Positions 1 to 53,016 of a DNA stretch of 53,016 nucleotides are shown here, in pieces. A program made the position numbers and the translations under genes. Below the pieces are notes generated by a model. It was not told where the DNA came from, ran no database searches, and saw only the letters and a program-made list of their open reading frames with translations. The stretch is from contig NZ_KB910954.1 of the NCBI RefSeq assembly GCF_000383235.1, positions 1 through 53,016 on the forward strand, in the 5' to 3' direction. Each line of letters begins with the position of its first letter. Position 1 is the stretch's first letter. The DNA comes from Bacillus sp. 123MFChir2. GTDB lineage: Bacteria > Bacillota > Bacilli > Bacillales > Bacillaceae_G.

Positions 1-157
1 CAATATCCAGTTCTCCGCATATTCCTTGAACCAACTCTTTGAAACGTTCTTCTACTTTTGTGTTAAGAAAAATCTTTCTTCTGTATCGCGGGCAAAACAC
101 AAAATGGTAGTTAATTAATGACACAGTTGTTTTGGTTCTTCTATAATCATTTATCAT
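1..157 (-). CDS. tnpA: IS200/IS605-family transposase TnpA, N-terminal part (cut by window edge)
   Basis: Reading leftwards from the ATG at 157 gives about 52 residues that run off the window. The segment NYHFVFCPRYRRKIF is the conserved start of TnpA, the small HUH/Y1 single-strand transposase of IS200/IS605 elements, which cuts and rejoins hairpin-marked ends. The HUH and tyrosine motifs lie beyond the edge, so activity cannot be judged. The upstream (right-hand) side holds a long imperfect palindrome at 228-278 that could be the element end. Family assignment is firm; whether the element is intact is unknown. Confidence 0.85.
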   Translation of the reverse strand, partial: MINDYRRTKTTVSLINYHFVFCPRYRRKIFLNTKVEERFKELVQGICGELDI

Positions 158-227
158 ATTCACATTGTATCAGTTTGATCGTTAAACTACAACGCGAAAG
201 ACAAAAAATAAAAGATACCAACATTTT

Positions 228-278
228 GGATACTTAAAGTACCACAAACCTCGCAATTTTCAGTGGTACTCCGTATCC
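228..278. repeat. Two-step imperfect palindrome, possible IS200/IS605 end
   Basis: An outer stem GGATAC/GTATCC (228-233 and 273-278) encloses an inner stem GTACCAC/GTGGTAC (239-245 and 263-269) around a 17-nt loop. IS200/IS605 ends carry subterminal imperfect palindromes recognised by TnpA, and this one lies about 70 bp upstream of the tnpA start. It also spans the stop codon of the GNAT gene on the minus strand, so it could instead be that gene's 3' hairpin; there is no clear T-tract. Confidence 0.4.
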
Positions 279-673
279 AACCTCACTTTCATCCCATGCC
301 TAAAGGCGATGGGCTTTCCCGTTCGGAAAGAGCTGTAAAAAGAAGCTGGATTCTCCTTATCCACTCTGACTTCTGTAACGAAAACACTCGGATTTTCACT
401 TTCTATAAGCCGATGAATTTCTTGATGAAGTAACGTACCGATTCCTTTTCTTCTTTCTCGTGGATCAACGTACACTTGAATATCCCACTCTCTTTTCTCT
501 TTATTTCTTATAATCACAAAAGCGAAACCTTTTACTCCTAATTCATCCCACACTAAAAAGTGTTTCGTTTCCTTAAAAATAGTCATCATGTTATTCAAAT
601 CAGCATCTATTACTTCCATACTACTTATTTTTATAAGCTGCTCTAAATCTTCAAACTGGCATTCCCTTATCAT
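260..673 (-). CDS. GNAT-family N-acetyltransferase
   Basis: A 137-residue protein of usual GNAT length. It is expected to transfer an acetyl group from acetyl-CoA to an amine; the substrate is unknown. The acetyl-CoA-binding motif A is visible around residues 70-83 as VDPRERRKGIGTLLHQE (R/Q-x-x-G-x-G/A type), preceded by a beta strand (residues 48-54) and followed by a helix. The ATG at 673 is preceded by GAGGAAAA at good spacing. Its stop lies inside the palindrome at 228-278, next to the tnpA fragment, so the extreme C-terminus could have been altered by the insertion. No operon partner; transcription runs towards tnpA. Confidence 0.8.
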   Translation of the reverse strand: MIRECQFEDLEQLIKISSMEVIDADLNNMMTIFKETKHFLVWDELGVKGFAFVIIRNKEKREWDIQVYVDPRERRKGIGTLLHQEIHRLIESENPSVFVTEVRVDKENPASFYSSFRTGKPIAFRHGMKVRLDTEYH

Positions 674-796
674 ATGAAATTTTCCTCAAATTGAAATTTC
701 GCCTTGCTCCCCAATATCAAAGTATTCTCTACAATACTTTGATTTCCTACAAAAGATATGAAAATGTACTTGTAACATCTGTACAGAATTATAAAC

Positions 797-832
797 AAAA
801 AACGCATCAAATCAACGTCTAATGCGTTTTTT
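797..832. terminator. Bidirectional hairpin terminator after the histidine kinase
   Basis: AAAAAACGCAT (797-807) pairs with ATGCGTTTTTT (822-832). The A and T runs at the two sides make it usable on both strands. It sits just after the kinase stop codon at 847 on the minus strand. Confidence 0.8.
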
Positions 833-846
833 CGGCATTTCCTCCA

Positions 847-2208
847 CTACACCGCTATTTCCAAAACAACTCTTGCTCCGCCTAGCTTGTCTGAATGACT
901 TAAGTAAATATTTCCACCGTGCTGATTTGCAAAGTTTTTTGCAATATATAATCCGATTCCATGATGATGTTTTGAGTTTCTACTTTTATCTCCCCTATAA
1001 AATTGTTCTGTAGCTGAACTCATTTCTTCTTTTGTAAATCCTCTTCCTACATCCTCGATAATAAATCGAACCTTATTATGAACGGTTTCAACTGTGAATA
1101 ACAAGTCACCACATACCGGAGAATATTCAATTGCATTCATCAGCACATTCATAATTGCTCTTTTCAAAGCAACCTCATCACCATGAATATATTTCGGTAT
1201 GTTCTTAACTTCTTTCATTACATGTAACTGTTTGTCCAAAGCACAAATTGCACTTTCTTCTATAATATTTTCAATAAAGTTTTGAAGTTCTATCTGCTTA
1301 AATTGAAGTGAAGTCCCTTCCTCACTTTTCGTAATGTCGAGCAATGATTGCATATACATCTCCATTTCAGCAACACTTTTCAAAATATGCTCATTACATT
1401 TCTTTTGATCCGAATCCAGCATGAATTCGTTTAACAACTCAGCATTCCCTCTCAGTATCGTTAATGGCGTTTTGACATCATGCGCTAAAGCAGCAATCTG
1501 TTCTCTTCTATTCGTTTCCATCTCCCACTGTTTACGCAAAGAATCGTTCAATTCATCTTTCATTTTTACTAAGGAATTTAATATGTCATTCACTTCTACT
1601 ATTTTCGATTGCTCTACTTGAAAATCTAAATCTTCCTTTTGAATTTTATCAGTTACTTTTTTCAAAAGTAGCATTTCCTTTGACAATGATTTCCCAAAAA
1701 AGCGAGATAGAAATAACACTTCTGCAACAAATAATAGGATAAAAGAGATAATCAAAGAAATGTCCGGGATTGGTAAATACTTCTGCAAAACAGGATTTTT
1801 ATAATTCGTATGCAATGTATATAAAACGACGCAAATATCTTTATTTCGCTTCATAACTGCATAGTAGTATCCTCCTCCGCCTATTTCGTTGTTCTGTACG
1901 CTATCCCATATTTTCTTCGCATCATTTTTATGAATATTCCCTTGAATGACGTTTCCAGAAAAGTCATACACAACATATTTATATTGTTTTAAAATCCGAT
2001 CATCGCCTTGTTCTGCTTTTACTATGGCGTCTCTTTGCGATTCAATTTGTTTCTCATAATAATTCGCGGGAAGAATCACTCCTGTGTTAACGCCAATACT
2101 GAACAAGCTCATATGAATAGCAACTAAAGCAATCGTCCCTATTGAAAATGCGAAAATATACCGTATAAAAATTTTGCGGAGATTGATTTGTTTTTTTACC
2201 TTTTCCAT
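847..2208 (-). CDS. Sensor histidine kinase of a lantibiotic-type resistance system
   Basis: A 453-residue membrane kinase. TM helices at about 14-34 and 148-167 flank an extracytoplasmic domain of about 110 residues, followed by a HAMP-like linker and the dimerisation box with the phospho-acceptor His243 (ALAHDVKTPLTIL). The ATPase domain shows an N box (NVLMNAIEYSP) and G boxes (DVGRGF and HGIGLYIAKN). It overlaps the regulator gene by 13 bp, so the two are co-translated. The neighbouring LanFEG-type transporter genes suggest it senses cell-envelope peptides, as CprK or NisK-like kinases do; the signal is inferred from context only. Confidence 0.88.
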   Translation of the reverse strand: MEKVKKQINLRKIFIRYIFAFSIGTIALVAIHMSLFSIGVNTGVILPANYYEKQIESQRDAIVKAEQGDDRILKQYKYVVYDFSGNVIQGNIHKNDAKKIWDSVQNNEIGGGGYYYAVMKRNKDICVVLYTLHTNYKNPVLQKYLPIPDISLIISFILLFVAEVLFLSRFFGKSLSKEMLLLKKVTDKIQKEDLDFQVEQSKIVEVNDILNSLVKMKDELNDSLRKQWEMETNRREQIAALAHDVKTPLTILRGNAELLNEFMLDSDQKKCNEHILKSVAEMEMYMQSLLDITKSEEGTSLQFKQIELQNFIENIIEESAICALDKQLHVMKEVKNIPKYIHGDEVALKRAIMNVLMNAIEYSPVCGDLLFTVETVHNKVRFIIEDVGRGFTKEEMSSATEQFYRGDKSRNSKHHHGIGLYIAKNFANQHGGNIYLSHSDKLGGARVVLEIAV

Positions 2209-2858
2209 TTATATCCGATTCCCCACACTGTTTCGATTGGATTCATACCATACTTAGATAATTTATAGCGAACATTTTTAATATGTTCCACAATGACTTG
2301 ATTGTCACTATCACCATCATATCCAAAAACATTTTCATAGATTTTTTCTCTTGAAAAAACTTGACCGTGATTCAAAGCTAAATACTCACAAATCCCATAC
2401 TCGCTTTTCGTAAATGGAATAACTGTATCGTCATACGATATTTCTTTACTCGATAGATGAAATGTAAGACCAGACAGAGAAAATGCATTTTGCTTTTCCC
2501 TATGTTCACGCCTTACATGTGCTGATACTCTTGCACGCAGTTCGCCAATTCCAAAAGGCTTTGTTATATAATCGTCGCCGCCAAGGCTCAGCCCTGTGAT
2601 CAAATCCTTTTCCATTGTTTTCGCAGTTAGAAACACAATAGGACTATCAACCAAGTCCCGGATATCCTGACAGAGTGTAAATCCATCTATTTCCGGCATC
2701 ATGACATCTAATAAAATTAAATCATAATGAGAAAAATTGTTCTTTGAAATCGTAAGAGGATTACTCACGGCAGTTACCTCATGTCCTTCTTTTTCTAAAG
2801 CACTTTTTATAATATAAAGAATGCCCTCTTCATCATCAATTGCTAATATTTTTGCCAT
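2196..2858 (-). CDS. OmpR-family response regulator paired with the kinase
   Basis: 220 residues: a receiver domain with the acidic pair DDE at 8-10, phospho-acceptor Asp51 (DLILLDVMMPE) and conserved Lys (TKPFG), then an OmpR/PhoB winged-helix DNA-binding domain (about 125-220) ending in VWGIGYKW. I chose the ATG at 2858 rather than an upstream in-frame ATG at 2876 because GGAGGGG lies just before it. Its 3' end overlaps the kinase gene. It probably activates the LanFEG-type operon immediately upstream, which ends about 50 bp before this gene on the same strand; the DNA site was not identified. Confidence 0.88.
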   Translation of the reverse strand: MAKILAIDDEEGILYIIKSALEKEGHEVTAVSNPLTISKNNFSHYDLILLDVMMPEIDGFTLCQDIRDLVDSPIVFLTAKTMEKDLITGLSLGGDDYITKPFGIGELRARVSAHVRREHREKQNAFSLSGLTFHLSSKEISYDDTVIPFTKSEYGICEYLALNHGQVFSREKIYENVFGYDGDSDNQVIVEHIKNVRYKLSKYGMNPIETVWGIGYKWKR

Positions 2859-2909
2859 ACAGGTCCCCTCCTCCAACTTCCATTATAATGCTGTATTTAC
2901 AAAATGTGT

Positions 2910-3668
2910 TTACATTTCTTTACGCCCTTCATAAAAGGAAAACCAAATAAGTGATATAACAAACGCAATGATCGTTGAGCAAATACATATAATTACTCCC
3001 ATTTGAATATCTACTGGTAAAGTATGAAACGAATCTGGATTCAATCTGTATGCAAAAAAACTATTACTCAATCTCATTCCCCACGCACACGGCATGTATT
3101 TCCAAATAACTTCTCCCATTCCGGTAAGCATTAAAGCTGCCAGCAAGCTTTCCATAATGCCAACTCCAATGGAAGCACCTTTACTAAAGCGAAAGTTCAA
3201 GAACAGATGGAATAGATACATAAAAATCTGACATCCAAAAAGGACGAAAGATATCCAAAAATAGAAAGACAGTGGTAATTCATTCTGTCCTAGCAGAAAA
3301 TGAAACCCTACCGCAAACCCAAAGACTGCCAATATGGTAGAACAAAATCCGCATATTAACAGCAAACATACTTTACTAATAAATGCTTTCCGCTTTCCGT
3401 ACTCTGTTGATAAAAGTTCTGTAAAATTCCCTGCTAACACTTCTTGTTCTACAACAAAAGAACATACAACACTAATTAAGAGCGGAAAAGCTATTGATAA
3501 TACTTGTATATAACCAGGAACCTTACTAATAGAATCAAGTTTTGAAAAGGAGTAATAACTTAAAAATAGAACAATTCCGATAATTGGCATCGCTATATGT
3601 ATCCAGAAAAAAGTGGTACCCTTCATCTTTAGAAAATCGGCGCTTAATAACCTTGGTAAAACTCCCAT
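2910..3668 (-). CDS. Lantibiotic-immunity-type ABC transporter permease, LanG/MutG-like
   Basis: 252 residues with about six hydrophobic helices, the layout of ABC-2-type permeases of the EpiG/MutG group, which with LanE and LanF expel lantibiotics from the membrane. Start chosen at the ATG at 3668, preceded by AGGAGG; it is 1 bp from the stop of the previous permease gene, so the two are translationally coupled. The first residues (MGVLPRLLSADFLKMKGT) resemble the amphipathic start common in this group. The role in peptide resistance is inferred from the adjacent E-loop ATPase and two-component pair. Confidence 0.75.
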   Translation of the reverse strand: MGVLPRLLSADFLKMKGTTFFWIHIAMPIIGIVLFLSYYSFSKLDSISKVPGYIQVLSIAFPLLISVVCSFVVEQEVLAGNFTELLSTEYGKRKAFISKVCLLLICGFCSTILAVFGFAVGFHFLLGQNELPLSFYFWISFVLFGCQIFMYLFHLFLNFRFSKGASIGVGIMESLLAALMLTGMGEVIWKYMPCAWGMRLSNSFFAYRLNPDSFHTLPVDIQMGVIICICSTIIAFVISLIWFSFYEGRKEM

Positions 3669-3669
3669 T

Positions 3670-4422
3670 TTATTTTGCCTCCTGCTTTCCAAACCATTTT
3701 GTCGTCACATAAGTAAACAAAAGAAACAGCACTACCGAAATGACTATCCCTGGCAGTAGGGCATGATAGGAAAGAAGCTCTGGTGTGAACGTTACACTTC
3801 CTGGTTCTGCATACAACCCATTCGGTAATATTTTCACAATAGGAATCATGAGTCTGGCTGGATATGTAAATGGATTCATCCACCACATACTTTTTGTTGC
3901 AAATAGAATTCCTAAAAATACATTCGCTCCCATATTCAATAGAATCGTTAGAAATAAACCTATTTTGTTACCTAAAAACAAACATATAGGAATTTGCCAC
4001 ATAAATGTAACGATCAAAACAATGCTTCCTAATAATACATTCATCGCAGGAATGATTCGGAAATTCTCTTTATTTACTAGTAAACTAGATAACTGTATGC
4101 CACAGAAAGAAATCATGCAGGAACAAATTAAAATTCCTAAAACTAGTAATATTTTAGAAAGCCATACTCGTTTTAACGAAATAGGTAACGATAAAATAGC
4201 TCGATTATTCATTTTTTTATCCTTCTCCGCAAAAAGTACACAACTTAAAGAAATCATTCCTGGAAGAATAGTAGTGTACCACCAGTTGTAACTAGATAGT
4301 TGAAAATAATCTCCCGCTATTAAAAAAGCAAGCAGCATTGGAGCTAATGGAGCTAGCCAGATAAGTTTATTCAAAAAAGTATGTCTAATTTTGATTTTTT
4401 CAGATACAAGATATGGAATCAC
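3670..4422 (-). CDS. Lantibiotic-immunity-type ABC transporter permease, LanE/MutE-like
   Basis: 250 residues with six predicted membrane helices. The N-terminus MIPYLVSEKIKIRHTFLNKL followed by a long hydrophobic stretch is typical of EpiE/MutE-type permeases. It starts at a GTG (4422) preceded by GGGAGG, 3 bp after the stop of the ATPase gene. The order ATPase-LanE-LanG-regulator-kinase on one strand matches cpr/nis-type immunity loci. No lantibiotic precursor or LanB/LanC/LanM gene is in the window, so it probably protects against foreign peptides; this is inferred. Confidence 0.75.
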   Translation of the reverse strand: MIPYLVSEKIKIRHTFLNKLIWLAPLAPMLLAFLIAGDYFQLSSYNWWYTTILPGMISLSCVLFAEKDKKMNNRAILSLPISLKRVWLSKILLVLGILICSCMISFCGIQLSSLLVNKENFRIIPAMNVLLGSIVLIVTFMWQIPICLFLGNKIGLFLTILLNMGANVFLGILFATKSMWWMNPFTYPARLMIPIVKILPNGLYAEPGSVTFTPELLSYHALLPGIVISVVLFLLFTYVTTKWFGKQEAK

Positions 4423-4425
4423 TTC

Positions 4426-5130
4426 TTATGCCTCCCTTTTATATTTTCTCGCCACTTGTACAAATAAGTTTTCCAAGTCATCGGTCTTATTCAGTTCCCC
4501 CTGATACCCCAATACGCCGTTCGATATAATCCCAACATGATTTGCAACCTGACTTACTTCGCTTAAAATATGGCTGGATAAAATGACGGTAATTCCTTTG
4601 CTAGGGAAAGAAAGAATCAATTCTCTTAATTCCTGTATTCCAAAAGGATCCAGTCCATTCATTGGTTCATCTAATATTAAAAGCTTCGGATGATTAAGCA
4701 ACGCAATCGCAATTCCTAATCGTTGCTTCATTCCCATCGAAAACTTACCAGCCTTTTTCTTCCCTGTATTCTCTAGCTCTACAACACGCAATACTTCATC
4801 AATCCTTGACTTTGGCAACCCTAAAGCAGTCGTGCGAACAAGCAAGTTTTCTCTTGCTGTTAAATTTTCATACAGCGGAGGTGACTCAATCAAAGCACCG
4901 ATAAAATGTAAATCATGCCGCGTCCATGTATGACCATCGAAATAAATTTCACCAGAAGTAGGCGTAAGCATGCCTGTTATCATTTTCAAAGTAGTTGATT
5001 TCCCTGCCCCATTCGCACCTAACAATCCGTAAATTGAATGTTTCGGTACAGAAAGTGAAATATCTTGTACTACCCTTTGTTTTTGAAATGTTTTGCAAAG
5101 ATTCTTTGTTTCTAAAATCATCTCACTCAT
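4426..5130 (-). CDS. Lantibiotic-immunity-type ABC transporter ATPase, LanF-like
   Basis: 234 residues. Walker A GANGAGKST, signature FSMGMKQRLG, Walker B LLILDEPMNGLDP and the switch His (LSSHIL) are all present. Where most ABC proteins have a Q-loop glutamine this one reads ALIESPPLYENLTA: a glutamate (E-loop), the feature known for LanF proteins such as NukF. That supports the lantibiotic-immunity assignment. The ATG at 5130 follows AGGAGG; a longer in-frame start at 5175 has no ribosome site. It is the first gene of the five-gene minus-strand operon. Confidence 0.85.
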   Translation of the reverse strand: MSEMILETKNLCKTFQKQRVVQDISLSVPKHSIYGLLGANGAGKSTTLKMITGMLTPTSGEIYFDGHTWTRHDLHFIGALIESPPLYENLTARENLLVRTTALGLPKSRIDEVLRVVELENTGKKKAGKFSMGMKQRLGIAIALLNHPKLLILDEPMNGLDPFGIQELRELILSFPSKGITVILSSHILSEVSQVANHVGIISNGVLGYQGELNKTDDLENLFVQVARKYKREA

Positions 5131-5517
5131 TCTAAACTTCCTCCTTGTCTTTGGTAAGTCTAGAATAAATGACAATTATAAGGATTCTATAAGGAAAATG
5201 AAAAATATAGCGATTGAAACAAGGAATGATATGTAAAGGCACACAAAAACCCCGAATCATGATGAGATAACATTCATATGAACAATGACTAGAATTCTAT
5301 TTCTGCCTTAAATAAATACATACGTAATTAACGAAAATGATTTGAAACTATTGAAAGGGATCACTTCATTTCCTATTACTGTAAAACCGCGCAGACTTTG
5401 CTCAATATTTCACTTACTTTAATTACATAATTTATGTTAATTCCAAATTGTTTTTGAATAAGTCAAATAACTTTATGATGTCCTTATAAGAAATAGCCGG
5501 CTAAAATTTTATCACTG
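5131..5517. other. Divergent promoter region between the LanF-like gene and the AEC carrier
   Basis: About 390 bp without a gene. It must hold the promoter of the minus-strand transporter operon and of the plus-strand carrier. A candidate sigma-A promoter for the carrier is TTTTTG, 17 bp, TATGAT at about 5451-5480. I see no further ORF or structured RNA. Confidence 0.4.
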
Positions 5518-5537
5518 TTTGTGAACTTATTCACAAA
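5518..5537. promoter_or_regulatory. Crp/Fnr-type palindrome upstream of the AEC carrier
   Basis: TTTGTGAA, 4 bp, TTCACAAA is a perfect inverted repeat. It contains TGTGA-N6-TCACA, the consensus of Crp/Fnr-family sites, including Fnr of Bacillus. It lies about 25 bp before the ATG, downstream of the only promoter-like sequences I see, so it is better placed to block transcription than to activate it. Confidence 0.5.
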
Positions 5538-5561
5538 TTAATTCGTTTGGAGGAAAGATCC

Positions 5562-6620
5562 ATGAATGTATTTCAAATTATTCAGAAGACCGTCACTAAT
5601 ATGAATATTCTCAGTGCCATTACTTCAACAATCTTCATTATATTGCTAGGTTTCTTTTGTCGCAAAAAAGGAATTTTTAATGATCAAGTTGGAAAGATGC
5701 TATCAAAAGTCGTATTATCCGTTGCTTTACCTGCTCTAGCTTTCACATCTTTTATGATGGATATTAATCAAAAATCTTTAGCTGAAGGAATAAACATTTT
5801 AATTTGGGGATTACTTATTTACATTATTTTAATTTTTGTCTCTAAGCCTATGTATCTAAAATTTAAAGGTGACAAGCAAGATACATTACGTGTTTTAACA
5901 ATTTTCGGTTCAACAACTTTCTTTGGTATTCCGATTGTAGGTGCTATATATGGACCTAAAGGTGTGCTATACGCCTCCATTTTCAATATTGGTTACCGAA
6001 TTTTTCTATACTCGTATGGTTATATCAAGATGAGTGGCCTGAAAATGGAAGCAAAAAATATAAAAGAAATGTTTGCAAATCCTATTGTCATTGCGACTTT
6101 TCTCGGATTATTTATCTGGATGTTCCAAGAATATTTACCTCAAGTAGCCATTACAGCTGCTAATGGAAAAGTATCAAACGTTGCATTTTTACGAATTGAT
6201 CGGACTGCCGTTTGGTTATATAAACCGATGACTTATTTATCAGGACTAGCTTCACCACTTGCTTGGCTTTCGATTGGAGCAACACTCGGTGCTGTAAACT
6301 TCAAAACAGCGATTACAGATCGGACATCTTTCATCTACAGCATAAACAAAATTGTGTTCGTTCCTATTATCAACATTGTATTTCTCGCAATTCTTTCACT
6401 TACAGGAATTCTTTCAATGAGCGCTATTTCTGTAGGAGTTGTTGTCATTATGATGGCGACACCAACTGCTACTGTAGCAGCGGCTTATGCAATTAGCTTT
6501 GATAAAGATGCGCTGCTTGCTTCGAATGCATCTTTACTTTCTACAATTTGTGCGGTTGTGATGATTCCTGTGTGGATTATCATCATTAATTTAATTAGTG
6601 GTACGGGAATATTTGGATAA
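5562..6620 (+). CDS. AEC-family (auxin efflux carrier type) transporter, probable organic-acid carrier
   Basis: 352 residues with about ten membrane helices in two halves; the N-terminal LLGFFCRKKGIFND and the proline-containing helix SVALPALAF are typical of the AEC family. Bacterial members include malate/malonate permeases. ATG at 5562 follows GGAGG; the in-frame TTG at 5547 would put the ribosome site inside the gene. It is 30 bp from the dehydrogenase gene, so the two form an operon, and a CitA/DcuS-type two-component system follows. Together this suggests movement of a small hydroxy- or dicarboxylic acid such as lactate or malate; the substrate is inferred. Confidence 0.8.
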   Translation: MNVFQIIQKTVTNMNILSAITSTIFIILLGFFCRKKGIFNDQVGKMLSKVVLSVALPALAFTSFMMDINQKSLAEGINILIWGLLIYIILIFVSKPMYLKFKGDKQDTLRVLTIFGSTTFFGIPIVGAIYGPKGVLYASIFNIGYRIFLYSYGYIKMSGLKMEAKNIKEMFANPIVIATFLGLFIWMFQEYLPQVAITAANGKVSNVAFLRIDRTAVWLYKPMTYLSGLASPLAWLSIGATLGAVNFKTAITDRTSFIYSINKIVFVPIINIVFLAILSLTGILSMSAISVGVVVIMMATPTATVAAAYAISFDKDALLASNASLLSTICAVVMIPVWIIIINLISGTGIFG

Positions 6621-6650
6621 AAAACTATCATGATAATGGAGAGATGAACT

Positions 6651-7685
6651 ATGACATTAAAAGTAGCTTGTTACGGAGTTAGAGAAAATGAAGTACCGTT
6701 TTTTAATCAATTAAATAAGCATAATTTCGATCTATGCTTAATTGAAGACTTACTTAGACACGACAATATTGAAACAGCTAGAGGAATGGATGCTGTTTTA
6801 TTAAGAGGAAATTGCATAGCAGATTTGCAAAATATTAAAAAGCTAAAAGAATACGGTGTAAAATATTTATTCACACGTACCGTTGGCTATAATCATATTG
6901 ATTTGCAAGCAGCAGCAGATTACGACATGCACGTGGCAAGAGTTCCTTCCTACTCTCCAAATGCCATTGCAGAACTATCTTTAACACTTGCTATGTCATT
7001 ATTAAGACATACAACCTATACAACAACAAAAACAGCAAATCAAGATTTCACTGTCGATCGGACGATGTTCAGCAAAGAAATTAGAAACTGTAAAGTCGGT
7101 ATTATTGGTACTGGTAAAATTGGATTAACAGAAGCAAAACTTTTTAAAGGGCTTGGTGCCAAAGTGCTTGGGTATGATGTATTCCAAAGTGATGCAGCGA
7201 AACAAACGGTTACCTTTATGGAATTGGACAATTTATTAAAAGAAAGTGATATCGTAAGTATACACGTCCCTTATATCCCAGGAACAAATGATAAAATGAT
7301 CGATGCTGAATTCATTTCAAAAATGAAAGATGGAGCCATTCTCATTAACACTGCTCGAGGTGAACTGCAAGATAATGAAGCCATTCTTAATGCCTTGCAA
7401 TCTCATAAACTAGAAGGCTTTGCAACAGATGTCTTTGAGAATGAAGAAAACATATTCTTTCAAAAATTTGATAAAACAACAAAAAAATTAGACCCAACCG
7501 TTCAAGCACTACTAGAACTATACCCTCGTGTCCTCGTGACACCTCATATGGGATCTAATACAGATGAAGCACTTACGAATATGATCGAAACAAGCTTCGA
7601 AAACCTACATGATATCATTACAAAAGAGCACACAGCAAATGCTGTTCCTTTACCGAAAAAGCGAGAACTTGTTTCTATAAGCTAA
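6651..7685 (+). CDS. D-2-hydroxyacid dehydrogenase (D-lactate dehydrogenase type)
   Basis: 344 residues. The NAD-binding fold shows GIIGTGKIG at about residues 145-153 and the acidic residue after the second strand (GYD, for NAD). Catalytic residues are Arg in NTARGEL, Glu in DVFENEE and His in TPHMGSNT, the triad of D-isomer-specific 2-hydroxyacid dehydrogenases. The length and the GYNHIDL segment fit D-lactate dehydrogenase/VanH-type enzymes, reducing a 2-keto acid such as pyruvate. Ribosome site GGAGAG before ATG. Co-transcribed with the AEC carrier and ended by a strong terminator. The exact keto acid is uncertain. Confidence 0.85.
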   Translation: MTLKVACYGVRENEVPFFNQLNKHNFDLCLIEDLLRHDNIETARGMDAVLLRGNCIADLQNIKKLKEYGVKYLFTRTVGYNHIDLQAAADYDMHVARVPSYSPNAIAELSLTLAMSLLRHTTYTTTKTANQDFTVDRTMFSKEIRNCKVGIIGTGKIGLTEAKLFKGLGAKVLGYDVFQSDAAKQTVTFMELDNLLKESDIVSIHVPYIPGTNDKMIDAEFISKMKDGAILINTARGELQDNEAILNALQSHKLEGFATDVFENEENIFFQKFDKTTKKLDPTVQALLELYPRVLVTPHMGSNTDEALTNMIETSFENLHDIITKEHTANAVPLPKKRELVSIS

Positions 7686-7700
7686 TTTCCATATTCCATA

Positions 7701-7737
7701 AAAAAGAGTCAAGCTGTTTTCAAGTTTGACTCTTTTT
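7701..7737 (+). terminator. Terminator of the carrier-dehydrogenase operon
   Basis: AAAAAGAGTCAA (7701-7712) pairs with TTGACTCTTTTT (7726-7737), ending in a T run directly after the dehydrogenase stop. Confidence 0.9.
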
Positions 7738-7740
7738 ATT

Positions 7741-7944
7741 AGGCTTCAACGCACAGCATGTAAATTTTGCAACATCTAAATCCCATCTATGCAGAATAAA
7801 AAGCACCTGCACTCGTTTTCTCTTTCTGTTTTTATATCGCACGTGGCAGAAAAAGGCCCTGACCGCTTCTATGCACGGCCAGTTGCTCTCGACCATTTAA
7901 AAAAATGCTTTTCTGTCAGTTTTTTATTTGATGTATACATAGTG
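7741..7944 (-). repeat. Dispersed repeat, copy A (minus orientation)
   Basis: In minus orientation it reads a CATTT/AAATG hairpin, then the core CTGGCCG-loop-CGGTCAG (7 bp with one G-U), then GGGCC-T-run-CTGCCAC and an AT-rich tail. It lies between convergent genes, dehydrogenase and DcuR-type regulator, and would be read by read-through from the regulator. Ends are approximate. Close in sequence to copies B and E in its 5' hairpin. Confidence 0.8.
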
Positions 7945-7957
7945 TCATCAATGCTAC

Positions 7958-8686
7958 TTATTTAAATGACATAATCAAATGCTCTTTCTCAGGAACAACA
8001 TGAAATACCGTAATTGGTCGTCCAACTGCTAAATACTTTAATTCTTCACTTAAATAACCAATCTCATTTAAAAACAGCAAATACTTCTTTGTTGAAATAC
8101 GTGATAACTCAACTTCTTTCGCAATATCCTCTGTTGAAAAATACCCCTCTTGTTCCACTAGCACATGAAGAATTTTTTTTAATGTGATTTTGGATAATCC
8201 TTTAGGAATTTTTGAACGCAATTCCTTACAAGCAGGATTTACAAGAGAAGGTACCCTCTCTTTTATTAATATTTGATCTAACGTATCTTGATCGGTTTCT
8301 TCTAACTTAGTAGTTAGTGAATGATATTGAAGAAAATTTTCTATTGCTAGTTCAAACCTTTCATATGAGAAAGGTTTAATTAAGAAATCAATTACCCCAC
8401 ACTCTAGTGATTTCTTAATAGTAGGTATATCATGAGCTGCTGTAATCATAATAATTGGTATAGAAAGCGCCTTTTGACGTACAGTCTGTAAAAAATCAAT
8501 CCCCGTTTCTCCTGGTAAATAAACATCAAGTAAGATTAAATCAGGTACATTTTTATTAATTACATTCCATATTTCCCCAATATTGCCGACAGAAGCGATA
8601 ATTCGAAAACCTTCAAACCGCTCAATAAATTGCCGATTGATCATTGCAACCATAGGGTCATCCTCAACTATGATAACTTTAATCAT
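7958..8686 (-). CDS. DcuR/CitB-family response regulator
   Basis: 242 residues. Receiver domain with VEDD at 7-10, phospho-acceptor Asp54 (DLILLDVYLPG) and Lys in IKPFSYERF, followed by a C-terminal region with a helix-turn-helix (YFSTEDIAKEVELSRISTKK) as in DctR, CitT, MalR and DcuR. These regulators control uptake and use of di- or tricarboxylates. It overlaps the sensor gene by 8 bp. The likely target is the adjacent carrier-dehydrogenase operon; this is inference from neighbourhood. Confidence 0.85.
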   Translation of the reverse strand: MIKVIIVEDDPMVAMINRQFIERFEGFRIIASVGNIGEIWNVINKNVPDLILLDVYLPGETGIDFLQTVRQKALSIPIIMITAAHDIPTIKKSLECGVIDFLIKPFSYERFELAIENFLQYHSLTTKLEETDQDTLDQILIKERVPSLVNPACKELRSKIPKGLSKITLKKILHVLVEQEGYFSTEDIAKEVELSRISTKKYLLFLNEIGYLSEELKYLAVGRPITVFHVVPEKEHLIMSFK

Positions 8687-10304
8687 CTATGTTCCTCCGT
8701 TTATAAGGTACTTCCATTCGAAAAATGCTTCCGTTCCCTACTTCTGATTGTACATCAACAAGCCCATCATATTGTTTGACAATTGATTGAACAGCATCCA
8801 ATCCATAGCCTCTTGCCTCGCCTTTTGTTGAAAACCCTCTCTCAAAAATCCGTTCCATTAACACTCCATCTATGCCTACTCCTGTATCCTTCACTTCAAT
8901 TAGAATCACTTCCTCCTCCTCATCATAGTGCAGAAAGAGCGTCGCTTGTTTTATCAATGTTAACGACATAGCCTCCTTGGCATTATCTAGTAAAATCCCC
9001 ATCGATAATAACAAATCATGAAGCATCTCACCCATTTTCATACTTGGAAAATAAGAATCTGCGTCTATCATTAACGTTACACCTTGCTCTTTTAGCTCGC
9101 TCGTTTTTCCGAGTAAAAAACCTGCAACTGCTGGACTTTTAATTTTATCAGCTACAAACCCGATCTCACGGTGATAATCGGCATTTAATACACGAATAAA
9201 GTGATTAACATCCTGATATTTTTCCAATTCAATCAATCCTAAAATCGTATGCAATTGGTTCATAAATTTATGATTTTGCGCACGTAAGGCGTCAATATAT
9301 TGTTCTGCTCCACTAAGTTCTCGAATAAGCTGCTGCATTTCTGATTGATCACGTAACGTTGCAACCGCCCCATAAATTTTTTTATCTATATAGATAATCT
9401 GAATATTAACGATGAATTCAAACTGATTCACGACAATTACATGATCGGAAATTGACTTTCCTGTTGTAAATACTTCTCCAAAAAACGTTGCAAAGATATC
9501 GTTATCAAGGTACCCTTCTTTCATATTGTCCCCGGTAAACTTAGCCTTCTTTATGAGTTCTGTAAAATTTAAATTTTGTAAAAGGATTTTTCGACCTGGA
9601 GTCACCGCAATGATTCCTTCACCTACAGAATCGATAATCGTATCGCGTTCCTTTATATTCGCCACGATCTGCGTAGGTTCGAATCCTAATAATATTTTCT
9701 TTAATTGCTTTGCTAAATACAATGCACCCAATATTCCCACAAAAAGGCCGAATCCTAACCCCAAATAAAGATTTTTCTGTGCATCCCATAACTCTTTATT
9801 TATTGTTTTCTGCATAAAACCTACACAAACAATACCAACTTGCTGCCCTTTTTCATTCCAAATCGGAGTAAAGAAACGTGTACCCTCTCCTAACACACCA
9901 ACTTGCTTGGAAAAATGCTCAGAACCATTTAATGATTTTTTGGCATCCTCAATATCTGAAAAAGGTTTTCCTATAACACTTTTATCTGGATGTGATTTTC
10001 GAATTAGCTCATTATTAAGCACAACAACAAAACTAACACCTGTCGATTCCATCACTTCTAGCGTATACTGCTCTATCTCTGAACTAGACGAATCATTAGC
10101 AACTTCATTTATGACACGGGGATCTTTCGCAACCACTCTAGCAGTATTTTTCAATTTTTCATTTACAACATCCTTTTCTCGATCCAACACATAAAAATGT
10201 AACAGAGTCGCACTTGCTATTAACGAAACGATAACTGACATTAACACCAATAATGTCGTCATTTTTTTTAATGATAATTTAGATAACCATTTATTTCGCA
10301 TCAT
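8679..10304 (-). CDS. CitA/DcuS-family sensor histidine kinase
   Basis: 541 residues. TM1 about 17-37, an extracytoplasmic PDC/Cache domain about 42-175, TM2 about 178-198, a cytoplasmic PAS domain about 215-325, then the phospho-acceptor His345 in RAQNHKFMNQLHTILGL, which is the CitA/DcuS form of the H box. The ATPase domain has ILLDNAKEA and DTGVGID. Known members sense citrate, malate or fumarate through the outer domain. Paired with the overlapping regulator. The ligand cannot be read from the sequence, but the operon of carrier and D-hydroxyacid dehydrogenase next door suggests an organic acid. Confidence 0.87.
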   Translation of the reverse strand: MMRNKWLSKLSLKKMTTLLVLMSVIVSLIASATLLHFYVLDREKDVVNEKLKNTARVVAKDPRVINEVANDSSSSEIEQYTLEVMESTGVSFVVVLNNELIRKSHPDKSVIGKPFSDIEDAKKSLNGSEHFSKQVGVLGEGTRFFTPIWNEKGQQVGIVCVGFMQKTINKELWDAQKNLYLGLGFGLFVGILGALYLAKQLKKILLGFEPTQIVANIKERDTIIDSVGEGIIAVTPGRKILLQNLNFTELIKKAKFTGDNMKEGYLDNDIFATFFGEVFTTGKSISDHVIVVNQFEFIVNIQIIYIDKKIYGAVATLRDQSEMQQLIRELSGAEQYIDALRAQNHKFMNQLHTILGLIELEKYQDVNHFIRVLNADYHREIGFVADKIKSPAVAGFLLGKTSELKEQGVTLMIDADSYFPSMKMGEMLHDLLLSMGILLDNAKEAMSLTLIKQATLFLHYDEEEEVILIEVKDTGVGIDGVLMERIFERGFSTKGEARGYGLDAVQSIVKQYDGLVDVQSEVGNGSIFRMEVPYKRRNIDD

Positions 10305-10394
10305 ATCTAAAATCCTTCTATATTACTTTATTGCTATTTTAACAATTTTCTATTCCCTCTTCTACTTCTTCAAAAATACGTCACAAGTATATAT

Positions 10395-10530
10395 TTACCA
10401 ATCGTAACAACTTAGTTATTTTATGAAAAACCGACAGAAAAGCATTTTTTTAAATGGGCAAGAGGGACTGGCGATGCGTAGGAGCGGTCAGGGCCCTTTC
10501 CTGCCACATGCGCAGTTTTAAAAAAAGAAA
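10395..10530 (+). repeat. Dispersed repeat, copy B (plus orientation, 3' part missing)
   Basis: Shares with copy E the start TATGAAAAACCGAYAG and the CATTT/AAATG hairpin, then CTGGCGA-loop-CGGTCAG (weaker, 5 bp), GGGCCCTTTCCTGCCACATGCG. The second half seen in copies C, D and H is absent. The unit runs directly into the open frame of the following gene, which lacks its own start region. Confidence 0.78.
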
Positions 10531-10646
10531 GATAACGAGATGTCGATAGTAGGTTTGTAAAAACAAACTTACCAAACACAATATTAGGATTTATCCCTGC
10601 TGGTAAAGACCAACAAAGTATCCCTCTAAAAAATATTTCTGGAGCT

Positions 10647-10952
10647 ATGTTATCTACCAAATACTTCATCAAACCAATTATTATAGGATTATTTATATTT
10701 TTCATCGGATTGGGTTCTTTAGACAATAGCTTTATCCTTGGTCTGATACTACTCATTTTAGGTATAGGAATTGCAGGTAATGGAATCCAAACAATATTAA
10801 ACATTGAAAAATCAGGAACACCTTATTTAATTAGTGTCCCGTTTTTTGAAAAACAGAAATTGAAAGTATTAAGCGATATGATACATGAAGCTTTAGCAGA
10901 GGATATAGACAAAACAGACTTAAACTTATTCTTTAATAAGAAATCACAATAA
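10647..10952 (+). CDS. Small membrane protein, probably 5'-truncated
   Basis: 101 residues from the first ATG: two close hydrophobic helices (about 9-26 and 30-48) and a charged C-terminal tail. Function unknown. The reading frame is open a further 37 codons upstream, from 10536, without ATG, GTG or TTG, and this stretch looks like real protein (DSRFVKTNLPNTILGFIPAG). The ATG at 10647 has only GGAG at 2-nt spacing. The likely explanation is that the original N-terminus was lost when dispersed repeat B was placed there. Whether the shortened protein is made is uncertain. Confidence 0.55.
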   Translation: MLSTKYFIKPIIIGLFIFFIGLGSLDNSFILGLILLILGIGIAGNGIQTILNIEKSGTPYLISVPFFEKQKLKVLSDMIHEALAEDIDKTDLNLFFNKKSQ

Positions 10953-10963
10953 TATATAAATAA

Positions 10964-10988
10964 GGGATTAGGTTACTAACCTAATCCC
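10964..10988. terminator. Hairpin between convergent genes
   Basis: GGGATTAGGTT, 3 nt, AACCTAATCCC: an 11-bp perfect stem with a 3-nt loop between the small membrane protein and the radical SAM gene. No long T-tract on either side. Confidence 0.65.
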
Positions 10989-10995
10989 TCTCAAT

Positions 10996-11874
10996 CTACT
11001 TTCCAAACCTTTTCCGATATCCACATTTTCTGCAAAGTTCCTCTACTGCCTCTCTTCGTGAAAAACCATCTACTAGATTTGTTGCTCGTTCCCCTTCGAT
11101 AATCTCAGAAAATGAGTCATTGTTAATATTTCCAAGGTTAATAATGCCCTCACCATCTAAGCAACAAGGAATAACCGTTCCGTTTGCTAAAATACCTGCT
11201 TGATTTCGAAGGCCATAACAGAAGCCCTTTCCATCGTCTTCTTCTTCATGCAGTGCAGGCCACTGAAACTCGTAATCTTGATTAATATAAATGCCGTCTG
11301 CTATTTTCACACCACTTCCTGGTGTGACCTTCTCTTCAATTTTGTATGGTAAATCAAATTCTTTCTCAATAATTGCTAGCAACTCTCTGTTTCGTTGTAT
11401 TTCAACATTTGTCTTATTGTCTTGCGTTAAGTTCCATAGTCTGAGCGAAACAATTAAATCTGATTGGCTCGTTGCTTCTTTAATGAAAGAAAGTATACTT
11501 CTTACATATCCTTCCTTATCTTTAGAACCTTCATGGCCATCAAAACTATGAAGCGAAAAATTCATCTGTCTGAGTGCAGGTTTATTTAATAATCTGTCTC
11601 TCTTTTTATTAATTAATGTTCCGTTCGTTGTAATGTTAACTTTAAAGCCTTTTTCATGACTAATATCTAACAATTGATCTATTTTAGGGTGAAGCAAAGG
11701 CTCACCTTTTACATGTAAATAAATATAGTCTGTGTGAGGCTTAATTTGATCTAACCTTTTTGCAAAATCCTCCACAGAAAGAAATTGTTTTTGTCGTTCT
11801 GTTGGCGGACAAAAGCTGCATGCGAGGTTACATACACTCGTAATCTCTAAATAAAACTTCTTAAACTTTTTCAA
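10996..11874 (-). CDS. Radical SAM protein with C-terminal SPASM-like cluster domain
   Basis: About 292 residues. Near the N-terminus CNLACSFC gives the CxxxCxxC motif that binds the SAM-cleaving 4Fe-4S cluster. The C-terminal part has more cysteines (FCYG, PCCLDG, LCRKCGY) in the pattern of an auxiliary SPASM/twitch cluster; GTVIPCC before the cysteine pair is typical. Such enzymes modify peptides or anchor cofactors or metabolites. No precursor peptide gene was seen beside it, so the substrate is unknown. A start at TTG 11874 fits the GAGG spacing better than the TTG at 11880. Confidence 0.82.
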   Translation of the reverse strand: MKKFKKFYLEITSVCNLACSFCPPTERQKQFLSVEDFAKRLDQIKPHTDYIYLHVKGEPLLHPKIDQLLDISHEKGFKVNITTNGTLINKKRDRLLNKPALRQMNFSLHSFDGHEGSKDKEGYVRSILSFIKEATSQSDLIVSLRLWNLTQDNKTNVEIQRNRELLAIIEKEFDLPYKIEEKVTPGSGVKIADGIYINQDYEFQWPALHEEEDDGKGFCYGLRNQAGILANGTVIPCCLDGEGIINLGNINNDSFSEIIEGERATNLVDGFSRREAVEELCRKCGYRKRFGK

Positions 11875-11898
11875 TCTCAATTCCTCACTTCTTTGACT

Positions 11899-12107
11899 AC
11901 TTATATAAATATAAATTGAAAAAACGACATAAAAACCTCTTTCTTTTTAGGAGAGGACGTAAGCGTCTAGCCGTGCATAGGAGCGGTCAGGGCCTTTTCC
12001 TGCCACATGCGATGTTTTAAAACAAAGGGAGCAGGCCGGTAGCGATCCCGTTATACTCTGCATAGCAGCGATTTATATGTCGAGAAATCAAAATGAATTT
12101 ATATAGA
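11899..12107 (+). repeat. Dispersed repeat, copy C (plus orientation, full length)
   Basis: Full-length copy of about 209 bp: AT-rich end, CCTCTTT/GGAGAGG hairpin, core CTAGCCG-loop-CGGTCAG (one A-C mismatch), GGGCCTTTTCCTGCCACATGCGATG, then a second half ending GAATTTATATAG. It lies in the divergent gap between the radical SAM gene and the crotonase remnant. Confidence 0.85.
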
Positions 12108-12285
12108 ACAGAGTAAAATATTGTTCTATCACTATTACAGCATAATTTTTCATAAATGGGAACATGCTTATTTGAGGAAACTTTCGTTCGGATTCAAGTG
12201 ATCTTCATCGTTCGTTCAATAAAAACTCAAAATTACAGATAGATTTTGGTTTATCATTTTTAAAAAGGCAAATGGAGGGATTAAG

Positions 12286-12466
12286 ATGTTAAATAAAAAT
12301 ATCATCCTCTATACTTAGGAAAATAGTATCGCAACAATTACACTAAACAGACCAGAAGCACTAAATGCGTTAAACCAAGATGTTCTTGGACAGAATTAAA
12401 ACAGATTCAAGTGTAAAGGCAGTAATCATTATCGGTGCCGGGGAAAAGGCATTTTCCCCGGCGTAA
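12286..12466 (+). pseudogene. Enoyl-CoA hydratase/isomerase (crotonase) remnant
   Basis: A good ribosome site (GGAGGG) and ATG start MLNKNIILYT, then an in-frame TAG, then ENSIATITLNRPEALNALN, the unmistakable N-terminal crotonase segment. The frame then shifts and a second piece reads DSSVKAVIIIGAGEKAFSP, which matches the next conserved crotonase block, before a stop. A normal enzyme has about 260 residues, so this is a dead gene with a nonsense codon and deletions. In life it would have hydrated or isomerised acyl-CoA esters. Confidence 0.85.
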
Positions 12467-12589
12467 CACATACACCGAATGCCAATTATAATGTTTTTTT
12501 GAAAGCGTATTAATTTCCACATAAAAGTAAGTTACAATAGAACAAAAAAGAATAGTCATGAATTGAAAAAGCTATAGGGGTATAAGAAA

Positions 12590-13330
12590 ATGAAAAATAA
12601 ACTTCATGAACTCAATAAACAAAAAAAGCCGTTATTCGTCACTGTGTATGACCAGTTGTATACATTAATCATGGATGGAACATTTCCTCCAGGCAGTAAG
12701 CTTCCAACAGAACCCGAATTGGCCAAAATATTTGGTGTAAGCAGAATGACATTACGGCATGCTTTAGCACTGTTACAGGAAGATGGATTGGTGAAAAATA
12801 TCCATGGAAAAGGAAATTTCATTACAAAGTTTCATCATAATGAAAGTATGGATGGCTTGGAGAAGTTAGGGAATCCATTATATAAATGCTATACGAAAAA
12901 AATCGATGATATCGAACTTACTTTCCGAATTGACCTAGTTACAGACTATGCCATGCAAGTATTAAATCAAGAAATGACTGCCGTGGTTGCATTGGAACGC
13001 TGGTATAAAAGTAACGATAAAATCGTAGCTTTCGCTTTTACAATGATGCCAATAGAAGCTGTTTCGAAGTTAAATCTTGACTTACAAAACGAAAAGCAAG
13101 TACTGGAAATGTTAGAGGAGAAAATCTATGAACTTGCTAATTCCTCTACTATCGAAATTAAACGCTCTAATTCCGTCAATACTCCGTCATTAAAATACCA
13201 ACTTTTCCACGGAGAAGAATGTGATTTGATTTTAGAAAGTGTCTATATTAGCGATAAATATCCTGTCGTTTATAATAAATATTATATACCAATTGAATTT
13301 AGTCAGATTAAGATTAAAACATCGAAGTAA
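12590..13330 (+). CDS. GntR/HutC-family transcriptional regulator with UTRA domain
   Basis: 246 residues. The N-terminal winged helix is typical GntR: YDQLYTLIMDGTFPPGSKLP, then LAKIFGVSRMTLRHAL and LVKNIHGKGNFI. The remaining 165 residues form a UTRA ligand-binding domain as in HutC, YvoA/NagR and TreR. It would bind DNA as a dimer and release it on binding a small molecule. No obvious target operon adjoins: upstream is the crotonase remnant, downstream a convergent gene. It may be left over from a lost catabolic locus. The effector is unknown. Confidence 0.87.
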   Translation: MKNKLHELNKQKKPLFVTVYDQLYTLIMDGTFPPGSKLPTEPELAKIFGVSRMTLRHALALLQEDGLVKNIHGKGNFITKFHHNESMDGLEKLGNPLYKCYTKKIDDIELTFRIDLVTDYAMQVLNQEMTAVVALERWYKSNDKIVAFAFTMMPIEAVSKLNLDLQNEKQVLEMLEEKIYELANSSTIEIKRSNSVNTPSLKYQLFHGEECDLILESVYISDKYPVVYNKYYIPIEFSQIKIKTSK

Positions 13331-13434
13331 TCGAAAGAAGCTAAAAAATACTTCTCAAACTCTCACGTCAAAGCAAAAGAATCCATTTTGAAAAAAGATT
13401 TTATCAAGACCTAAATTAAAAAACAAATAAATTT

Positions 13435-13483
13435 AAGGACATTACATATTTTATATGACTAATATAAAATATGTAATGTCCTT
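13435..13483. terminator. Very long perfect hairpin between convergent genes
   Basis: A 22-bp perfect stem (13435-13456 with 13462-13483, beginning AAGGACATTACAT) around a 5-nt loop. It sits between the GntR gene and the minus-strand membrane protein and is followed by a short T-rich stretch on the plus strand. It works as a bidirectional terminator by position but is unusually long. Confidence 0.75.
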
Positions 13484-13523
13484 TCTTATTCAACAATCGT
13501 GCCCGTTTGTTGAAGATTAATTT

Positions 13524-14039
13524 TCATTTTGCTTTTTGTGCCGAGTCCAATGCTTTTTTTAATTCGTCCGGTTTTTGAGTGCCGATTACCACTGTGCTAT
13601 ATTTCAACTTTAACTCTATACCTTTCTTTCCATTCATGTTATAGGCTTTTTCACCCTTAAGGTTAAAACGAATTCCCCATCCTCCAAATCGTTTTAGTGG
13701 ACTGTAAGTAACGCTTTCATAGTGAAGTATATTTTTGAAGAGGTACTGCTTATATTGAAAATGAAAAGGAACAAAACGAACATAAAGACCTTTTTCACGG
13801 ACCTCAATGATCAGTTTCAATACCCCAAGCATTAATACAGGAAAGGCAATCCCAAAAAACAACCACAAAACAATTAATACACCATTGGGAGCTGGTTTAT
13901 CTCCAAACGGGGTATCAAGGATAATTTGTTGAATGAATCCATACCACATCAGTATGGCGATCCCCAATATGAGTATCCATACCCAAATTTGTTGTGGTCG
14001 CTGAACCTCACGAAAGATAACGTGTTCTTGTTGTTTCAT
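13524..14039 (-). CDS. Two-helix membrane protein with PH-like C-terminal part
   Basis: 171 residues. An N-terminal cytoplasmic tail (VIFREVQRPQQIWVW) leads into two membrane helices at about 19-38 and 52-78, then about 90 residues of alternating strands (VREKGLYVRFVPFHFQYKQY) with the look of a small PH-like beta domain. It resembles conserved hypothetical proteins of bacilli; no function is assigned. ATG at 14039 follows AGGAGGTGG. It stands alone, ended by the long hairpin at 13435-13483. Confidence 0.72.
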   Translation of the reverse strand: MKQQEHVIFREVQRPQQIWVWILILGIAILMWYGFIQQIILDTPFGDKPAPNGVLIVLWLFFGIAFPVLMLGVLKLIIEVREKGLYVRFVPFHFQYKQYLFKNILHYESVTYSPLKRFGGWGIRFNLKGEKAYNMNGKKGIELKLKYSTVVIGTQKPDELKKALDSAQKAK

Positions 14040-14224
14040 TACTGATTGCCACCTCCTAAAGTAGTAATATTAACGCTCGGTCTAAAGACCTCACTATGCT
14101 TCCCGCTATGAGCTACATCCTCCACTTTAAGCGGATATACTTTTCCGAATATTATATACATATTGAACTATATTTTCAATATCTGTTTAACTAAACTAAT
14201 ATGTATAAGAGAAGAGGGTATATG

Positions 14225-14257
14225 CTCATATTGAACATAATATCCTCTTCTTAAAAA
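14225..14257. terminator. Weak hairpin after the DUF6886-like gene
   Basis: GAGGGTATAT upstream (from about 14214) and ATAATATCCTCTTC (to about 14250) form an AT-rich stem just beyond the stop at 14258. It would terminate the minus-strand gene; the stem has a mismatch and the T-tract is short. Confidence 0.4.
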
Positions 14258-14785
14258 TTATTCCTCAAACCTCGGCTGTGCAAACTGCATTCTACACATG
14301 GACCAATGAAACGTTGTGTTTTGAATTTCATCAAACATATCCCACAAATCATTTACGAAACGTAATTCAACATTACGTGTAAACAGCTCTTGAAATACAT
14401 CAACTACTTCCCATTTGGCAATTGGAATTTGCGCTGTTTCACTTACATAATAGCCAGCATTCTCATCTTGCAGTGTGAACTCTTTTGTATCAAATTCATA
14501 CAAGTATAATTTCGTATGTTTCATCGTTTCATACCATTTGTTTTCAATAACGACAACATGCGAACATGATTTTGATGATAGATAAGTTTGCTGGTCGCTT
14601 TCAGATGTATTTGGACCAACGTGATAACAAACACGTGGACAATTTCTAGGTGTCAAAAAATTAGGTAAACATTGATCATCTATTGCCCATACGAGCCTTT
14701 TCGTTGGATCTAAGTCCGTTCGAGTCGGTGTTCTGGGATGAAACACTTGAATATCACTCTCTTCACTTACGTGGAATATCTGCAC
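14258..14785 (-). CDS. Conserved hypothetical protein (DUF6886-like)
   Basis: 175 residues, soluble, no signal peptide. The start FHVSEESDIQVFHPR and the blocks VWAIDDQCLPNFLTPRNCPR and KWEVVDVFQ are those of a Bacillus family I recall as DUF6886, with no known activity. Start is GTG at 14785 after AAGGAGG. The gene follows a methyltransferase remnant on the same strand, which could once have shared its promoter. The family number is from memory and should be checked. Confidence 0.65.
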   Translation of the reverse strand: MQIFHVSEESDIQVFHPRTPTRTDLDPTKRLVWAIDDQCLPNFLTPRNCPRVCYHVGPNTSESDQQTYLSSKSCSHVVVIENKWYETMKHTKLYLYEFDTKEFTLQDENAGYYVSETAQIPIAKWEVVDVFQELFTRNVELRFVNDLWDMFDEIQNTTFHWSMCRMQFAQPRFEE

Positions 14786-14819
14786 ACGCTTCCCTCCTTA
14801 TCATGCATGATCCTGTCCC

Positions 14820-15000
14820 TTATTTTCTCAATTTACATACAATGAAATCCGCACAGTGTAAATCCTTTTCAAATTGCGATTGCAGTATTTAACAATACCT
14901 CTCTATGAATACCACCGTGCTCATCATAGCCTGCTGTAAAATAGTCAGCATGTTTATTCCAGCGCTTAATCGCTTCATCAGTCGTCATTGTTCTTCTCAT
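14820..15000 (-). pseudogene. SAM-dependent methyltransferase remnant, middle deleted
   Basis: From ATG 15000 the frame reads TTDEAIKRWNKHADYFTAGY then DEHGGIHREVLLN, the start of a class I methyltransferase of the kind found beside such genes in Bacillus, and stops at 14869. In another frame 14877-14820 reads QFEKDLHCADFIVCKLRK and stop, which is the usual C-terminal end of the same family. About 200 central residues, including the SAM-binding motif, are missing. A large internal deletion with frameshift explains both pieces. Confidence 0.75.
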
Positions 15001-15367
15001 CGTACGCCCTCTTTTCTATATTGGTCGTAACGTTACGTTTCTTGTGCACACTCATATTTTTTCATTTTTAAGAAAAAAAATATAGACTTATAATTCAGTT
15101 TTTTATATCATGTAGGTAGTGTTATGTCTTTTTTAATATGAGCGCAAGCCAGATATCCCTAGTCGGATGTCTGGCTTTTTTAATTCTTAAAATAATAAGG
15201 CTTTCTGTTCAAATCAACAATTTGATTTGCCACTTCTTTTTTGTAACAAAACAGACAAATTCCAAAAGAAAGATGGGTTGTGAGCAATGACAAGGTGTGG
15301 TATCCTTTTCATTGTTAAGATGTATACAAGTTTTTAGACAACTGTACAATGTTGTATATCACAAGAG
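15001..15367. other. Intergenic stretch without a recognised gene
   Basis: AT-rich. It holds one strong plus-strand terminator (15147-15182) with no gene before it, and an AT-rich block ending in TTGTATATCAC before the tandem repeat. No ORF with protein-like composition was seen. Confidence 0.4.
15147..15182 (+). terminator. Orphan rho-independent terminator
   Basis: AGCCAGATATCC, 6 nt, GGATGTCTGGCT then TTTTTT: a 12-bp stem (one T-G) with a classic T-tract on the plus strand. No plus-strand gene lies between 13330 and this point. A small transcript from a promoter around 15060-15095 (TATAAT-like sequence at about 15089) is possible. Confidence 0.7.
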
Positions 15368-15540
15368 GTTATCATGCATAATCATGAAAGCGGAATCAAA
15401 CATAAGATGTTTTTCACGCGAATGCTTCCTTGTATACGATATTGTAATGGGTTATCACGCATGATTATGAAAGCGAAATCAAAATGTAAGTTTTTTTCAG
15501 TTATTCATGCAATCGCTTCCTTTTTGAATATCGTAAAAAG
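15368..15540. repeat. Imperfect tandem repeat, two units of about 83-90 bp
   Basis: Unit 1 begins at 15368 and unit 2 at 15451 with GTTATCAYGCATRATYATGA; each continues with AAGCGRAATCAAA, a T-rich run and GCTTCC, then ATATYGTAA. Each unit carries the motif ATAATCATG (inverted in unit 2), and a third copy, ATAATCATGATT, lies at about 15638, just before the MFS gene. The open frame across it (15374-15637) ends in a protein-like tail (ENGVEITEAIRLIDS) but is probably not a gene. Confidence 0.6.
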
Positions 15541-15692
15541 GAAAAAACAAAATGGGTACAACTGTGCACAAGGAAATCCCACCTATGAAGAAAATGGCGT
15601 AGAAATTACTGAAGCCATCCGATTAATTGATAGTTAGATAATCATGATTTAGGAAAATCATCCCTAGATCACAAAAGGAGAGGAATATCGCT

Positions 15693-17081
15693 ATGTCTAC
15701 AATAAATGCAGATGTAAGCATGAAAAAAACTCAGGAATATAGTGCTAAGAAAGCAGTACCTGTTACCTTACTGTTATTCCTATTATGTTTAGTAATTGAC
15801 AATTCGTTTAAGATTATTTCTGTTGATATGGCAAAAGATTTTAACATTTCAGCAACAACAGTTAGCTGGCAAGCAACATTAGCTGGTCTTGTAATTGGAA
15901 TTGGAGCAGTCGTTTACGCAGCTTTAGCAGATTCTATTAGTTTTAGAAAACTTTTTAGCGCTGGGATTATTTTAATCTGCGTTGGTTCCATCATGGGATA
16001 TATTTTTCAACATTCGTTTTTACTAGTTGTTATTTCACGTATTATCCAAACTGCTGGTTTAGCATCAGCTGAAACGTTATATGTAATATTTGTCACAAAG
16101 CATTTACCTGCAGATGAACAAAAGAAATTTTTAGGATTAAGTACAAGTAGTTTTGCTCTTTCACAGCTTATCGGTGCATTAACTGGGGGTTATGTTTCAA
16201 CATACTTCCATTGGACAACTTTATTTTTAATTTCTTTAGTAACCCTTTTCACTCTTCCTTTTATTTTGAAATATATTCCTAAGGAAGAAACGGAAAACAG
16301 TCATGTAGATATATTAGGATTATTTCTAGTTGGAGCTATTTCAGCATCCTTACTACTATATATTACAGATTTTAATTGGCTTTACCTACTCTTGTTTATT
16401 GTTGCAATTGCCTTGTTCCTTACTTATATTAGTAAGAACTCAAAAGCTTTTATTGGAATCTCATTCTTCCAAAATAAGCAGTTTATCTCATTGCTTGGCG
16501 TTGCTTTTATCATTTACTCTGTACAGCTAGCATATATTTTCCTATTCCCATTCTTGCTTGAAAAGATTTATGGTTTACAGCTAGATACAATTTCACTATT
16601 ATTAATTCCAGGCTATATCGCAGCGACTATCGTTGGGGCTCTTTCTGGAAAAGTTGCGAAGGTTATGGGAAGCAAGCAATGTATTACGCTCGCTATGTGC
16701 AGCATTATGATCAGCTTACTATTAGGCGGATTCTTTATCAAAACTTCTGTTGTTGTATTCGTAATCTCTATGGTTCTATTCTCTAGTTCATTTGCATTCA
16801 TGTATGCTCCATTACTTGATTCTTGCATTTGTACAATTGATAAAGAAAAAACAGGAACAGCAATCGGATTTTATAACTTAACACTGAATGTTGCGATGTC
16901 AATTGGAATTGCCTACACAGCGGCAATGATGGACCATTCCGCAATGAAAAAAAGTTTCTTCGGAATGACAAACAATGTGGATACTTCCATGTTTAGTAAC
17001 ATCCTATTCATTCTCGTATTCATTGCCCTTTTCAGCTTATCTCTGTACTGGGTATTAGTAGGTCGAAAAGCGACAAAATAG
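15693..17081 (+). CDS. MFS drug/proton antiporter, Tet(L)/Tet(K)-like subfamily
   Basis: 462 residues and about 14 hydrophobic helices, the size of Tet(L)/Tet(K)-type exporters. After the first helix, VSWQATLAGLVIGIGAVVYA and the loop ALADSISFRKLF correspond to the conserved motif A region; RIIQTAGLASAETLYV is the motif B/C region. It probably exports a toxic compound in exchange for protons. The substrate is not predictable, and the sequence is not close enough for me to call tetracycline. Ribosome site AGGAGAGG. ATAATCATG motifs upstream suggest local control, but no regulator gene adjoins. Confidence 0.83.
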   Translation: MSTINADVSMKKTQEYSAKKAVPVTLLLFLLCLVIDNSFKIISVDMAKDFNISATTVSWQATLAGLVIGIGAVVYAALADSISFRKLFSAGIILICVGSIMGYIFQHSFLLVVISRIIQTAGLASAETLYVIFVTKHLPADEQKKFLGLSTSSFALSQLIGALTGGYVSTYFHWTTLFLISLVTLFTLPFILKYIPKEETENSHVDILGLFLVGAISASLLLYITDFNWLYLLLFIVAIALFLTYISKNSKAFIGISFFQNKQFISLLGVAFIIYSVQLAYIFLFPFLLEKIYGLQLDTISLLLIPGYIAATIVGALSGKVAKVMGSKQCITLAMCSIMISLLLGGFFIKTSVVVFVISMVLFSSSFAFMYAPLLDSCICTIDKEKTGTAIGFYNLTLNVAMSIGIAYTAAMMDHSAMKKSFFGMTNNVDTSMFSNILFILVFIALFSLSLYWVLVGRKATK

Positions 17082-17151
17082 GTTACGTTTTTCATTAACT
17101 AATTATATAGAATTTCGTTGTAAGAAAACCGTAAAATAATAATTTCAGAGT

Positions 17152-17187
17152 AGAACCCTAAGACGAAAAGTTTAGGGTTCTTTTTGA
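17152..17187 (+). terminator. Terminator of the MFS gene
   Basis: AGAACCCTAA pairs with TTAGGGTTCT (17172-17181), followed by TTTT. Confidence 0.85.
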
Positions 17188-17194
17188 TTTTAAA

Positions 17195-17222
17195 AACTAT
17201 CCACCTATTAAAGTGGATAGTT
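17195..17222 (-). terminator. Terminator of dbpA
   Basis: AACTATCCAC, 8 nt, GTGGATAGTT; read on the minus strand the stem is followed by a T run. It lies 5 bp after the dbpA stop. Confidence 0.85.
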
Positions 17223-17226
17223 CCTT

Positions 17227-18672
17227 TTACTTAATCGCCTCATGAACCTTTAACTGCTTACCTTTTATCGTTGTGTTTTTCATTACTTTTAAAACAAGTG
17301 GTCCTTTTCCGTTTAATATCTCAACGTAAGAAACATTATCTTGAATCGTAATAATCCCGATATCATCCGCTGTAACACCTGGGATTTTGGCAATTGTACC
17401 AACGAAATCCACTGCTCGGATTTTCTTTTTCTTTCCGCCATTAAAATAAAGCTTCATGATTCCCTTATTGAGACTAGCACTTTTATCTTTTTTCATAATT
17501 GGCTTAGCATTTATTTTTTCTTCAAATACCGCCTTTTTTGTGATAACTTCTTCTTTTAAAGGTGCATCTATCTTTAAAATTTCAAAACCAATATATTCTT
17601 CGATTTCTGCTAAAAATCTTTCTTCATACGGAGTTACAAATGTAATTGCCTTTCCGCTATTACCAGCACGTCCCGTTCTTCCTGTGCGGTGTACATAACT
17701 TTCTTTTTCTAATGGAATATCGTAATTAATAACGTGGGTAATATTCTCAATATCAATTCCTCTTGCTGCTACGTCTGTCGCTACTAAATAACGGAATTTC
17801 CCTCTTTTAAAATCATTCATTACGGCAAATCGGTCTTCTTGCACCATACCGCCATGAATTTTATCACAAGGATAGCCAGAACGGTTTAACTGTCTAAATA
17901 CATCATCTACATTTTCTTGCGTACGACAAAAAATAATGCAACTATCTGGATTTTCAATCGTTGTTATATCTTTCAGAAGAGAGAACTTCTCTTCTTCCCT
18001 CACTTCTAAAAGACTATGTTCAATTTTATCTGTCGTAATTCCAGATGCTTGAATCTCAATAGTGATTGGTGATTCCATGTATGTACGAGACAAATTTTCA
18101 ACATCTTCTGGTAATGTCGCAGAAAAGAGCATCGTCATTCGGTTCGTAGGTAGTTCGTCAATAATGGCTTCTACTTGATCGATAAAGCCCATATTTAACA
18201 TTTCATCTGCCTCATCAATCACCAAATATTTCAGACGCTCTAACGAGAAAGTCCCTTTTTCAATATGATCTAATACACGCCCTGGAGTGCCGACAACAAT
18301 ATGTGTCTTTTGCTTCAGTTCTAATTTTTGACGTGCAAATGGGGATTTTCCATAAACCGCAGTTGCTTTAATACGCTTAAATCTTCCTATATTCGTAATA
18401 TCTTCTTTTACCTGCACAGCAAGTTCTCTCGTTGGTGTAAGAATTAACGCCTGCGGTTTATTTTCTTCCCACTCAACCATTTCACAAAGCGGAATTCCAA
18501 AAGAAGCTGTCTTACCGCTTCCTGTTTGTGATTTTACAACAAGATCTTTCTTTTCTAATGCAATCGGGATGACTTTCTCTTGCACTTCTGTTGGCTTTTC
18601 GTATTGTAAGCTAGCAAGTGCTCTTACAATTTCTTTACTCAATGCGTAATCGTTAAAACTTTGTGGACTCAT
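17227..18672 (-). CDS. dbpA: ATP-dependent RNA helicase DbpA/YxiN
   Basis: 481 residues. All DEAD-box motifs are present: SQTGSGKT (I), PTREL (Ia), TPGR (Ib), DEAD (II), SAT (III), and [10 protein letters not shown] (VI). Residues about 405-478 form the extra RNA-binding domain characteristic of DbpA/YxiN ([20 protein letters not shown]), which binds hairpin 92 of 23S rRNA, so it acts in assembly of the large ribosomal subunit. ATG follows GAGG. The 330-bp upstream gap to the divergent rluF gene is long and could hold a cold-responsive leader, but I see no clear element. Confidence 0.92.
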
Positions 18673-19000
18673 GTACTAACCTCATTTTGTTATAGATTCT
18701 TGTATGTATTTTTCACCATTGTATGAATACCATATGCATAATTCCTGCTAAACCTGTTTTCAAGCCTTCAGAAAATACATCAATGTAGAGTATTAATAAG
18801 TATACGTTATTTTCAATGCATATGCCTACAAAATCTAACACATCTTTTTCTGAACAAAGTTATCTCAATAAAAACACATTCCATATATTTTTTGTTGTTT
18901 TTTCCGCTATTCTGTAATTCATTATGCTTGTCCCCTTGAAAATCAAATGCGAATCCAATATTCTAATACTATTAACTCTCTACTTAAGGTTGTGTTTAAC
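18673..19000. other. Divergent intergenic region dbpA/rluF
   Basis: About 330 bp with several AT-rich promoter-like stretches. No ORF of note and no strong hairpin; presumably the 5' leaders of both genes. Confidence 0.4.
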
Positions 19001-19708
19001 ATGCGTATTAATAAGTTCATTAGTGAAGCTGGAAAAGCATCGAGACGCGGTGCAGATAAATTAGTCACTGAAGGAAAAGTCACGATAAATGGAAAGGTTG
19101 CGAAAATAGGTAGCCAAGTCGAGCCCGGGGATGATGTTCGTGTAAACGGTAACCAAATACGAATGGCAAGTAATTATGTTTATATTGCCTTAAATAAACC
19201 CATTGGTATTACGAGTACAACAGAAAAAAATGTTAAGGGTAATATTGTTGATTTAGTCAATCACCCATTAAGAATTTTTAATATTGGGCGACTAGATAAA
19301 GATTCAGATGGCTTAATACTCCTTACGAACGATGGAGATATAGTCAATGAAATTTTACGTGCTGAAAATAAGCATGAGAAAGAATACATTGTTACAGTAG
19401 ACAAGCCGATTACTCCTGAATTTTTAAAACGAATGGCTGAAGGTGTAAAAATTTTAGGTACGAAAACGTTGCCTTGTAAGATGGAACAACTTTCTAAATA
19501 TGTTTTTCAAATCACTTTAACACAAGGACTAAATCGTCAAATTCGTCGCATGTGTGAAGCACTTGGCTACGATGTGTATAGACTACAGCGAACTCGAATT
19601 ATGAATATTCATTTAGGTAATCTACCCGTTGGACAATGGAGAGACTTGTCTAAAAAAGAACGTAATCGATTATTCCAAGACTTGAACTATGAGCCAAAGG
19701 AATGGTAA
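19001..19708 (+). CDS. rluF: 23S rRNA pseudouridine synthase, RluF type
   Basis: 235 residues from ATG 19001. An N-terminal S4 RNA-binding domain ([20 protein letters not shown]) precedes the RsuA/RluB/E/F-type catalytic domain, with the active Asp in [17 protein letters not shown]. The C-terminal [18 protein letters not shown] is the conserved motif III. RluF modifies U2604 (E. coli numbering) of 23S rRNA; the Bacillus position may differ. A longer start at 18947 is possible, but the S4 domain begins at 19001. Next to dbpA, another 23S rRNA factor, divergently transcribed. Confidence 0.85.
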
Positions 19709-19756
19709 AAAAAGATGGACCAAAACAGGAAGAAACTGTTTTGGTCCATCTTTTTT
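19707..19756. terminator. Strong bidirectional terminator
   Basis: A 15-bp stem starting GATGGACCAAAACAG with flanking A7 and T6 runs, between convergent genes. Confidence 0.92.
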
Positions 19757-19776
19757 ACTTCTTTGTTTCAGCCTTA

Positions 19777-20100
19777 TTACTTTGTAATTTTAGAGTGTTG
19801 GCTTAAATACTCCTGAACTCCCGGAGAAATATCAAAACGGTTCGGTCCTTTATATTCAATAGTAAAATTCTTACCTTTATTTGTTTCAAATGAAATTTCA
19901 TAACTATCCATTTTATGATCGTAAGAAGTGCCTTTGATTTTCGCATCTAAATCGAAGTATTTCGCAATATATTTTTCTGATTCAGAAATAGCAGTTTGTT
20001 TTTCCCATGGAGTACCGTTCCATGTGAAGTAAAGAAATAAAACGGTAACGCCAATGAGGGAAGTTAGTAGAATGGCTATTCTAGTTATGTTTTTATTCAC
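19777..20100 (-). CDS. Small membrane-anchored protein (YfjL-like)
   Basis: 107 residues. One N-terminal membrane helix (about 8-26) and an extracytoplasmic domain of about 75 residues (WEKQTAISESEKYIAKYF...). The pattern fits the YfjL-like family of bacilli, of unknown function. Start is GTG 20100 after GGAGGAATC. It stands alone between two hairpins. The family name is a resemblance only. Confidence 0.6.
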   Translation of the reverse strand: MNKNITRIAILLTSLIGVTVLFLYFTWNGTPWEKQTAISESEKYIAKYFDLDAKIKGTSYDHKMDSYEISFETNKGKNFTIEYKGPNRFDISPGVQEYLSQHSKITK

Positions 20101-20166
20101 TTTAGTGATTCCTCCGTAACATGATATGAATTTATTTTAGCAGTACTCCGACAAAATGTCCCCTTT

Positions 20167-20688
20167 TTATATCATGTATCTATCAGCTTCCCTATTATCC
20201 TTCAAAACAACCACCTTACCACCATACTCCCTTAACATATGCAAAATCTCCGCTTTACTCTCTCTTTCAAAATCCCTCGTCCACTTAAACATCTTCAAAT
20301 ACATATTAAAACTAGGCTTATAGTTCGCCTTTTCAAGCCGAAGTAGTTGTAAAATAAATCTTTTCGTTATTCTATATATCCTCTTCGAAAGGGCTACATC
20401 TAAAAAAATGATGATGTCTGCATGTTGAAAGCTTTGAGATACCCATGTATGATGAGCTCCTTCAACAACCCAAGCATCGGAACTGACAATATCGTTCAGC
20501 TGCTCATCTCTTTCTTCAGGCGTATTTCTTATATCCCCTTTTTCAGACCGTCTCCAAACAACGTTGTCGAGCTCATAATATGAAATATGTAACTGTGAAG
20601 ATAACATTCTTGCTAAAGTTGTTTTTCCGCTCCCAACAGAGCCTATGATATGAATTTTATTAGGAAGTTTATATTTCAATACGACCAC
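20167..20688 (-). CDS. P-loop NTPase, adenylate-kinase-like (FlaR-type)
   Basis: 173 residues. Walker A IIGSVGSGKTTLAR at about 14-27, then YYELDNVVWRR (substrate-side loop), AWVVEGAHHTW and ADIIIFLDVALSKRIYRI. This is the arrangement of small nucleotide-kinase-like proteins annotated as DNA topology modulation protein FlaR; the true substrate is unknown. Start could be GTG 20688 or an internal TTG. It is followed on the same strand, 15 bp away, by the GNAT gene's coding end, so the two may be co-transcribed. Confidence 0.75.
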   Translation of the reverse strand: MVVLKYKLPNKIHIIGSVGSGKTTLARMLSSQLHISYYELDNVVWRRSEKGDIRNTPEERDEQLNDIVSSDAWVVEGAHHTWVSQSFQHADIIIFLDVALSKRIYRITKRFILQLLRLEKANYKPSFNMYLKMFKWTRDFERESKAEILHMLREYGGKVVVLKDNREADRYMI

Positions 20689-20703
20689 CGTCCCATTTCC
20701 TAC

Positions 20704-21162
20704 CTACATCTTCTTCCCCATTCTCCAGCAGCGCTGATTGTAAGAATTCCGCTCTTCTCCCAATCTTTCAAGTCCTTGTTTTTCGTAAAACTTGATGGCT
20801 CTCAAATTAGACTGTGCAACGCGAAGATGATATTCAAATACATTACGTTTTTTAAACTGCTCCTCAGCATATTGAAAAAGTTCTTTACTATATCCCCTCC
20901 CGCGCCCCTCTGGAATTACATATACAAAACTTACATACCCAATCTCTCTTCCTTCATACTGATCATACCGAAGGACTAATTCTCCAACTACCTGTTGATC
21001 ACGTTCCAAAAGAACAAATCCTTCTGGAAAATGGAATTGCTTTTGCTTCGCATACTTTATATATTCACTCTCATCAAACGCAAGTTCTTCATCTGTATCT
21101 GTGAAAAACCTAATGATCGTCTGTTTATCTTTTTCTACATCGACATGACGAAATGTAAGCAT
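20704..21162 (-). CDS. GNAT-family N-acetyltransferase
   Basis: 152 residues. Motif A is clear: VSFVYVIPEGRGRGYSKELF, with R-G-R-G-Y binding the acetyl-CoA pyrophosphate, followed by NLRAIKFYEKQGLERLGEE, the motif B region typical of RimI/Spe-type enzymes. Substrate unknown. There are three possible ATG codons (21171, 21168, 21162); 21162 best fits the AAAGGA spacing. Likely co-transcribed with the P-loop NTPase downstream. Confidence 0.82.
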   Translation of the reverse strand: MLTFRHVDVEKDKQTIIRFFTDTDEELAFDESEYIKYAKQKQFHFPEGFVLLERDQQVVGELVLRYDQYEGREIGYVSFVYVIPEGRGRGYSKELFQYAEEQFKKRNVFEYHLRVAQSNLRAIKFYEKQGLERLGEERNSYNQRCWRMGKKM

Positions 21163-21259
21163 TGGCATCATTTCCTTTCAACTCATATTTGAATTAATCG
21201 TATAATATCTTTTATTTCCGCAAAATGAGTCAAAACTTTAGGATACATATAAGAAATAC

Positions 21260-21760
21260 TTATGAATCTAGCAAATCACTATTGTTTTCAATCATTCCTT
21301 TCAAATTTCTTTCATTTAGTCCATTTTGACAAAAATCAAATTTCGTGTTCGTTATTCTTTTCACTCGGTCAACAATTTGCCCTAAATGATAGCCAGTATG
21401 TTCAACAAGGTGAAGGAGGCTATGTATATCTATCTCTACATTTTGTTTACTATTTACCGCTTTCGCAAACTCCCTTTTCCAATTTGCAAATGTCTCTTCA
21501 ATAATCGAACATAGCGCCGTTGATGAGATATCTAAATGAGGAAAATACTCTTCAATCCCTTCTTCAAACTTTATATCCGGAGTTGAGTACCGAGCTGTAT
21601 TTCTCTTTATATGCTCACAAATATGTAAGGCAATGCCACCAATTGAATTCATCTCCTGCTTCCACAATTCTTCAGTATTTAAACACTCAATTGCTTGGAG
21701 TAGTTTCGGACGATAATGGTCGTACATACGATGATACGTAATTCGAAAAAACAATTGCAT
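21260..21760 (-). CDS. DinB-like metal-binding four-helix protein
   Basis: 166 residues, mostly helical. Conserved histidines appear as ALHICEHIKR (about residues 46-51) and in VEHTGYHLGQIVDRV (about 119-133), the triad spacing of the DinB/YfiT metal-binding fold. Many relatives act in bacillithiol-dependent detoxification or are uncharacterised. No nearby partner. Start ATG follows GGGGTGAAT. Confidence 0.75.
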   Translation of the reverse strand: MQLFFRITYHRMYDHYRPKLLQAIECLNTEELWKQEMNSIGGIALHICEHIKRNTARYSTPDIKFEEGIEEYFPHLDISSTALCSIIEETFANWKREFAKAVNSKQNVEIDIHSLLHLVEHTGYHLGQIVDRVKRITNTKFDFCQNGLNERNLKGMIENNSDLLDS

Positions 21761-21866
21761 GTCTATTCACCCCATATTCCACATAATATTTTATTAAAAC
21801 AATAAATTTCCATAAAATACATAATCATCTTATAATTAATCTAATATTTTATCCAGAGGTGAAAAA

Positions 21867-21992
21867 ATGATGACAAGTAAAATACACGTATGGCATACCG
21901 GGCAAGTGTACATTGATCAAGCGATGGCATTTCAAGAGAAAACATGGCACCCAAGAGCAAGTTATAGAATAACAAAACCACACCACCGCTAA
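21867..21992 (+). pseudogene. N-terminal fragment of an MBL-fold hydrolase (AHL-lactonase-like)
   Basis: A 41-residue frame with ribosome site AGAGGTG: TSKIHVWHTGQVYIDQAMAF then QEKTWHP. This resembles the first strand and loop of metallo-beta-lactamase-fold lactonases (MKVxVxxTGxVxVDxAxAFQ). The HxHxDH metal motif and the rest (normally 250 residues) are missing, and the frame ends in a hairpin. I read it as a gene remnant. Confidence 0.6.
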
Positions 21993-22019
21993 AACTGTAG
22001 AGATGATGTGGTTTCAAGT

Positions 22020-22433
22020 TTACAAATCCAAAACCCCAAAAATTTCCTTCGTAAATAATTTAAAATCACCCAAATGTTTCTCAATAATTTTTTGAACAAT
22101 GTCTAAGTTGACACTTTGATAATCATGGACAGCAATATTCCGAAATCCTACCATTGCTTTTAAATTATTGCCTAAGTCTTTATTTATAACGTTCGCTTCA
22201 ACGAGTAAATCGAATGCTTCACGGCTAGATTGTGGCAATCCTAGCTTCTTACTTGCGACAATATGCATCGCTAAATCAATACTCGCTTCACACGCTCGTT
22301 GTATATTTAAAATGATAGAATCTTGTTTCGTATAATCTTCTAAATTCTCCGGGTTGTTTTCGTATACATCTTTAATTCTCTTGATACACCGTTCTATTGT
22401 AGCAATTTTGTTTAAAATGACTTCACTCTTCAT
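22020..22433 (-). CDS. hepT: HepT-family toxin (DUF86 RNase) of a HepT/MntA pair
   Basis: 137 residues, all helical. The motif RNIAVHDY is the R-x4-H-x-Y signature of HepT/HEPN ribonucleases. In characterised pairs MntA adds AMP to the Tyr of this motif and silences the RNase. Start at ATG 22433 after AGAGG, overlapping the end of mntA by 11 bp, so the two are coupled. An in-frame start further upstream (22484) lies inside mntA and lacks a ribosome site. Confidence 0.87.
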   Translation of the reverse strand: MKSEVILNKIATIERCIKRIKDVYENNPENLEDYTKQDSIILNIQRACEASIDLAMHIVASKKLGLPQSSREAFDLLVEANVINKDLGNNLKAMVGFRNIAVHDYQSVNLDIVQKIIEKHLGDFKLFTKEIFGVLDL

Positions 22434-22830
22434 GTATAGCGCCTCTTTTCTTAATATCATCAAATATAACACGTCGTTCTTCATTCAATCTTGCATACAT
22501 TTTGAGAACTTTCATTTCAAATACAACCTTGCGTTCTTCATCCGAACAATATATTGTCTTTCCTTCATGGATAATCTGTGCTTGAAAAACCGTTGATGCC
22601 TGTGATAAATCAACTAAATCAACATCTCTATGAACAATATTGGCTAACTCCTGCGCTAGTAAAAAGCGTTCGTAATGATCTAAAGTTCCATCACTAACAT
22701 ATGCTATATCGATATCACTATCTGCTCTTGTCCGATTTTGTGCTGTCGATCCAAATACAATAATCCAATATGGATTTACTGTTTTTATTAATTTTTCAAT
22801 AATGGATGCTATCATGTTTTGAGGAATCAT
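22423..22830 (-). CDS. mntA: MntA-family nucleotidyltransferase antitoxin
   Basis: 135 residues. The motif FGSTAQNRTRADSDIDIAYV fits GSx10DxD of MNT-type minimal nucleotidyltransferases, with Asp residues for metal binding; a further Asp lies in DVDLVDLS. It is expected to inactivate the adjacent HepT toxin by AMP transfer. Ribosome site GGGAGGATG. First gene of the two-gene operon, antitoxin first. Confidence 0.87.
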   Translation of the reverse strand: MIPQNMIASIIEKLIKTVNPYWIIVFGSTAQNRTRADSDIDIAYVSDGTLDHYERFLLAQELANIVHRDVDLVDLSQASTVFQAQIIHEGKTIYCSDEERKVVFEMKVLKMYARLNEERRVIFDDIKKRGAIHEE

Positions 22831-23095
22831 TTTTACCCATCCTCCCTTACCATTCTTATCCTTTATTTTAGCATAAGAAGTAATAGACTACGTACAAAAT
22901 CAAAAGCGTGGGCACTAAAAAAAACTGATTCAATATTTTTGGTTTTCACACCAATTTCCTCGATGCAATATTTCATGGAATGAATTACCTTATCCCCTTT
23001 ATAATTTACTTAATACATATTGGTGGTGTAACAATTGAACAGTACAATACCTCACTACATACACGAACATAGTTTATAAGGATGGAGGAAATAAA
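22831..23095. other. Intergenic region upstream of mntA and the small membrane protein
   Basis: Divergent promoter region. No ORF or strong hairpin recognised. Confidence 0.4.
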
Positions 23096-23311
23096 GTGTT
23101 TGAGTTGGTAATATTAGCTTTTTTTATAATGATTTCTAGTCTTTTAGTATTAGTTACCGGTTTGTTTTGGTTTTTAGGTTCTTATTTTACCTTAACTACA
23201 AATAATGAAAGATGTTTAATGAAACAAGAATTAATTAAAGTGAGTTTCATATCTTCCTTTTTTTTAGTAGGTAGTATTATCATTTTGCTTGCTTTCTATT
23301 TTTCTATATAG
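23096..23311 (+). CDS. Small two-helix membrane protein
   Basis: 71 residues from a GTG start with GGAGG seven bases before. Two hydrophobic helices (about 4-30 and 49-70) are joined by a short polar loop (TLTTNNERCLMKQEL). Unknown function. Isolated gene with its own terminator. Confidence 0.65.
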   Translation: MFELVILAFFIMISSLLVLVTGLFWFLGSYFTLTTNNERCLMKQELIKVSFISSFFLVGSIIILLAFYFSI

Positions 23312-23346
23312 CTTCTTAGTACCTTATTTTGATAAAGTGAAACTTT

Positions 23347-23380
23347 AATCAGTGGGGATTTTCTTCATCCCCCACTGATT
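23347..23380 (+). terminator. Terminator of the small membrane protein gene
   Basis: AATCAGTGGGG pairs with CCCCACTGATT, with a short T-rich loop; there is no strong T-tract after it. Confidence 0.65.
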
Positions 23381-23472
23381 ATTCGGAGAACACTTATTTT
23401 CCACCACATCAAATACCAATTAATGTATAATGTTATTTGGTAAATTATTAGGAAAAATTTATAAGAGGAAAA

Positions 23473-23694
23473 ATGATGAAAATTCATGTTGAAGCAGTCC
23501 CTAACATACCAAGAATTACTAAGGGTGATAATATCGGCGAGATGATTGCCATGTCAGCACTAAAATCGAATTTTGAAATAAAAAACGGTGATATACTCTG
23601 CGTAGCTTCAAAAGCAATCTCCACTGCTGAAGGTCGAGATATAGCTCTAAGTAATGTAAATCCAAGTAAGAAAACCCTTGGATGTTTCGAATAA
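23473..23694 (+). pseudogene. N-terminal fragment of a CofE-like F420-0:gamma-glutamyl ligase
   Basis: 73 residues with ribosome site AGAGGAAAA. VEAVPNIPRITKGDNIGEMI and GDILCVASKAISTAEGR match the start of the CofE/FbiB ligase family (GDILVVxxKxVSKAEGR), which adds glutamate to coenzyme F420. The family has about 250 residues or more, so two thirds are missing. Bacilli generally do not make F420; CofE-like proteins in them have unclear roles. The cut falls where another short frame begins (23682). Confidence 0.7.
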
Positions 23695-23819
23695 GTATCA
23701 TTATTTCAGTTGTTGCCATCTTTTATCATGCGACCCAATATGGATATTCCTTTATTTGGACCCCCTCCCCTGGAACTATACTCCTTACAAAACTTCTAAA
23801 TGAAATGTATGGACTTTAA
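23682..23819 (+). CDS. Possible 45-residue membrane peptide or C-terminal fragment
   Basis: ATG 23682 overlaps the end of the CofE fragment in another frame and encodes one hydrophobic helix (SIIISVVAIFYHA) and a tail (SPGTILLTKLLNEMYGL). There is no ribosome site. It is either the 3' end of a second gene joined to cofE by deletion, or chance. Confidence 0.25.
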   Translation: MFRISIIISVVAIFYHATQYGYSFIWTPSPGTILLTKLLNEMYGL

Positions 23820-23852
23820 CTTTTTCATCTCACCAAAACTTCTATCTGTTCA

Positions 23853-23904
23853 CAAAAAAATAATATCGTATGAGATAGCACAAATACGCCATCCCATACG
23901 ATAT
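23853..23904 (-). terminator. Terminator of the GH25 gene
   Basis: ATATCGTATG and CATACGATAT form the stem; on the minus strand a run of seven T follows. Confidence 0.82.
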
Positions 23905-23919
23905 GCATCATGCAGGTGG

Positions 23920-24741
23920 CTAAATTCGCTGGGCCCACATACCATATGACGGAAAAACTTCTTTCAACTTCGCAAATGTTTCATCGCACCACGCTTTAGA
24001 GTTGAAATCACCAATAACGATACGCTGATTTCCATCGTCAAAGGTTTGCGTCCACATCCCATAGTCTGGGAAAATGGCTTTAATTGTGTGATATACATCT
24101 TCCATCCATCCACTTGAATTGAAGTCTCCTACAAAAATACGATACAATTCCTGAGCATTTGTGAACCATTCGAGCGGTTTATCTCTGTTTAAAGCATTTA
24201 AATCTACTTTTCCAATCCCATCAAGCCATCCTCCTGTTTCACCATCTGCATATTGCCATAAGTCACATGCATATTTCGGTTTTCTTCCTCCATATCGTGG
24301 AATCCATAAGAAATCAGCTTGTACATTTTGTAACCTGTAAGATCCATACATATGATGCGATACATATAACCCAACTTTCCAACCAGCACCCTGGCAAGTA
24401 GTAATAAATACTTGTGTTGCTTCTGCTAGATTCGTAGCTCCGCAGCTTGCGAGCGTATCATCTTCAACATCTAACACAAGAAATTTTGCATTTGGATTTA
24501 CGCGTGCTAGAAAATCTTCGGCCTCTACAATGGCATCTGTAATGCTTACATAACAGCCATAAGCATAAGCAGCATGAGGAATTCCATGCGTTTCCAAATT
24601 TTGGACATGTTTATCGTACAGTGAATCTATCTTCCTTGAACCATATTGAACGCGGCAAATTGCTAGATCCAATTGAGGTGCAGCAATATCCCAATCGATA
24701 TTATCATTGTATTTTGATAGATCTACGATATGTTTCGTCAT
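23920..24741 (-). CDS. GH25-family lysozyme/endolysin with two C-terminal repeats
   Basis: 273 residues, no signal peptide. A GH25 muramidase domain (about 1-190) starts with IVDLSKYNDNIDW, has the acidic pair FLVLDVEDD and ends WQYADGETGGW. Residues about 198-235 and 238-273 are two copies of a short module, each with GDFNSxxWxxxxxxxxKxxFPxYGMW, probably for cell-wall binding. This layout resembles phage endolysins, but no holin or other phage gene is nearby, so it is either a prophage relic or a domesticated wall hydrolase. Ribosome site AAAGGGGG. Confidence 0.85.
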   Translation of the reverse strand: MTKHIVDLSKYNDNIDWDIAAPQLDLAICRVQYGSRKIDSLYDKHVQNLETHGIPHAAYAYGCYVSITDAIVEAEDFLARVNPNAKFLVLDVEDDTLASCGATNLAEATQVFITTCQGAGWKVGLYVSHHMYGSYRLQNVQADFLWIPRYGGRKPKYACDLWQYADGETGGWLDGIGKVDLNALNRDKPLEWFTNAQELYRIFVGDFNSSGWMEDVYHTIKAIFPDYGMWTQTFDDGNQRIVIGDFNSKAWCDETFAKLKEVFPSYGMWAQRI

Positions 24742-24862
24742 AATTCAATGTCCCCCTTTCTCGTTTTCGTAATATAAATAATCGTTCTACAAGCATATTT
24801 GGCAATTGCTGTCTTAAAATAATTCTGATTTAAAGTACATTCCACCTACTATCCATTCACAT

Positions 24863-24906
24863 AAAAAAAACACACTGTTTCTAAACGTCTAGAAACAGTG
24901 TGGTTT
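24863..24906 (-). terminator. Terminator of glpD
   Basis: CACACTGTTTCTA pairs with TAGAAACAGTGTG; read on the minus strand it ends in eight T residues. Confidence 0.92.
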
Positions 24907-24911
24907 TCATT

Positions 24912-26594
24912 TTATGCCAGCGCAGATGCCTGATCTTGTTGATCGACCGGCACAACTGCATCTGTTAATGCTGCGTCTAATTCAGCTGTATATTTTCGCT
25001 TCTCTTCTCCGCTCCAATTTAATGCTTCTGCCATATAGCCCGTAACAGCATCTTTCCATTCATATACCCAGTGAATATTGAAGAATACCGCTCCAGTGCG
25101 GCGTACGAAGAAATCGACTGGTTTTGTTGTCATCTCAAACTCCATTGCGTATACGAGTGGAAGAAGTACGTCAAACGGCATATTATGGCGCTCTGCATCT
25201 CCTTTATATTCTTTCGCTAATTCGAAGAGTACATCGACGTTTGAACCGTAGAATTTTGCGAATTGCTCTGCTTGTTCTACTGTTAAACCGTATTTTTTTC
25301 CTTCTTGTGCTTTTTTCGCGATGAATGCCCTGAAGCTTTTCGAACCACCCACATGACCACCGGAGATTGGCATATGTTTCGTTGTACTTTTTGGATATGA
25401 ACCGTGACCTTCTTTTTGCATTAAAGACGTTACATAGTCTAGAACCATCTCTGCCATTTTGCGGTATCCTGTTAATTTTCCGCCGGCAATTGTAATTAAG
25501 CCAGACTCAGAAGTCCAAATTTCATCTTTACGAGAAATTTCAGATGCGCTCTTTCCTTCTTCATAAATTAATGGACGAACGCCTGCCCAACTTGATTCGA
25601 TATCTTTCTCTGTAATGTTTACACTTGGGAACATGTAGTTAATCGCATTAATGATATATGTGCGATCTTCCGTCGTCATCTTTGGCACCGCCGCATCTTT
25701 ATCATAGAATGTATCCGTCGTACCTACATATGTTTTACCTCCACGCGGAATCGCAAATACCATACGTCCATCTGGCGTATCAAAGTAGATTGCTTGCCCT
25801 AATGGGAAACGTTTTTGATCGATAACAAGGTGCACACCTTTTGATAACTGCAGCACTTTCCCTTTTTTCGAATTATCTTTTTCACGAAGTGTATCGACCC
25901 ACGGGCCTGCTGCGTTGACGATCTTTTTACCGTACACTTCGTATACGTTTCCATCTAATAAGTCGACTACACGGACGCCGCATACTTTTCCATCTTTATA
26001 TAAGAAGTTGTCTACTTTCGCATAGTTGACTGCTTTTGCACCATGTTTAATTGCTTCTTTCATGACTTCGATTGTTAAACGCGCATCATCTGTACGATAT
26101 TCTACGTAGTAACCGCCGCCTTGTAACCCTTCTTGTTTTACAAGCGGTTCTCTCTTCATCGTTTCTTCGCGGCTAAACATTTTTCTGCGTTCGCTTTTCT
26201 TAACCCCTGCTAAAAAGTCGTATACACGAAGACCAATTGATGTACTAAATGAGCCGAACGTACCACCTTTATGAAACGGCAACAACATCCACTCTGGTGT
26301 TGTTACGTGAGGACCGTTTTCATATACAATGGCACGTTCCTTCCCAACTTCAGCAACCATCTTCACTTCAAACTGTTTTAAATAACGTAAACCGCCGTGA
26401 ACAAGCTTTGTAGAACGACTTGATGTACCTGCTGCAAAGTCTTGCATTTCAAATACAACTGTTGATAATCCGCGTTTTGCTCCGTCTAGTGCAATACCCG
26501 ACCCTGTGATTCCACCGCCGATAACAATAATATCTACTTCTTGTTTATTTACTTCATTTAAAACATTTTGACGTTGTTTACTTGAGAACTTCAT
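24912..26594 (-). CDS. glpD: Aerobic glycerol-3-phosphate dehydrogenase
   Basis: 560 residues, the usual length. The FAD-binding site VIGGGITGSGIALDGAKRG is at about 25-43, followed by SSRSTKLVHGGLRYL, typical of GlpD. It oxidises sn-glycerol-3-phosphate to dihydroxyacetone phosphate at the membrane and passes electrons to quinone. Ribosome site GGGAGG before ATG. It has its own leader with a terminator hairpin (26618-26675), the arrangement by which GlpP controls glpD in Bacillus. It follows glpK on the same strand. Confidence 0.95.
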   Translation of the reverse strand: MKFSSKQRQNVLNEVNKQEVDIIVIGGGITGSGIALDGAKRGLSTVVFEMQDFAAGTSSRSTKLVHGGLRYLKQFEVKMVAEVGKERAIVYENGPHVTTPEWMLLPFHKGGTFGSFSTSIGLRVYDFLAGVKKSERRKMFSREETMKREPLVKQEGLQGGGYYVEYRTDDARLTIEVMKEAIKHGAKAVNYAKVDNFLYKDGKVCGVRVVDLLDGNVYEVYGKKIVNAAGPWVDTLREKDNSKKGKVLQLSKGVHLVIDQKRFPLGQAIYFDTPDGRMVFAIPRGGKTYVGTTDTFYDKDAAVPKMTTEDRTYIINAINYMFPSVNITEKDIESSWAGVRPLIYEEGKSASEISRKDEIWTSESGLITIAGGKLTGYRKMAEMVLDYVTSLMQKEGHGSYPKSTTKHMPISGGHVGGSKSFRAFIAKKAQEGKKYGLTVEQAEQFAKFYGSNVDVLFELAKEYKGDAERHNMPFDVLLPLVYAMEFEMTTKPVDFFVRRTGAVFFNIHWVYEWKDAVTGYMAEALNWSGEEKRKYTAELDAALTDAVVPVDQQDQASALA

Positions 26595-26617
26595 GGTAAT
26601 TCCTCCCTTTTATTACG

Positions 26618-26675
26618 AAAAAAAGAGACCAAAAACATCACCATAGAATTGCTTCTACAGCGTGCTTTGGTCTCT
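26618..26675 (-). promoter_or_regulatory. glpD leader terminator, probable GlpP antitermination target
   Basis: On the minus strand AGAGACCAAA (from 26675) pairs with TTTGGTCTCT, followed by T7, with an inner short hairpin TAGAAGCAATTCTA. It lies between glpK and the glpD ribosome site. Bacillus GlpP, with glycerol-3-phosphate, prevents termination at such a site. Confidence 0.8.
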
Positions 26676-26727
26676 CCAAATCTCCTACCGAATTATTAAC
26701 TTATCAACATTATAACACTGCTTACCA

Positions 26728-29053
<2,326 letters not shown>

Positions 29054-29102
29054 ATAACCCCTCCATGCTCAAATTAAAACACCCTCAGTGAAAGAGAAAA
29101 TT

Positions 29103-29116
29103 TGAATGGCCATTCA
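29103..29116. promoter_or_regulatory. Perfect 14-bp palindrome before glpF
   Basis: TGAATGGCCATTCA lies between the leader terminator and the glpF ribosome site. Function unknown; it could be an operator or an RNA hairpin. Confidence 0.4.
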
Positions 29117-29125
29117 TTTTCAAAA

Positions 29126-29182
29126 GAAAAAAATCCACAAATGCACGCTTCTATAAAATCATAGAAACAATGAAATGTGGAT
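29126..29182 (-). promoter_or_regulatory. glpF leader terminator, probable GlpP antitermination target
   Basis: On the minus strand ATCCACA pairs with TGTGGAT over a long arm that contains the inner stem TTCTAT/ATAGAA, then a run of seven T. The inner TCTAT/ATAGAAGC sequence resembles TAGAAGC of the glpD leader, a plausible shared recognition element. Confidence 0.8.
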
Positions 29183-29269
29183 CTCTTCTTTTCTCCGTCA
29201 CGTTTATTAACTTGTCTATAATGTTAAACTCATTTGTAAGCGGTGTCAATTAATTTTTTCATATTTTTG

Positions 29270-29830
29270 TCACTTTTTATGAAAATGTTTCCATAACTCT
29301 TTCTTTGACGTTGTAATCGCTGTCGCACCAGCTGCAAGAGCCTTTTCCACATCATCCACGCTGCGAATAAATCCGCCTGCTAAAATAGGTAATCCCGTCC
29401 GCTCTTTCACTTCCGCAATTACGTCCACTAAAGCCCCTGGCAGCACTTCAATGTAATCTGGCTTTGTCTTTTCTAAAAGAGCACAACTCTTTTCCATTGC
29501 ACTTGAATCAATTAAGAAAACGCGTTGAATCGCAACGACACCCTTTTGCTTCGCTTTCACAATCACACTAGACCTCGTAGATAACACCCCGTACGGGCGA
29601 AATTCTTGACATATATATTCCGTTGCATACGCATCACTTTGCAAGCCGTGAATTAAATCCACATGCAAAAAGACTTTTTTACAATACTGCCTTGCAAGAG
29701 TAATAACACTTTTCAGCTGAGCAACATGAATATCAAGAATAACGATATATTCATAGGAACTATGCAATAGTTTCTCTAAATCTTTAATTTGCCGAACCGC
29801 TGGTAATATTTTTTGTTCATGAAATTCCAT
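29270..29830 (-). CDS. glpP: Glycerol uptake operon antiterminator regulatory protein
   Basis: 186 residues, the normal GlpP size, with the barrel-like segments IVILDIHVAQL, VFLHVDLIHG and YIEVLPGALVDVI then GLPILAGGFIRS. GlpP binds glycerol-3-phosphate and the leader RNAs of glpFK and glpD so that transcription passes the leader terminators. It is the first gene of the glp block, with AAAGGGG before the ATG, and is separated from glpF by the leader region. Confidence 0.92.
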   Translation of the reverse strand: MEFHEQKILPAVRQIKDLEKLLHSSYEYIVILDIHVAQLKSVITLARQYCKKVFLHVDLIHGLQSDAYATEYICQEFRPYGVLSTRSSVIVKAKQKGVVAIQRVFLIDSSAMEKSCALLEKTKPDYIEVLPGALVDVIAEVKERTGLPILAGGFIRSVDDVEKALAAGATAITTSKKELWKHFHKK

Positions 29831-29993
29831 ACGAAAATCCCCTTTTTTATGTCTTCCTATTTCTTATAGTACACAAATTAAGGAAAAAGAAAAGATGGGA
29901 CCTTTTCTTTTTAGCTGGGCTCGCTGACTTTAGTGTCGAATATCACCGAAGAATCTTTATATCGTGTCTGCGGATATCTGTGAACACGAAAAA

Positions 29994-30016
29994 ACGGGAC
30001 TGATCGTCAGTCCCGT
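29994..30016 (-). terminator. Terminator of the VOC-family gene
   Basis: ACGGGACTGA, 3 nt, TCAGTCCCGT, then six T on the minus strand. Confidence 0.92.
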
Positions 30017-30024
30017 ACAATGAC

Positions 30025-30453
30025 TTACATATTAGCGCCTTGTGTTGAAACTTGCCACTCTACGCCGAATTTATCTTTAACTTGGCCGTATGATGGACTC
30101 CAAAACGTTTCTTGAAGCGGCATTATCACTTGGCCACCATCTTGTAATTTTTCAAACACTTCTTGTGATTTTTCTGCATTTTGTATGTGAATAGTGATAG
30201 TTACTTGCGATCCAACTTGGTGCGGCTGACCTGGGAATGTGTCAGAAATCATTAAATCCGTATTGCCAATTTTTAAATGTGCATGTAAAACGCGGTCTTT
30301 CGCCTCAGCAGGAACCTTGAATTCCGGATTTTCAGGCATATCTCCAAACGTTTGAAGGCTTACAACTTTTGCATCCAATGCATGTTCGTAAAACTTAACA
30401 GCCTCTTGTCCATCACCATTCGTCACTACATACGGGTTAATACCTAAAATCAT
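30025..30453 (-). CDS. VOC-superfamily protein, PhnB-like
   Basis: 142 residues. Two beta-alpha-beta-beta-beta modules: INPYVVTNGDGQEAVKFYEHALDA opens the first and QVTITIHIQNAEKSQEVFEKL the second. The ending SPSYGQVKDKFGVEWQVS is the typical PhnB/3-demethylubiquinone-methyltransferase-like end. Function unknown; relatives include metal-dependent and resistance proteins. Start ATG 30453 after GAAGAGG. Confidence 0.82.
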   Translation of the reverse strand: MILGINPYVVTNGDGQEAVKFYEHALDAKVVSLQTFGDMPENPEFKVPAEAKDRVLHAHLKIGNTDLMISDTFPGQPHQVGSQVTITIHIQNAEKSQEVFEKLQDGGQVIMPLQETFWSPSYGQVKDKFGVEWQVSTQGANM

Positions 30454-30660
30454 CACAAGCACCTCTTCCTAAAATGTTTAACATATGTAACTACAATACA
30501 GAACATACGTTTCTGTTATTTTATCATATATTATATATTTATGGAACTATTCTACTTCGTTTGTGCAATGAAAAAATTCGACATCCTTTCGCTTACACAT
30601 GAAAATGTTCTAAAGGCGGAAATGCCTGAAATATAAATAGAATGAAAAGGAGATGAGTAG

Positions 30661-30732
30661 ATGAGGCTGAATCATCACAATAGAAAAGGGATGGTAACCG
30701 TTCGGCTACACATCCTCTTTCGTAGGTATTAA
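30661..30732 (+). CDS. Possible 23-residue basic peptide
   Basis: A very strong ribosome site (AAAAGGAGATGAGTAG) precedes ATG 30661; the frame encodes MRLNHHNRKGMVTVRL and a further HILFRRY, rich in Arg and His. It overlaps the hairpin (about 30688-30722) that would terminate yhaL on the minus strand. It may be a chance frame, but the spacing is good. Confidence 0.25.
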   Translation: MRLNHHNRKGMVTVRLHILFRRY

Positions 30733-30929
30733 AGTAAAACAGAATCCTTATCACTTTCTTGATTACGTCGCTCGCGCTCTTCTGCGAGACGTTTCATATA
30801 GACTTCGCCTTCTTTTTCAATAAACTCATTATCCATTTCTTGCTCTTTTTTGGACGTGTATAAGACCATATAACCGCTCGCTACAATTCCGATAATAATG
30901 AGATAAACCCACCATGGTAAAGTTTGCAT
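30729..30929 (-). CDS. yhaL: Sporulation protein YhaL
   Basis: 66 residues: a single N-terminal membrane helix (WWVYLIIIGIVASGYMVLY) and a highly charged tail (KEGEVYMKRLAEERERRN). This matches YhaL of B. subtilis, a small membrane protein made in the mother cell during sporulation. In B. subtilis it sits near prsA and yhaM; here yhaM lies 3.3 kb upstream with inhA between them. The exact role is unknown. Confidence 0.72.
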   Translation of the reverse strand: MQTLPWWVYLIIIGIVASGYMVLYTSKKEQEMDNEFIEKEGEVYMKRLAEERERRNQESDKDSVLL

Positions 30930-31060
30930 TTGAGTTCCTTCCTTTCATCAGACAAGCTTTGTTAGTTTCACTGTATGAAAGAAAGGGAGATTTTATGACT
31001 ACTATATTTAAAAGCGAAACTTCTATCAGCAAGATCTTACTGCTCATTAAGATGAGATAA

Positions 31061-31258
31061 AACTATATATATCCAGATTAAAAAACCTCTTTCTTTTTAG
31101 GGGAGGATGAGAGCATCTGGCCGTGCATAGAAGCGGTCAGGGCCTTTTCTTGCCACATGCAATATTTTAAATCAAAGAGAGCAAGAGAGTACAGGTCGTG
31201 TTGCACCCTGCATAACAGCTACTTATATGTCGAAAAATTAAAATGGATTTATATAGTT
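31061..31258 (+). repeat. Dispersed repeat, copy D (plus orientation, best-preserved ends)
   Basis: 198 bp bounded by AACTATATATATCCA (31061-31075) and TGGATTTATATAGTT (31244-31258), inverted with few mismatches. Inside: CCTCTTT/GGGGAGG hairpin (three T-G pairs), core CTGGCCG-TGCATAGAAG-CGGTCAG, GGGCCTTTTCTTGCCACATGC, and a second half also present in copies C and H. It lies between inhA and yhaL, antisense to both. Confidence 0.87.
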
Positions 31259-31343
31259 GTAAGTACAAACACAAAAGAAATAAGAGTAGTTAAAATCCCT
31301 ACTCTTATTTCTAGTTACATATGCATCAGTTTACCTTCTGAAC

Positions 31344-33731
31344 TTAACGATGAATCCAAACTGCTCCTGCAGTCTTATCATCAGCTTGACCTACTACTTC
31401 AAACTTCAGTCCAAGCTTTGGAACTTTTCGTCCTGCATCTGGAATTAACGTGTTCATGTATGCTTTAGAGTCATCAAATTTCGCCACACCTGGTAATCCT
31501 TTATAATCAAATACTCCGCGTGATGGTGAATTTACTTTCCACGCTGGTGTTTGATCAAATGAGAACGCAGCATCTGCAATTTGATAACGCGTGCTACTTT
31601 TCACAGACGGCTGACCATTTAATGTTCCTACAATTGCTTCTGGATGAGAATCTACTACCCCAAGGAATCCTTCGCCTGGATGTACACCAACCCAGTTATC
31701 TGTAAAGCTTTGGTCTGCATACCATACAACAAGCCCTGTATTGTAAACTGGGCCACGTCCGTATTGCAACGCTTCATCAGAACCAGCATAGTTTCTCCAC
31801 TCTAAATAGTAGTTATTTTTCTTATATTCAATTCCATTAGAAACAGTAAAACCTTTTAAAGTAAAGTTTGATTGCCCTTCTGCATCATCAGAGAGCACAA
31901 CTTTACCATCTACTGTTAAAGCCGCATTATCAAGCGCAAATCCTTTGTAAGCTACCGCAATATCTGTTAAATATTCAAATTGTAGTTTTACTTTCTTACC
32001 TTTGAATTGACTTAAATCATAAGATTTATCAATCCACTTATTATTTGTTGTATCGACACCATTCTTGATGTCTTTGTCACCCATTCTATCAAGCTTTGTT
32101 TTCGTTCCATCTTCTGCAATCGCGTATACATCAACGAAATCGTACTTTGCTTCTAATTCATAGAATGCTTTGTAATCAAATTTTGCAGTCGTTGCATTTG
32201 TTAAATCGAATAATGGTGTCTCTAATGTTGTGTGGATATCATTTCCTTTTGTACTATAGTAAAATTTCTGTCCAAAACCAGGTTCAATGTTTTTCACTTC
32301 TTTATCAGGTAAATTTACACGAACAATTCCTGGACGTTTTGATTTCGTAACACTTTGATCTATATACGTCGCAGCCCCAACACCACGAAGTTTATCATAG
32401 TCTACCTCAGTAATATTCGCCCAGTTACCCTTCATATTTTTTTGGAAAAACTCTTTATTTTGCGGAGAGAAACTTGTCGGTTCTGTTCCAGCAATTCTTC
32501 CAGCCCAGCTGCCGCCGCTCATAAGAGACCAAGCTTCAATTGGCTCACCTTGTCCTGAATACTTTGTATCATATTCATCTGGTAAACCTAAATCATGACC
32601 AAATTCATGAGCAAATACACCAACCGCACCGTCTTCAGGCTCGATTGTGTAATCGTATGCAGCCATCTTTCCATCCCATCTTTGTACAGATGATTTTGTT
32701 CCATCAATTGCATAAGGTTTTGCACCTAACTTGGAACGGTGAGACCAAATTGCATCATCTTTCAACTTTCCACCGCCAGCTTCTTGACCAACACCAGCGT
32801 GAACAACCATTAAATGATCGATAATTCCATCTGGCTCATTTTTATTACCGTTGTTGTTATAATCGTATTGATCAAACTGATCGTAATCAGCTATATTAAT
32901 TCCTTTTTCCACTGCTGCTTTTAACGCGTCTTTTACTAAATCACGTGGCCCTAAAGGTCCTTTATTATCATGACCGCTGCCAGCATCAGAGCCGTAATCA
33001 GCTGCTTTACCTGGAACAGTTAACCATTCTGTTACAGTTCCATCAACTGTATAGCTGCCGCCTGATTGCTCTTCATAATATTGCTTAAATGTTTTAATGT
33101 TCGTGCCATTGAATAATGTAAACGGCTCATCACCAAATAACATTTTTTGATAATGCTCACGATTAAAATCATTTGAATACATATATCCTTGTTCTTGATC
33201 GATATTGTTATGTTTAAAATCACTATATTCTACAAGAAGCACAAGAACTTTATCTTCGCGCACAGAACCATTATAAGGTGCTTGCTTCGCTGAGGAAGTT
33301 GGCACTTTCCCATTTAGCTTTCCTGAATTTAATCCAGGTACTTGTCCATTTCCTGCACCATTCTCTTTTTGATTCTGCTGCTCTTTCTCTTTCATCTTTT
33401 CATCTTTTACTTTTTTCATAAAGTCAGTAGCTTCTTGCGTAAGGCTGTCTTCTGGCGTTATTTCCTTTCCAGGATTTTCGCCTTTCTTCTTCTCTATATA
33501 TTTCTCTATAGCCTTTGATGTTTCTGCTTGTGATGCAGAAGGATCAATAACCCCGCGCTCCTTCAATGCATTTGCCAAGCGATCCTCCGGTATTAAATGC
33601 TCATCTATGAAACTAGATGACACTGATGGTGATTCTGCATAAGCAGCTTGGCCACCAAAAGCAAACATGGAACTTAGCATAGCCCCTGTTGCCAACACTG
33701 AAAAAGTTTTTAATTTTCTGTTCTTTTTCAA
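31344..33731 (-). CDS. inhA: Immune inhibitor A, M6-family secreted zinc metalloprotease
   Basis: 795 residues, the length of InhA proteins. A signal peptide (cut near AYA-ES, residue 32) and a propeptide precede the catalytic domain; the zinc site is [14 protein letters not shown] with HEFGH at 375-379. The C-terminal half carries a MAM-like beta domain and a VEG-type region. InhA degrades host antibacterial peptides and matrix proteins and is found on exosporium. Start is TTG 33731 after GGGGAGGG. The genome probably has several paralogues, so I do not number this one. An inverted repeat upstream (33808-33846) may be its operator. Confidence 0.94.
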
Positions 33732-33807
33732 CGTATTCCCTCCCCTATTATGTATAAGTTGTCGACTTTTCCCTTTTTGTCGATATTTCTATATTATTAT
33801 CGATTGG

Positions 33808-33846
33808 TGTAATTTTCAATATTTTTGTAATATATCGAAAATTACA
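33808..33846. promoter_or_regulatory. Inverted repeat upstream of inhA
   Basis: TGTAATTTTC (33808-33817) and GAAAATTACA (33837-33846), perfect 10-bp arms with 19 bp between, about 80-115 bp before the inhA start. The position suits an operator or promoter-overlapping site. inhA genes are known to respond to growth-phase regulators, but I cannot name the protein for this site. Confidence 0.45.
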
Positions 33847-34026
33847 AAATGACTTTATGTTAGAATAGCAAAACAATTACAGAAATGATGGTTATTTCAA
33901 ATCATTTTCACCTTTTGTGCTGAATAATAAAGGTATTAAAAATAATAGCAGCTTGTAACTACTTAGCTATACCTTTTAGAAATTTAGAAAAGGGTATGAT
34001 TCTAGTGAAAATGCGTCTCTCTATTA
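33847..34026. other. Upstream region of inhA
   Basis: AT-rich with small inverted repeats (AAAGGTAT, ATACCTTTT). No gene recognised. Confidence 0.35.
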
Positions 34027-34175
34027 CTTATAAATTCATTTTTTGGCATATAGACTGCTGTCATGTAAACTGGGCAAGAAAAGGCCCTGACCGTTCCTAT
34101 ACATCACCAATCCCTCTCGCCCATTTAAAAAATGCTTTTCTATCGGTTTTTCATACAGTAACTGAGTAGTTACGA
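34027..34175 (-). repeat. Dispersed repeat, copy E (minus orientation, divergent)
   Basis: Minus-strand order: GTAACT-ACTC-AGTTAC hairpin, TATGAAAAACCGATAG, CATTT/AAATG hairpin, core TTGGTGA-loop-CGGTCAG (substituted arm, several G-U pairs), GGGCCTTTTCTTGCCCA, ending near CTTATAAATTC. Closest to copy B. Lies between yhaM and inhA, in the sense of inhA. Confidence 0.75.
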
Positions 34176-34188
34176 ATCCATTTCAAAC

Positions 34189-34228
34189 AAAAGAGCCTTA
34201 CTACATCAAAATGTAGTAAGGCTCTTTT

Positions 34229-34229
<1 letters not shown>
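34189..34229 (-). terminator. Terminator of yhaM
   Basis: AAAAGAGCCTTACTACAT, 4 nt, then the matching arm to 34228: an 18-bp stem ending in T-runs on both strands. Confidence 0.92.
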
Positions 34230-35392
<1,163 letters not shown>

Positions 35393-35397
35393 CTACC

Positions 35398-38226
35398 TTA
35401 CTTCGTTAATCGTTGAACTTCACCTTCTCCAAAGAAAGATAAAAGATGCTTATGACAAGTAAAGAAAATCACCTGTCGTTCTTTCGCTAACTCCTTCATA
35501 AGATGCACGGTTCGCTCTGTTCGCAGCACGTCAAAATGTACGAAACTATCATCAATAATAAACGGATACTGCGATTCAAACGTATGCGCCAGTGCAAAGC
35601 GCAGTGATAAATAGAGCTGCTCCGCTGTCGCTTGGCTTAATTCATGACTATAAAAACGCACTCCATCTTGTCGTTCTACAATAAACGGTTCTTCTGCATC
35701 TGGCGAAAAGACTTTTACATAGTTTCCGCCTGTTAAATAAACAAAATATTCTTCTGCTTTTTGCAAAATACGCGGCAAGTGCACTTCATGATAATACTTC
35801 TTCGTTTTACTTAATACCGCCTTTGCAGCGGCATAAGCTGCCCACTTTTTCACCTGTTCACGCACTTGCGATTTTTTCAGTTCCCACTCATGAAGAACAT
35901 CACCGTACGTCCGGCCTTCTTCCAACTGCGCGATATCGTGGCGCAGAGCGGCAAGTGTGTGCGTCAATTCCTTTTCCTCGCGCACGAGCCCATCTATTTG
36001 CTCCTGCTCTTTTTTTCGTTCTTCTTCGTATCCCTCTAGACGATAACCGCTCTCCAGTGCTGGCGTCATTAATCTTCCTTCTAGTACATCCATTTGCGGA
36101 ATTAATCGATCAAGTTGCTGCTGTTTCTCTTCAATCTGCTCCGCTTGCTTCGCTGCCGCTAAAAACGCCTCTTCATCAGTTACCGCAGCAATACCAAAAA
36201 GCTGCTGACGTTCTTCTACTAGATGTTGAATTTGCTGGTGCGCTGCCGCATACTCTTCTTCCCACGCCATAGCCTTTTCTAGCAACTGCTTTTTTTGCAA
36301 TTGCTTTTCCTTTTCTTTCTGCACATCTTTACTTAACCCATACAAAAATAACGACGGTGTCTCGGCACTTCTTTCTGTAACAACCGTTAGCTTCATTAGT
36401 TTATGTTCAAATTGAGAAATCATGTCTCCCTGCAGTACTTTTCGTTCTTGTCGCTTCGCTAACTCGCGGTACAATTGCTGCATCTTTTCAATCCGTTCAA
36501 ACGCCGGCAAGATGTGAGCATACGTAAAGTTATGAGGCAATGCGTACGTCTCTTTATACAATTTCACCTGCTCATTCACACCAAACAGATCCCGTTCCCA
36601 CTCATCATATTCAGACAGAACACGGTCATACCCTCGCTCAATTTGCTTTAGCTTAAATTCTTCGCGCTCTAGTAGCTTCCGTACTTCATCGTCTTTCTCA
36701 AGGCGATACTTAAGTTCAAGCGCTTCATCACTTTCCTGTTCATCAGATCCTTTACTATACATCACATAAAAAACAACAAGACCAATTAATAAAAAGACCC
36801 CTGCAAACAATACCTTACGACTCTCCATAAAAACACCAGCAAGCAGCAGCAAGACATCCATAATGAATAAAACCATCGTCATTTTATTCGTCTGCGGTGC
36901 AGTACGGTTTCGCTTCTGCCGAGACGCTGCACTTTGCACCTTTGGCAAATGACGCTCCCGCTCCCGGTCTGGCAATATTTGCGACTGCAGCTTGTTCATG
37001 GTTTCTTCCTGTTCCTCTAATTGCTCCTGCACTGTTTTAAATCGTTCATCTAACTGCCCTTTTCGGTTTTCTAACTCTTTTGCCTGCTGCACCATTTGCG
37101 TAATCGTTTCCTTCATCGCTAAGCTCACATTAAAAGAAAGAACGTCCTCACGCGCAAATACAGCGCCGATTTGCTGCTGCAAATCTTGTATTTCTTCTTC
37201 GATATGTAAAATGTGCCCCGTCAAATCTCGCACTTCTTGCAGCGCTGCTTCATAAGACATATGCTGCAAACGAAGCTCTTCTACGTACATATCTTGTTGA
37301 AGCAATTCTTCATTTACTTGCAACGCTTCTATTTCAGACTTTGCGCCATGTAATTTCTTTTGCAGTGCTTCTCCTTGGATTTGAAGTGGTTCAAGCCGTG
37401 CTTTTATCCTTTCATAACGCGACAAACCATCAACTGCAAACGCATGCCCTGCATGTTGTTCTAAAAACCGTTCACACGCTCGTCTTTCTAAAAAAAGCGG
37501 CTGCAACGCTTCTAACACTTCATAATCTTGCTTTCGTTTCCCCGCTTCTTGCTGCTCAGTGCGAATGCTAGAAAGACGCTCTTCCATACTTTTTTTCCTT
37601 GCAACAAGCTCTTCATACGCGGCAATTTTCCCTTGCCAATCTGCGAGCTGATCTTGCAGCTTTTTCAACTCCTGCAGCGCCACATTAATTTCCGGCTTGC
37701 GGCCATTTGGCTTAAAGCGCTGCTCCATTTCTTTCTCCAGCATTTTTTCCAGACGTAACAACCCGTCGCTACCAACTGCACTTGCGGAAAATAAATAGTT
37801 GCCAATATCCCCCGCGCCAATATGGTGAATATTTTGCAGTCCATGCATGTCAAAAGAAAACACAGAATCAAACAACTGCTCATTCATACCCTTTAACAGC
37901 TGCTTTAAAATCTCTTCGCCGCCTGTTTTTCCATCCGCAAAATACACCTTCACTTCCCCGGCCGCTGTTTTTGGAAGACGTTCAATTTTCAACCGGCCGT
38001 ACTCTTCAGTAGAAATTGTAATCGCACCGCCGTATTTCCCACCTTCCTTCGGCTCATAACGGCGCTGCCCTCTTGTGGGAAAACCAAATAAAATACTCTT
38101 CATAAACGAACGAATCGTCGACTTGCCTGCCTCATTTTCCCCGTACAACACGGTAAGCATAGAAAGGTTCAGCTGGACATTTTCTAATTTTCCATATCCG
38201 TAAATATGAAGCTTTTCAACTCTCAT
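35398..38226 (-). CDS. yhaN: YhaN, SbcC/Rad50-like ATPase
   Basis: 942 residues (B. subtilis YhaN is similar). Walker A YGENEAGKST at about 29-38 and the C-terminal half-site FIIDDSFVHFD at about 890 bracket long coiled coils (about 170-430 and 500-840). Two membrane-like helices (MVLFIMDVLLLLAGVFM and VLFAGVFLLIGLVVFYVMY) sit in the middle of the coiled coil, which is unusual for SMC-like ATPases. Together with YhaO it should form an SbcCD/MRN-like DNA-end processing complex. Overlaps yhaO by 4 bp (ATGA). Confidence 0.9.
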   Translation of the reverse strand: MRVEKLHIYGYGKLENVQLNLSMLTVLYGENEAGKSTIRSFMKSILFGFPTRGQRRYEPKEGGKYGGAITISTEEYGRLKIERLPKTAAGEVKVYFADGKTGGEEILKQLLKGMNEQLFDSVFSFDMHGLQNIHHIGAGDIGNYLFSASAVGSDGLLRLEKMLEKEMEQRFKPNGRKPEINVALQELKKLQDQLADWQGKIAAYEELVARKKSMEERLSSIRTEQQEAGKRKQDYEVLEALQPLFLERRACERFLEQHAGHAFAVDGLSRYERIKARLEPLQIQGEALQKKLHGAKSEIEALQVNEELLQQDMYVEELRLQHMSYEAALQEVRDLTGHILHIEEEIQDLQQQIGAVFAREDVLSFNVSLAMKETITQMVQQAKELENRKGQLDERFKTVQEQLEEQEETMNKLQSQILPDRERERHLPKVQSAASRQKRNRTAPQTNKMTMVLFIMDVLLLLAGVFMESRKVLFAGVFLLIGLVVFYVMYSKGSDEQESDEALELKYRLEKDDEVRKLLEREEFKLKQIERGYDRVLSEYDEWERDLFGVNEQVKLYKETYALPHNFTYAHILPAFERIEKMQQLYRELAKRQERKVLQGDMISQFEHKLMKLTVVTERSAETPSLFLYGLSKDVQKEKEKQLQKKQLLEKAMAWEEEYAAAHQQIQHLVEERQQLFGIAAVTDEEAFLAAAKQAEQIEEKQQQLDRLIPQMDVLEGRLMTPALESGYRLEGYEEERKKEQEQIDGLVREEKELTHTLAALRHDIAQLEEGRTYGDVLHEWELKKSQVREQVKKWAAYAAAKAVLSKTKKYYHEVHLPRILQKAEEYFVYLTGGNYVKVFSPDAEEPFIVERQDGVRFYSHELSQATAEQLYLSLRFALAHTFESQYPFIIDDSFVHFDVLRTERTVHLMKELAKERQVIFFTCHKHLLSFFGEGEVQRLTK

Positions 38227-39464
38227 CCCTTACCCCTCTCTTGCTCTAATAATTGCTCTACAATAATATTCTCGGCACCCTTTTGAATCTCTTTCTTTTC
38301 TTCATCAGAAAACGAGTGAAGCACCTTCCTTGCAACAGGTGAAGTCCAAATTGTTCGCAGCACCTCATCCATACTTGAGAACGACTCAAGTTCTTGCAGC
38401 ACATTCCCGATAAAATGGTTCTCACTCTTCAACTTCTCAATTTCCGCAAACGAAATCGTTTCGTTCTTCCATGTCACAACGTGCACAAAATTACTGCGCT
38501 CCTCACTAGATGAGACAATGTGAAAAATTTCTTCTATACGCCTCTCATCACGCAAATAAGAAGCAAGCGGACCTTGTCCTGTAAACGTCATTGTCACAAG
38601 TAAACCTTCCTCTTCTCCTCGTACACCGTTCATGCTTTCTGTACATGCATGAATAAGATCATCGACCGATTCTAATTCATCAATAGAAATCGAAACCTCA
38701 TCCCAAACAACATCATTCGTACGGAAAAATGTCAGTTCTGTCCCTTGCGAAGACAAAGAAACAACGTACGCACCTTTCTCTCCGGTTTCCTTTCGGTGCC
38801 GCCCTTGAATATTGCCCGGGTACACAATACACGGTTCCTCTGCCAACACTTCACGTTTATGTATGTGACCAAGTGCCCAGTAATCAAACCCTTTCTCCTT
38901 CAGTTCACGAATTTGAAACGGCGCATACCGATTATGCTCTGCATCTCCTTCCACACTCCCGTGCAGCATGCCAATATGAAACGGTGCACCTGTCATCTTT
39001 TTATATTGCTCTGTCATATTATCCGTCACAGCTTGCTCTTGATAACTAAATCCGTAAATAGAGGCAAGCAGCTCCCCATTTTTATAAAATGACTTTTCTT
39101 CTATATAAGGCTCTGTGAAAATATGTACATTACTCGGAAATTCAATAGCCGCCCAGCTTCCGCCTAAATGATCATGATTGCCATGAATCACATATACCAA
39201 AATATCATACTGCGCGAGACGATTCATTTGCTCACGAACAAACACTTGCGCTCGTAAACTTCTCGTCTCTGCATCATACAAATCACCCGCCAGCAAAACA
39301 AAATCAACCTGCTCTTGAATCGCTTTATCCACAATGCGCGCAAACGAACGAAACGTACTTCCCTTCATTCTTTCCCATATAAAAGCCGGTACATTCAGCT
39401 CCATCCCTTTAAACGGACTATCCAAATGTAAATCTGCCGCATGAATAAACTTTACTTTTTTCAC
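38223..39464 (-). CDS. yhaO: YhaO, SbcD/Mre11-like metallophosphoesterase
   Basis: 413 residues from GTG 39464. The five calcineurin-like nuclease motifs are seen: HAADLHLDSPF, LAGDLYD, HGNHDH, MLHGSVEGD and GHIHKRE. It is the nuclease partner of YhaN in DNA double-strand-end processing. The frame is open upstream to 39584, but the GTG following AAAGGACGTTAC gives the usual YhaO length; an ATG at 39488 is the alternative. First gene of the operon, with dispersed repeat G in its upstream region. Confidence 0.9.
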   Translation of the reverse strand: MKKVKFIHAADLHLDSPFKGMELNVPAFIWERMKGSTFRSFARIVDKAIQEQVDFVLLAGDLYDAETRSLRAQVFVREQMNRLAQYDILVYVIHGNHDHLGGSWAAIEFPSNVHIFTEPYIEEKSFYKNGELLASIYGFSYQEQAVTDNMTEQYKKMTGAPFHIGMLHGSVEGDAEHNRYAPFQIRELKEKGFDYWALGHIHKREVLAEEPCIVYPGNIQGRHRKETGEKGAYVVSLSSQGTELTFFRTNDVVWDEVSISIDELESVDDLIHACTESMNGVRGEEEGLLVTMTFTGQGPLASYLRDERRIEEIFHIVSSSEERSNFVHVVTWKNETISFAEIEKLKSENHFIGNVLQELESFSSMDEVLRTIWTSPVARKVLHSFSDEEKKEIQKGAENIIVEQLLEQERGKG

Positions 39465-39600
39465 AACGTAACGTCCTTTCTCGGTCATACTTTGCTTTGT
39501 CAGCCGACTCACAATATATCGGCGCTTCGACACAATATAAAGATTCCTCGACCATATTCGACACGTAAGTAGGCAAAGTTTCACTATATTTTAACACTTT

Positions 39601-39749
39601 TTTTCGAATTGAGGAGGCAAATCAAGGCCACATACTCTCGTTGTTTGAACATCGCACGTGGCAGAAAAAAGAACTGACCGCTCCTACTCATGGCCAGACG
39701 CTCTCGTCCATCTAAAAAGAAAAGGTTTTTTAATTTGGATGTACATATT
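39601..39749 (-). repeat. Dispersed repeat, copy G (minus orientation)
   Basis: Begins TACATCCAAATTAAAAAACC on the minus strand, then a U-rich hairpin, core CTGGCCA-TGAGTAGGAG-CGGTCAG, TTCTTTTTTCTGCCACGTGCGATG, and a short 3' part. It lies in the divergent gap between yhzD and yhaO, in the sense of yhaO, close to where its promoter should be. Confidence 0.78.
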
Positions 39750-39822
39750 TCTTTTGCATAATTGCTCATTTTATGACACAATAGTTATAACATTCTGATT
39801 ATTTATTTTGGAGGTAATTTTC

Positions 39823-40008
39823 ATGGGAGTATACACACTAACAGTTTTCGAACAAGACGGTTCCAAAGTATTAGACGAATCATTTGAGGCTGCGACAGAA
39901 ACAGAAGCAAAATCAAAAGGTGAAACACTTTTACGAGACAAACAATTGTATGACCATACGCACCGCTGCACATCTTCAAGTGGAAAGCTTGTTTTATTCC
40001 AGCGCTAA
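39823..40008 (+). CDS. yhzD: YhzD-like small protein
   Basis: 61 residues, soluble: VYTLTVFEQDGSKVLDESFE, then EAATETEAKSKGETLLRDK and THRCTSSSGKLVLFQR. It matches YhzD, a small conserved Bacillus protein encoded near the yha genes; function unknown. Start ATG 39823 after GGAGGT rather than the earlier in-frame ATG at 39808. Confidence 0.75.
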   Translation: MGVYTLTVFEQDGSKVLDESFEAATETEAKSKGETLLRDKQLYDHTHRCTSSSGKLVLFQR

Positions 40009-40036
40009 AAAAAGAAGCGTCACATCGCTTCTTTTT
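40007..40036. terminator. Bidirectional terminator after yhzD
   Basis: AAAAAGAAGCG, 6 nt, CGCTTCTTTTT between convergent genes. Confidence 0.9.
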
Positions 40037-40395
40037 CACACTATATCTTCTTCACACCACAGAAACACAACTTCTACAATTCGATTCCCAAATCGAACAC
40101 GCTTATTCCACATACCTGTTTGAATAAGGCGCTTTAACTCATCCTTCATGTTATCCGTCCACTGCTGAATGCTCTCTTTGAGATTGTACGGATAAATGCT
40201 TGGAAACTCTTCATGCAAGAGACGCAAACTTTCCGCATCTAGATGAAAATGAAAAAAATAATTCGCAGTCAGAGAAGGTTCCTGCAATTGTAAAAACGGG
40301 TGGTCAACTTGCTTCTTATTACGATAAAACGTAAAAATATTGACCTTCCCACTCGTAATCTGATCAATTTGAATTTCGTGTTTTTCAATAATCAC
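40036..40395 (-). CDS. Conserved hypothetical protein
   Basis: 119 residues, soluble, mixed alpha/beta: IEKHEIQIDQITSGKVNIFT, then FFHFHLDAESLRLLHEEFP and MWNKRVRFGNRIVEVVFLW. I do not recognise the family. The start is a GTG (40395) with GAGGTGG some 11 bp upstream, rather far. It is alone on its strand and shares a terminator with yhzD. Confidence 0.6.
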   Translation of the reverse strand: MIIEKHEIQIDQITSGKVNIFTFYRNKKQVDHPFLQLQEPSLTANYFFHFHLDAESLRLLHEEFPSIYPYNLKESIQQWTDNMKDELKRLIQTGMWNKRVRFGNRIVEVVFLWCEEDIV

Positions 40396-40534
40396 GCTGT
40401 TCAGTCCACCTCAACATATGCTACTTCTAGTATATATGTCTTTAACCAATAAGTTAACCATTTTCCTATGGAAATTCATCATTTCTCCCAAAAGTATATT
40501 CAGAATTACCCAAACCAAGAAAGGAAGCGATCAT

Positions 40535-40675
40535 ATGCATTTCGGTAGCAAAGGTTGGTATGTTCACGAACTAAAAAAATTAGGTATCCGTACTTATGAA
40601 GGTAGAAAACTAGAGTCATATCGTACGCATATTTTAGCTAGTTTGCTTGAGAAGGCGAAGAAACAGTCGGCTTAA
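40535..40675 (+). CDS. DUF2639/YflJ-like micro-protein, copy 1
   Basis: 46 residues. FGSKGWYVHELKKLGIRTYE and GRKLESYRTHIL fit the DUF2639 family (B. subtilis YflJ), small proteins of unknown role in spore formers. Start ATG 40535 after AAGGAAG; the upstream in-frame ATG 40418 is unlikely. A second copy lies at 44652-44798. Followed by its own terminator. Confidence 0.75.
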   Translation: MHFGSKGWYVHELKKLGIRTYEGRKLESYRTHILASLLEKAKKQSA

Positions 40676-40680
40676 TGTCG

Positions 40681-40713
40681 AAAAGCTCCTTCTTATACGG
40701 GAGGAGCTTTTTA
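40681..40713 (+). terminator. Terminator after the first DUF2639 gene
   Basis: AAAAGCTCC and GGAGCTTTTT form the stem with a T-tract. Confidence 0.87.
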
Positions 40714-40735
40714 CTATCAAGAAAAGAGGAGAAGA

Positions 40736-41224
40736 ATGAATCTAAAATTAGTTGAAATAACAGAAGAAAATTTTTGGGATGTTATTAGTTTGAAATCAGA
40801 TAAAGACCAAGAAGAACGTATTCAAATATTCGAAAGATGGGTCGGTTCTAACGCCTTTTTCCTTGGGGCCTGTCAAGTTTATAAATTTACTCCAAAAGCT
40901 ATTTATGACAACCACACATTAATTGGATTTACTTCCTATGGTTATCGAAAAGAACATGAAAGATACGAATTAATCAGCATAATGTTAGGACATCAATATC
41001 AAGGAAACGGGTATGGCGTTCCTGCTTTACAAGCAGTGATTACCGAAATGAGTGAGCAGTACAAATGCAAAGAAATTTATTTATCGGTAATCCACGATAA
41101 TGAACCCGCAAAACGAATCTATGAAAAAGTTGGTTTTAAAGCAACTGGTGAGATCGAAAAAGGTCATCATGATGAATTCGTTTATTGTTTGAAATTAGCA
41201 AATAACTCGGCATCGCTTATATGA
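40736..41224 (+). CDS. GNAT acetyltransferase, spermine/spermidine-type (BltD-like)
   Basis: 162 residues. The N-terminal LVEITEENFWDVISL, the motif A segment SIMLGHQYQGNGYGVPAL (Q-G-N-G-Y-G) and EPAKRIYEKVGFKATGE follow the pattern of SpeG/BltD polyamine acetyltransferases. Substrate assignment is by resemblance. A terminator overlaps the stop codon. Confidence 0.8.
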   Translation: MNLKLVEITEENFWDVISLKSDKDQEERIQIFERWVGSNAFFLGACQVYKFTPKAIYDNHTLIGFTSYGYRKEHERYELISIMLGHQYQGNGYGVPALQAVITEMSEQYKCKEIYLSVIHDNEPAKRIYEKVGFKATGEIEKGHHDEFVYCLKLANNSASLI

Positions 41225-41240
41225 GCAATGCCTTTTTTTA
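41206..41240 (+). terminator. Terminator overlapping the acetyltransferase stop codon
   Basis: GGCATCGCT and AGCAATGCC (one C-A mismatch) flank the last codons, then seven T. Confidence 0.85.
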
Positions 41241-41385
41241 CTGATGTAACTTAATAACTTATCAATACTTAACTGGTAAAAAGTCATAAAAAATAAGGAG
41301 TGATACATATTATATTTTATCTATCTTACGCAAAGGGAATTGTCATATAATAGAAATAACATCATCGGTTATAAAGGAGATATAA

Positions 41386-41754
41386 TTGAAAAAATTTTTA
41401 ATTAGTTATGCTGCAAGTCTGTTTGCTTTTATTTTCGGATGGTTCTTGATTTCATATATTTTTAATCCTATCTTTATTTACCCGGACGTTTTATTTGGAT
41501 TCATTAAAACTATAGTCATTTATGGTAGTATACCAGCTCTTATAGCTTGTCTAATTGGGGAAGTCTTATATAGGAAAATCAAACGATGTAAAGAATTGCA
41601 ATTTGGAATTCCTGTATTTATAGGACTAGCCGTTATCTATACACTTACACCATTTCTTTTTATGTTTACTTTTTCTTTTTCACATTTCTTTTATTTCGTT
41701 GTACCTGTTATTATGGGGTCCTTAGCTTTTTATTTAGTACGTAGAAAAATATAA
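41386..41754 (+). CDS. Small integral membrane protein
   Basis: 122 residues with four hydrophobic helices (about 4-26, 37-57, 73-95, 100-118). Start is TTG after AAAGGAGA. No family recognised; the spacing of helices suggests a small polytopic protein of unknown role. No operon partner. Dispersed repeat H begins 280 bp downstream. Confidence 0.7.
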   Translation: MKKFLISYAASLFAFIFGWFLISYIFNPIFIYPDVLFGFIKTIVIYGSIPALIACLIGEVLYRKIKRCKELQFGIPVFIGLAVIYTLTPFLFMFTFSFSHFFYFVVPVIMGSLAFYLVRRKI

Positions 41755-42033
41755 TTAACTTCCGAGAACAAATTTTATGTGAATAAAAAACGAAGTTCTT
41801 TTCTTGAAAGTAGTCCTAGTAATATATCGAATTGATATTCTTAAAACTCCTAATATTGCTTTCCAATTGTGAATTATTTGTTTCAAAACGAGTATATCCA
41901 TTGTCCAAATTTTAACAAACCAATATGATAAACATATGCCTTTTTAGTCATATGTTTTTTTGATAGTGATAAAAAAGAAAATATGATGAATTTGCTACAC
42001 GCCATTATCAATAACAACGAGTGATATATGGAG

Positions 42034-42240
42034 AGTATATAAATCAATTTTAACCTTTCGACATATAAGTTGCTGTTATACAGACTGCAACACGGCCTGT
42101 ACTCGCTTGCACCCTTTGCTTTAAAACATCGCATGTGGCAGGAAAAGGCTCTAACCGTTTCTATGCACGGCCAGATGCTCTCGTCCTCCCCTAAAAAGAA
42201 AGAGGTTTTTATGTTTATTTTTTAATTTGGATATATAGTT
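42034..42240 (-). repeat. Dispersed repeat, copy H (minus orientation, full length)
   Basis: 207 bp with inverted ends AACTATATATCCAAATT (right) and AGTATATAAATCAATTT (left). Minus strand: CCTCTTT/GGGGAGG hairpin, core CTGGCCG-TGCATAGAAA-CGGTTAG, in which a C-to-T change turns a G-C pair into G-U, then GAGCCTTTTCCTGCCACATGCGATG and the second half shared with C and D. Antisense to the flanking plus-strand genes. Confidence 0.87.
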
Positions 42241-42360
42241 CATTTTATGTATCCTTGTGATATTTCAAGGTACCGCAGGAAACTTAGTTACATACACAGA
42301 TTTAAATGTAATAGTGACACAATTACACTTACTATTTATTTCCTGTTTTTTACTTTACAC

Positions 42361-42385
42361 TGTTAGTTAACTTTGTTAATTAACA
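42361..42385. promoter_or_regulatory. Probable repressor operator upstream of the HrtBA-like operon
   Basis: TGTTAGTTAAC, 3 bp, GTTAATTAACA: 11-bp arms with one mismatch, 50 bp before the permease start and next to promoter-like TTTACTTTACACTG. The form suits a TetR- or MarR-type dimer. No such regulator gene is adjacent. Confidence 0.6.
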
Positions 42386-42435
42386 GCAGGAAAAGAGAAG
42401 AAAGAAATAAAGATACAATAAGGAGGCCAAGCAGA

Positions 42436-43500
42436 ATGTTTTTAGCTCTGCGTGAATTAAAGCAAGCAAAATTAAAATATGGATTAATTGGACTTATGAT
42501 GATTTTATTATCATTTTTAGTCCTTGTGATTTCTGGATTAGCAAATGGTTTGGCGTATAATACTGTCTCTTCCATTCAAAATATGGATGCCGAAAAGTTT
42601 GTATTAGCAAATGATGCGGAAAATTCATTGCTCCGTTCACAAATTAAGAAAGAAAATGTGGATGATGTAATAAAGCAAGTGGGGGCAAAAGATGCCGTAC
42701 CATTCCGTGTGAAATTTTCGACATATGAAAAAAAGGGTAGTTCAAAAAAAATTGATATTGCAATATTTGCAAGTGAACCCGAAACATTCTTAGAACCAAA
42801 GATTGTGAAAGGTCATGCATTAGGAACAGCACAAAATGAAATGATTGCTGACGAATCGATTAATGAAAAAGGTATGGATATTGGAGATATGATTATCGAT
42901 CCGATTTCTAAAAAAGAATTTAAAATTGTTGGCTTTACAAAAGGTCAAAAGTTCAGTCATGCACCTGTTGTTTATGTGAATCAAGATGTATGGGGCGAAA
43001 TTTCACAATCAAACCAAAAAGATTACAATGCAATTGCTCTTCGTACTGATAAAGAAGTAAAAAATGCATATGTAATAGAGAAAAAAGAAGTTCTTCAAAA
43101 TATTCCAGGCCATAAAGGGCAACAAAACTCATTAACAATGATTATTGCATTCTTACTCGTAATTGCAACGCTCTTAATCGGTGTATTCTTCTATGTTATT
43201 ACATTACAAAAAACACAGCAGTTAGGTGTACTAAAAGCAATTGGAACAAAAAATTCGTATTTAGCAAATATGTTAGTTGTGCAAGTATTATTCTTGTCTG
43301 TTGGTGCGATGACGATAAGCATTGTCCTTATAGAAATTTTGCAAAGAATGTTGCCAAAAACTATGCCGTTCTTATTAACAACACCAATGATTAGCCAATA
43401 TGCAGGAATCTTTATTGTAATTAGTATACTAGGATCACTAATTTCCTTATATCAAGTATTAAAAGTAGATGCACTAGAGGCAATTGGAGGCGGCATGTAA
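42436..43500 (+). CDS. FtsX/MacB-type ABC permease, HrtB-like
   Basis: 354 residues. One N-terminal helix (about 14-38), a large extracytoplasmic domain (about 40-230), then three C-terminal helices, with KTQQLGVLKAIGTKNSYL typical of FtsX permeases. The start FLALRELKQAKLKYGLIGLM resembles HrtB, the heme-exporting permease of Staphylococcus. ATG 42436 follows AAGGAGG. Overlaps the ATPase gene by 1 bp. Heme as substrate is a resemblance only; other hydrophobic toxins are possible. Confidence 0.8.
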   Translation: MFLALRELKQAKLKYGLIGLMMILLSFLVLVISGLANGLAYNTVSSIQNMDAEKFVLANDAENSLLRSQIKKENVDDVIKQVGAKDAVPFRVKFSTYEKKGSSKKIDIAIFASEPETFLEPKIVKGHALGTAQNEMIADESINEKGMDIGDMIIDPISKKEFKIVGFTKGQKFSHAPVVYVNQDVWGEISQSNQKDYNAIALRTDKEVKNAYVIEKKEVLQNIPGHKGQQNSLTMIIAFLLVIATLLIGVFFYVITLQKTQQLGVLKAIGTKNSYLANMLVVQVLFLSVGAMTISIVLIEILQRMLPKTMPFLLTTPMISQYAGIFIVISILGSLISLYQVLKVDALEAIGGGM

Positions 43501-44171
43501 TGACATCGCTATTGAAACTAGATAAAGTTAGTAAAGTATACGGCGAAGGAAACACAGAAGTAACAGCCCTTCATCCCACTTCACTTGATGTGAAGGCTGG
43601 AGAATTCATCGGTATTGTGGGGCCTTCTGGTTCGGGGAAAAGTACATTGTTATCGATTGCTGGAGCATTATTATCACCATCAAAAGGTAATATTTATATT
43701 GGTGAGCAAAATATTACCCATTTATCAGAAAAGGAAATGACAGATATTCGGTTAAGAAAAATCGGGTTCATTTTTCAATTTGCTAACCTTGTTCCCTATT
43801 TAAATGTAAAAGAACAATTACTATACATTTCCAAATTAAAGAAAGAAGACCGAAAAGAATCTGAAACACGTGCGAATCACTTACTAACAGTATTTGGACT
43901 ATCCCAGAGAAAAAATCACTATCCACATCAGTTATCTGGTGGAGAAAGACAAAGAGTTGCGATTGCTCGTGCTTTTATGAATAATCCAGATTTAATATTA
44001 GCAGATGAACCAACCGCAAGCCTTGATTCAAAACGTGGACGAGAAGTTGTCGAAATGATGAAACGAGAAGTAAAAGAAAGCCAAAAAGCTGCGATTATGA
44101 TTACGCATGATGAAAAAATTCTTGATGTATGTGATCGGATATTAACACTTAGAGACGGAAATTTAATATAG
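43500..44171 (+). CDS. ABC transporter ATPase, MacB/HrtA-like
   Basis: 223 residues. Walker A GPSGSGKST, Q-loop FIFQFANLVPYL, signature LSGGERQRVAIA, Walker B LILADEPTASLD and switch His in MITHDEK are complete. Belongs to the LolD/MacB/HrtA group that works with FtsX-type permeases by a mechanotransmission mechanism. Start overlaps the permease stop (TAATGA), so the two are coupled. A strong terminator follows. Confidence 0.87.
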   Translation: MTSLLKLDKVSKVYGEGNTEVTALHPTSLDVKAGEFIGIVGPSGSGKSTLLSIAGALLSPSKGNIYIGEQNITHLSEKEMTDIRLRKIGFIFQFANLVPYLNVKEQLLYISKLKKEDRKESETRANHLLTVFGLSQRKNHYPHQLSGGERQRVAIARAFMNNPDLILADEPTASLDSKRGREVVEMMKREVKESQKAAIMITHDEKILDVCDRILTLRDGNLI

Positions 44172-44180
44172 AAAGTATGT

Positions 44181-44214
44181 AAAACCGCACAGAGAAAATT
44201 CCTGTGCGGTTTTT
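44181..44214 (+). terminator. Terminator of the HrtBA-like operon
   Basis: AAAACCGCACAG, 9 nt, CTGTGCGGTTTT. Confidence 0.92.
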
Positions 44215-44242
44215 ATAAGTCCCTTTTTATATAAACAGCACC

Positions 44243-44525
44243 TCACTTTTCTGCCTTTTCTTTGCTAACCTTTTCGACGTCTTCGAGCGTTATACCGTGG
44301 TACTGCGCTAGTGCGTTCACAAGCTCAAGTAAATCAGCTAGTTCTTCTAACTTATGTTCCGGTGTTTCCGCTTCTACGTACTCTGCTAATTCTTCTTGTA
44401 TTTTTTTTTCGTATTTCTTCTATATATTCTTTTTCATTTAAAATTCTTGCCCTGCATGTCTTTCCTGTTTTTTCAATAATTTCTGGAATACGATCGCGTA
44501 CTAGTTTGTTATAGACTGGTATCAC
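44243..44525 (-). pseudogene. MazG/PRA-PH-like nucleotide pyrophosphohydrolase, frameshifted in an A9 run
   Basis: From GTG 44525 the frame reads YNKLVRDRIPEIIEKTGKT and LNEKEYIEEIRKK, the start of a known Bacillus phosphoribosyl-ATP pyrophosphohydrolase-like protein. At a run of nine A (minus strand; T9 at 44401-44409) the frame is lost. The expected continuation IQEELAEYVEAETPEHKLEE then LADLLELVNALA is present in the next frame to a TGA at 44243. One A fewer would restore a 93-residue protein. Either a true mutation, a slippery phase-variable or transcriptionally edited gene, or a sequencing error. The homologous enzymes cleave nucleoside triphosphates. Confidence 0.82.
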
Positions 44526-44651
44526 AAGTCCTCCCATATTTTTCTATTATTATAGCACGCACAAAAAATCCACACTTTCCGTAAGTAAAACAAGCTTTCC
44601 TTTTCATGCTTCTACATATACTGTTAAAAATCAAAAGGGAGAAGGTTCATC

Positions 44652-44798
44652 ATGTATTACGGAACAAAAGGCTGGTACGTGTATGAGTTAAAAAAGCTTG
44701 GAATTAATTATTATGAAGGGCGGAAATTGGAGAGTTATCGTGCGCATGTATTGCGGAATTTGTTGTTGAATGAGCAAAAGAAAAAGGAAGAGAAATAA
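44652..44798 (+). CDS. DUF2639/YflJ-like micro-protein, copy 2
   Basis: 48 residues: YYGTKGWYVYELKKLGINYY, EGRKLESYRAHVLRNLL and a Lys/Glu-rich tail. Clearly a paralogue of the protein at 40535-40675 (about two thirds identical over 40 residues). GGGAGAAGG lies before ATG. Function unknown. Present twice within 4 kb, with the HrtBA-like operon between the copies. Confidence 0.8.
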   Translation: MYYGTKGWYVYELKKLGINYYEGRKLESYRAHVLRNLLLNEQKKKEEK

Positions 44799-44890
44799 GG
44801 CCCTTATACCTATAAAATTCATCCTTCCTTTTAGAAAAGCTCACACCTTACCTACTATATTTACTTAATATCCTCATATTTCTTACTCAG

Positions 44891-44925
44891 CAAAAGTGCT
44901 TTCCCATTTCGGCAAAGCACTTTTG
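44891..44925. terminator. Hairpin between DUF2639 copy 2 and the TerD gene
   Basis: CAAAAGTGCTTT, 11 nt, AAAGCACTTTTG; usable on both strands though T-tracts are short. Confidence 0.75.
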
Positions 44926-44939
44926 GCTTATGTAAACTT

Positions 44940-45563
44940 TTATTTAGAGCCAGCTACCCAATTCATCCCCCAACCGTATGCACAATCCATTTCTTGATGA
45001 CCATTGAAATATTCAACTAAACGTTGTACTTTAAAAGTCTCATTGTTTACATTTTCAATCATTGCAATTGCACACATGATTTTCCCGTTTCGGTGCTCGT
45101 TTAGTTTCACTTCAACATCTGGACCAGCAGAATACTTCAGCGTTACAACTCCATCGGCTTGCGCCCAATTTGCTACCCCTTCATAAATAAAAGAATAAAC
45201 AAGGACGCGCTTAATATCAGAAATTTTATTTCCGTTAATCCGCAAATTTTCTCCCCTTGCAACTGCACCAGTACGATCATCTCCGTCTAGTTCCATGTAA
45301 GGTGCATATTTGAAAGAACCAAAAGCATTCCCTAGCGCTTGTACGCAACCCTTTTCTCCGGTGTTCAGTTCATATAAACACCCTAAATCAAGATCAACAT
45401 GATTTGTCTTTCCTAACAGTGTAGAGAAAAAACCGTTTGATTTTCCACCTTGTTGATTCCAGTTTAAGTTTACTAAAACCTCACCGATAGATTGAGTATT
45501 ACTCTTTTGTAGATTAATAGTTTCCCCTTTTTTCTTTAATTCAATCTTATTTAAGTTCACCAT
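44940..45563 (-). CDS. TerD-family protein
   Basis: 207 residues. The TerD core is seen in EVLVNLNWNQ, HVDLDLGCLYEL, APYMELDGDDRTG and RVLVYSFIYEG; the acidic DLDLG and DGDDRTG parts form the calcium sites of this fold. TerD proteins link to tellurite, phage and envelope stress responses. Here it stands alone, without terZ, terA, terC or terB. Start ATG 45563 after GGTGGAG. Confidence 0.85.
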   Translation of the reverse strand: MVNLNKIELKKKGETINLQKSNTQSIGEVLVNLNWNQQGGKSNGFFSTLLGKTNHVDLDLGCLYELNTGEKGCVQALGNAFGSFKYAPYMELDGDDRTGAVARGENLRINGNKISDIKRVLVYSFIYEGVANWAQADGVVTLKYSAGPDVEVKLNEHRNGKIMCAIAMIENVNNETFKVQRLVEYFNGHQEMDCAYGWGMNWVAGSK

Positions 45564-45871
45564 CTTAACTCCACCTTCCATTTTCTTCTACAACTTCATT
45601 ATATATTATTTTGTATATTTAGGAATTCATATTTAGAGTTCAAATAAATGGTGGAAAAGAATGGTCACAAAGTAACACTTCCCGAAAAGGAGAAGATGAG
45701 GTTTTTAAAGGGATTATAACCAGACTAGCCCTAGAAATGATTTAAGGATATTGGTTATTTTCCCACATAATAATCCCTTTTCTTCTAACTATACAAGTTG
45801 AATTAAAGTATTCCAGCTCCTCTTTGTCGAAATATGGCGTAATACATGTTAACGAACGGAAAAGGAAACAA
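45564..45871. other. Intergenic stretch upstream of the TerD gene
   Basis: AT-rich; holds the TerD promoter. A short protein-like run at about 45650-45715 may be further gene debris. Nothing firm. Confidence 0.3.
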
Positions 45872-45970
45872 ATGAGCGCACACCAAACAGAAAGAGAAAC
45901 ACTATTTACAGCGATGAAAGCTACGAAAGATAAACGAATGTACGAACGTTATCAAACCATCTATTTCTAA
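45872..45970 (+). pseudogene. IS630-family transposase, N-terminal remnant
   Basis: A 32-residue frame ending KATKDKRMYERYQTIYF and stop. KRMYERYQxI is the start of the helix-turn-helix region of IS630-type transposases common in Bacillus. The matching C-terminal remnant is at 48564-48680, same strand, 2.6 kb away. Confidence 0.65.
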
Positions 45971-45983
45971 TATGTAAATCTAA

Positions 45984-46024
45984 AAAACAAGAAAAGACAT
46001 CCTTTTGGATGTTTTTTCTTGTTT
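45984..46024. terminator. Bidirectional hairpin
   Basis: AACAAGAAAAGACATCC, 4 nt, GGATGTTTTTTCTTGTT; terminates the minus-strand gene that ends at 46079 and anything from the left. Confidence 0.82.
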
Positions 46025-46078
46025 AACATTAACGTAAACACAAATTTTACTAACAGAACCTCAAGTGTAACTTAAATT

Positions 46079-47086
46079 CTATTTATCCTTTTTATTTTCA
46101 ACTTCTACACTTTTTTCTAAATCAGCAAGCCAATAAAGATCACTATAATTTTCTTTTTGGCCAATATCTTGTAACTTATTATTACTATAATTAATAGATA
46201 ATATTAAATCTGGCATCGCATCAAAACCATTTTCCGCTAATTTATGATACCTTGAACCATATACTGATGCCGCAAGACTCACATAATTACGCTCATACGG
46301 GTTTTGACGCATACGATTCAAATAGAGTTCAAATACATCTTGACCATCAGGAGTTAAGAACTTGCCATCTTTACGCTCTAAGTCATGTAAGTTATACCCC
46401 GTTCCTGATTTAAGTGTAGAAATCAAACCATATTTACGTATTGCCTCTGGCTTCATTTGTTCAGATTTAAAATCACTACTTTGAAAAATATGCGAAAATA
46501 ATTCCTCACCATTATTTTTATCATTTAAAACTTTTTCAATTTGTTGTAATAATTGTATATTCTTACTACCCGTCACATTAACTCTGAAATCATTCGGATC
46601 AACACTGAAGGTTAAATTCTCATCATCTGGAATATCAATATTTTTTTGAGTAAATAAATCTTGAATCTGACGATTTACTTGTTCACGCTGAAAAGCTTTC
46701 TCTTTATAATTTTCAACCCTTCCATCAATAGGATCCGAGTTTCTAAACAAAGAATCACGCATACTATAAAAATCAACTTTACCGTTGCCAGTCAACATAT
46801 TGATTTCTGTTCGCCATGCTACTTCTCTCTCTTCTGAGCTTAAATCATGACGAAATTCCTTTGAATATTGATTAGAATATTTATCATTAATATGTCTTTC
46901 TGGATTAGCATACAGCATGTTTTCTTTATGAATTTTACTGTACTTTTCGTCTAATAACTTCTTCCTCTTGTCAAATTCACCCTCATATTCATTACTATGT
47001 TTAATTTCTACAGATAAATCCTTTTTTTCAGATTCATTAAATTTAGTATTAGTAATATACGATGATGTATAATTTGTTATTTTCAT
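46079..47086 (-). CDS. Conserved hypothetical protein (DUF4885-like)
   Basis: 335 residues, hydrophilic, no signal peptide or membrane helix. Blocks such as MLYANPERHINDKYSNQYSK, FRHDLSSEEREVAWRTEINM and YLNRMRQNPYERNYVSL suggest the DUF4885 family of Bacillus, of unknown function; the number is from memory. ATG 47086 follows AAAGGGGAT. It lies, with the polysaccharide-lyase gene, between the two halves of an IS630 transposase remnant, so it may have been acquired. Confidence 0.65.
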   Translation of the reverse strand: MKITNYTSSYITNTKFNESEKKDLSVEIKHSNEYEGEFDKRKKLLDEKYSKIHKENMLYANPERHINDKYSNQYSKEFRHDLSSEEREVAWRTEINMLTGNGKVDFYSMRDSLFRNSDPIDGRVENYKEKAFQREQVNRQIQDLFTQKNIDIPDDENLTFSVDPNDFRVNVTGSKNIQLLQQIEKVLNDKNNGEELFSHIFQSSDFKSEQMKPEAIRKYGLISTLKSGTGYNLHDLERKDGKFLTPDGQDVFELYLNRMRQNPYERNYVSLAASVYGSRYHKLAENGFDAMPDLILSINYSNNKLQDIGQKENYSDLYWLADLEKSVEVENKKDK

Positions 47087-47219
47087 TAGGAATATCCCCT
47101 TTCTTTCCATGATATCCCTTTATTATATAATAAAAACCGAATATTTAACTTAATGAATTTCCAAAGATGTTATAATAAGACATTAAGTTTACTAAAATTA
47201 ACCAAAAAGGAGAATAATA

Positions 47220-47372
47220 ATGCAAAACATGATTTACAATACTTTATCTTTCTTAAACAAACGCCCTACCCTCAAAATACTCATAATAGCAAATATCATT
47301 ATGTGGGGATATCTCTTATCCGAAAACACGGGTAAAGAACTAGGAAAATTTTTATATTATATAACACACTAA
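47220..47372 (+). CDS. 50-residue single-helix protein
   Basis: ATG 47220 is preceded by AAAAAGGAG at ideal spacing. The product has a basic stretch (LNKRPTLK), one membrane helix (ILIIANIIMWGYLL) and a short tail. It overlaps the last 4 bp of the convergent lyase gene. Small hypothetical membrane protein; too short for family assignment. Confidence 0.55.
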   Translation: MQNMIYNTLSFLNKRPTLKILIIANIIMWGYLLSENTGKELGKFLYYITH

Positions 47373-48280
47373 GATCGTTCACATGCAAACGAATCATCTT
47401 CGGTCACCATTCCCTGATAGGTCGCCTGTTCGTTTCCGATCTTGACATCGGTGATAAAAACCTTCCGTTCTGTTACTAGACCAGGTTTCACTTCACCGTT
47501 CTTCGGTTTCCACTGCGGGTGGTAAATCCCTGTTTTAAAGTAAGGCGTACGTGCGCGCGAAGCATAGGCATTAGGACCTTGCACTTCCCACACAACTTTT
47601 CCATCCTTCCATATTTGCAGCAATCCGTCGTCACCCGATGACCACTTTGCATGAATTACCCAAAAAGACCAAACTCCTTTTTGTACAAGTTCATCCAATG
47701 TTTTAGAATCGCGTTTAATATCCGAAGTAGGCCCGAATGCACGCTGTATACTCCATCTGTCACCTTTTACTGCAATAGCTAATTCCGGAAAATCCCGATC
47801 TACTCGCTCACTGCCGAGTACAGCATGCCATTGCATGACAATATCATTACCACTTTCTGTATCAAACACCCAATCTTCTGGGATATAAACCCGCGCTGTA
47901 TACCACCGTTCGTGAAACCCTTCTTCGTGTGGCTGTGCAATTTCCGAACGGAACTGTCCCTCAGAATGCGGAACAACGAACTGCACTGCTTTCTGATCTC
48001 CCGTCATGCCGGGTGCATCTACTATATGTACACGCTGCGTGATCGTATCAGTATCTAGTTTGGAGCGGTTTTCTGTGTCGTTAATCGCTACTTTCCATTT
48101 TTCTAATCCAGATTGAAAGTTATCTTCTAACATGATTGAGTCGTTTGCTTCCTTAAACTTAGACTTCTTTTCTTTTTTGGGGATATAGGGTTGAGTCACT
48201 GTCTCTTTTCTATCAACCAATACGATACCACCTACAAGTAAGCTGACAAATAGAACAAATAGAACAAGAATTTTTTTCAT
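47369..48280 (-). CDS. Secreted polysaccharide-lyase-like protein (heparin-lyase I fold)
   Basis: 303 residues. An N-terminal signal or anchor helix (about 3-22) is followed by a Lys/Glu-rich linker and a beta-jelly-roll domain. HSEGQFRSEIAQPHE, ERWYTARVYIPEDWVF, VMQWHAV and WSFWVIHAKWS are the hallmarks of the family that includes heparin lyase I and glucuronan lyases (PF14099). It probably binds or cleaves uronic-acid polysaccharides at the cell surface. There are many Lys/Glu residues between the helix and the domain. No sugar transport or PTS genes are nearby. Confidence 0.82.
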   Translation of the reverse strand: MKKILVLFVLFVSLLVGGIVLVDRKETVTQPYIPKKEKKSKFKEANDSIMLEDNFQSGLEKWKVAINDTENRSKLDTDTITQRVHIVDAPGMTGDQKAVQFVVPHSEGQFRSEIAQPHEEGFHERWYTARVYIPEDWVFDTESGNDIVMQWHAVLGSERVDRDFPELAIAVKGDRWSIQRAFGPTSDIKRDSKTLDELVQKGVWSFWVIHAKWSSGDDGLLQIWKDGKVVWEVQGPNAYASRARTPYFKTGIYHPQWKPKNGEVKPGLVTERKVFITDVKIGNEQATYQGMVTEDDSFACERS

Positions 48281-48381
48281 CTTTCGTTACACTCCATCTG
48301 GTTGATGTTTCTTTTGAATTTGAGAGTAATGTATAGTACCCCTATTATATAATATCACCACATCAACCGTCTCCGGCAATT

Positions 48382-48566
48382 TCATTTCCTCAAGTCACTA
48401 TACTGCATATGAATTCTGTTTTCTGGTTTTTTGTCCACCGTATACAACACAATAAGGAATAACCATTCTAAAGGCTTCATGATAAGATAGATGATGTCCG
48501 CGGACCATTTTGAATTGATATGCCTGCTGATTGGGTAGCCGTACTTGTCATAAAAGTTACGGATGG
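48382..48566 (-). pseudogene. C-terminal fragment of a DUF6688-like membrane protein
   Basis: The minus frame reads IRNFYDKYGYPISRHINSKW, SADIIYLIMKPLEWLFLIVL and YTVDKKPENRIHMQY then stop. I recall this ending from a Bacillus family annotated DUF6688. No start, and only about 60 residues remain. It abuts the IS630 C-terminal remnant at about 48564, so the gene was probably cut by that element. Confidence 0.55.
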
Positions 48567-48680
48567 CTGTTAAAAGAGACCGTTTCGGCTAATCAAAGCT
48601 ATAAAAAACGAGAAAACCTAATTGAAGAAATTAGGAAATTTTTACAGAATATCGTTAAAAATCCAAATGAGGTGCCTTAG
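48564..48680 (+). pseudogene. IS630-family transposase, C-terminal remnant
   Basis: 38 residues, WLLKETVSANQSYKKRENLI and EEIRKFLQNIV to a TAG. The W-L-K-x-T-V-x-x-N pattern followed by a helical tail is the usual C-terminus of IS630-type DDE transposases. No start codon or catalytic domain. Confidence 0.62.
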
Positions 48681-48683
48681 ACA

Positions 48684-48722
48684 AGAAAAAAGTGAAGCCA
48701 TATTGTGCTCCACTTTTTTCTT
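48684..48722 (-). terminator. Terminator of yjeM
   Basis: AGAAAAAAGTG and CACTTTTTTCT flank a 16-nt loop, with T-tract on both strands. Confidence 0.8.
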
Positions 48723-48742
48723 TATCTTTTTGAATTTCAAGG

Positions 48743-50254
48743 CTAACTTATTTGCTTCTCTATAGCATGCATTTTTTCATATTTGCTATACATTAACCAT
48801 GCAACAACTGAGAAAATAACGGGTCCGGCCACACTCCAAATGGTTGTTTGCATATCCCCTTCTAAAGCTGGTTGTACGATACTAAAGAAATTTGCAAGTC
48901 CAACTGTTAGAACAACAATCCATGTCCAAATATTTGCGCTCAATTGCGTTTTATATACGATAAACGGCTTATTGATTTCCACTTTTTTCTTAAAATACGG
49001 GAATGCAAGTGCTATAAATACATACGGTATTGTCATAGCCACGTTAGTCATCGAAACGAGTATGTTAAAGAATGCGGACATTGTGCTTCCACCGAAAGCG
49101 ATTAGTGCGATCATTACACAAACAATAGCAGCTTGAATCCACATAGCATTAACAGGCATCCCATTCTTTGTTTCACCGATTTTTCCAGGCCACAACCTCT
49201 TAGGTGTTCCTTCGATCATCTGCTTTAACGGTGAAAACATCAAGGTAAAGAACGCACCGGACAGTGCCAGGAACATTGAAAGTCCAATGTATCTTGCAAC
49301 CCCAAATCCCAAAGCCGTAGCTGTAGCATGGCTCGCTCCAAAAGCGGTACCTAGTGAGTATCCTAAATTGGCCATAACGATATAACTTGCGTTTCCTAGG
49401 TTAACATTCGCAATACCCATTACAGATGCCCAGTTTGTGAATATTCCAATTAGTAGTATTCCTAATGAATACCCTACGGAGATTATGGCTGCCGATAAAA
49501 GAATCCCTTTCGGAAACGTTTTTTCTGGATTTTCCGTTACATCCACTAAACCGCCTACTGCTTCAAGTCCACCATAAGCGAAGAGGGCATATACTACAAA
49601 CGCTAACGAAGCAATAATATCTCCTGCATATTTAGGATTTGGTGTTTGAGTAAATGAATCTAATCCTGTAATTGGCTGCGCCAAATGTCCATGATTACCT
49701 ATAAGTACTACTATTGCACCAACCCAAAGAAATACATTCAATAACAAGACTGCAGTACCACCTAAAGAGGTTACTTTTTTAATTTTATCCAGACCCTTAG
49801 TTGATGTATAGGTTACTATAAGAATCCATACAATTCCTAAAATCCCCAGAACCTGAGGTCCTTGAAGATGAAATAAAGTCCAGTTTTGTGTTGTATCTTG
49901 TCCAAAGATGGCATTTGACACCGGAACCCACATACCGGATGCGACATTGACCATCCAAGTTATATAAGAAAAATACCACATGAATGTTCCTATAAATGCA
50001 AATTTTGGACCGATAGATTTTTCCATCCACGAGTAGATACCACCCTTTTCCTCTTTAAAGGCGGAACCAAATTCAGCTACCATTAATGCAAAAGGAACAA
50101 AGAAGGTTATGGCTGAAAATATGTACCAAGGAATAGCGGCATAACCCATCTTATAAAATGATCTTGGAATGTTGTTGAATCCATAAACAGAAGTGAAAAT
50201 CATTAATACTAGGGATACTAAAGTCAACTTTTTGATTACGTTTGTGTTTGACAC
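48743..50254 (-). CDS. yjeM: YjeM-type amino acid permease (glutamate/GABA antiporter family)
   Basis: 503 residues, about 12 membrane helices, APC superfamily. TSVYGFNNIPRSFYKMGYAA, FGSAFKEEKGGIYSWMEKS and GPKFAFIGTFMWYFSYITWM closely follow E. coli YjeM, a putative amino-acid transporter. The conserved helix-1 and helix-6 unwound regions (YALFAYGGLEAVGGL) indicate amino-acid binding. Start is GTG 50254 after AGGGGGGG. Divergent from cotA across a 300-bp gap. Confidence 0.87.
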   Translation of the reverse strand: MSNTNVIKKLTLVSLVLMIFTSVYGFNNIPRSFYKMGYAAIPWYIFSAITFFVPFALMVAEFGSAFKEEKGGIYSWMEKSIGPKFAFIGTFMWYFSYITWMVNVASGMWVPVSNAIFGQDTTQNWTLFHLQGPQVLGILGIVWILIVTYTSTKGLDKIKKVTSLGGTAVLLLNVFLWVGAIVVLIGNHGHLAQPITGLDSFTQTPNPKYAGDIIASLAFVVYALFAYGGLEAVGGLVDVTENPEKTFPKGILLSAAIISVGYSLGILLIGIFTNWASVMGIANVNLGNASYIVMANLGYSLGTAFGASHATATALGFGVARYIGLSMFLALSGAFFTLMFSPLKQMIEGTPKRLWPGKIGETKNGMPVNAMWIQAAIVCVMIALIAFGGSTMSAFFNILVSMTNVAMTIPYVFIALAFPYFKKKVEINKPFIVYKTQLSANIWTWIVVLTVGLANFFSIVQPALEGDMQTTIWSVAGPVIFSVVAWLMYSKYEKMHAIEKQIS

Positions 50255-50305
50255 ACATTCCCCCCCTAATTATAGTTATCATGTAACTTCAACATGGAAT
50301 GTATA

Positions 50306-50345
50306 AATACAAATTGAAAAAATGACATAAAAACCACTTTCTTTC
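50306..50345 (+). repeat. Dispersed-repeat end fragment (copy I)
   Basis: TATAAATACAAATTGAAAAA then AATGACATAAAAACCACTTTC matches the 5' end of copy C over about 40 bp, after which the similarity stops. A relic or a solo end. Confidence 0.65.
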
Positions 50346-50507
50346 CTTGCTTATTATATCCGAATTGCACTGTGGCTACTATAATCCACTATTACAATCA
50401 TATGAACACATTCTAATACCATTAATCTCCCTGAATTCCTTTCCATAGGCTTAGAATGAATTTTTCCTGAGACAAATTGCCTTTTTATAATTTAAAAATT
50501 CGTCTAT

Positions 50508-50534
50508 ACCGCCTTACATGAAATTCATACTATA
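50508..50534 (+). promoter_or_regulatory. Sigma-K-type promoter of cotA
   Basis: AC at 50508-50509, 16 bp, then CATACTATA at 50526-50534 matches the sigma-K consensus AC-n16-CATAnnnTA exactly. The start point would be near 50541, about 33 bp before the TTG start. It fits late mother-cell expression, as for cotA in B. subtilis. Confidence 0.72.
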
Positions 50535-50573
50535 TAACAAACAATATTTGATATTTTGAAAGGAGGCAGTTCA

Positions 50574-52259
50574 TTGTCTTTAAAAAAATTTGTCGATGCT
50601 TTACCAATTCCTTCTGTCTTAAAACCAAAAAGTAGCTATGATGGAATCCCGTTCTATGAGGTAACGATGGAGCAAGTCAAACAAAAGTTACATCGTGATT
50701 TGCCGCCAACTACCGTCTGGGGATACAACGGTATGTACCCAGGGCCTACATTCGAAGTAGAGAGAAATCACCCTATTTTTGTAAAATGGAACAATAAATT
50801 GCCCTTTGAACATCTGCTGCCTGTCGACCAAACGGTTCATGGTGCTGAAGCATCCGTACCTTCTGTTCGGACGGTTGTCCATTTACATGGAGGAAGAGTT
50901 CGCCCAGAAAGTGACGGATATCCTGATGCATGGTTCACAAGAGATTTTAACAATGTTGGGCCGAAATTCGTGACTGAAGTGTACTATTATCCAAACTGTC
51001 AACGCAATGCAACACTTTGGTATCACGATCACGCCCTCGGAATCACTCGTTTGAACGTTTATGCAGGGCTTGCGGGCTTCTATCTTCTCAGAGATGAAGC
51101 GGAGAAAAATTTGAATCTTCCGAGCGGAAAATTTGAAATTCCGCTCGTCATCCAAGATCGTTCGTTCTATGCCAATGGTGAACTCTTCTATCCATCCCAG
51201 CCAGGAAATATGGCGCCCCCAGCACCGCAACCACCTCCACCAATCGATCCTACATTACCAAATCCGTCAGTCACACCTGAATTTTTCGGTAACACCATTT
51301 TAGTAAACGGAAAAGTATGGCCTTATCTCGAGGTTGAACCGCGGAAATACCGGTTCCGCATCCTAAACGGCTCCAATTCTCGTTTTTATCGTATGCAGCT
51401 GAGCTCTGGGCAAAATTTTGTCCAAATTGGTACAGATGGAGGGCTTTTGGAAAAACCAGTCCAAGTATCCGAAATCATCCTTGCGCCTGCAGAACGCGCC
51501 GATGTCATTGTTGATTTTTCAAACCATAATGGTCAAAGTATTATTTTAACAAACGACGCACCCACTCCGTTCCCTGACGGCGATAGTCCTTCTGAAGATT
51601 TAAGGCAGATTATGCAATTTCACGTCAAACAAACATGCCGCAAACCTGACAAAAGCAAAATTCCAGAAAAGTTAAGTTGCTTGGAACAATTAAATCCCAA
51701 GGAGGCTGTAACTACACGAAAAAACACTTTGCTTGAAGCTACCGATAATTTTGGACGCCCTATGCCATTATTAAACAACACGGAGTGGAATGAGCCGATT
51801 ACAGAAACCCCGTATAATGGAACGATAGAGATTTGGGAGCTATATAATACGACACCAGACACTCATCCGATTCACTTGCACCTTGTCAATTTTCAAATTT
51901 TGAATCGCGCTGTATTTACTGGTGATCCCAATGGTTCTAACCTCAAAGTTGGACCGCCTATACCACCTGATCCAAACGAGAGAGGATGGAAAGATACTGT
52001 TCGTGCTAATCCCGGGGAAGTGACCCGGATTATCGCACGGTTTGGTCCATTTACAGGAATCTATCCGTGGCACTGTCACATTCTTGAACACGAAGATTAT
52101 GACATGATGAGACCATACGAAGTGCTAGCTAATCCTAGCTTTAACCCATGCGAGCAAGATCCTGAACAATGCAGCGATAACGCCTTTTCTCAATGTTTTG
52201 ACTGTCATAAACCTCGTAAAAATAGAGGCAGTAAACAAAATCAATGCGATAATAATTGA
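50574..52259 (+). CDS. cotA: CotA-type multicopper oxidase (spore coat laccase)
   Basis: 561 residues from TTG 50574 (AAAGGAGG just before; the frame also starts at 50556, but that would place the ribosome site inside the gene). All copper ligands are present: HLHGG, WYHDH, HPIHLHL and HCHILEHEDYDMM, with the type-1 Cys, His five on and axial Met ten on, as in CotA. B. subtilis CotA has 513 residues; this has a proline-rich insertion (APQPPPPIDPTLPNP) and a C-terminal tail of about 40 residues with five Cys. It oxidises phenols and bilirubin and builds spore pigment. A sigma-K promoter precedes it. Confidence 0.93.
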   Translation: MSLKKFVDALPIPSVLKPKSSYDGIPFYEVTMEQVKQKLHRDLPPTTVWGYNGMYPGPTFEVERNHPIFVKWNNKLPFEHLLPVDQTVHGAEASVPSVRTVVHLHGGRVRPESDGYPDAWFTRDFNNVGPKFVTEVYYYPNCQRNATLWYHDHALGITRLNVYAGLAGFYLLRDEAEKNLNLPSGKFEIPLVIQDRSFYANGELFYPSQPGNMAPPAPQPPPPIDPTLPNPSVTPEFFGNTILVNGKVWPYLEVEPRKYRFRILNGSNSRFYRMQLSSGQNFVQIGTDGGLLEKPVQVSEIILAPAERADVIVDFSNHNGQSIILTNDAPTPFPDGDSPSEDLRQIMQFHVKQTCRKPDKSKIPEKLSCLEQLNPKEAVTTRKNTLLEATDNFGRPMPLLNNTEWNEPITETPYNGTIEIWELYNTTPDTHPIHLHLVNFQILNRAVFTGDPNGSNLKVGPPIPPDPNERGWKDTVRANPGEVTRIIARFGPFTGIYPWHCHILEHEDYDMMRPYEVLANPSFNPCEQDPEQCSDNAFSQCFDCHKPRKNRGSKQNQCDNN

Positions 52260-52260
52260 A

Positions 52261-52310
52261 TGCAAAAAAACTCCAACACAGCTAAATACTTCTTTGCTAT
52301 GTTGGAGTTC
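52261..52310. terminator. Terminator shared by cotA and the DinB fragment
   Basis: CTCCAACACAGC and GCTATGTTGGAG (one mismatch) with an A7 run on the left, so best on the minus strand. It lies right after the cotA stop. Confidence 0.82.
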
Positions 52311-52350
52311 CATATACATATCAATTAGATAATTTCTTTTTCCATTCTTT

Positions 52351-52671
52351 TTAAAGTGGTGGATTTTCCACGCCTAATTGAATCCAATCCTCTTTTGGTG
52401 GACCATAAACTCCAAATGGTTTTAATCCTGCTTGACGCATAAGAACTGTAACTTGTCCGCGATGATGAACAATGTGCTTAATGAGACCCATTAAGATTGT
52501 AGCGTTTGATTCCTGTCTTCCAAATGCTTCTTGTATTTGTTTTAGGGATTCATCTGTCCATTGTTCTTCAATAACTTTCGCTGCATCAAGACTTATATTT
52601 TTAAAAGTTGCAGCAATTTCCTTCGCTGAAGTTGGTACACTTACTTTATTTTCTACTCCATCTATCTTCAA
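52351..52671 (-). pseudogene. DinB-family protein, 5'-truncated
   Basis: 106 residues from a TTG; the frame is open to about 52716 without ATG and reads NIPDYLAHFG before it. HIVHHRGQVTVLMRQAGLKP and FGVYGPPKEDW are the typical C-terminal DinB/DUF664 block with the metal His pair. The N-terminal 40-50 residues, with the first metal His, are missing, so the protein is probably non-functional. No ribosome site before the TTG. Confidence 0.72.
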
Positions 52672-52727
52672 CCCAAAATGAGCTAAGTAGTCCGGAATAT
52701 TTGTTGTAAAATTTTAAATAATAATAA

Positions 52728-52760
52728 AAAAACAAACCCTCATGGTAGAGAGTTTGTTTT
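52728..52760. terminator. Terminator of the LPXTG gene
   Basis: AAAACAAACCCTC and GAGAGTTTGTTTT (one mismatch) with a T run on the minus side. Confidence 0.85.
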
Positions 52761-52790
52761 GGCGTATCTGGTATTACCTAAAAATTAAAA

Positions 52791-53016
52791 TCATTGCGTG
52801 CTTTTTTTGCTCAATAAAAGTAAACCTAAACCCATCAATACAGAAAATATCCCTATATATAAATTTTTAGGAATACCATGTCCTGTTTTGGGTAATATCT
52901 TTCCATCTTCTCTCGTATTTAGTTTCTCACCCGTACTTGGCTTCTCACCTGTATTTGGCTTTTCATCCGTACTTGGTTTCTCATCCGTACTTGGTTTCTC
53001 ACCCGTACTTGGTTTC
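52791..53016 (-). CDS. LPXTG cell-wall-anchored surface protein, C-terminal part (cut by window edge)
   Basis: The minus frame gives repeated hexapeptides of type EKPSTG/EKPSTD/EKPNTG (about six), then LPKTGHG, a membrane helix (NLYIGIFSVLMGLGLLLL) and SKKSTQ. This is a sortase-A signal with its spacer region. The repeats are 18 bp units with a near-identical core, so copy number can change by slippage. The N-terminal functional domain lies outside the window, so the ligand is unknown. Confidence 0.88.
   Translation of the reverse strand, partial: KPSTGEKPSTDEKPSTDEKPNTGEKPSTGEKLNTREDGKILPKTGHGIPKNLYIGIFSVLMGLGLLLLSKKSTQ

Follow-up and report, generated by a model that had tools for sequence, protein, structure and literature searches.

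Dispersed repeats of a Bacillus contig resemble IS630-type MITEs and recur in Ectobacillus

Introduction

The repeats dispersed through the window (the whole 53,016-nucleotide stretch of Bacillus sp. DNA that was analyzed) are very probably non-autonomous DNA transposons, or MITEs, of the IS630/Tc1-mariner type. Mobilization by an IS630-type transposase is proposed because the repeats have TATA-type ends and a high copy number, because a related genome has empty sites with a single TA, and because one end is shared with an IS630 element. A preliminary description of the window had called the repeat a mobile MITE-like unit, and that view is borne out by the terminal inverted repeats, the copy number, three single-TA empty sites and an IS630-family element with one end in common. 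At 170–200 nt, the repeats are far too short to encode a transposase, and they occur in many copies. An IS630-type transposase acting in trans would bind the ends of the element, excise it and paste it into a TA dinucleotide, and the elements would spread as genomic parasites that are mostly tolerated between genes. Their interior has no demonstrated function, and the hairpins of single copies would be by-products. One observation counts against plain descent from IS630 ends: a core of about 60 nt is shared with a second repeat that lacks the MITE ends.

Repeat copies in the window

The eight dispersed copies (A–H) and the fragment (I) listed in the preliminary description were recovered at the same positions and are homologous when compared with the window by blastn. 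Every copy detects six or more of the seven others (blastn against the window, E 1e-3), and E and F are the only pair that do not recover each other. The copies are as follows, with the boundaries of the full-length C, D and H refined by eye.

Copy A: 7741–7944, minus strand; 3′ end degenerate
Copy B: 10395–10530, plus strand; short form without the 3′ half, sharing 87% identity with E over 104 nt
Copy C: 11904–12103, plus strand; full-length MITE of 200 nt between TA dinucleotides, 3′ terminal repeat at 12075–12106
Copy D: 31066–31253, plus strand; full-length MITE of 188 nt, flanking TA at 31064–31065 and 31254–31255
Core stem of copy D (CTGGCCG/CGGTCAG): 31117–31140, plus strand; followed by a short T-run
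Copy E: 34027–34175, minus strand; interior mostly missing, 3′ end like the terminal repeat (by eye)
Copy F: 35213–35392, minus strand; 5′ hairpin of 8 bp
Copy G: 39601–39749, minus strand; without the 3′ end
Copy H: 42038–42235, minus strand; full-length MITE of 198 nt with a TA on either side, sharing 89% identity with D over 175 nt
Fragment I: 50302–50344, plus strand; 5′ end only, 93% identical to C

Only C, D and H are full length (188–200 nt), and these three carry TATA-type terminal inverted repeats with a TA on either side; the ends of A, F and G are degenerate or missing. In copy D, the 3′ terminal repeat pattern matches at 31225–31256, and the boundaries are placed by the TA rule that emerges from the three empty sites described below. 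The core motif TAGNAGCGGTCAG, with up to two mismatches, has eight matches in the window against 1.8 expected, a number that none of 100 shuffles reaches; seven of the matches fall inside copies and one outside (32970), and copy F is missed. For the 3′ terminal pattern, C and D provide the only matches, against 0 expected.

The copies had been placed between genes on both strands. Both strands are indeed used, and six of the eight copies are intergenic, but B and H overlap ORFs (127 and 83 aa, respectively) when ORFs of at least 80 aa are counted and smaller overlapping ones are dropped. Neither of these two ORFs has a Pfam match. Between copies D and E lies a gene for an InhA-like M6 metalloprotease (31344–33731), and about five tandem 18-nt units occupy the end of the window (52915–53004).

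Host and distribution

Among the best 80 of 586 relatives, the YhaM protein encoded in the window is closest to those of Ectobacillus panaciterrae (85%) and E. antri (81%), and a 4.9-kb alignment of the window with E. panaciterrae has 74% DNA identity. Because the YhaM ranking and the DNA alignment both point to Ectobacillus, E. panaciterrae and E. antri are probably the nearest named relatives found, and a host from the B. cereus group is unlikely. Four Ectobacillus genomes were compared: E. panaciterrae, E. antri, G003 and G004, the last being a close relative of E. antri.

With copy D as the query, E. panaciterrae gave at least 43 places (40 of 203 candidates scored; lowest E 1e-14) and E. 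antri a single marginal one. With a sequence-only model built from 26 cores, the matches number at least 150 in E. panaciterrae, 32 in E. antri and 14 in G004, and G003 has none. The remaining 15 family genomes yield a single marginal match to this model (G008, 9e-4). Among 397 genomes sampled from the order, only E. panaciterrae, E. antri and G004 match the core model (E 1e-4, stricter filters); a B. cereus 16S signature matches none of the 397, a sample that may therefore lack the B. cereus group. In E. panaciterrae, 25 copies that span more than 120 of the 187 positions of a profile HMM lie in 300 contiguous kb (15 contiguous stretches with 32 hits in all; five of 20 stretches had been picked for having hits and were excluded), a density that would extrapolate to roughly 450 copies in 5.4 Mb.

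Outside chromosomes, copy D has no match at 1e-5 in plasmids and phages. At E 10, copy C has 18 plasmid matches and one E. panaciterrae copy has one, all of them weak and partial. Searches of the open-licence literature returned no paper combining Ectobacillus with IS630 or "miniature inverted," and nothing on the subject was among the papers listed by looser searches. The family looks like a new one of a well-known kind, an IS630-type MITE family in Ectobacillus.

Rfam searches of seven E. panaciterrae stretches and ten E. antri and G004 loci returned only T-box, RsaE and c-di-AMP elements. One G004 copy (L155:443–580) adjoins a c-di-AMP (ydaO) riboswitch, and its E. antri relative (L154) shares the 3′ flank and has a different 5′ flank.

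Termini and target site

Nine E. antri-type copies measure 170–183 nt without the flanking TAs, and E. antri-type copies have the form TA-TATAAGT...ACTTATA-TA or close to it. On both strands together, E. panaciterrae has 68 matches to the terminal-repeat pattern, E. antri 29, G003 two and G004 seven, whereas the reversed pattern, used as a control, has none in any of the four genomes. The two G003 places (L101 and L102) have the MITE 3′ terminal repeat without a core match; in L102 this repeat forms the end of a short, roughly 106-bp element.

The comparison of E. antri with G004 covered five orthologous sites. G004 lacks the insertion at three of them, both genomes carry it at a fourth, and the fifth gave no clear reading. 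The three empty G004 sites read C-TA-A, C-TA-A and C-TA-G, with a single TA each (boundaries by eye), and their occupied counterparts in E. antri have two TAs each. Thus, TA is duplicated at insertion at three of the five compared sites, as expected for a member of the IS630-type MITEs. In the window itself, TA duplication is suggested by the shape of C, D and H. Insertion into TA with its duplication is described as a hallmark of IS630/Tc1-mariner elements (PMC2170065), and a title in the reference list of the same paper names a CTAG preference for IS630 (PMC2170065). A CTAG target is seen in part: among the nine E. antri-type copies, C precedes the TAs in six and G follows them in seven, with both in four, and one of the three empty sites has it as well.

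The copy occupied in both genomes is identical at 177 of 187 positions, compared with 1878 of 1973 for noncoding DNA, and it therefore diverges like noncoding DNA. Its first 85 nt are identical at 84 of 85 positions and the remainder at 93 of 102; one site is too little for a claim of constraint on the first 85 nt.

Candidate mobilizer

The IS630 transposase domain PF13358 (DDE_3) is present in all four Ectobacillus genomes. In G003, TATAAGT ends enclose an element of two ORFs with HTH and DDE_3 domains; its closest relatives on plasmids carry the annotation ISBs2-type IS630. In G004, one end of an IS630-family element of about 1.18 kb matches the MITE 3′ end for all six ends tested (1000 shuffles each; p at most 0.004 per single comparison, among 48 comparisons), with 17 bases identical to the 3′ end of copy D. 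This end of the G004 element recurs in an IS630 relic of E. panaciterrae (six of six at p at most 0.024), where it begins 108 nt from the DDE_3 stretch of the relic. Also in E. panaciterrae, at L227:1244–1809, a MITE copy directly adjoins an IS630 transposase relic.

The MITE 5′ ends match the G004 element in none of six comparisons against one of its ends and in one of six (p 0.043) against the other. Because these 5′ ends do not resemble the element beyond chance, the comparison stops short of the immediate parent. The transposase matches in G004 and E. antri contain in-frame stops within the matched stretch, and any current source of the enzyme is therefore putative. Judged by domains and ends, an IS630-type transposase is the best candidate for the mobilizer, and these elements would represent a candidate parent IS family.

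Alternative explanations

The preliminary description had also proposed that the element works as RNA on one strand, an argument built on G-T pairs that would be G-U in RNA. A mobile repeat that also acts as RNA in one orientation, for instance as a UTR hairpin altering mRNA stability, appears highly improbable. The pairs themselves are there: the core stem CTGGCCG-loop-CGGTCAG keeps a G-T pair in eight of eight copies, and the 5′ hairpins of C, D and H contain two, three and three T-G pairs, respectively. Some copies, however, have a stem with broken pairs: A-C stands at the last pair in B, E, F and G and at the third in C, and G-G at the sixth in B and E. The 56 core-stem cells of the window contain 11 G-T and five A-C pairs, and without the invariant pair the tally is three G-T to five A-C, so that the core stem shows no excess of G-U on one strand. 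The G-T pair is best counted as one inherited event because it is invariant in the eight window copies. The 5′ hairpins of C, D and H contain no A-C, and these three copies are close relatives. None of the seven core-stem pairs shows compensatory change among the window copies. In 26 cores (eight from the window, with nine MITE and nine second-repeat copies of E. panaciterrae), two of the seven pairs do, a result that 125 of 500 shuffles also reach; of the stem cells, 61.7% are paired compared with 62.0% in shuffles, and RNAalifold returns no consensus structure. The eight window copies alone give a two-tier consensus hairpin of 15 pairs, but its covariation term is unfavorable and two-sided change is found in one of the 15. 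At one pair of the 5′ hairpin, four copies have C-G and the other four U-A, which would favor an RNA, although every pair measure is reached by shuffles (66 to 497 of 500) and the first core-stem pair is broken in all nine aligned MITE copies of E. panaciterrae.

Folding energies speak for the proposed strand in the window, where seven of eight copies fold more stably on it and z is lower on it than on the opposite strand in six of eight. Averaged over the window copies (n = 8), the fold z of the two strands comes to −1.70 and −0.75; the averages for 60 random 190-mers of the window are −0.89 and −0.80. The relatives do not repeat this difference between strands: 33 distinct full-length E. panaciterrae copies (from model position 3 or lower to 183 or higher) average −1.28 and −1.22, and 16 E. 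antri-type copies average −1.52 and −1.63. Raw energy favors the proposed strand in 20 of 33 E. panaciterrae and 15 of 16 E. antri-type copies, and z does so in 15 of 33 and seven of 16. Orientation to genes has no clear bias either, with nine copies in the same and six in the opposite direction in codirectional gaps (from 42 copies of more than 120 model positions, after removal of ten overlapping called ORFs and one without a neighbor). Rfam has no match at the gathering threshold anywhere in the window, and the seven sub-threshold matches around copy D are all far under their gathering scores. Transcription alone would not establish function, since two B. cereus strains reportedly transcribe 40–51% of their bcr repeats (PMC3446304). 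In sum, an RNA working on one strand is not supported.

The shared core raises a separate question. In E. panaciterrae, a second dispersed repeat of about 250 nt has no TATA-type ends and shares the core of about 60 nt with the MITE (for instance L130:8882–9188 and L119:6091–6369, within L112–L131); 12 of its copies gave no consensus fold on either strand. Some copies of this second repeat sit just before terminator-like hairpins (by eye). Since the core occurs in a repeat without MITE ends, simple parasitism does not explain it. The core (AUAG.A.CGGUCA...CCUUUU) could be a functional, sequence-specific element captured and spread by the IS630-type MITE, a reading that is unlikely as judged here; the core, for example a protein-binding site or a short RNA motif, would then exist independently in the second repeat. 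That the core acts as a mobile intrinsic terminator, with the stem CTGGCCG/CGGTCAG followed by GGCCTTTTCTT, is hardly credible. Copy D has a terminator-like match at 31116–31141 against 0.3 expected in shuffles, and nine of 31 E. panaciterrae copies lie in convergent gaps, which hold about 21% of gap bases (raw counts). Conversely, the T-run is short and interrupted by G and C, and a perfect stem is lacking in B, C, E, F and G as well as in the E. panaciterrae copies.

The probable assignment to the B. cereus repeat (bcr) class made in the preliminary description finds no support, and it is very improbable that the repeats are relatives or members of bcr1–bcr18. The bcr repeats, which were compared by description only, are similar in size and in MITE-like character: bcr1–bcr3 are dispersed repeats of a Bacillales host and are termed MITE-like (PMC3446304), and the motif TTTAT, which is tied to bcr mobility (PMC6542083), is found at the 3′ ends of C, D and H. 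TTTAT lies near the 3′ end, however, in only eight of 33 E. panaciterrae and one of 16 E. antri-type copies, and the target duplicated at the three empty sites is TA. Furthermore, bcr repeats are described as specific to the B. cereus group (PMC6542083), whereas the nearest relatives found are Ectobacillus (YhaM, among the matches listed) and copies of the repeat reside in E. panaciterrae and E. antri. Host and target together thus make the bcr reading unlikely. Plasmid searches with the repeats gave no B. cereus hit, which proves little as the collection may not contain plasmids of that group, and a tblastn search of plasmids with an ABC ATPase of the window (E 1e-60) had no B. cereus group plasmid among the matches listed.

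Comparison with known systems and implications

Among described systems, the operation of the repeat family may most closely be compared with RUP of Streptococcus pneumoniae, which it resembles. RUP is a short MITE with 110 copies in one genome that is judged parasitic, and its ends resemble those of IS630-Spn1 of the same species (PMC3049150); in the present repeats, it is the 3′ end that resembles one end of an IS630-family element of Ectobacillus. The likeness is one of description, and RUP is shorter (107 bp compared with about 170–200 bp) and has another host (PMC3049150). ISY100 of the IS630 family duplicates its TA target on insertion, as appears to hold for the repeats, but it is autonomous and carries its transposase, for which the repeats have no room (PMC2170065). 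The BOX elements of S. pneumoniae are likewise small interspersed repeats with IS-like ends and predicted RNA folds (PMC3049150). They consist of A, B and C modules, and some copies were shown to be expressed (PMC3049150).

The analysis also corrects an inference: one G-U pair common to related copies reflects one inherited event and is silent on which strand works. If the core is functional, this MITE would have distributed a captured motif over hundreds of sites. As a probable IS630-type family, the repeats add to Ectobacillus a dense set of MITEs, empty sites that display the target duplication and a candidate parent IS family.
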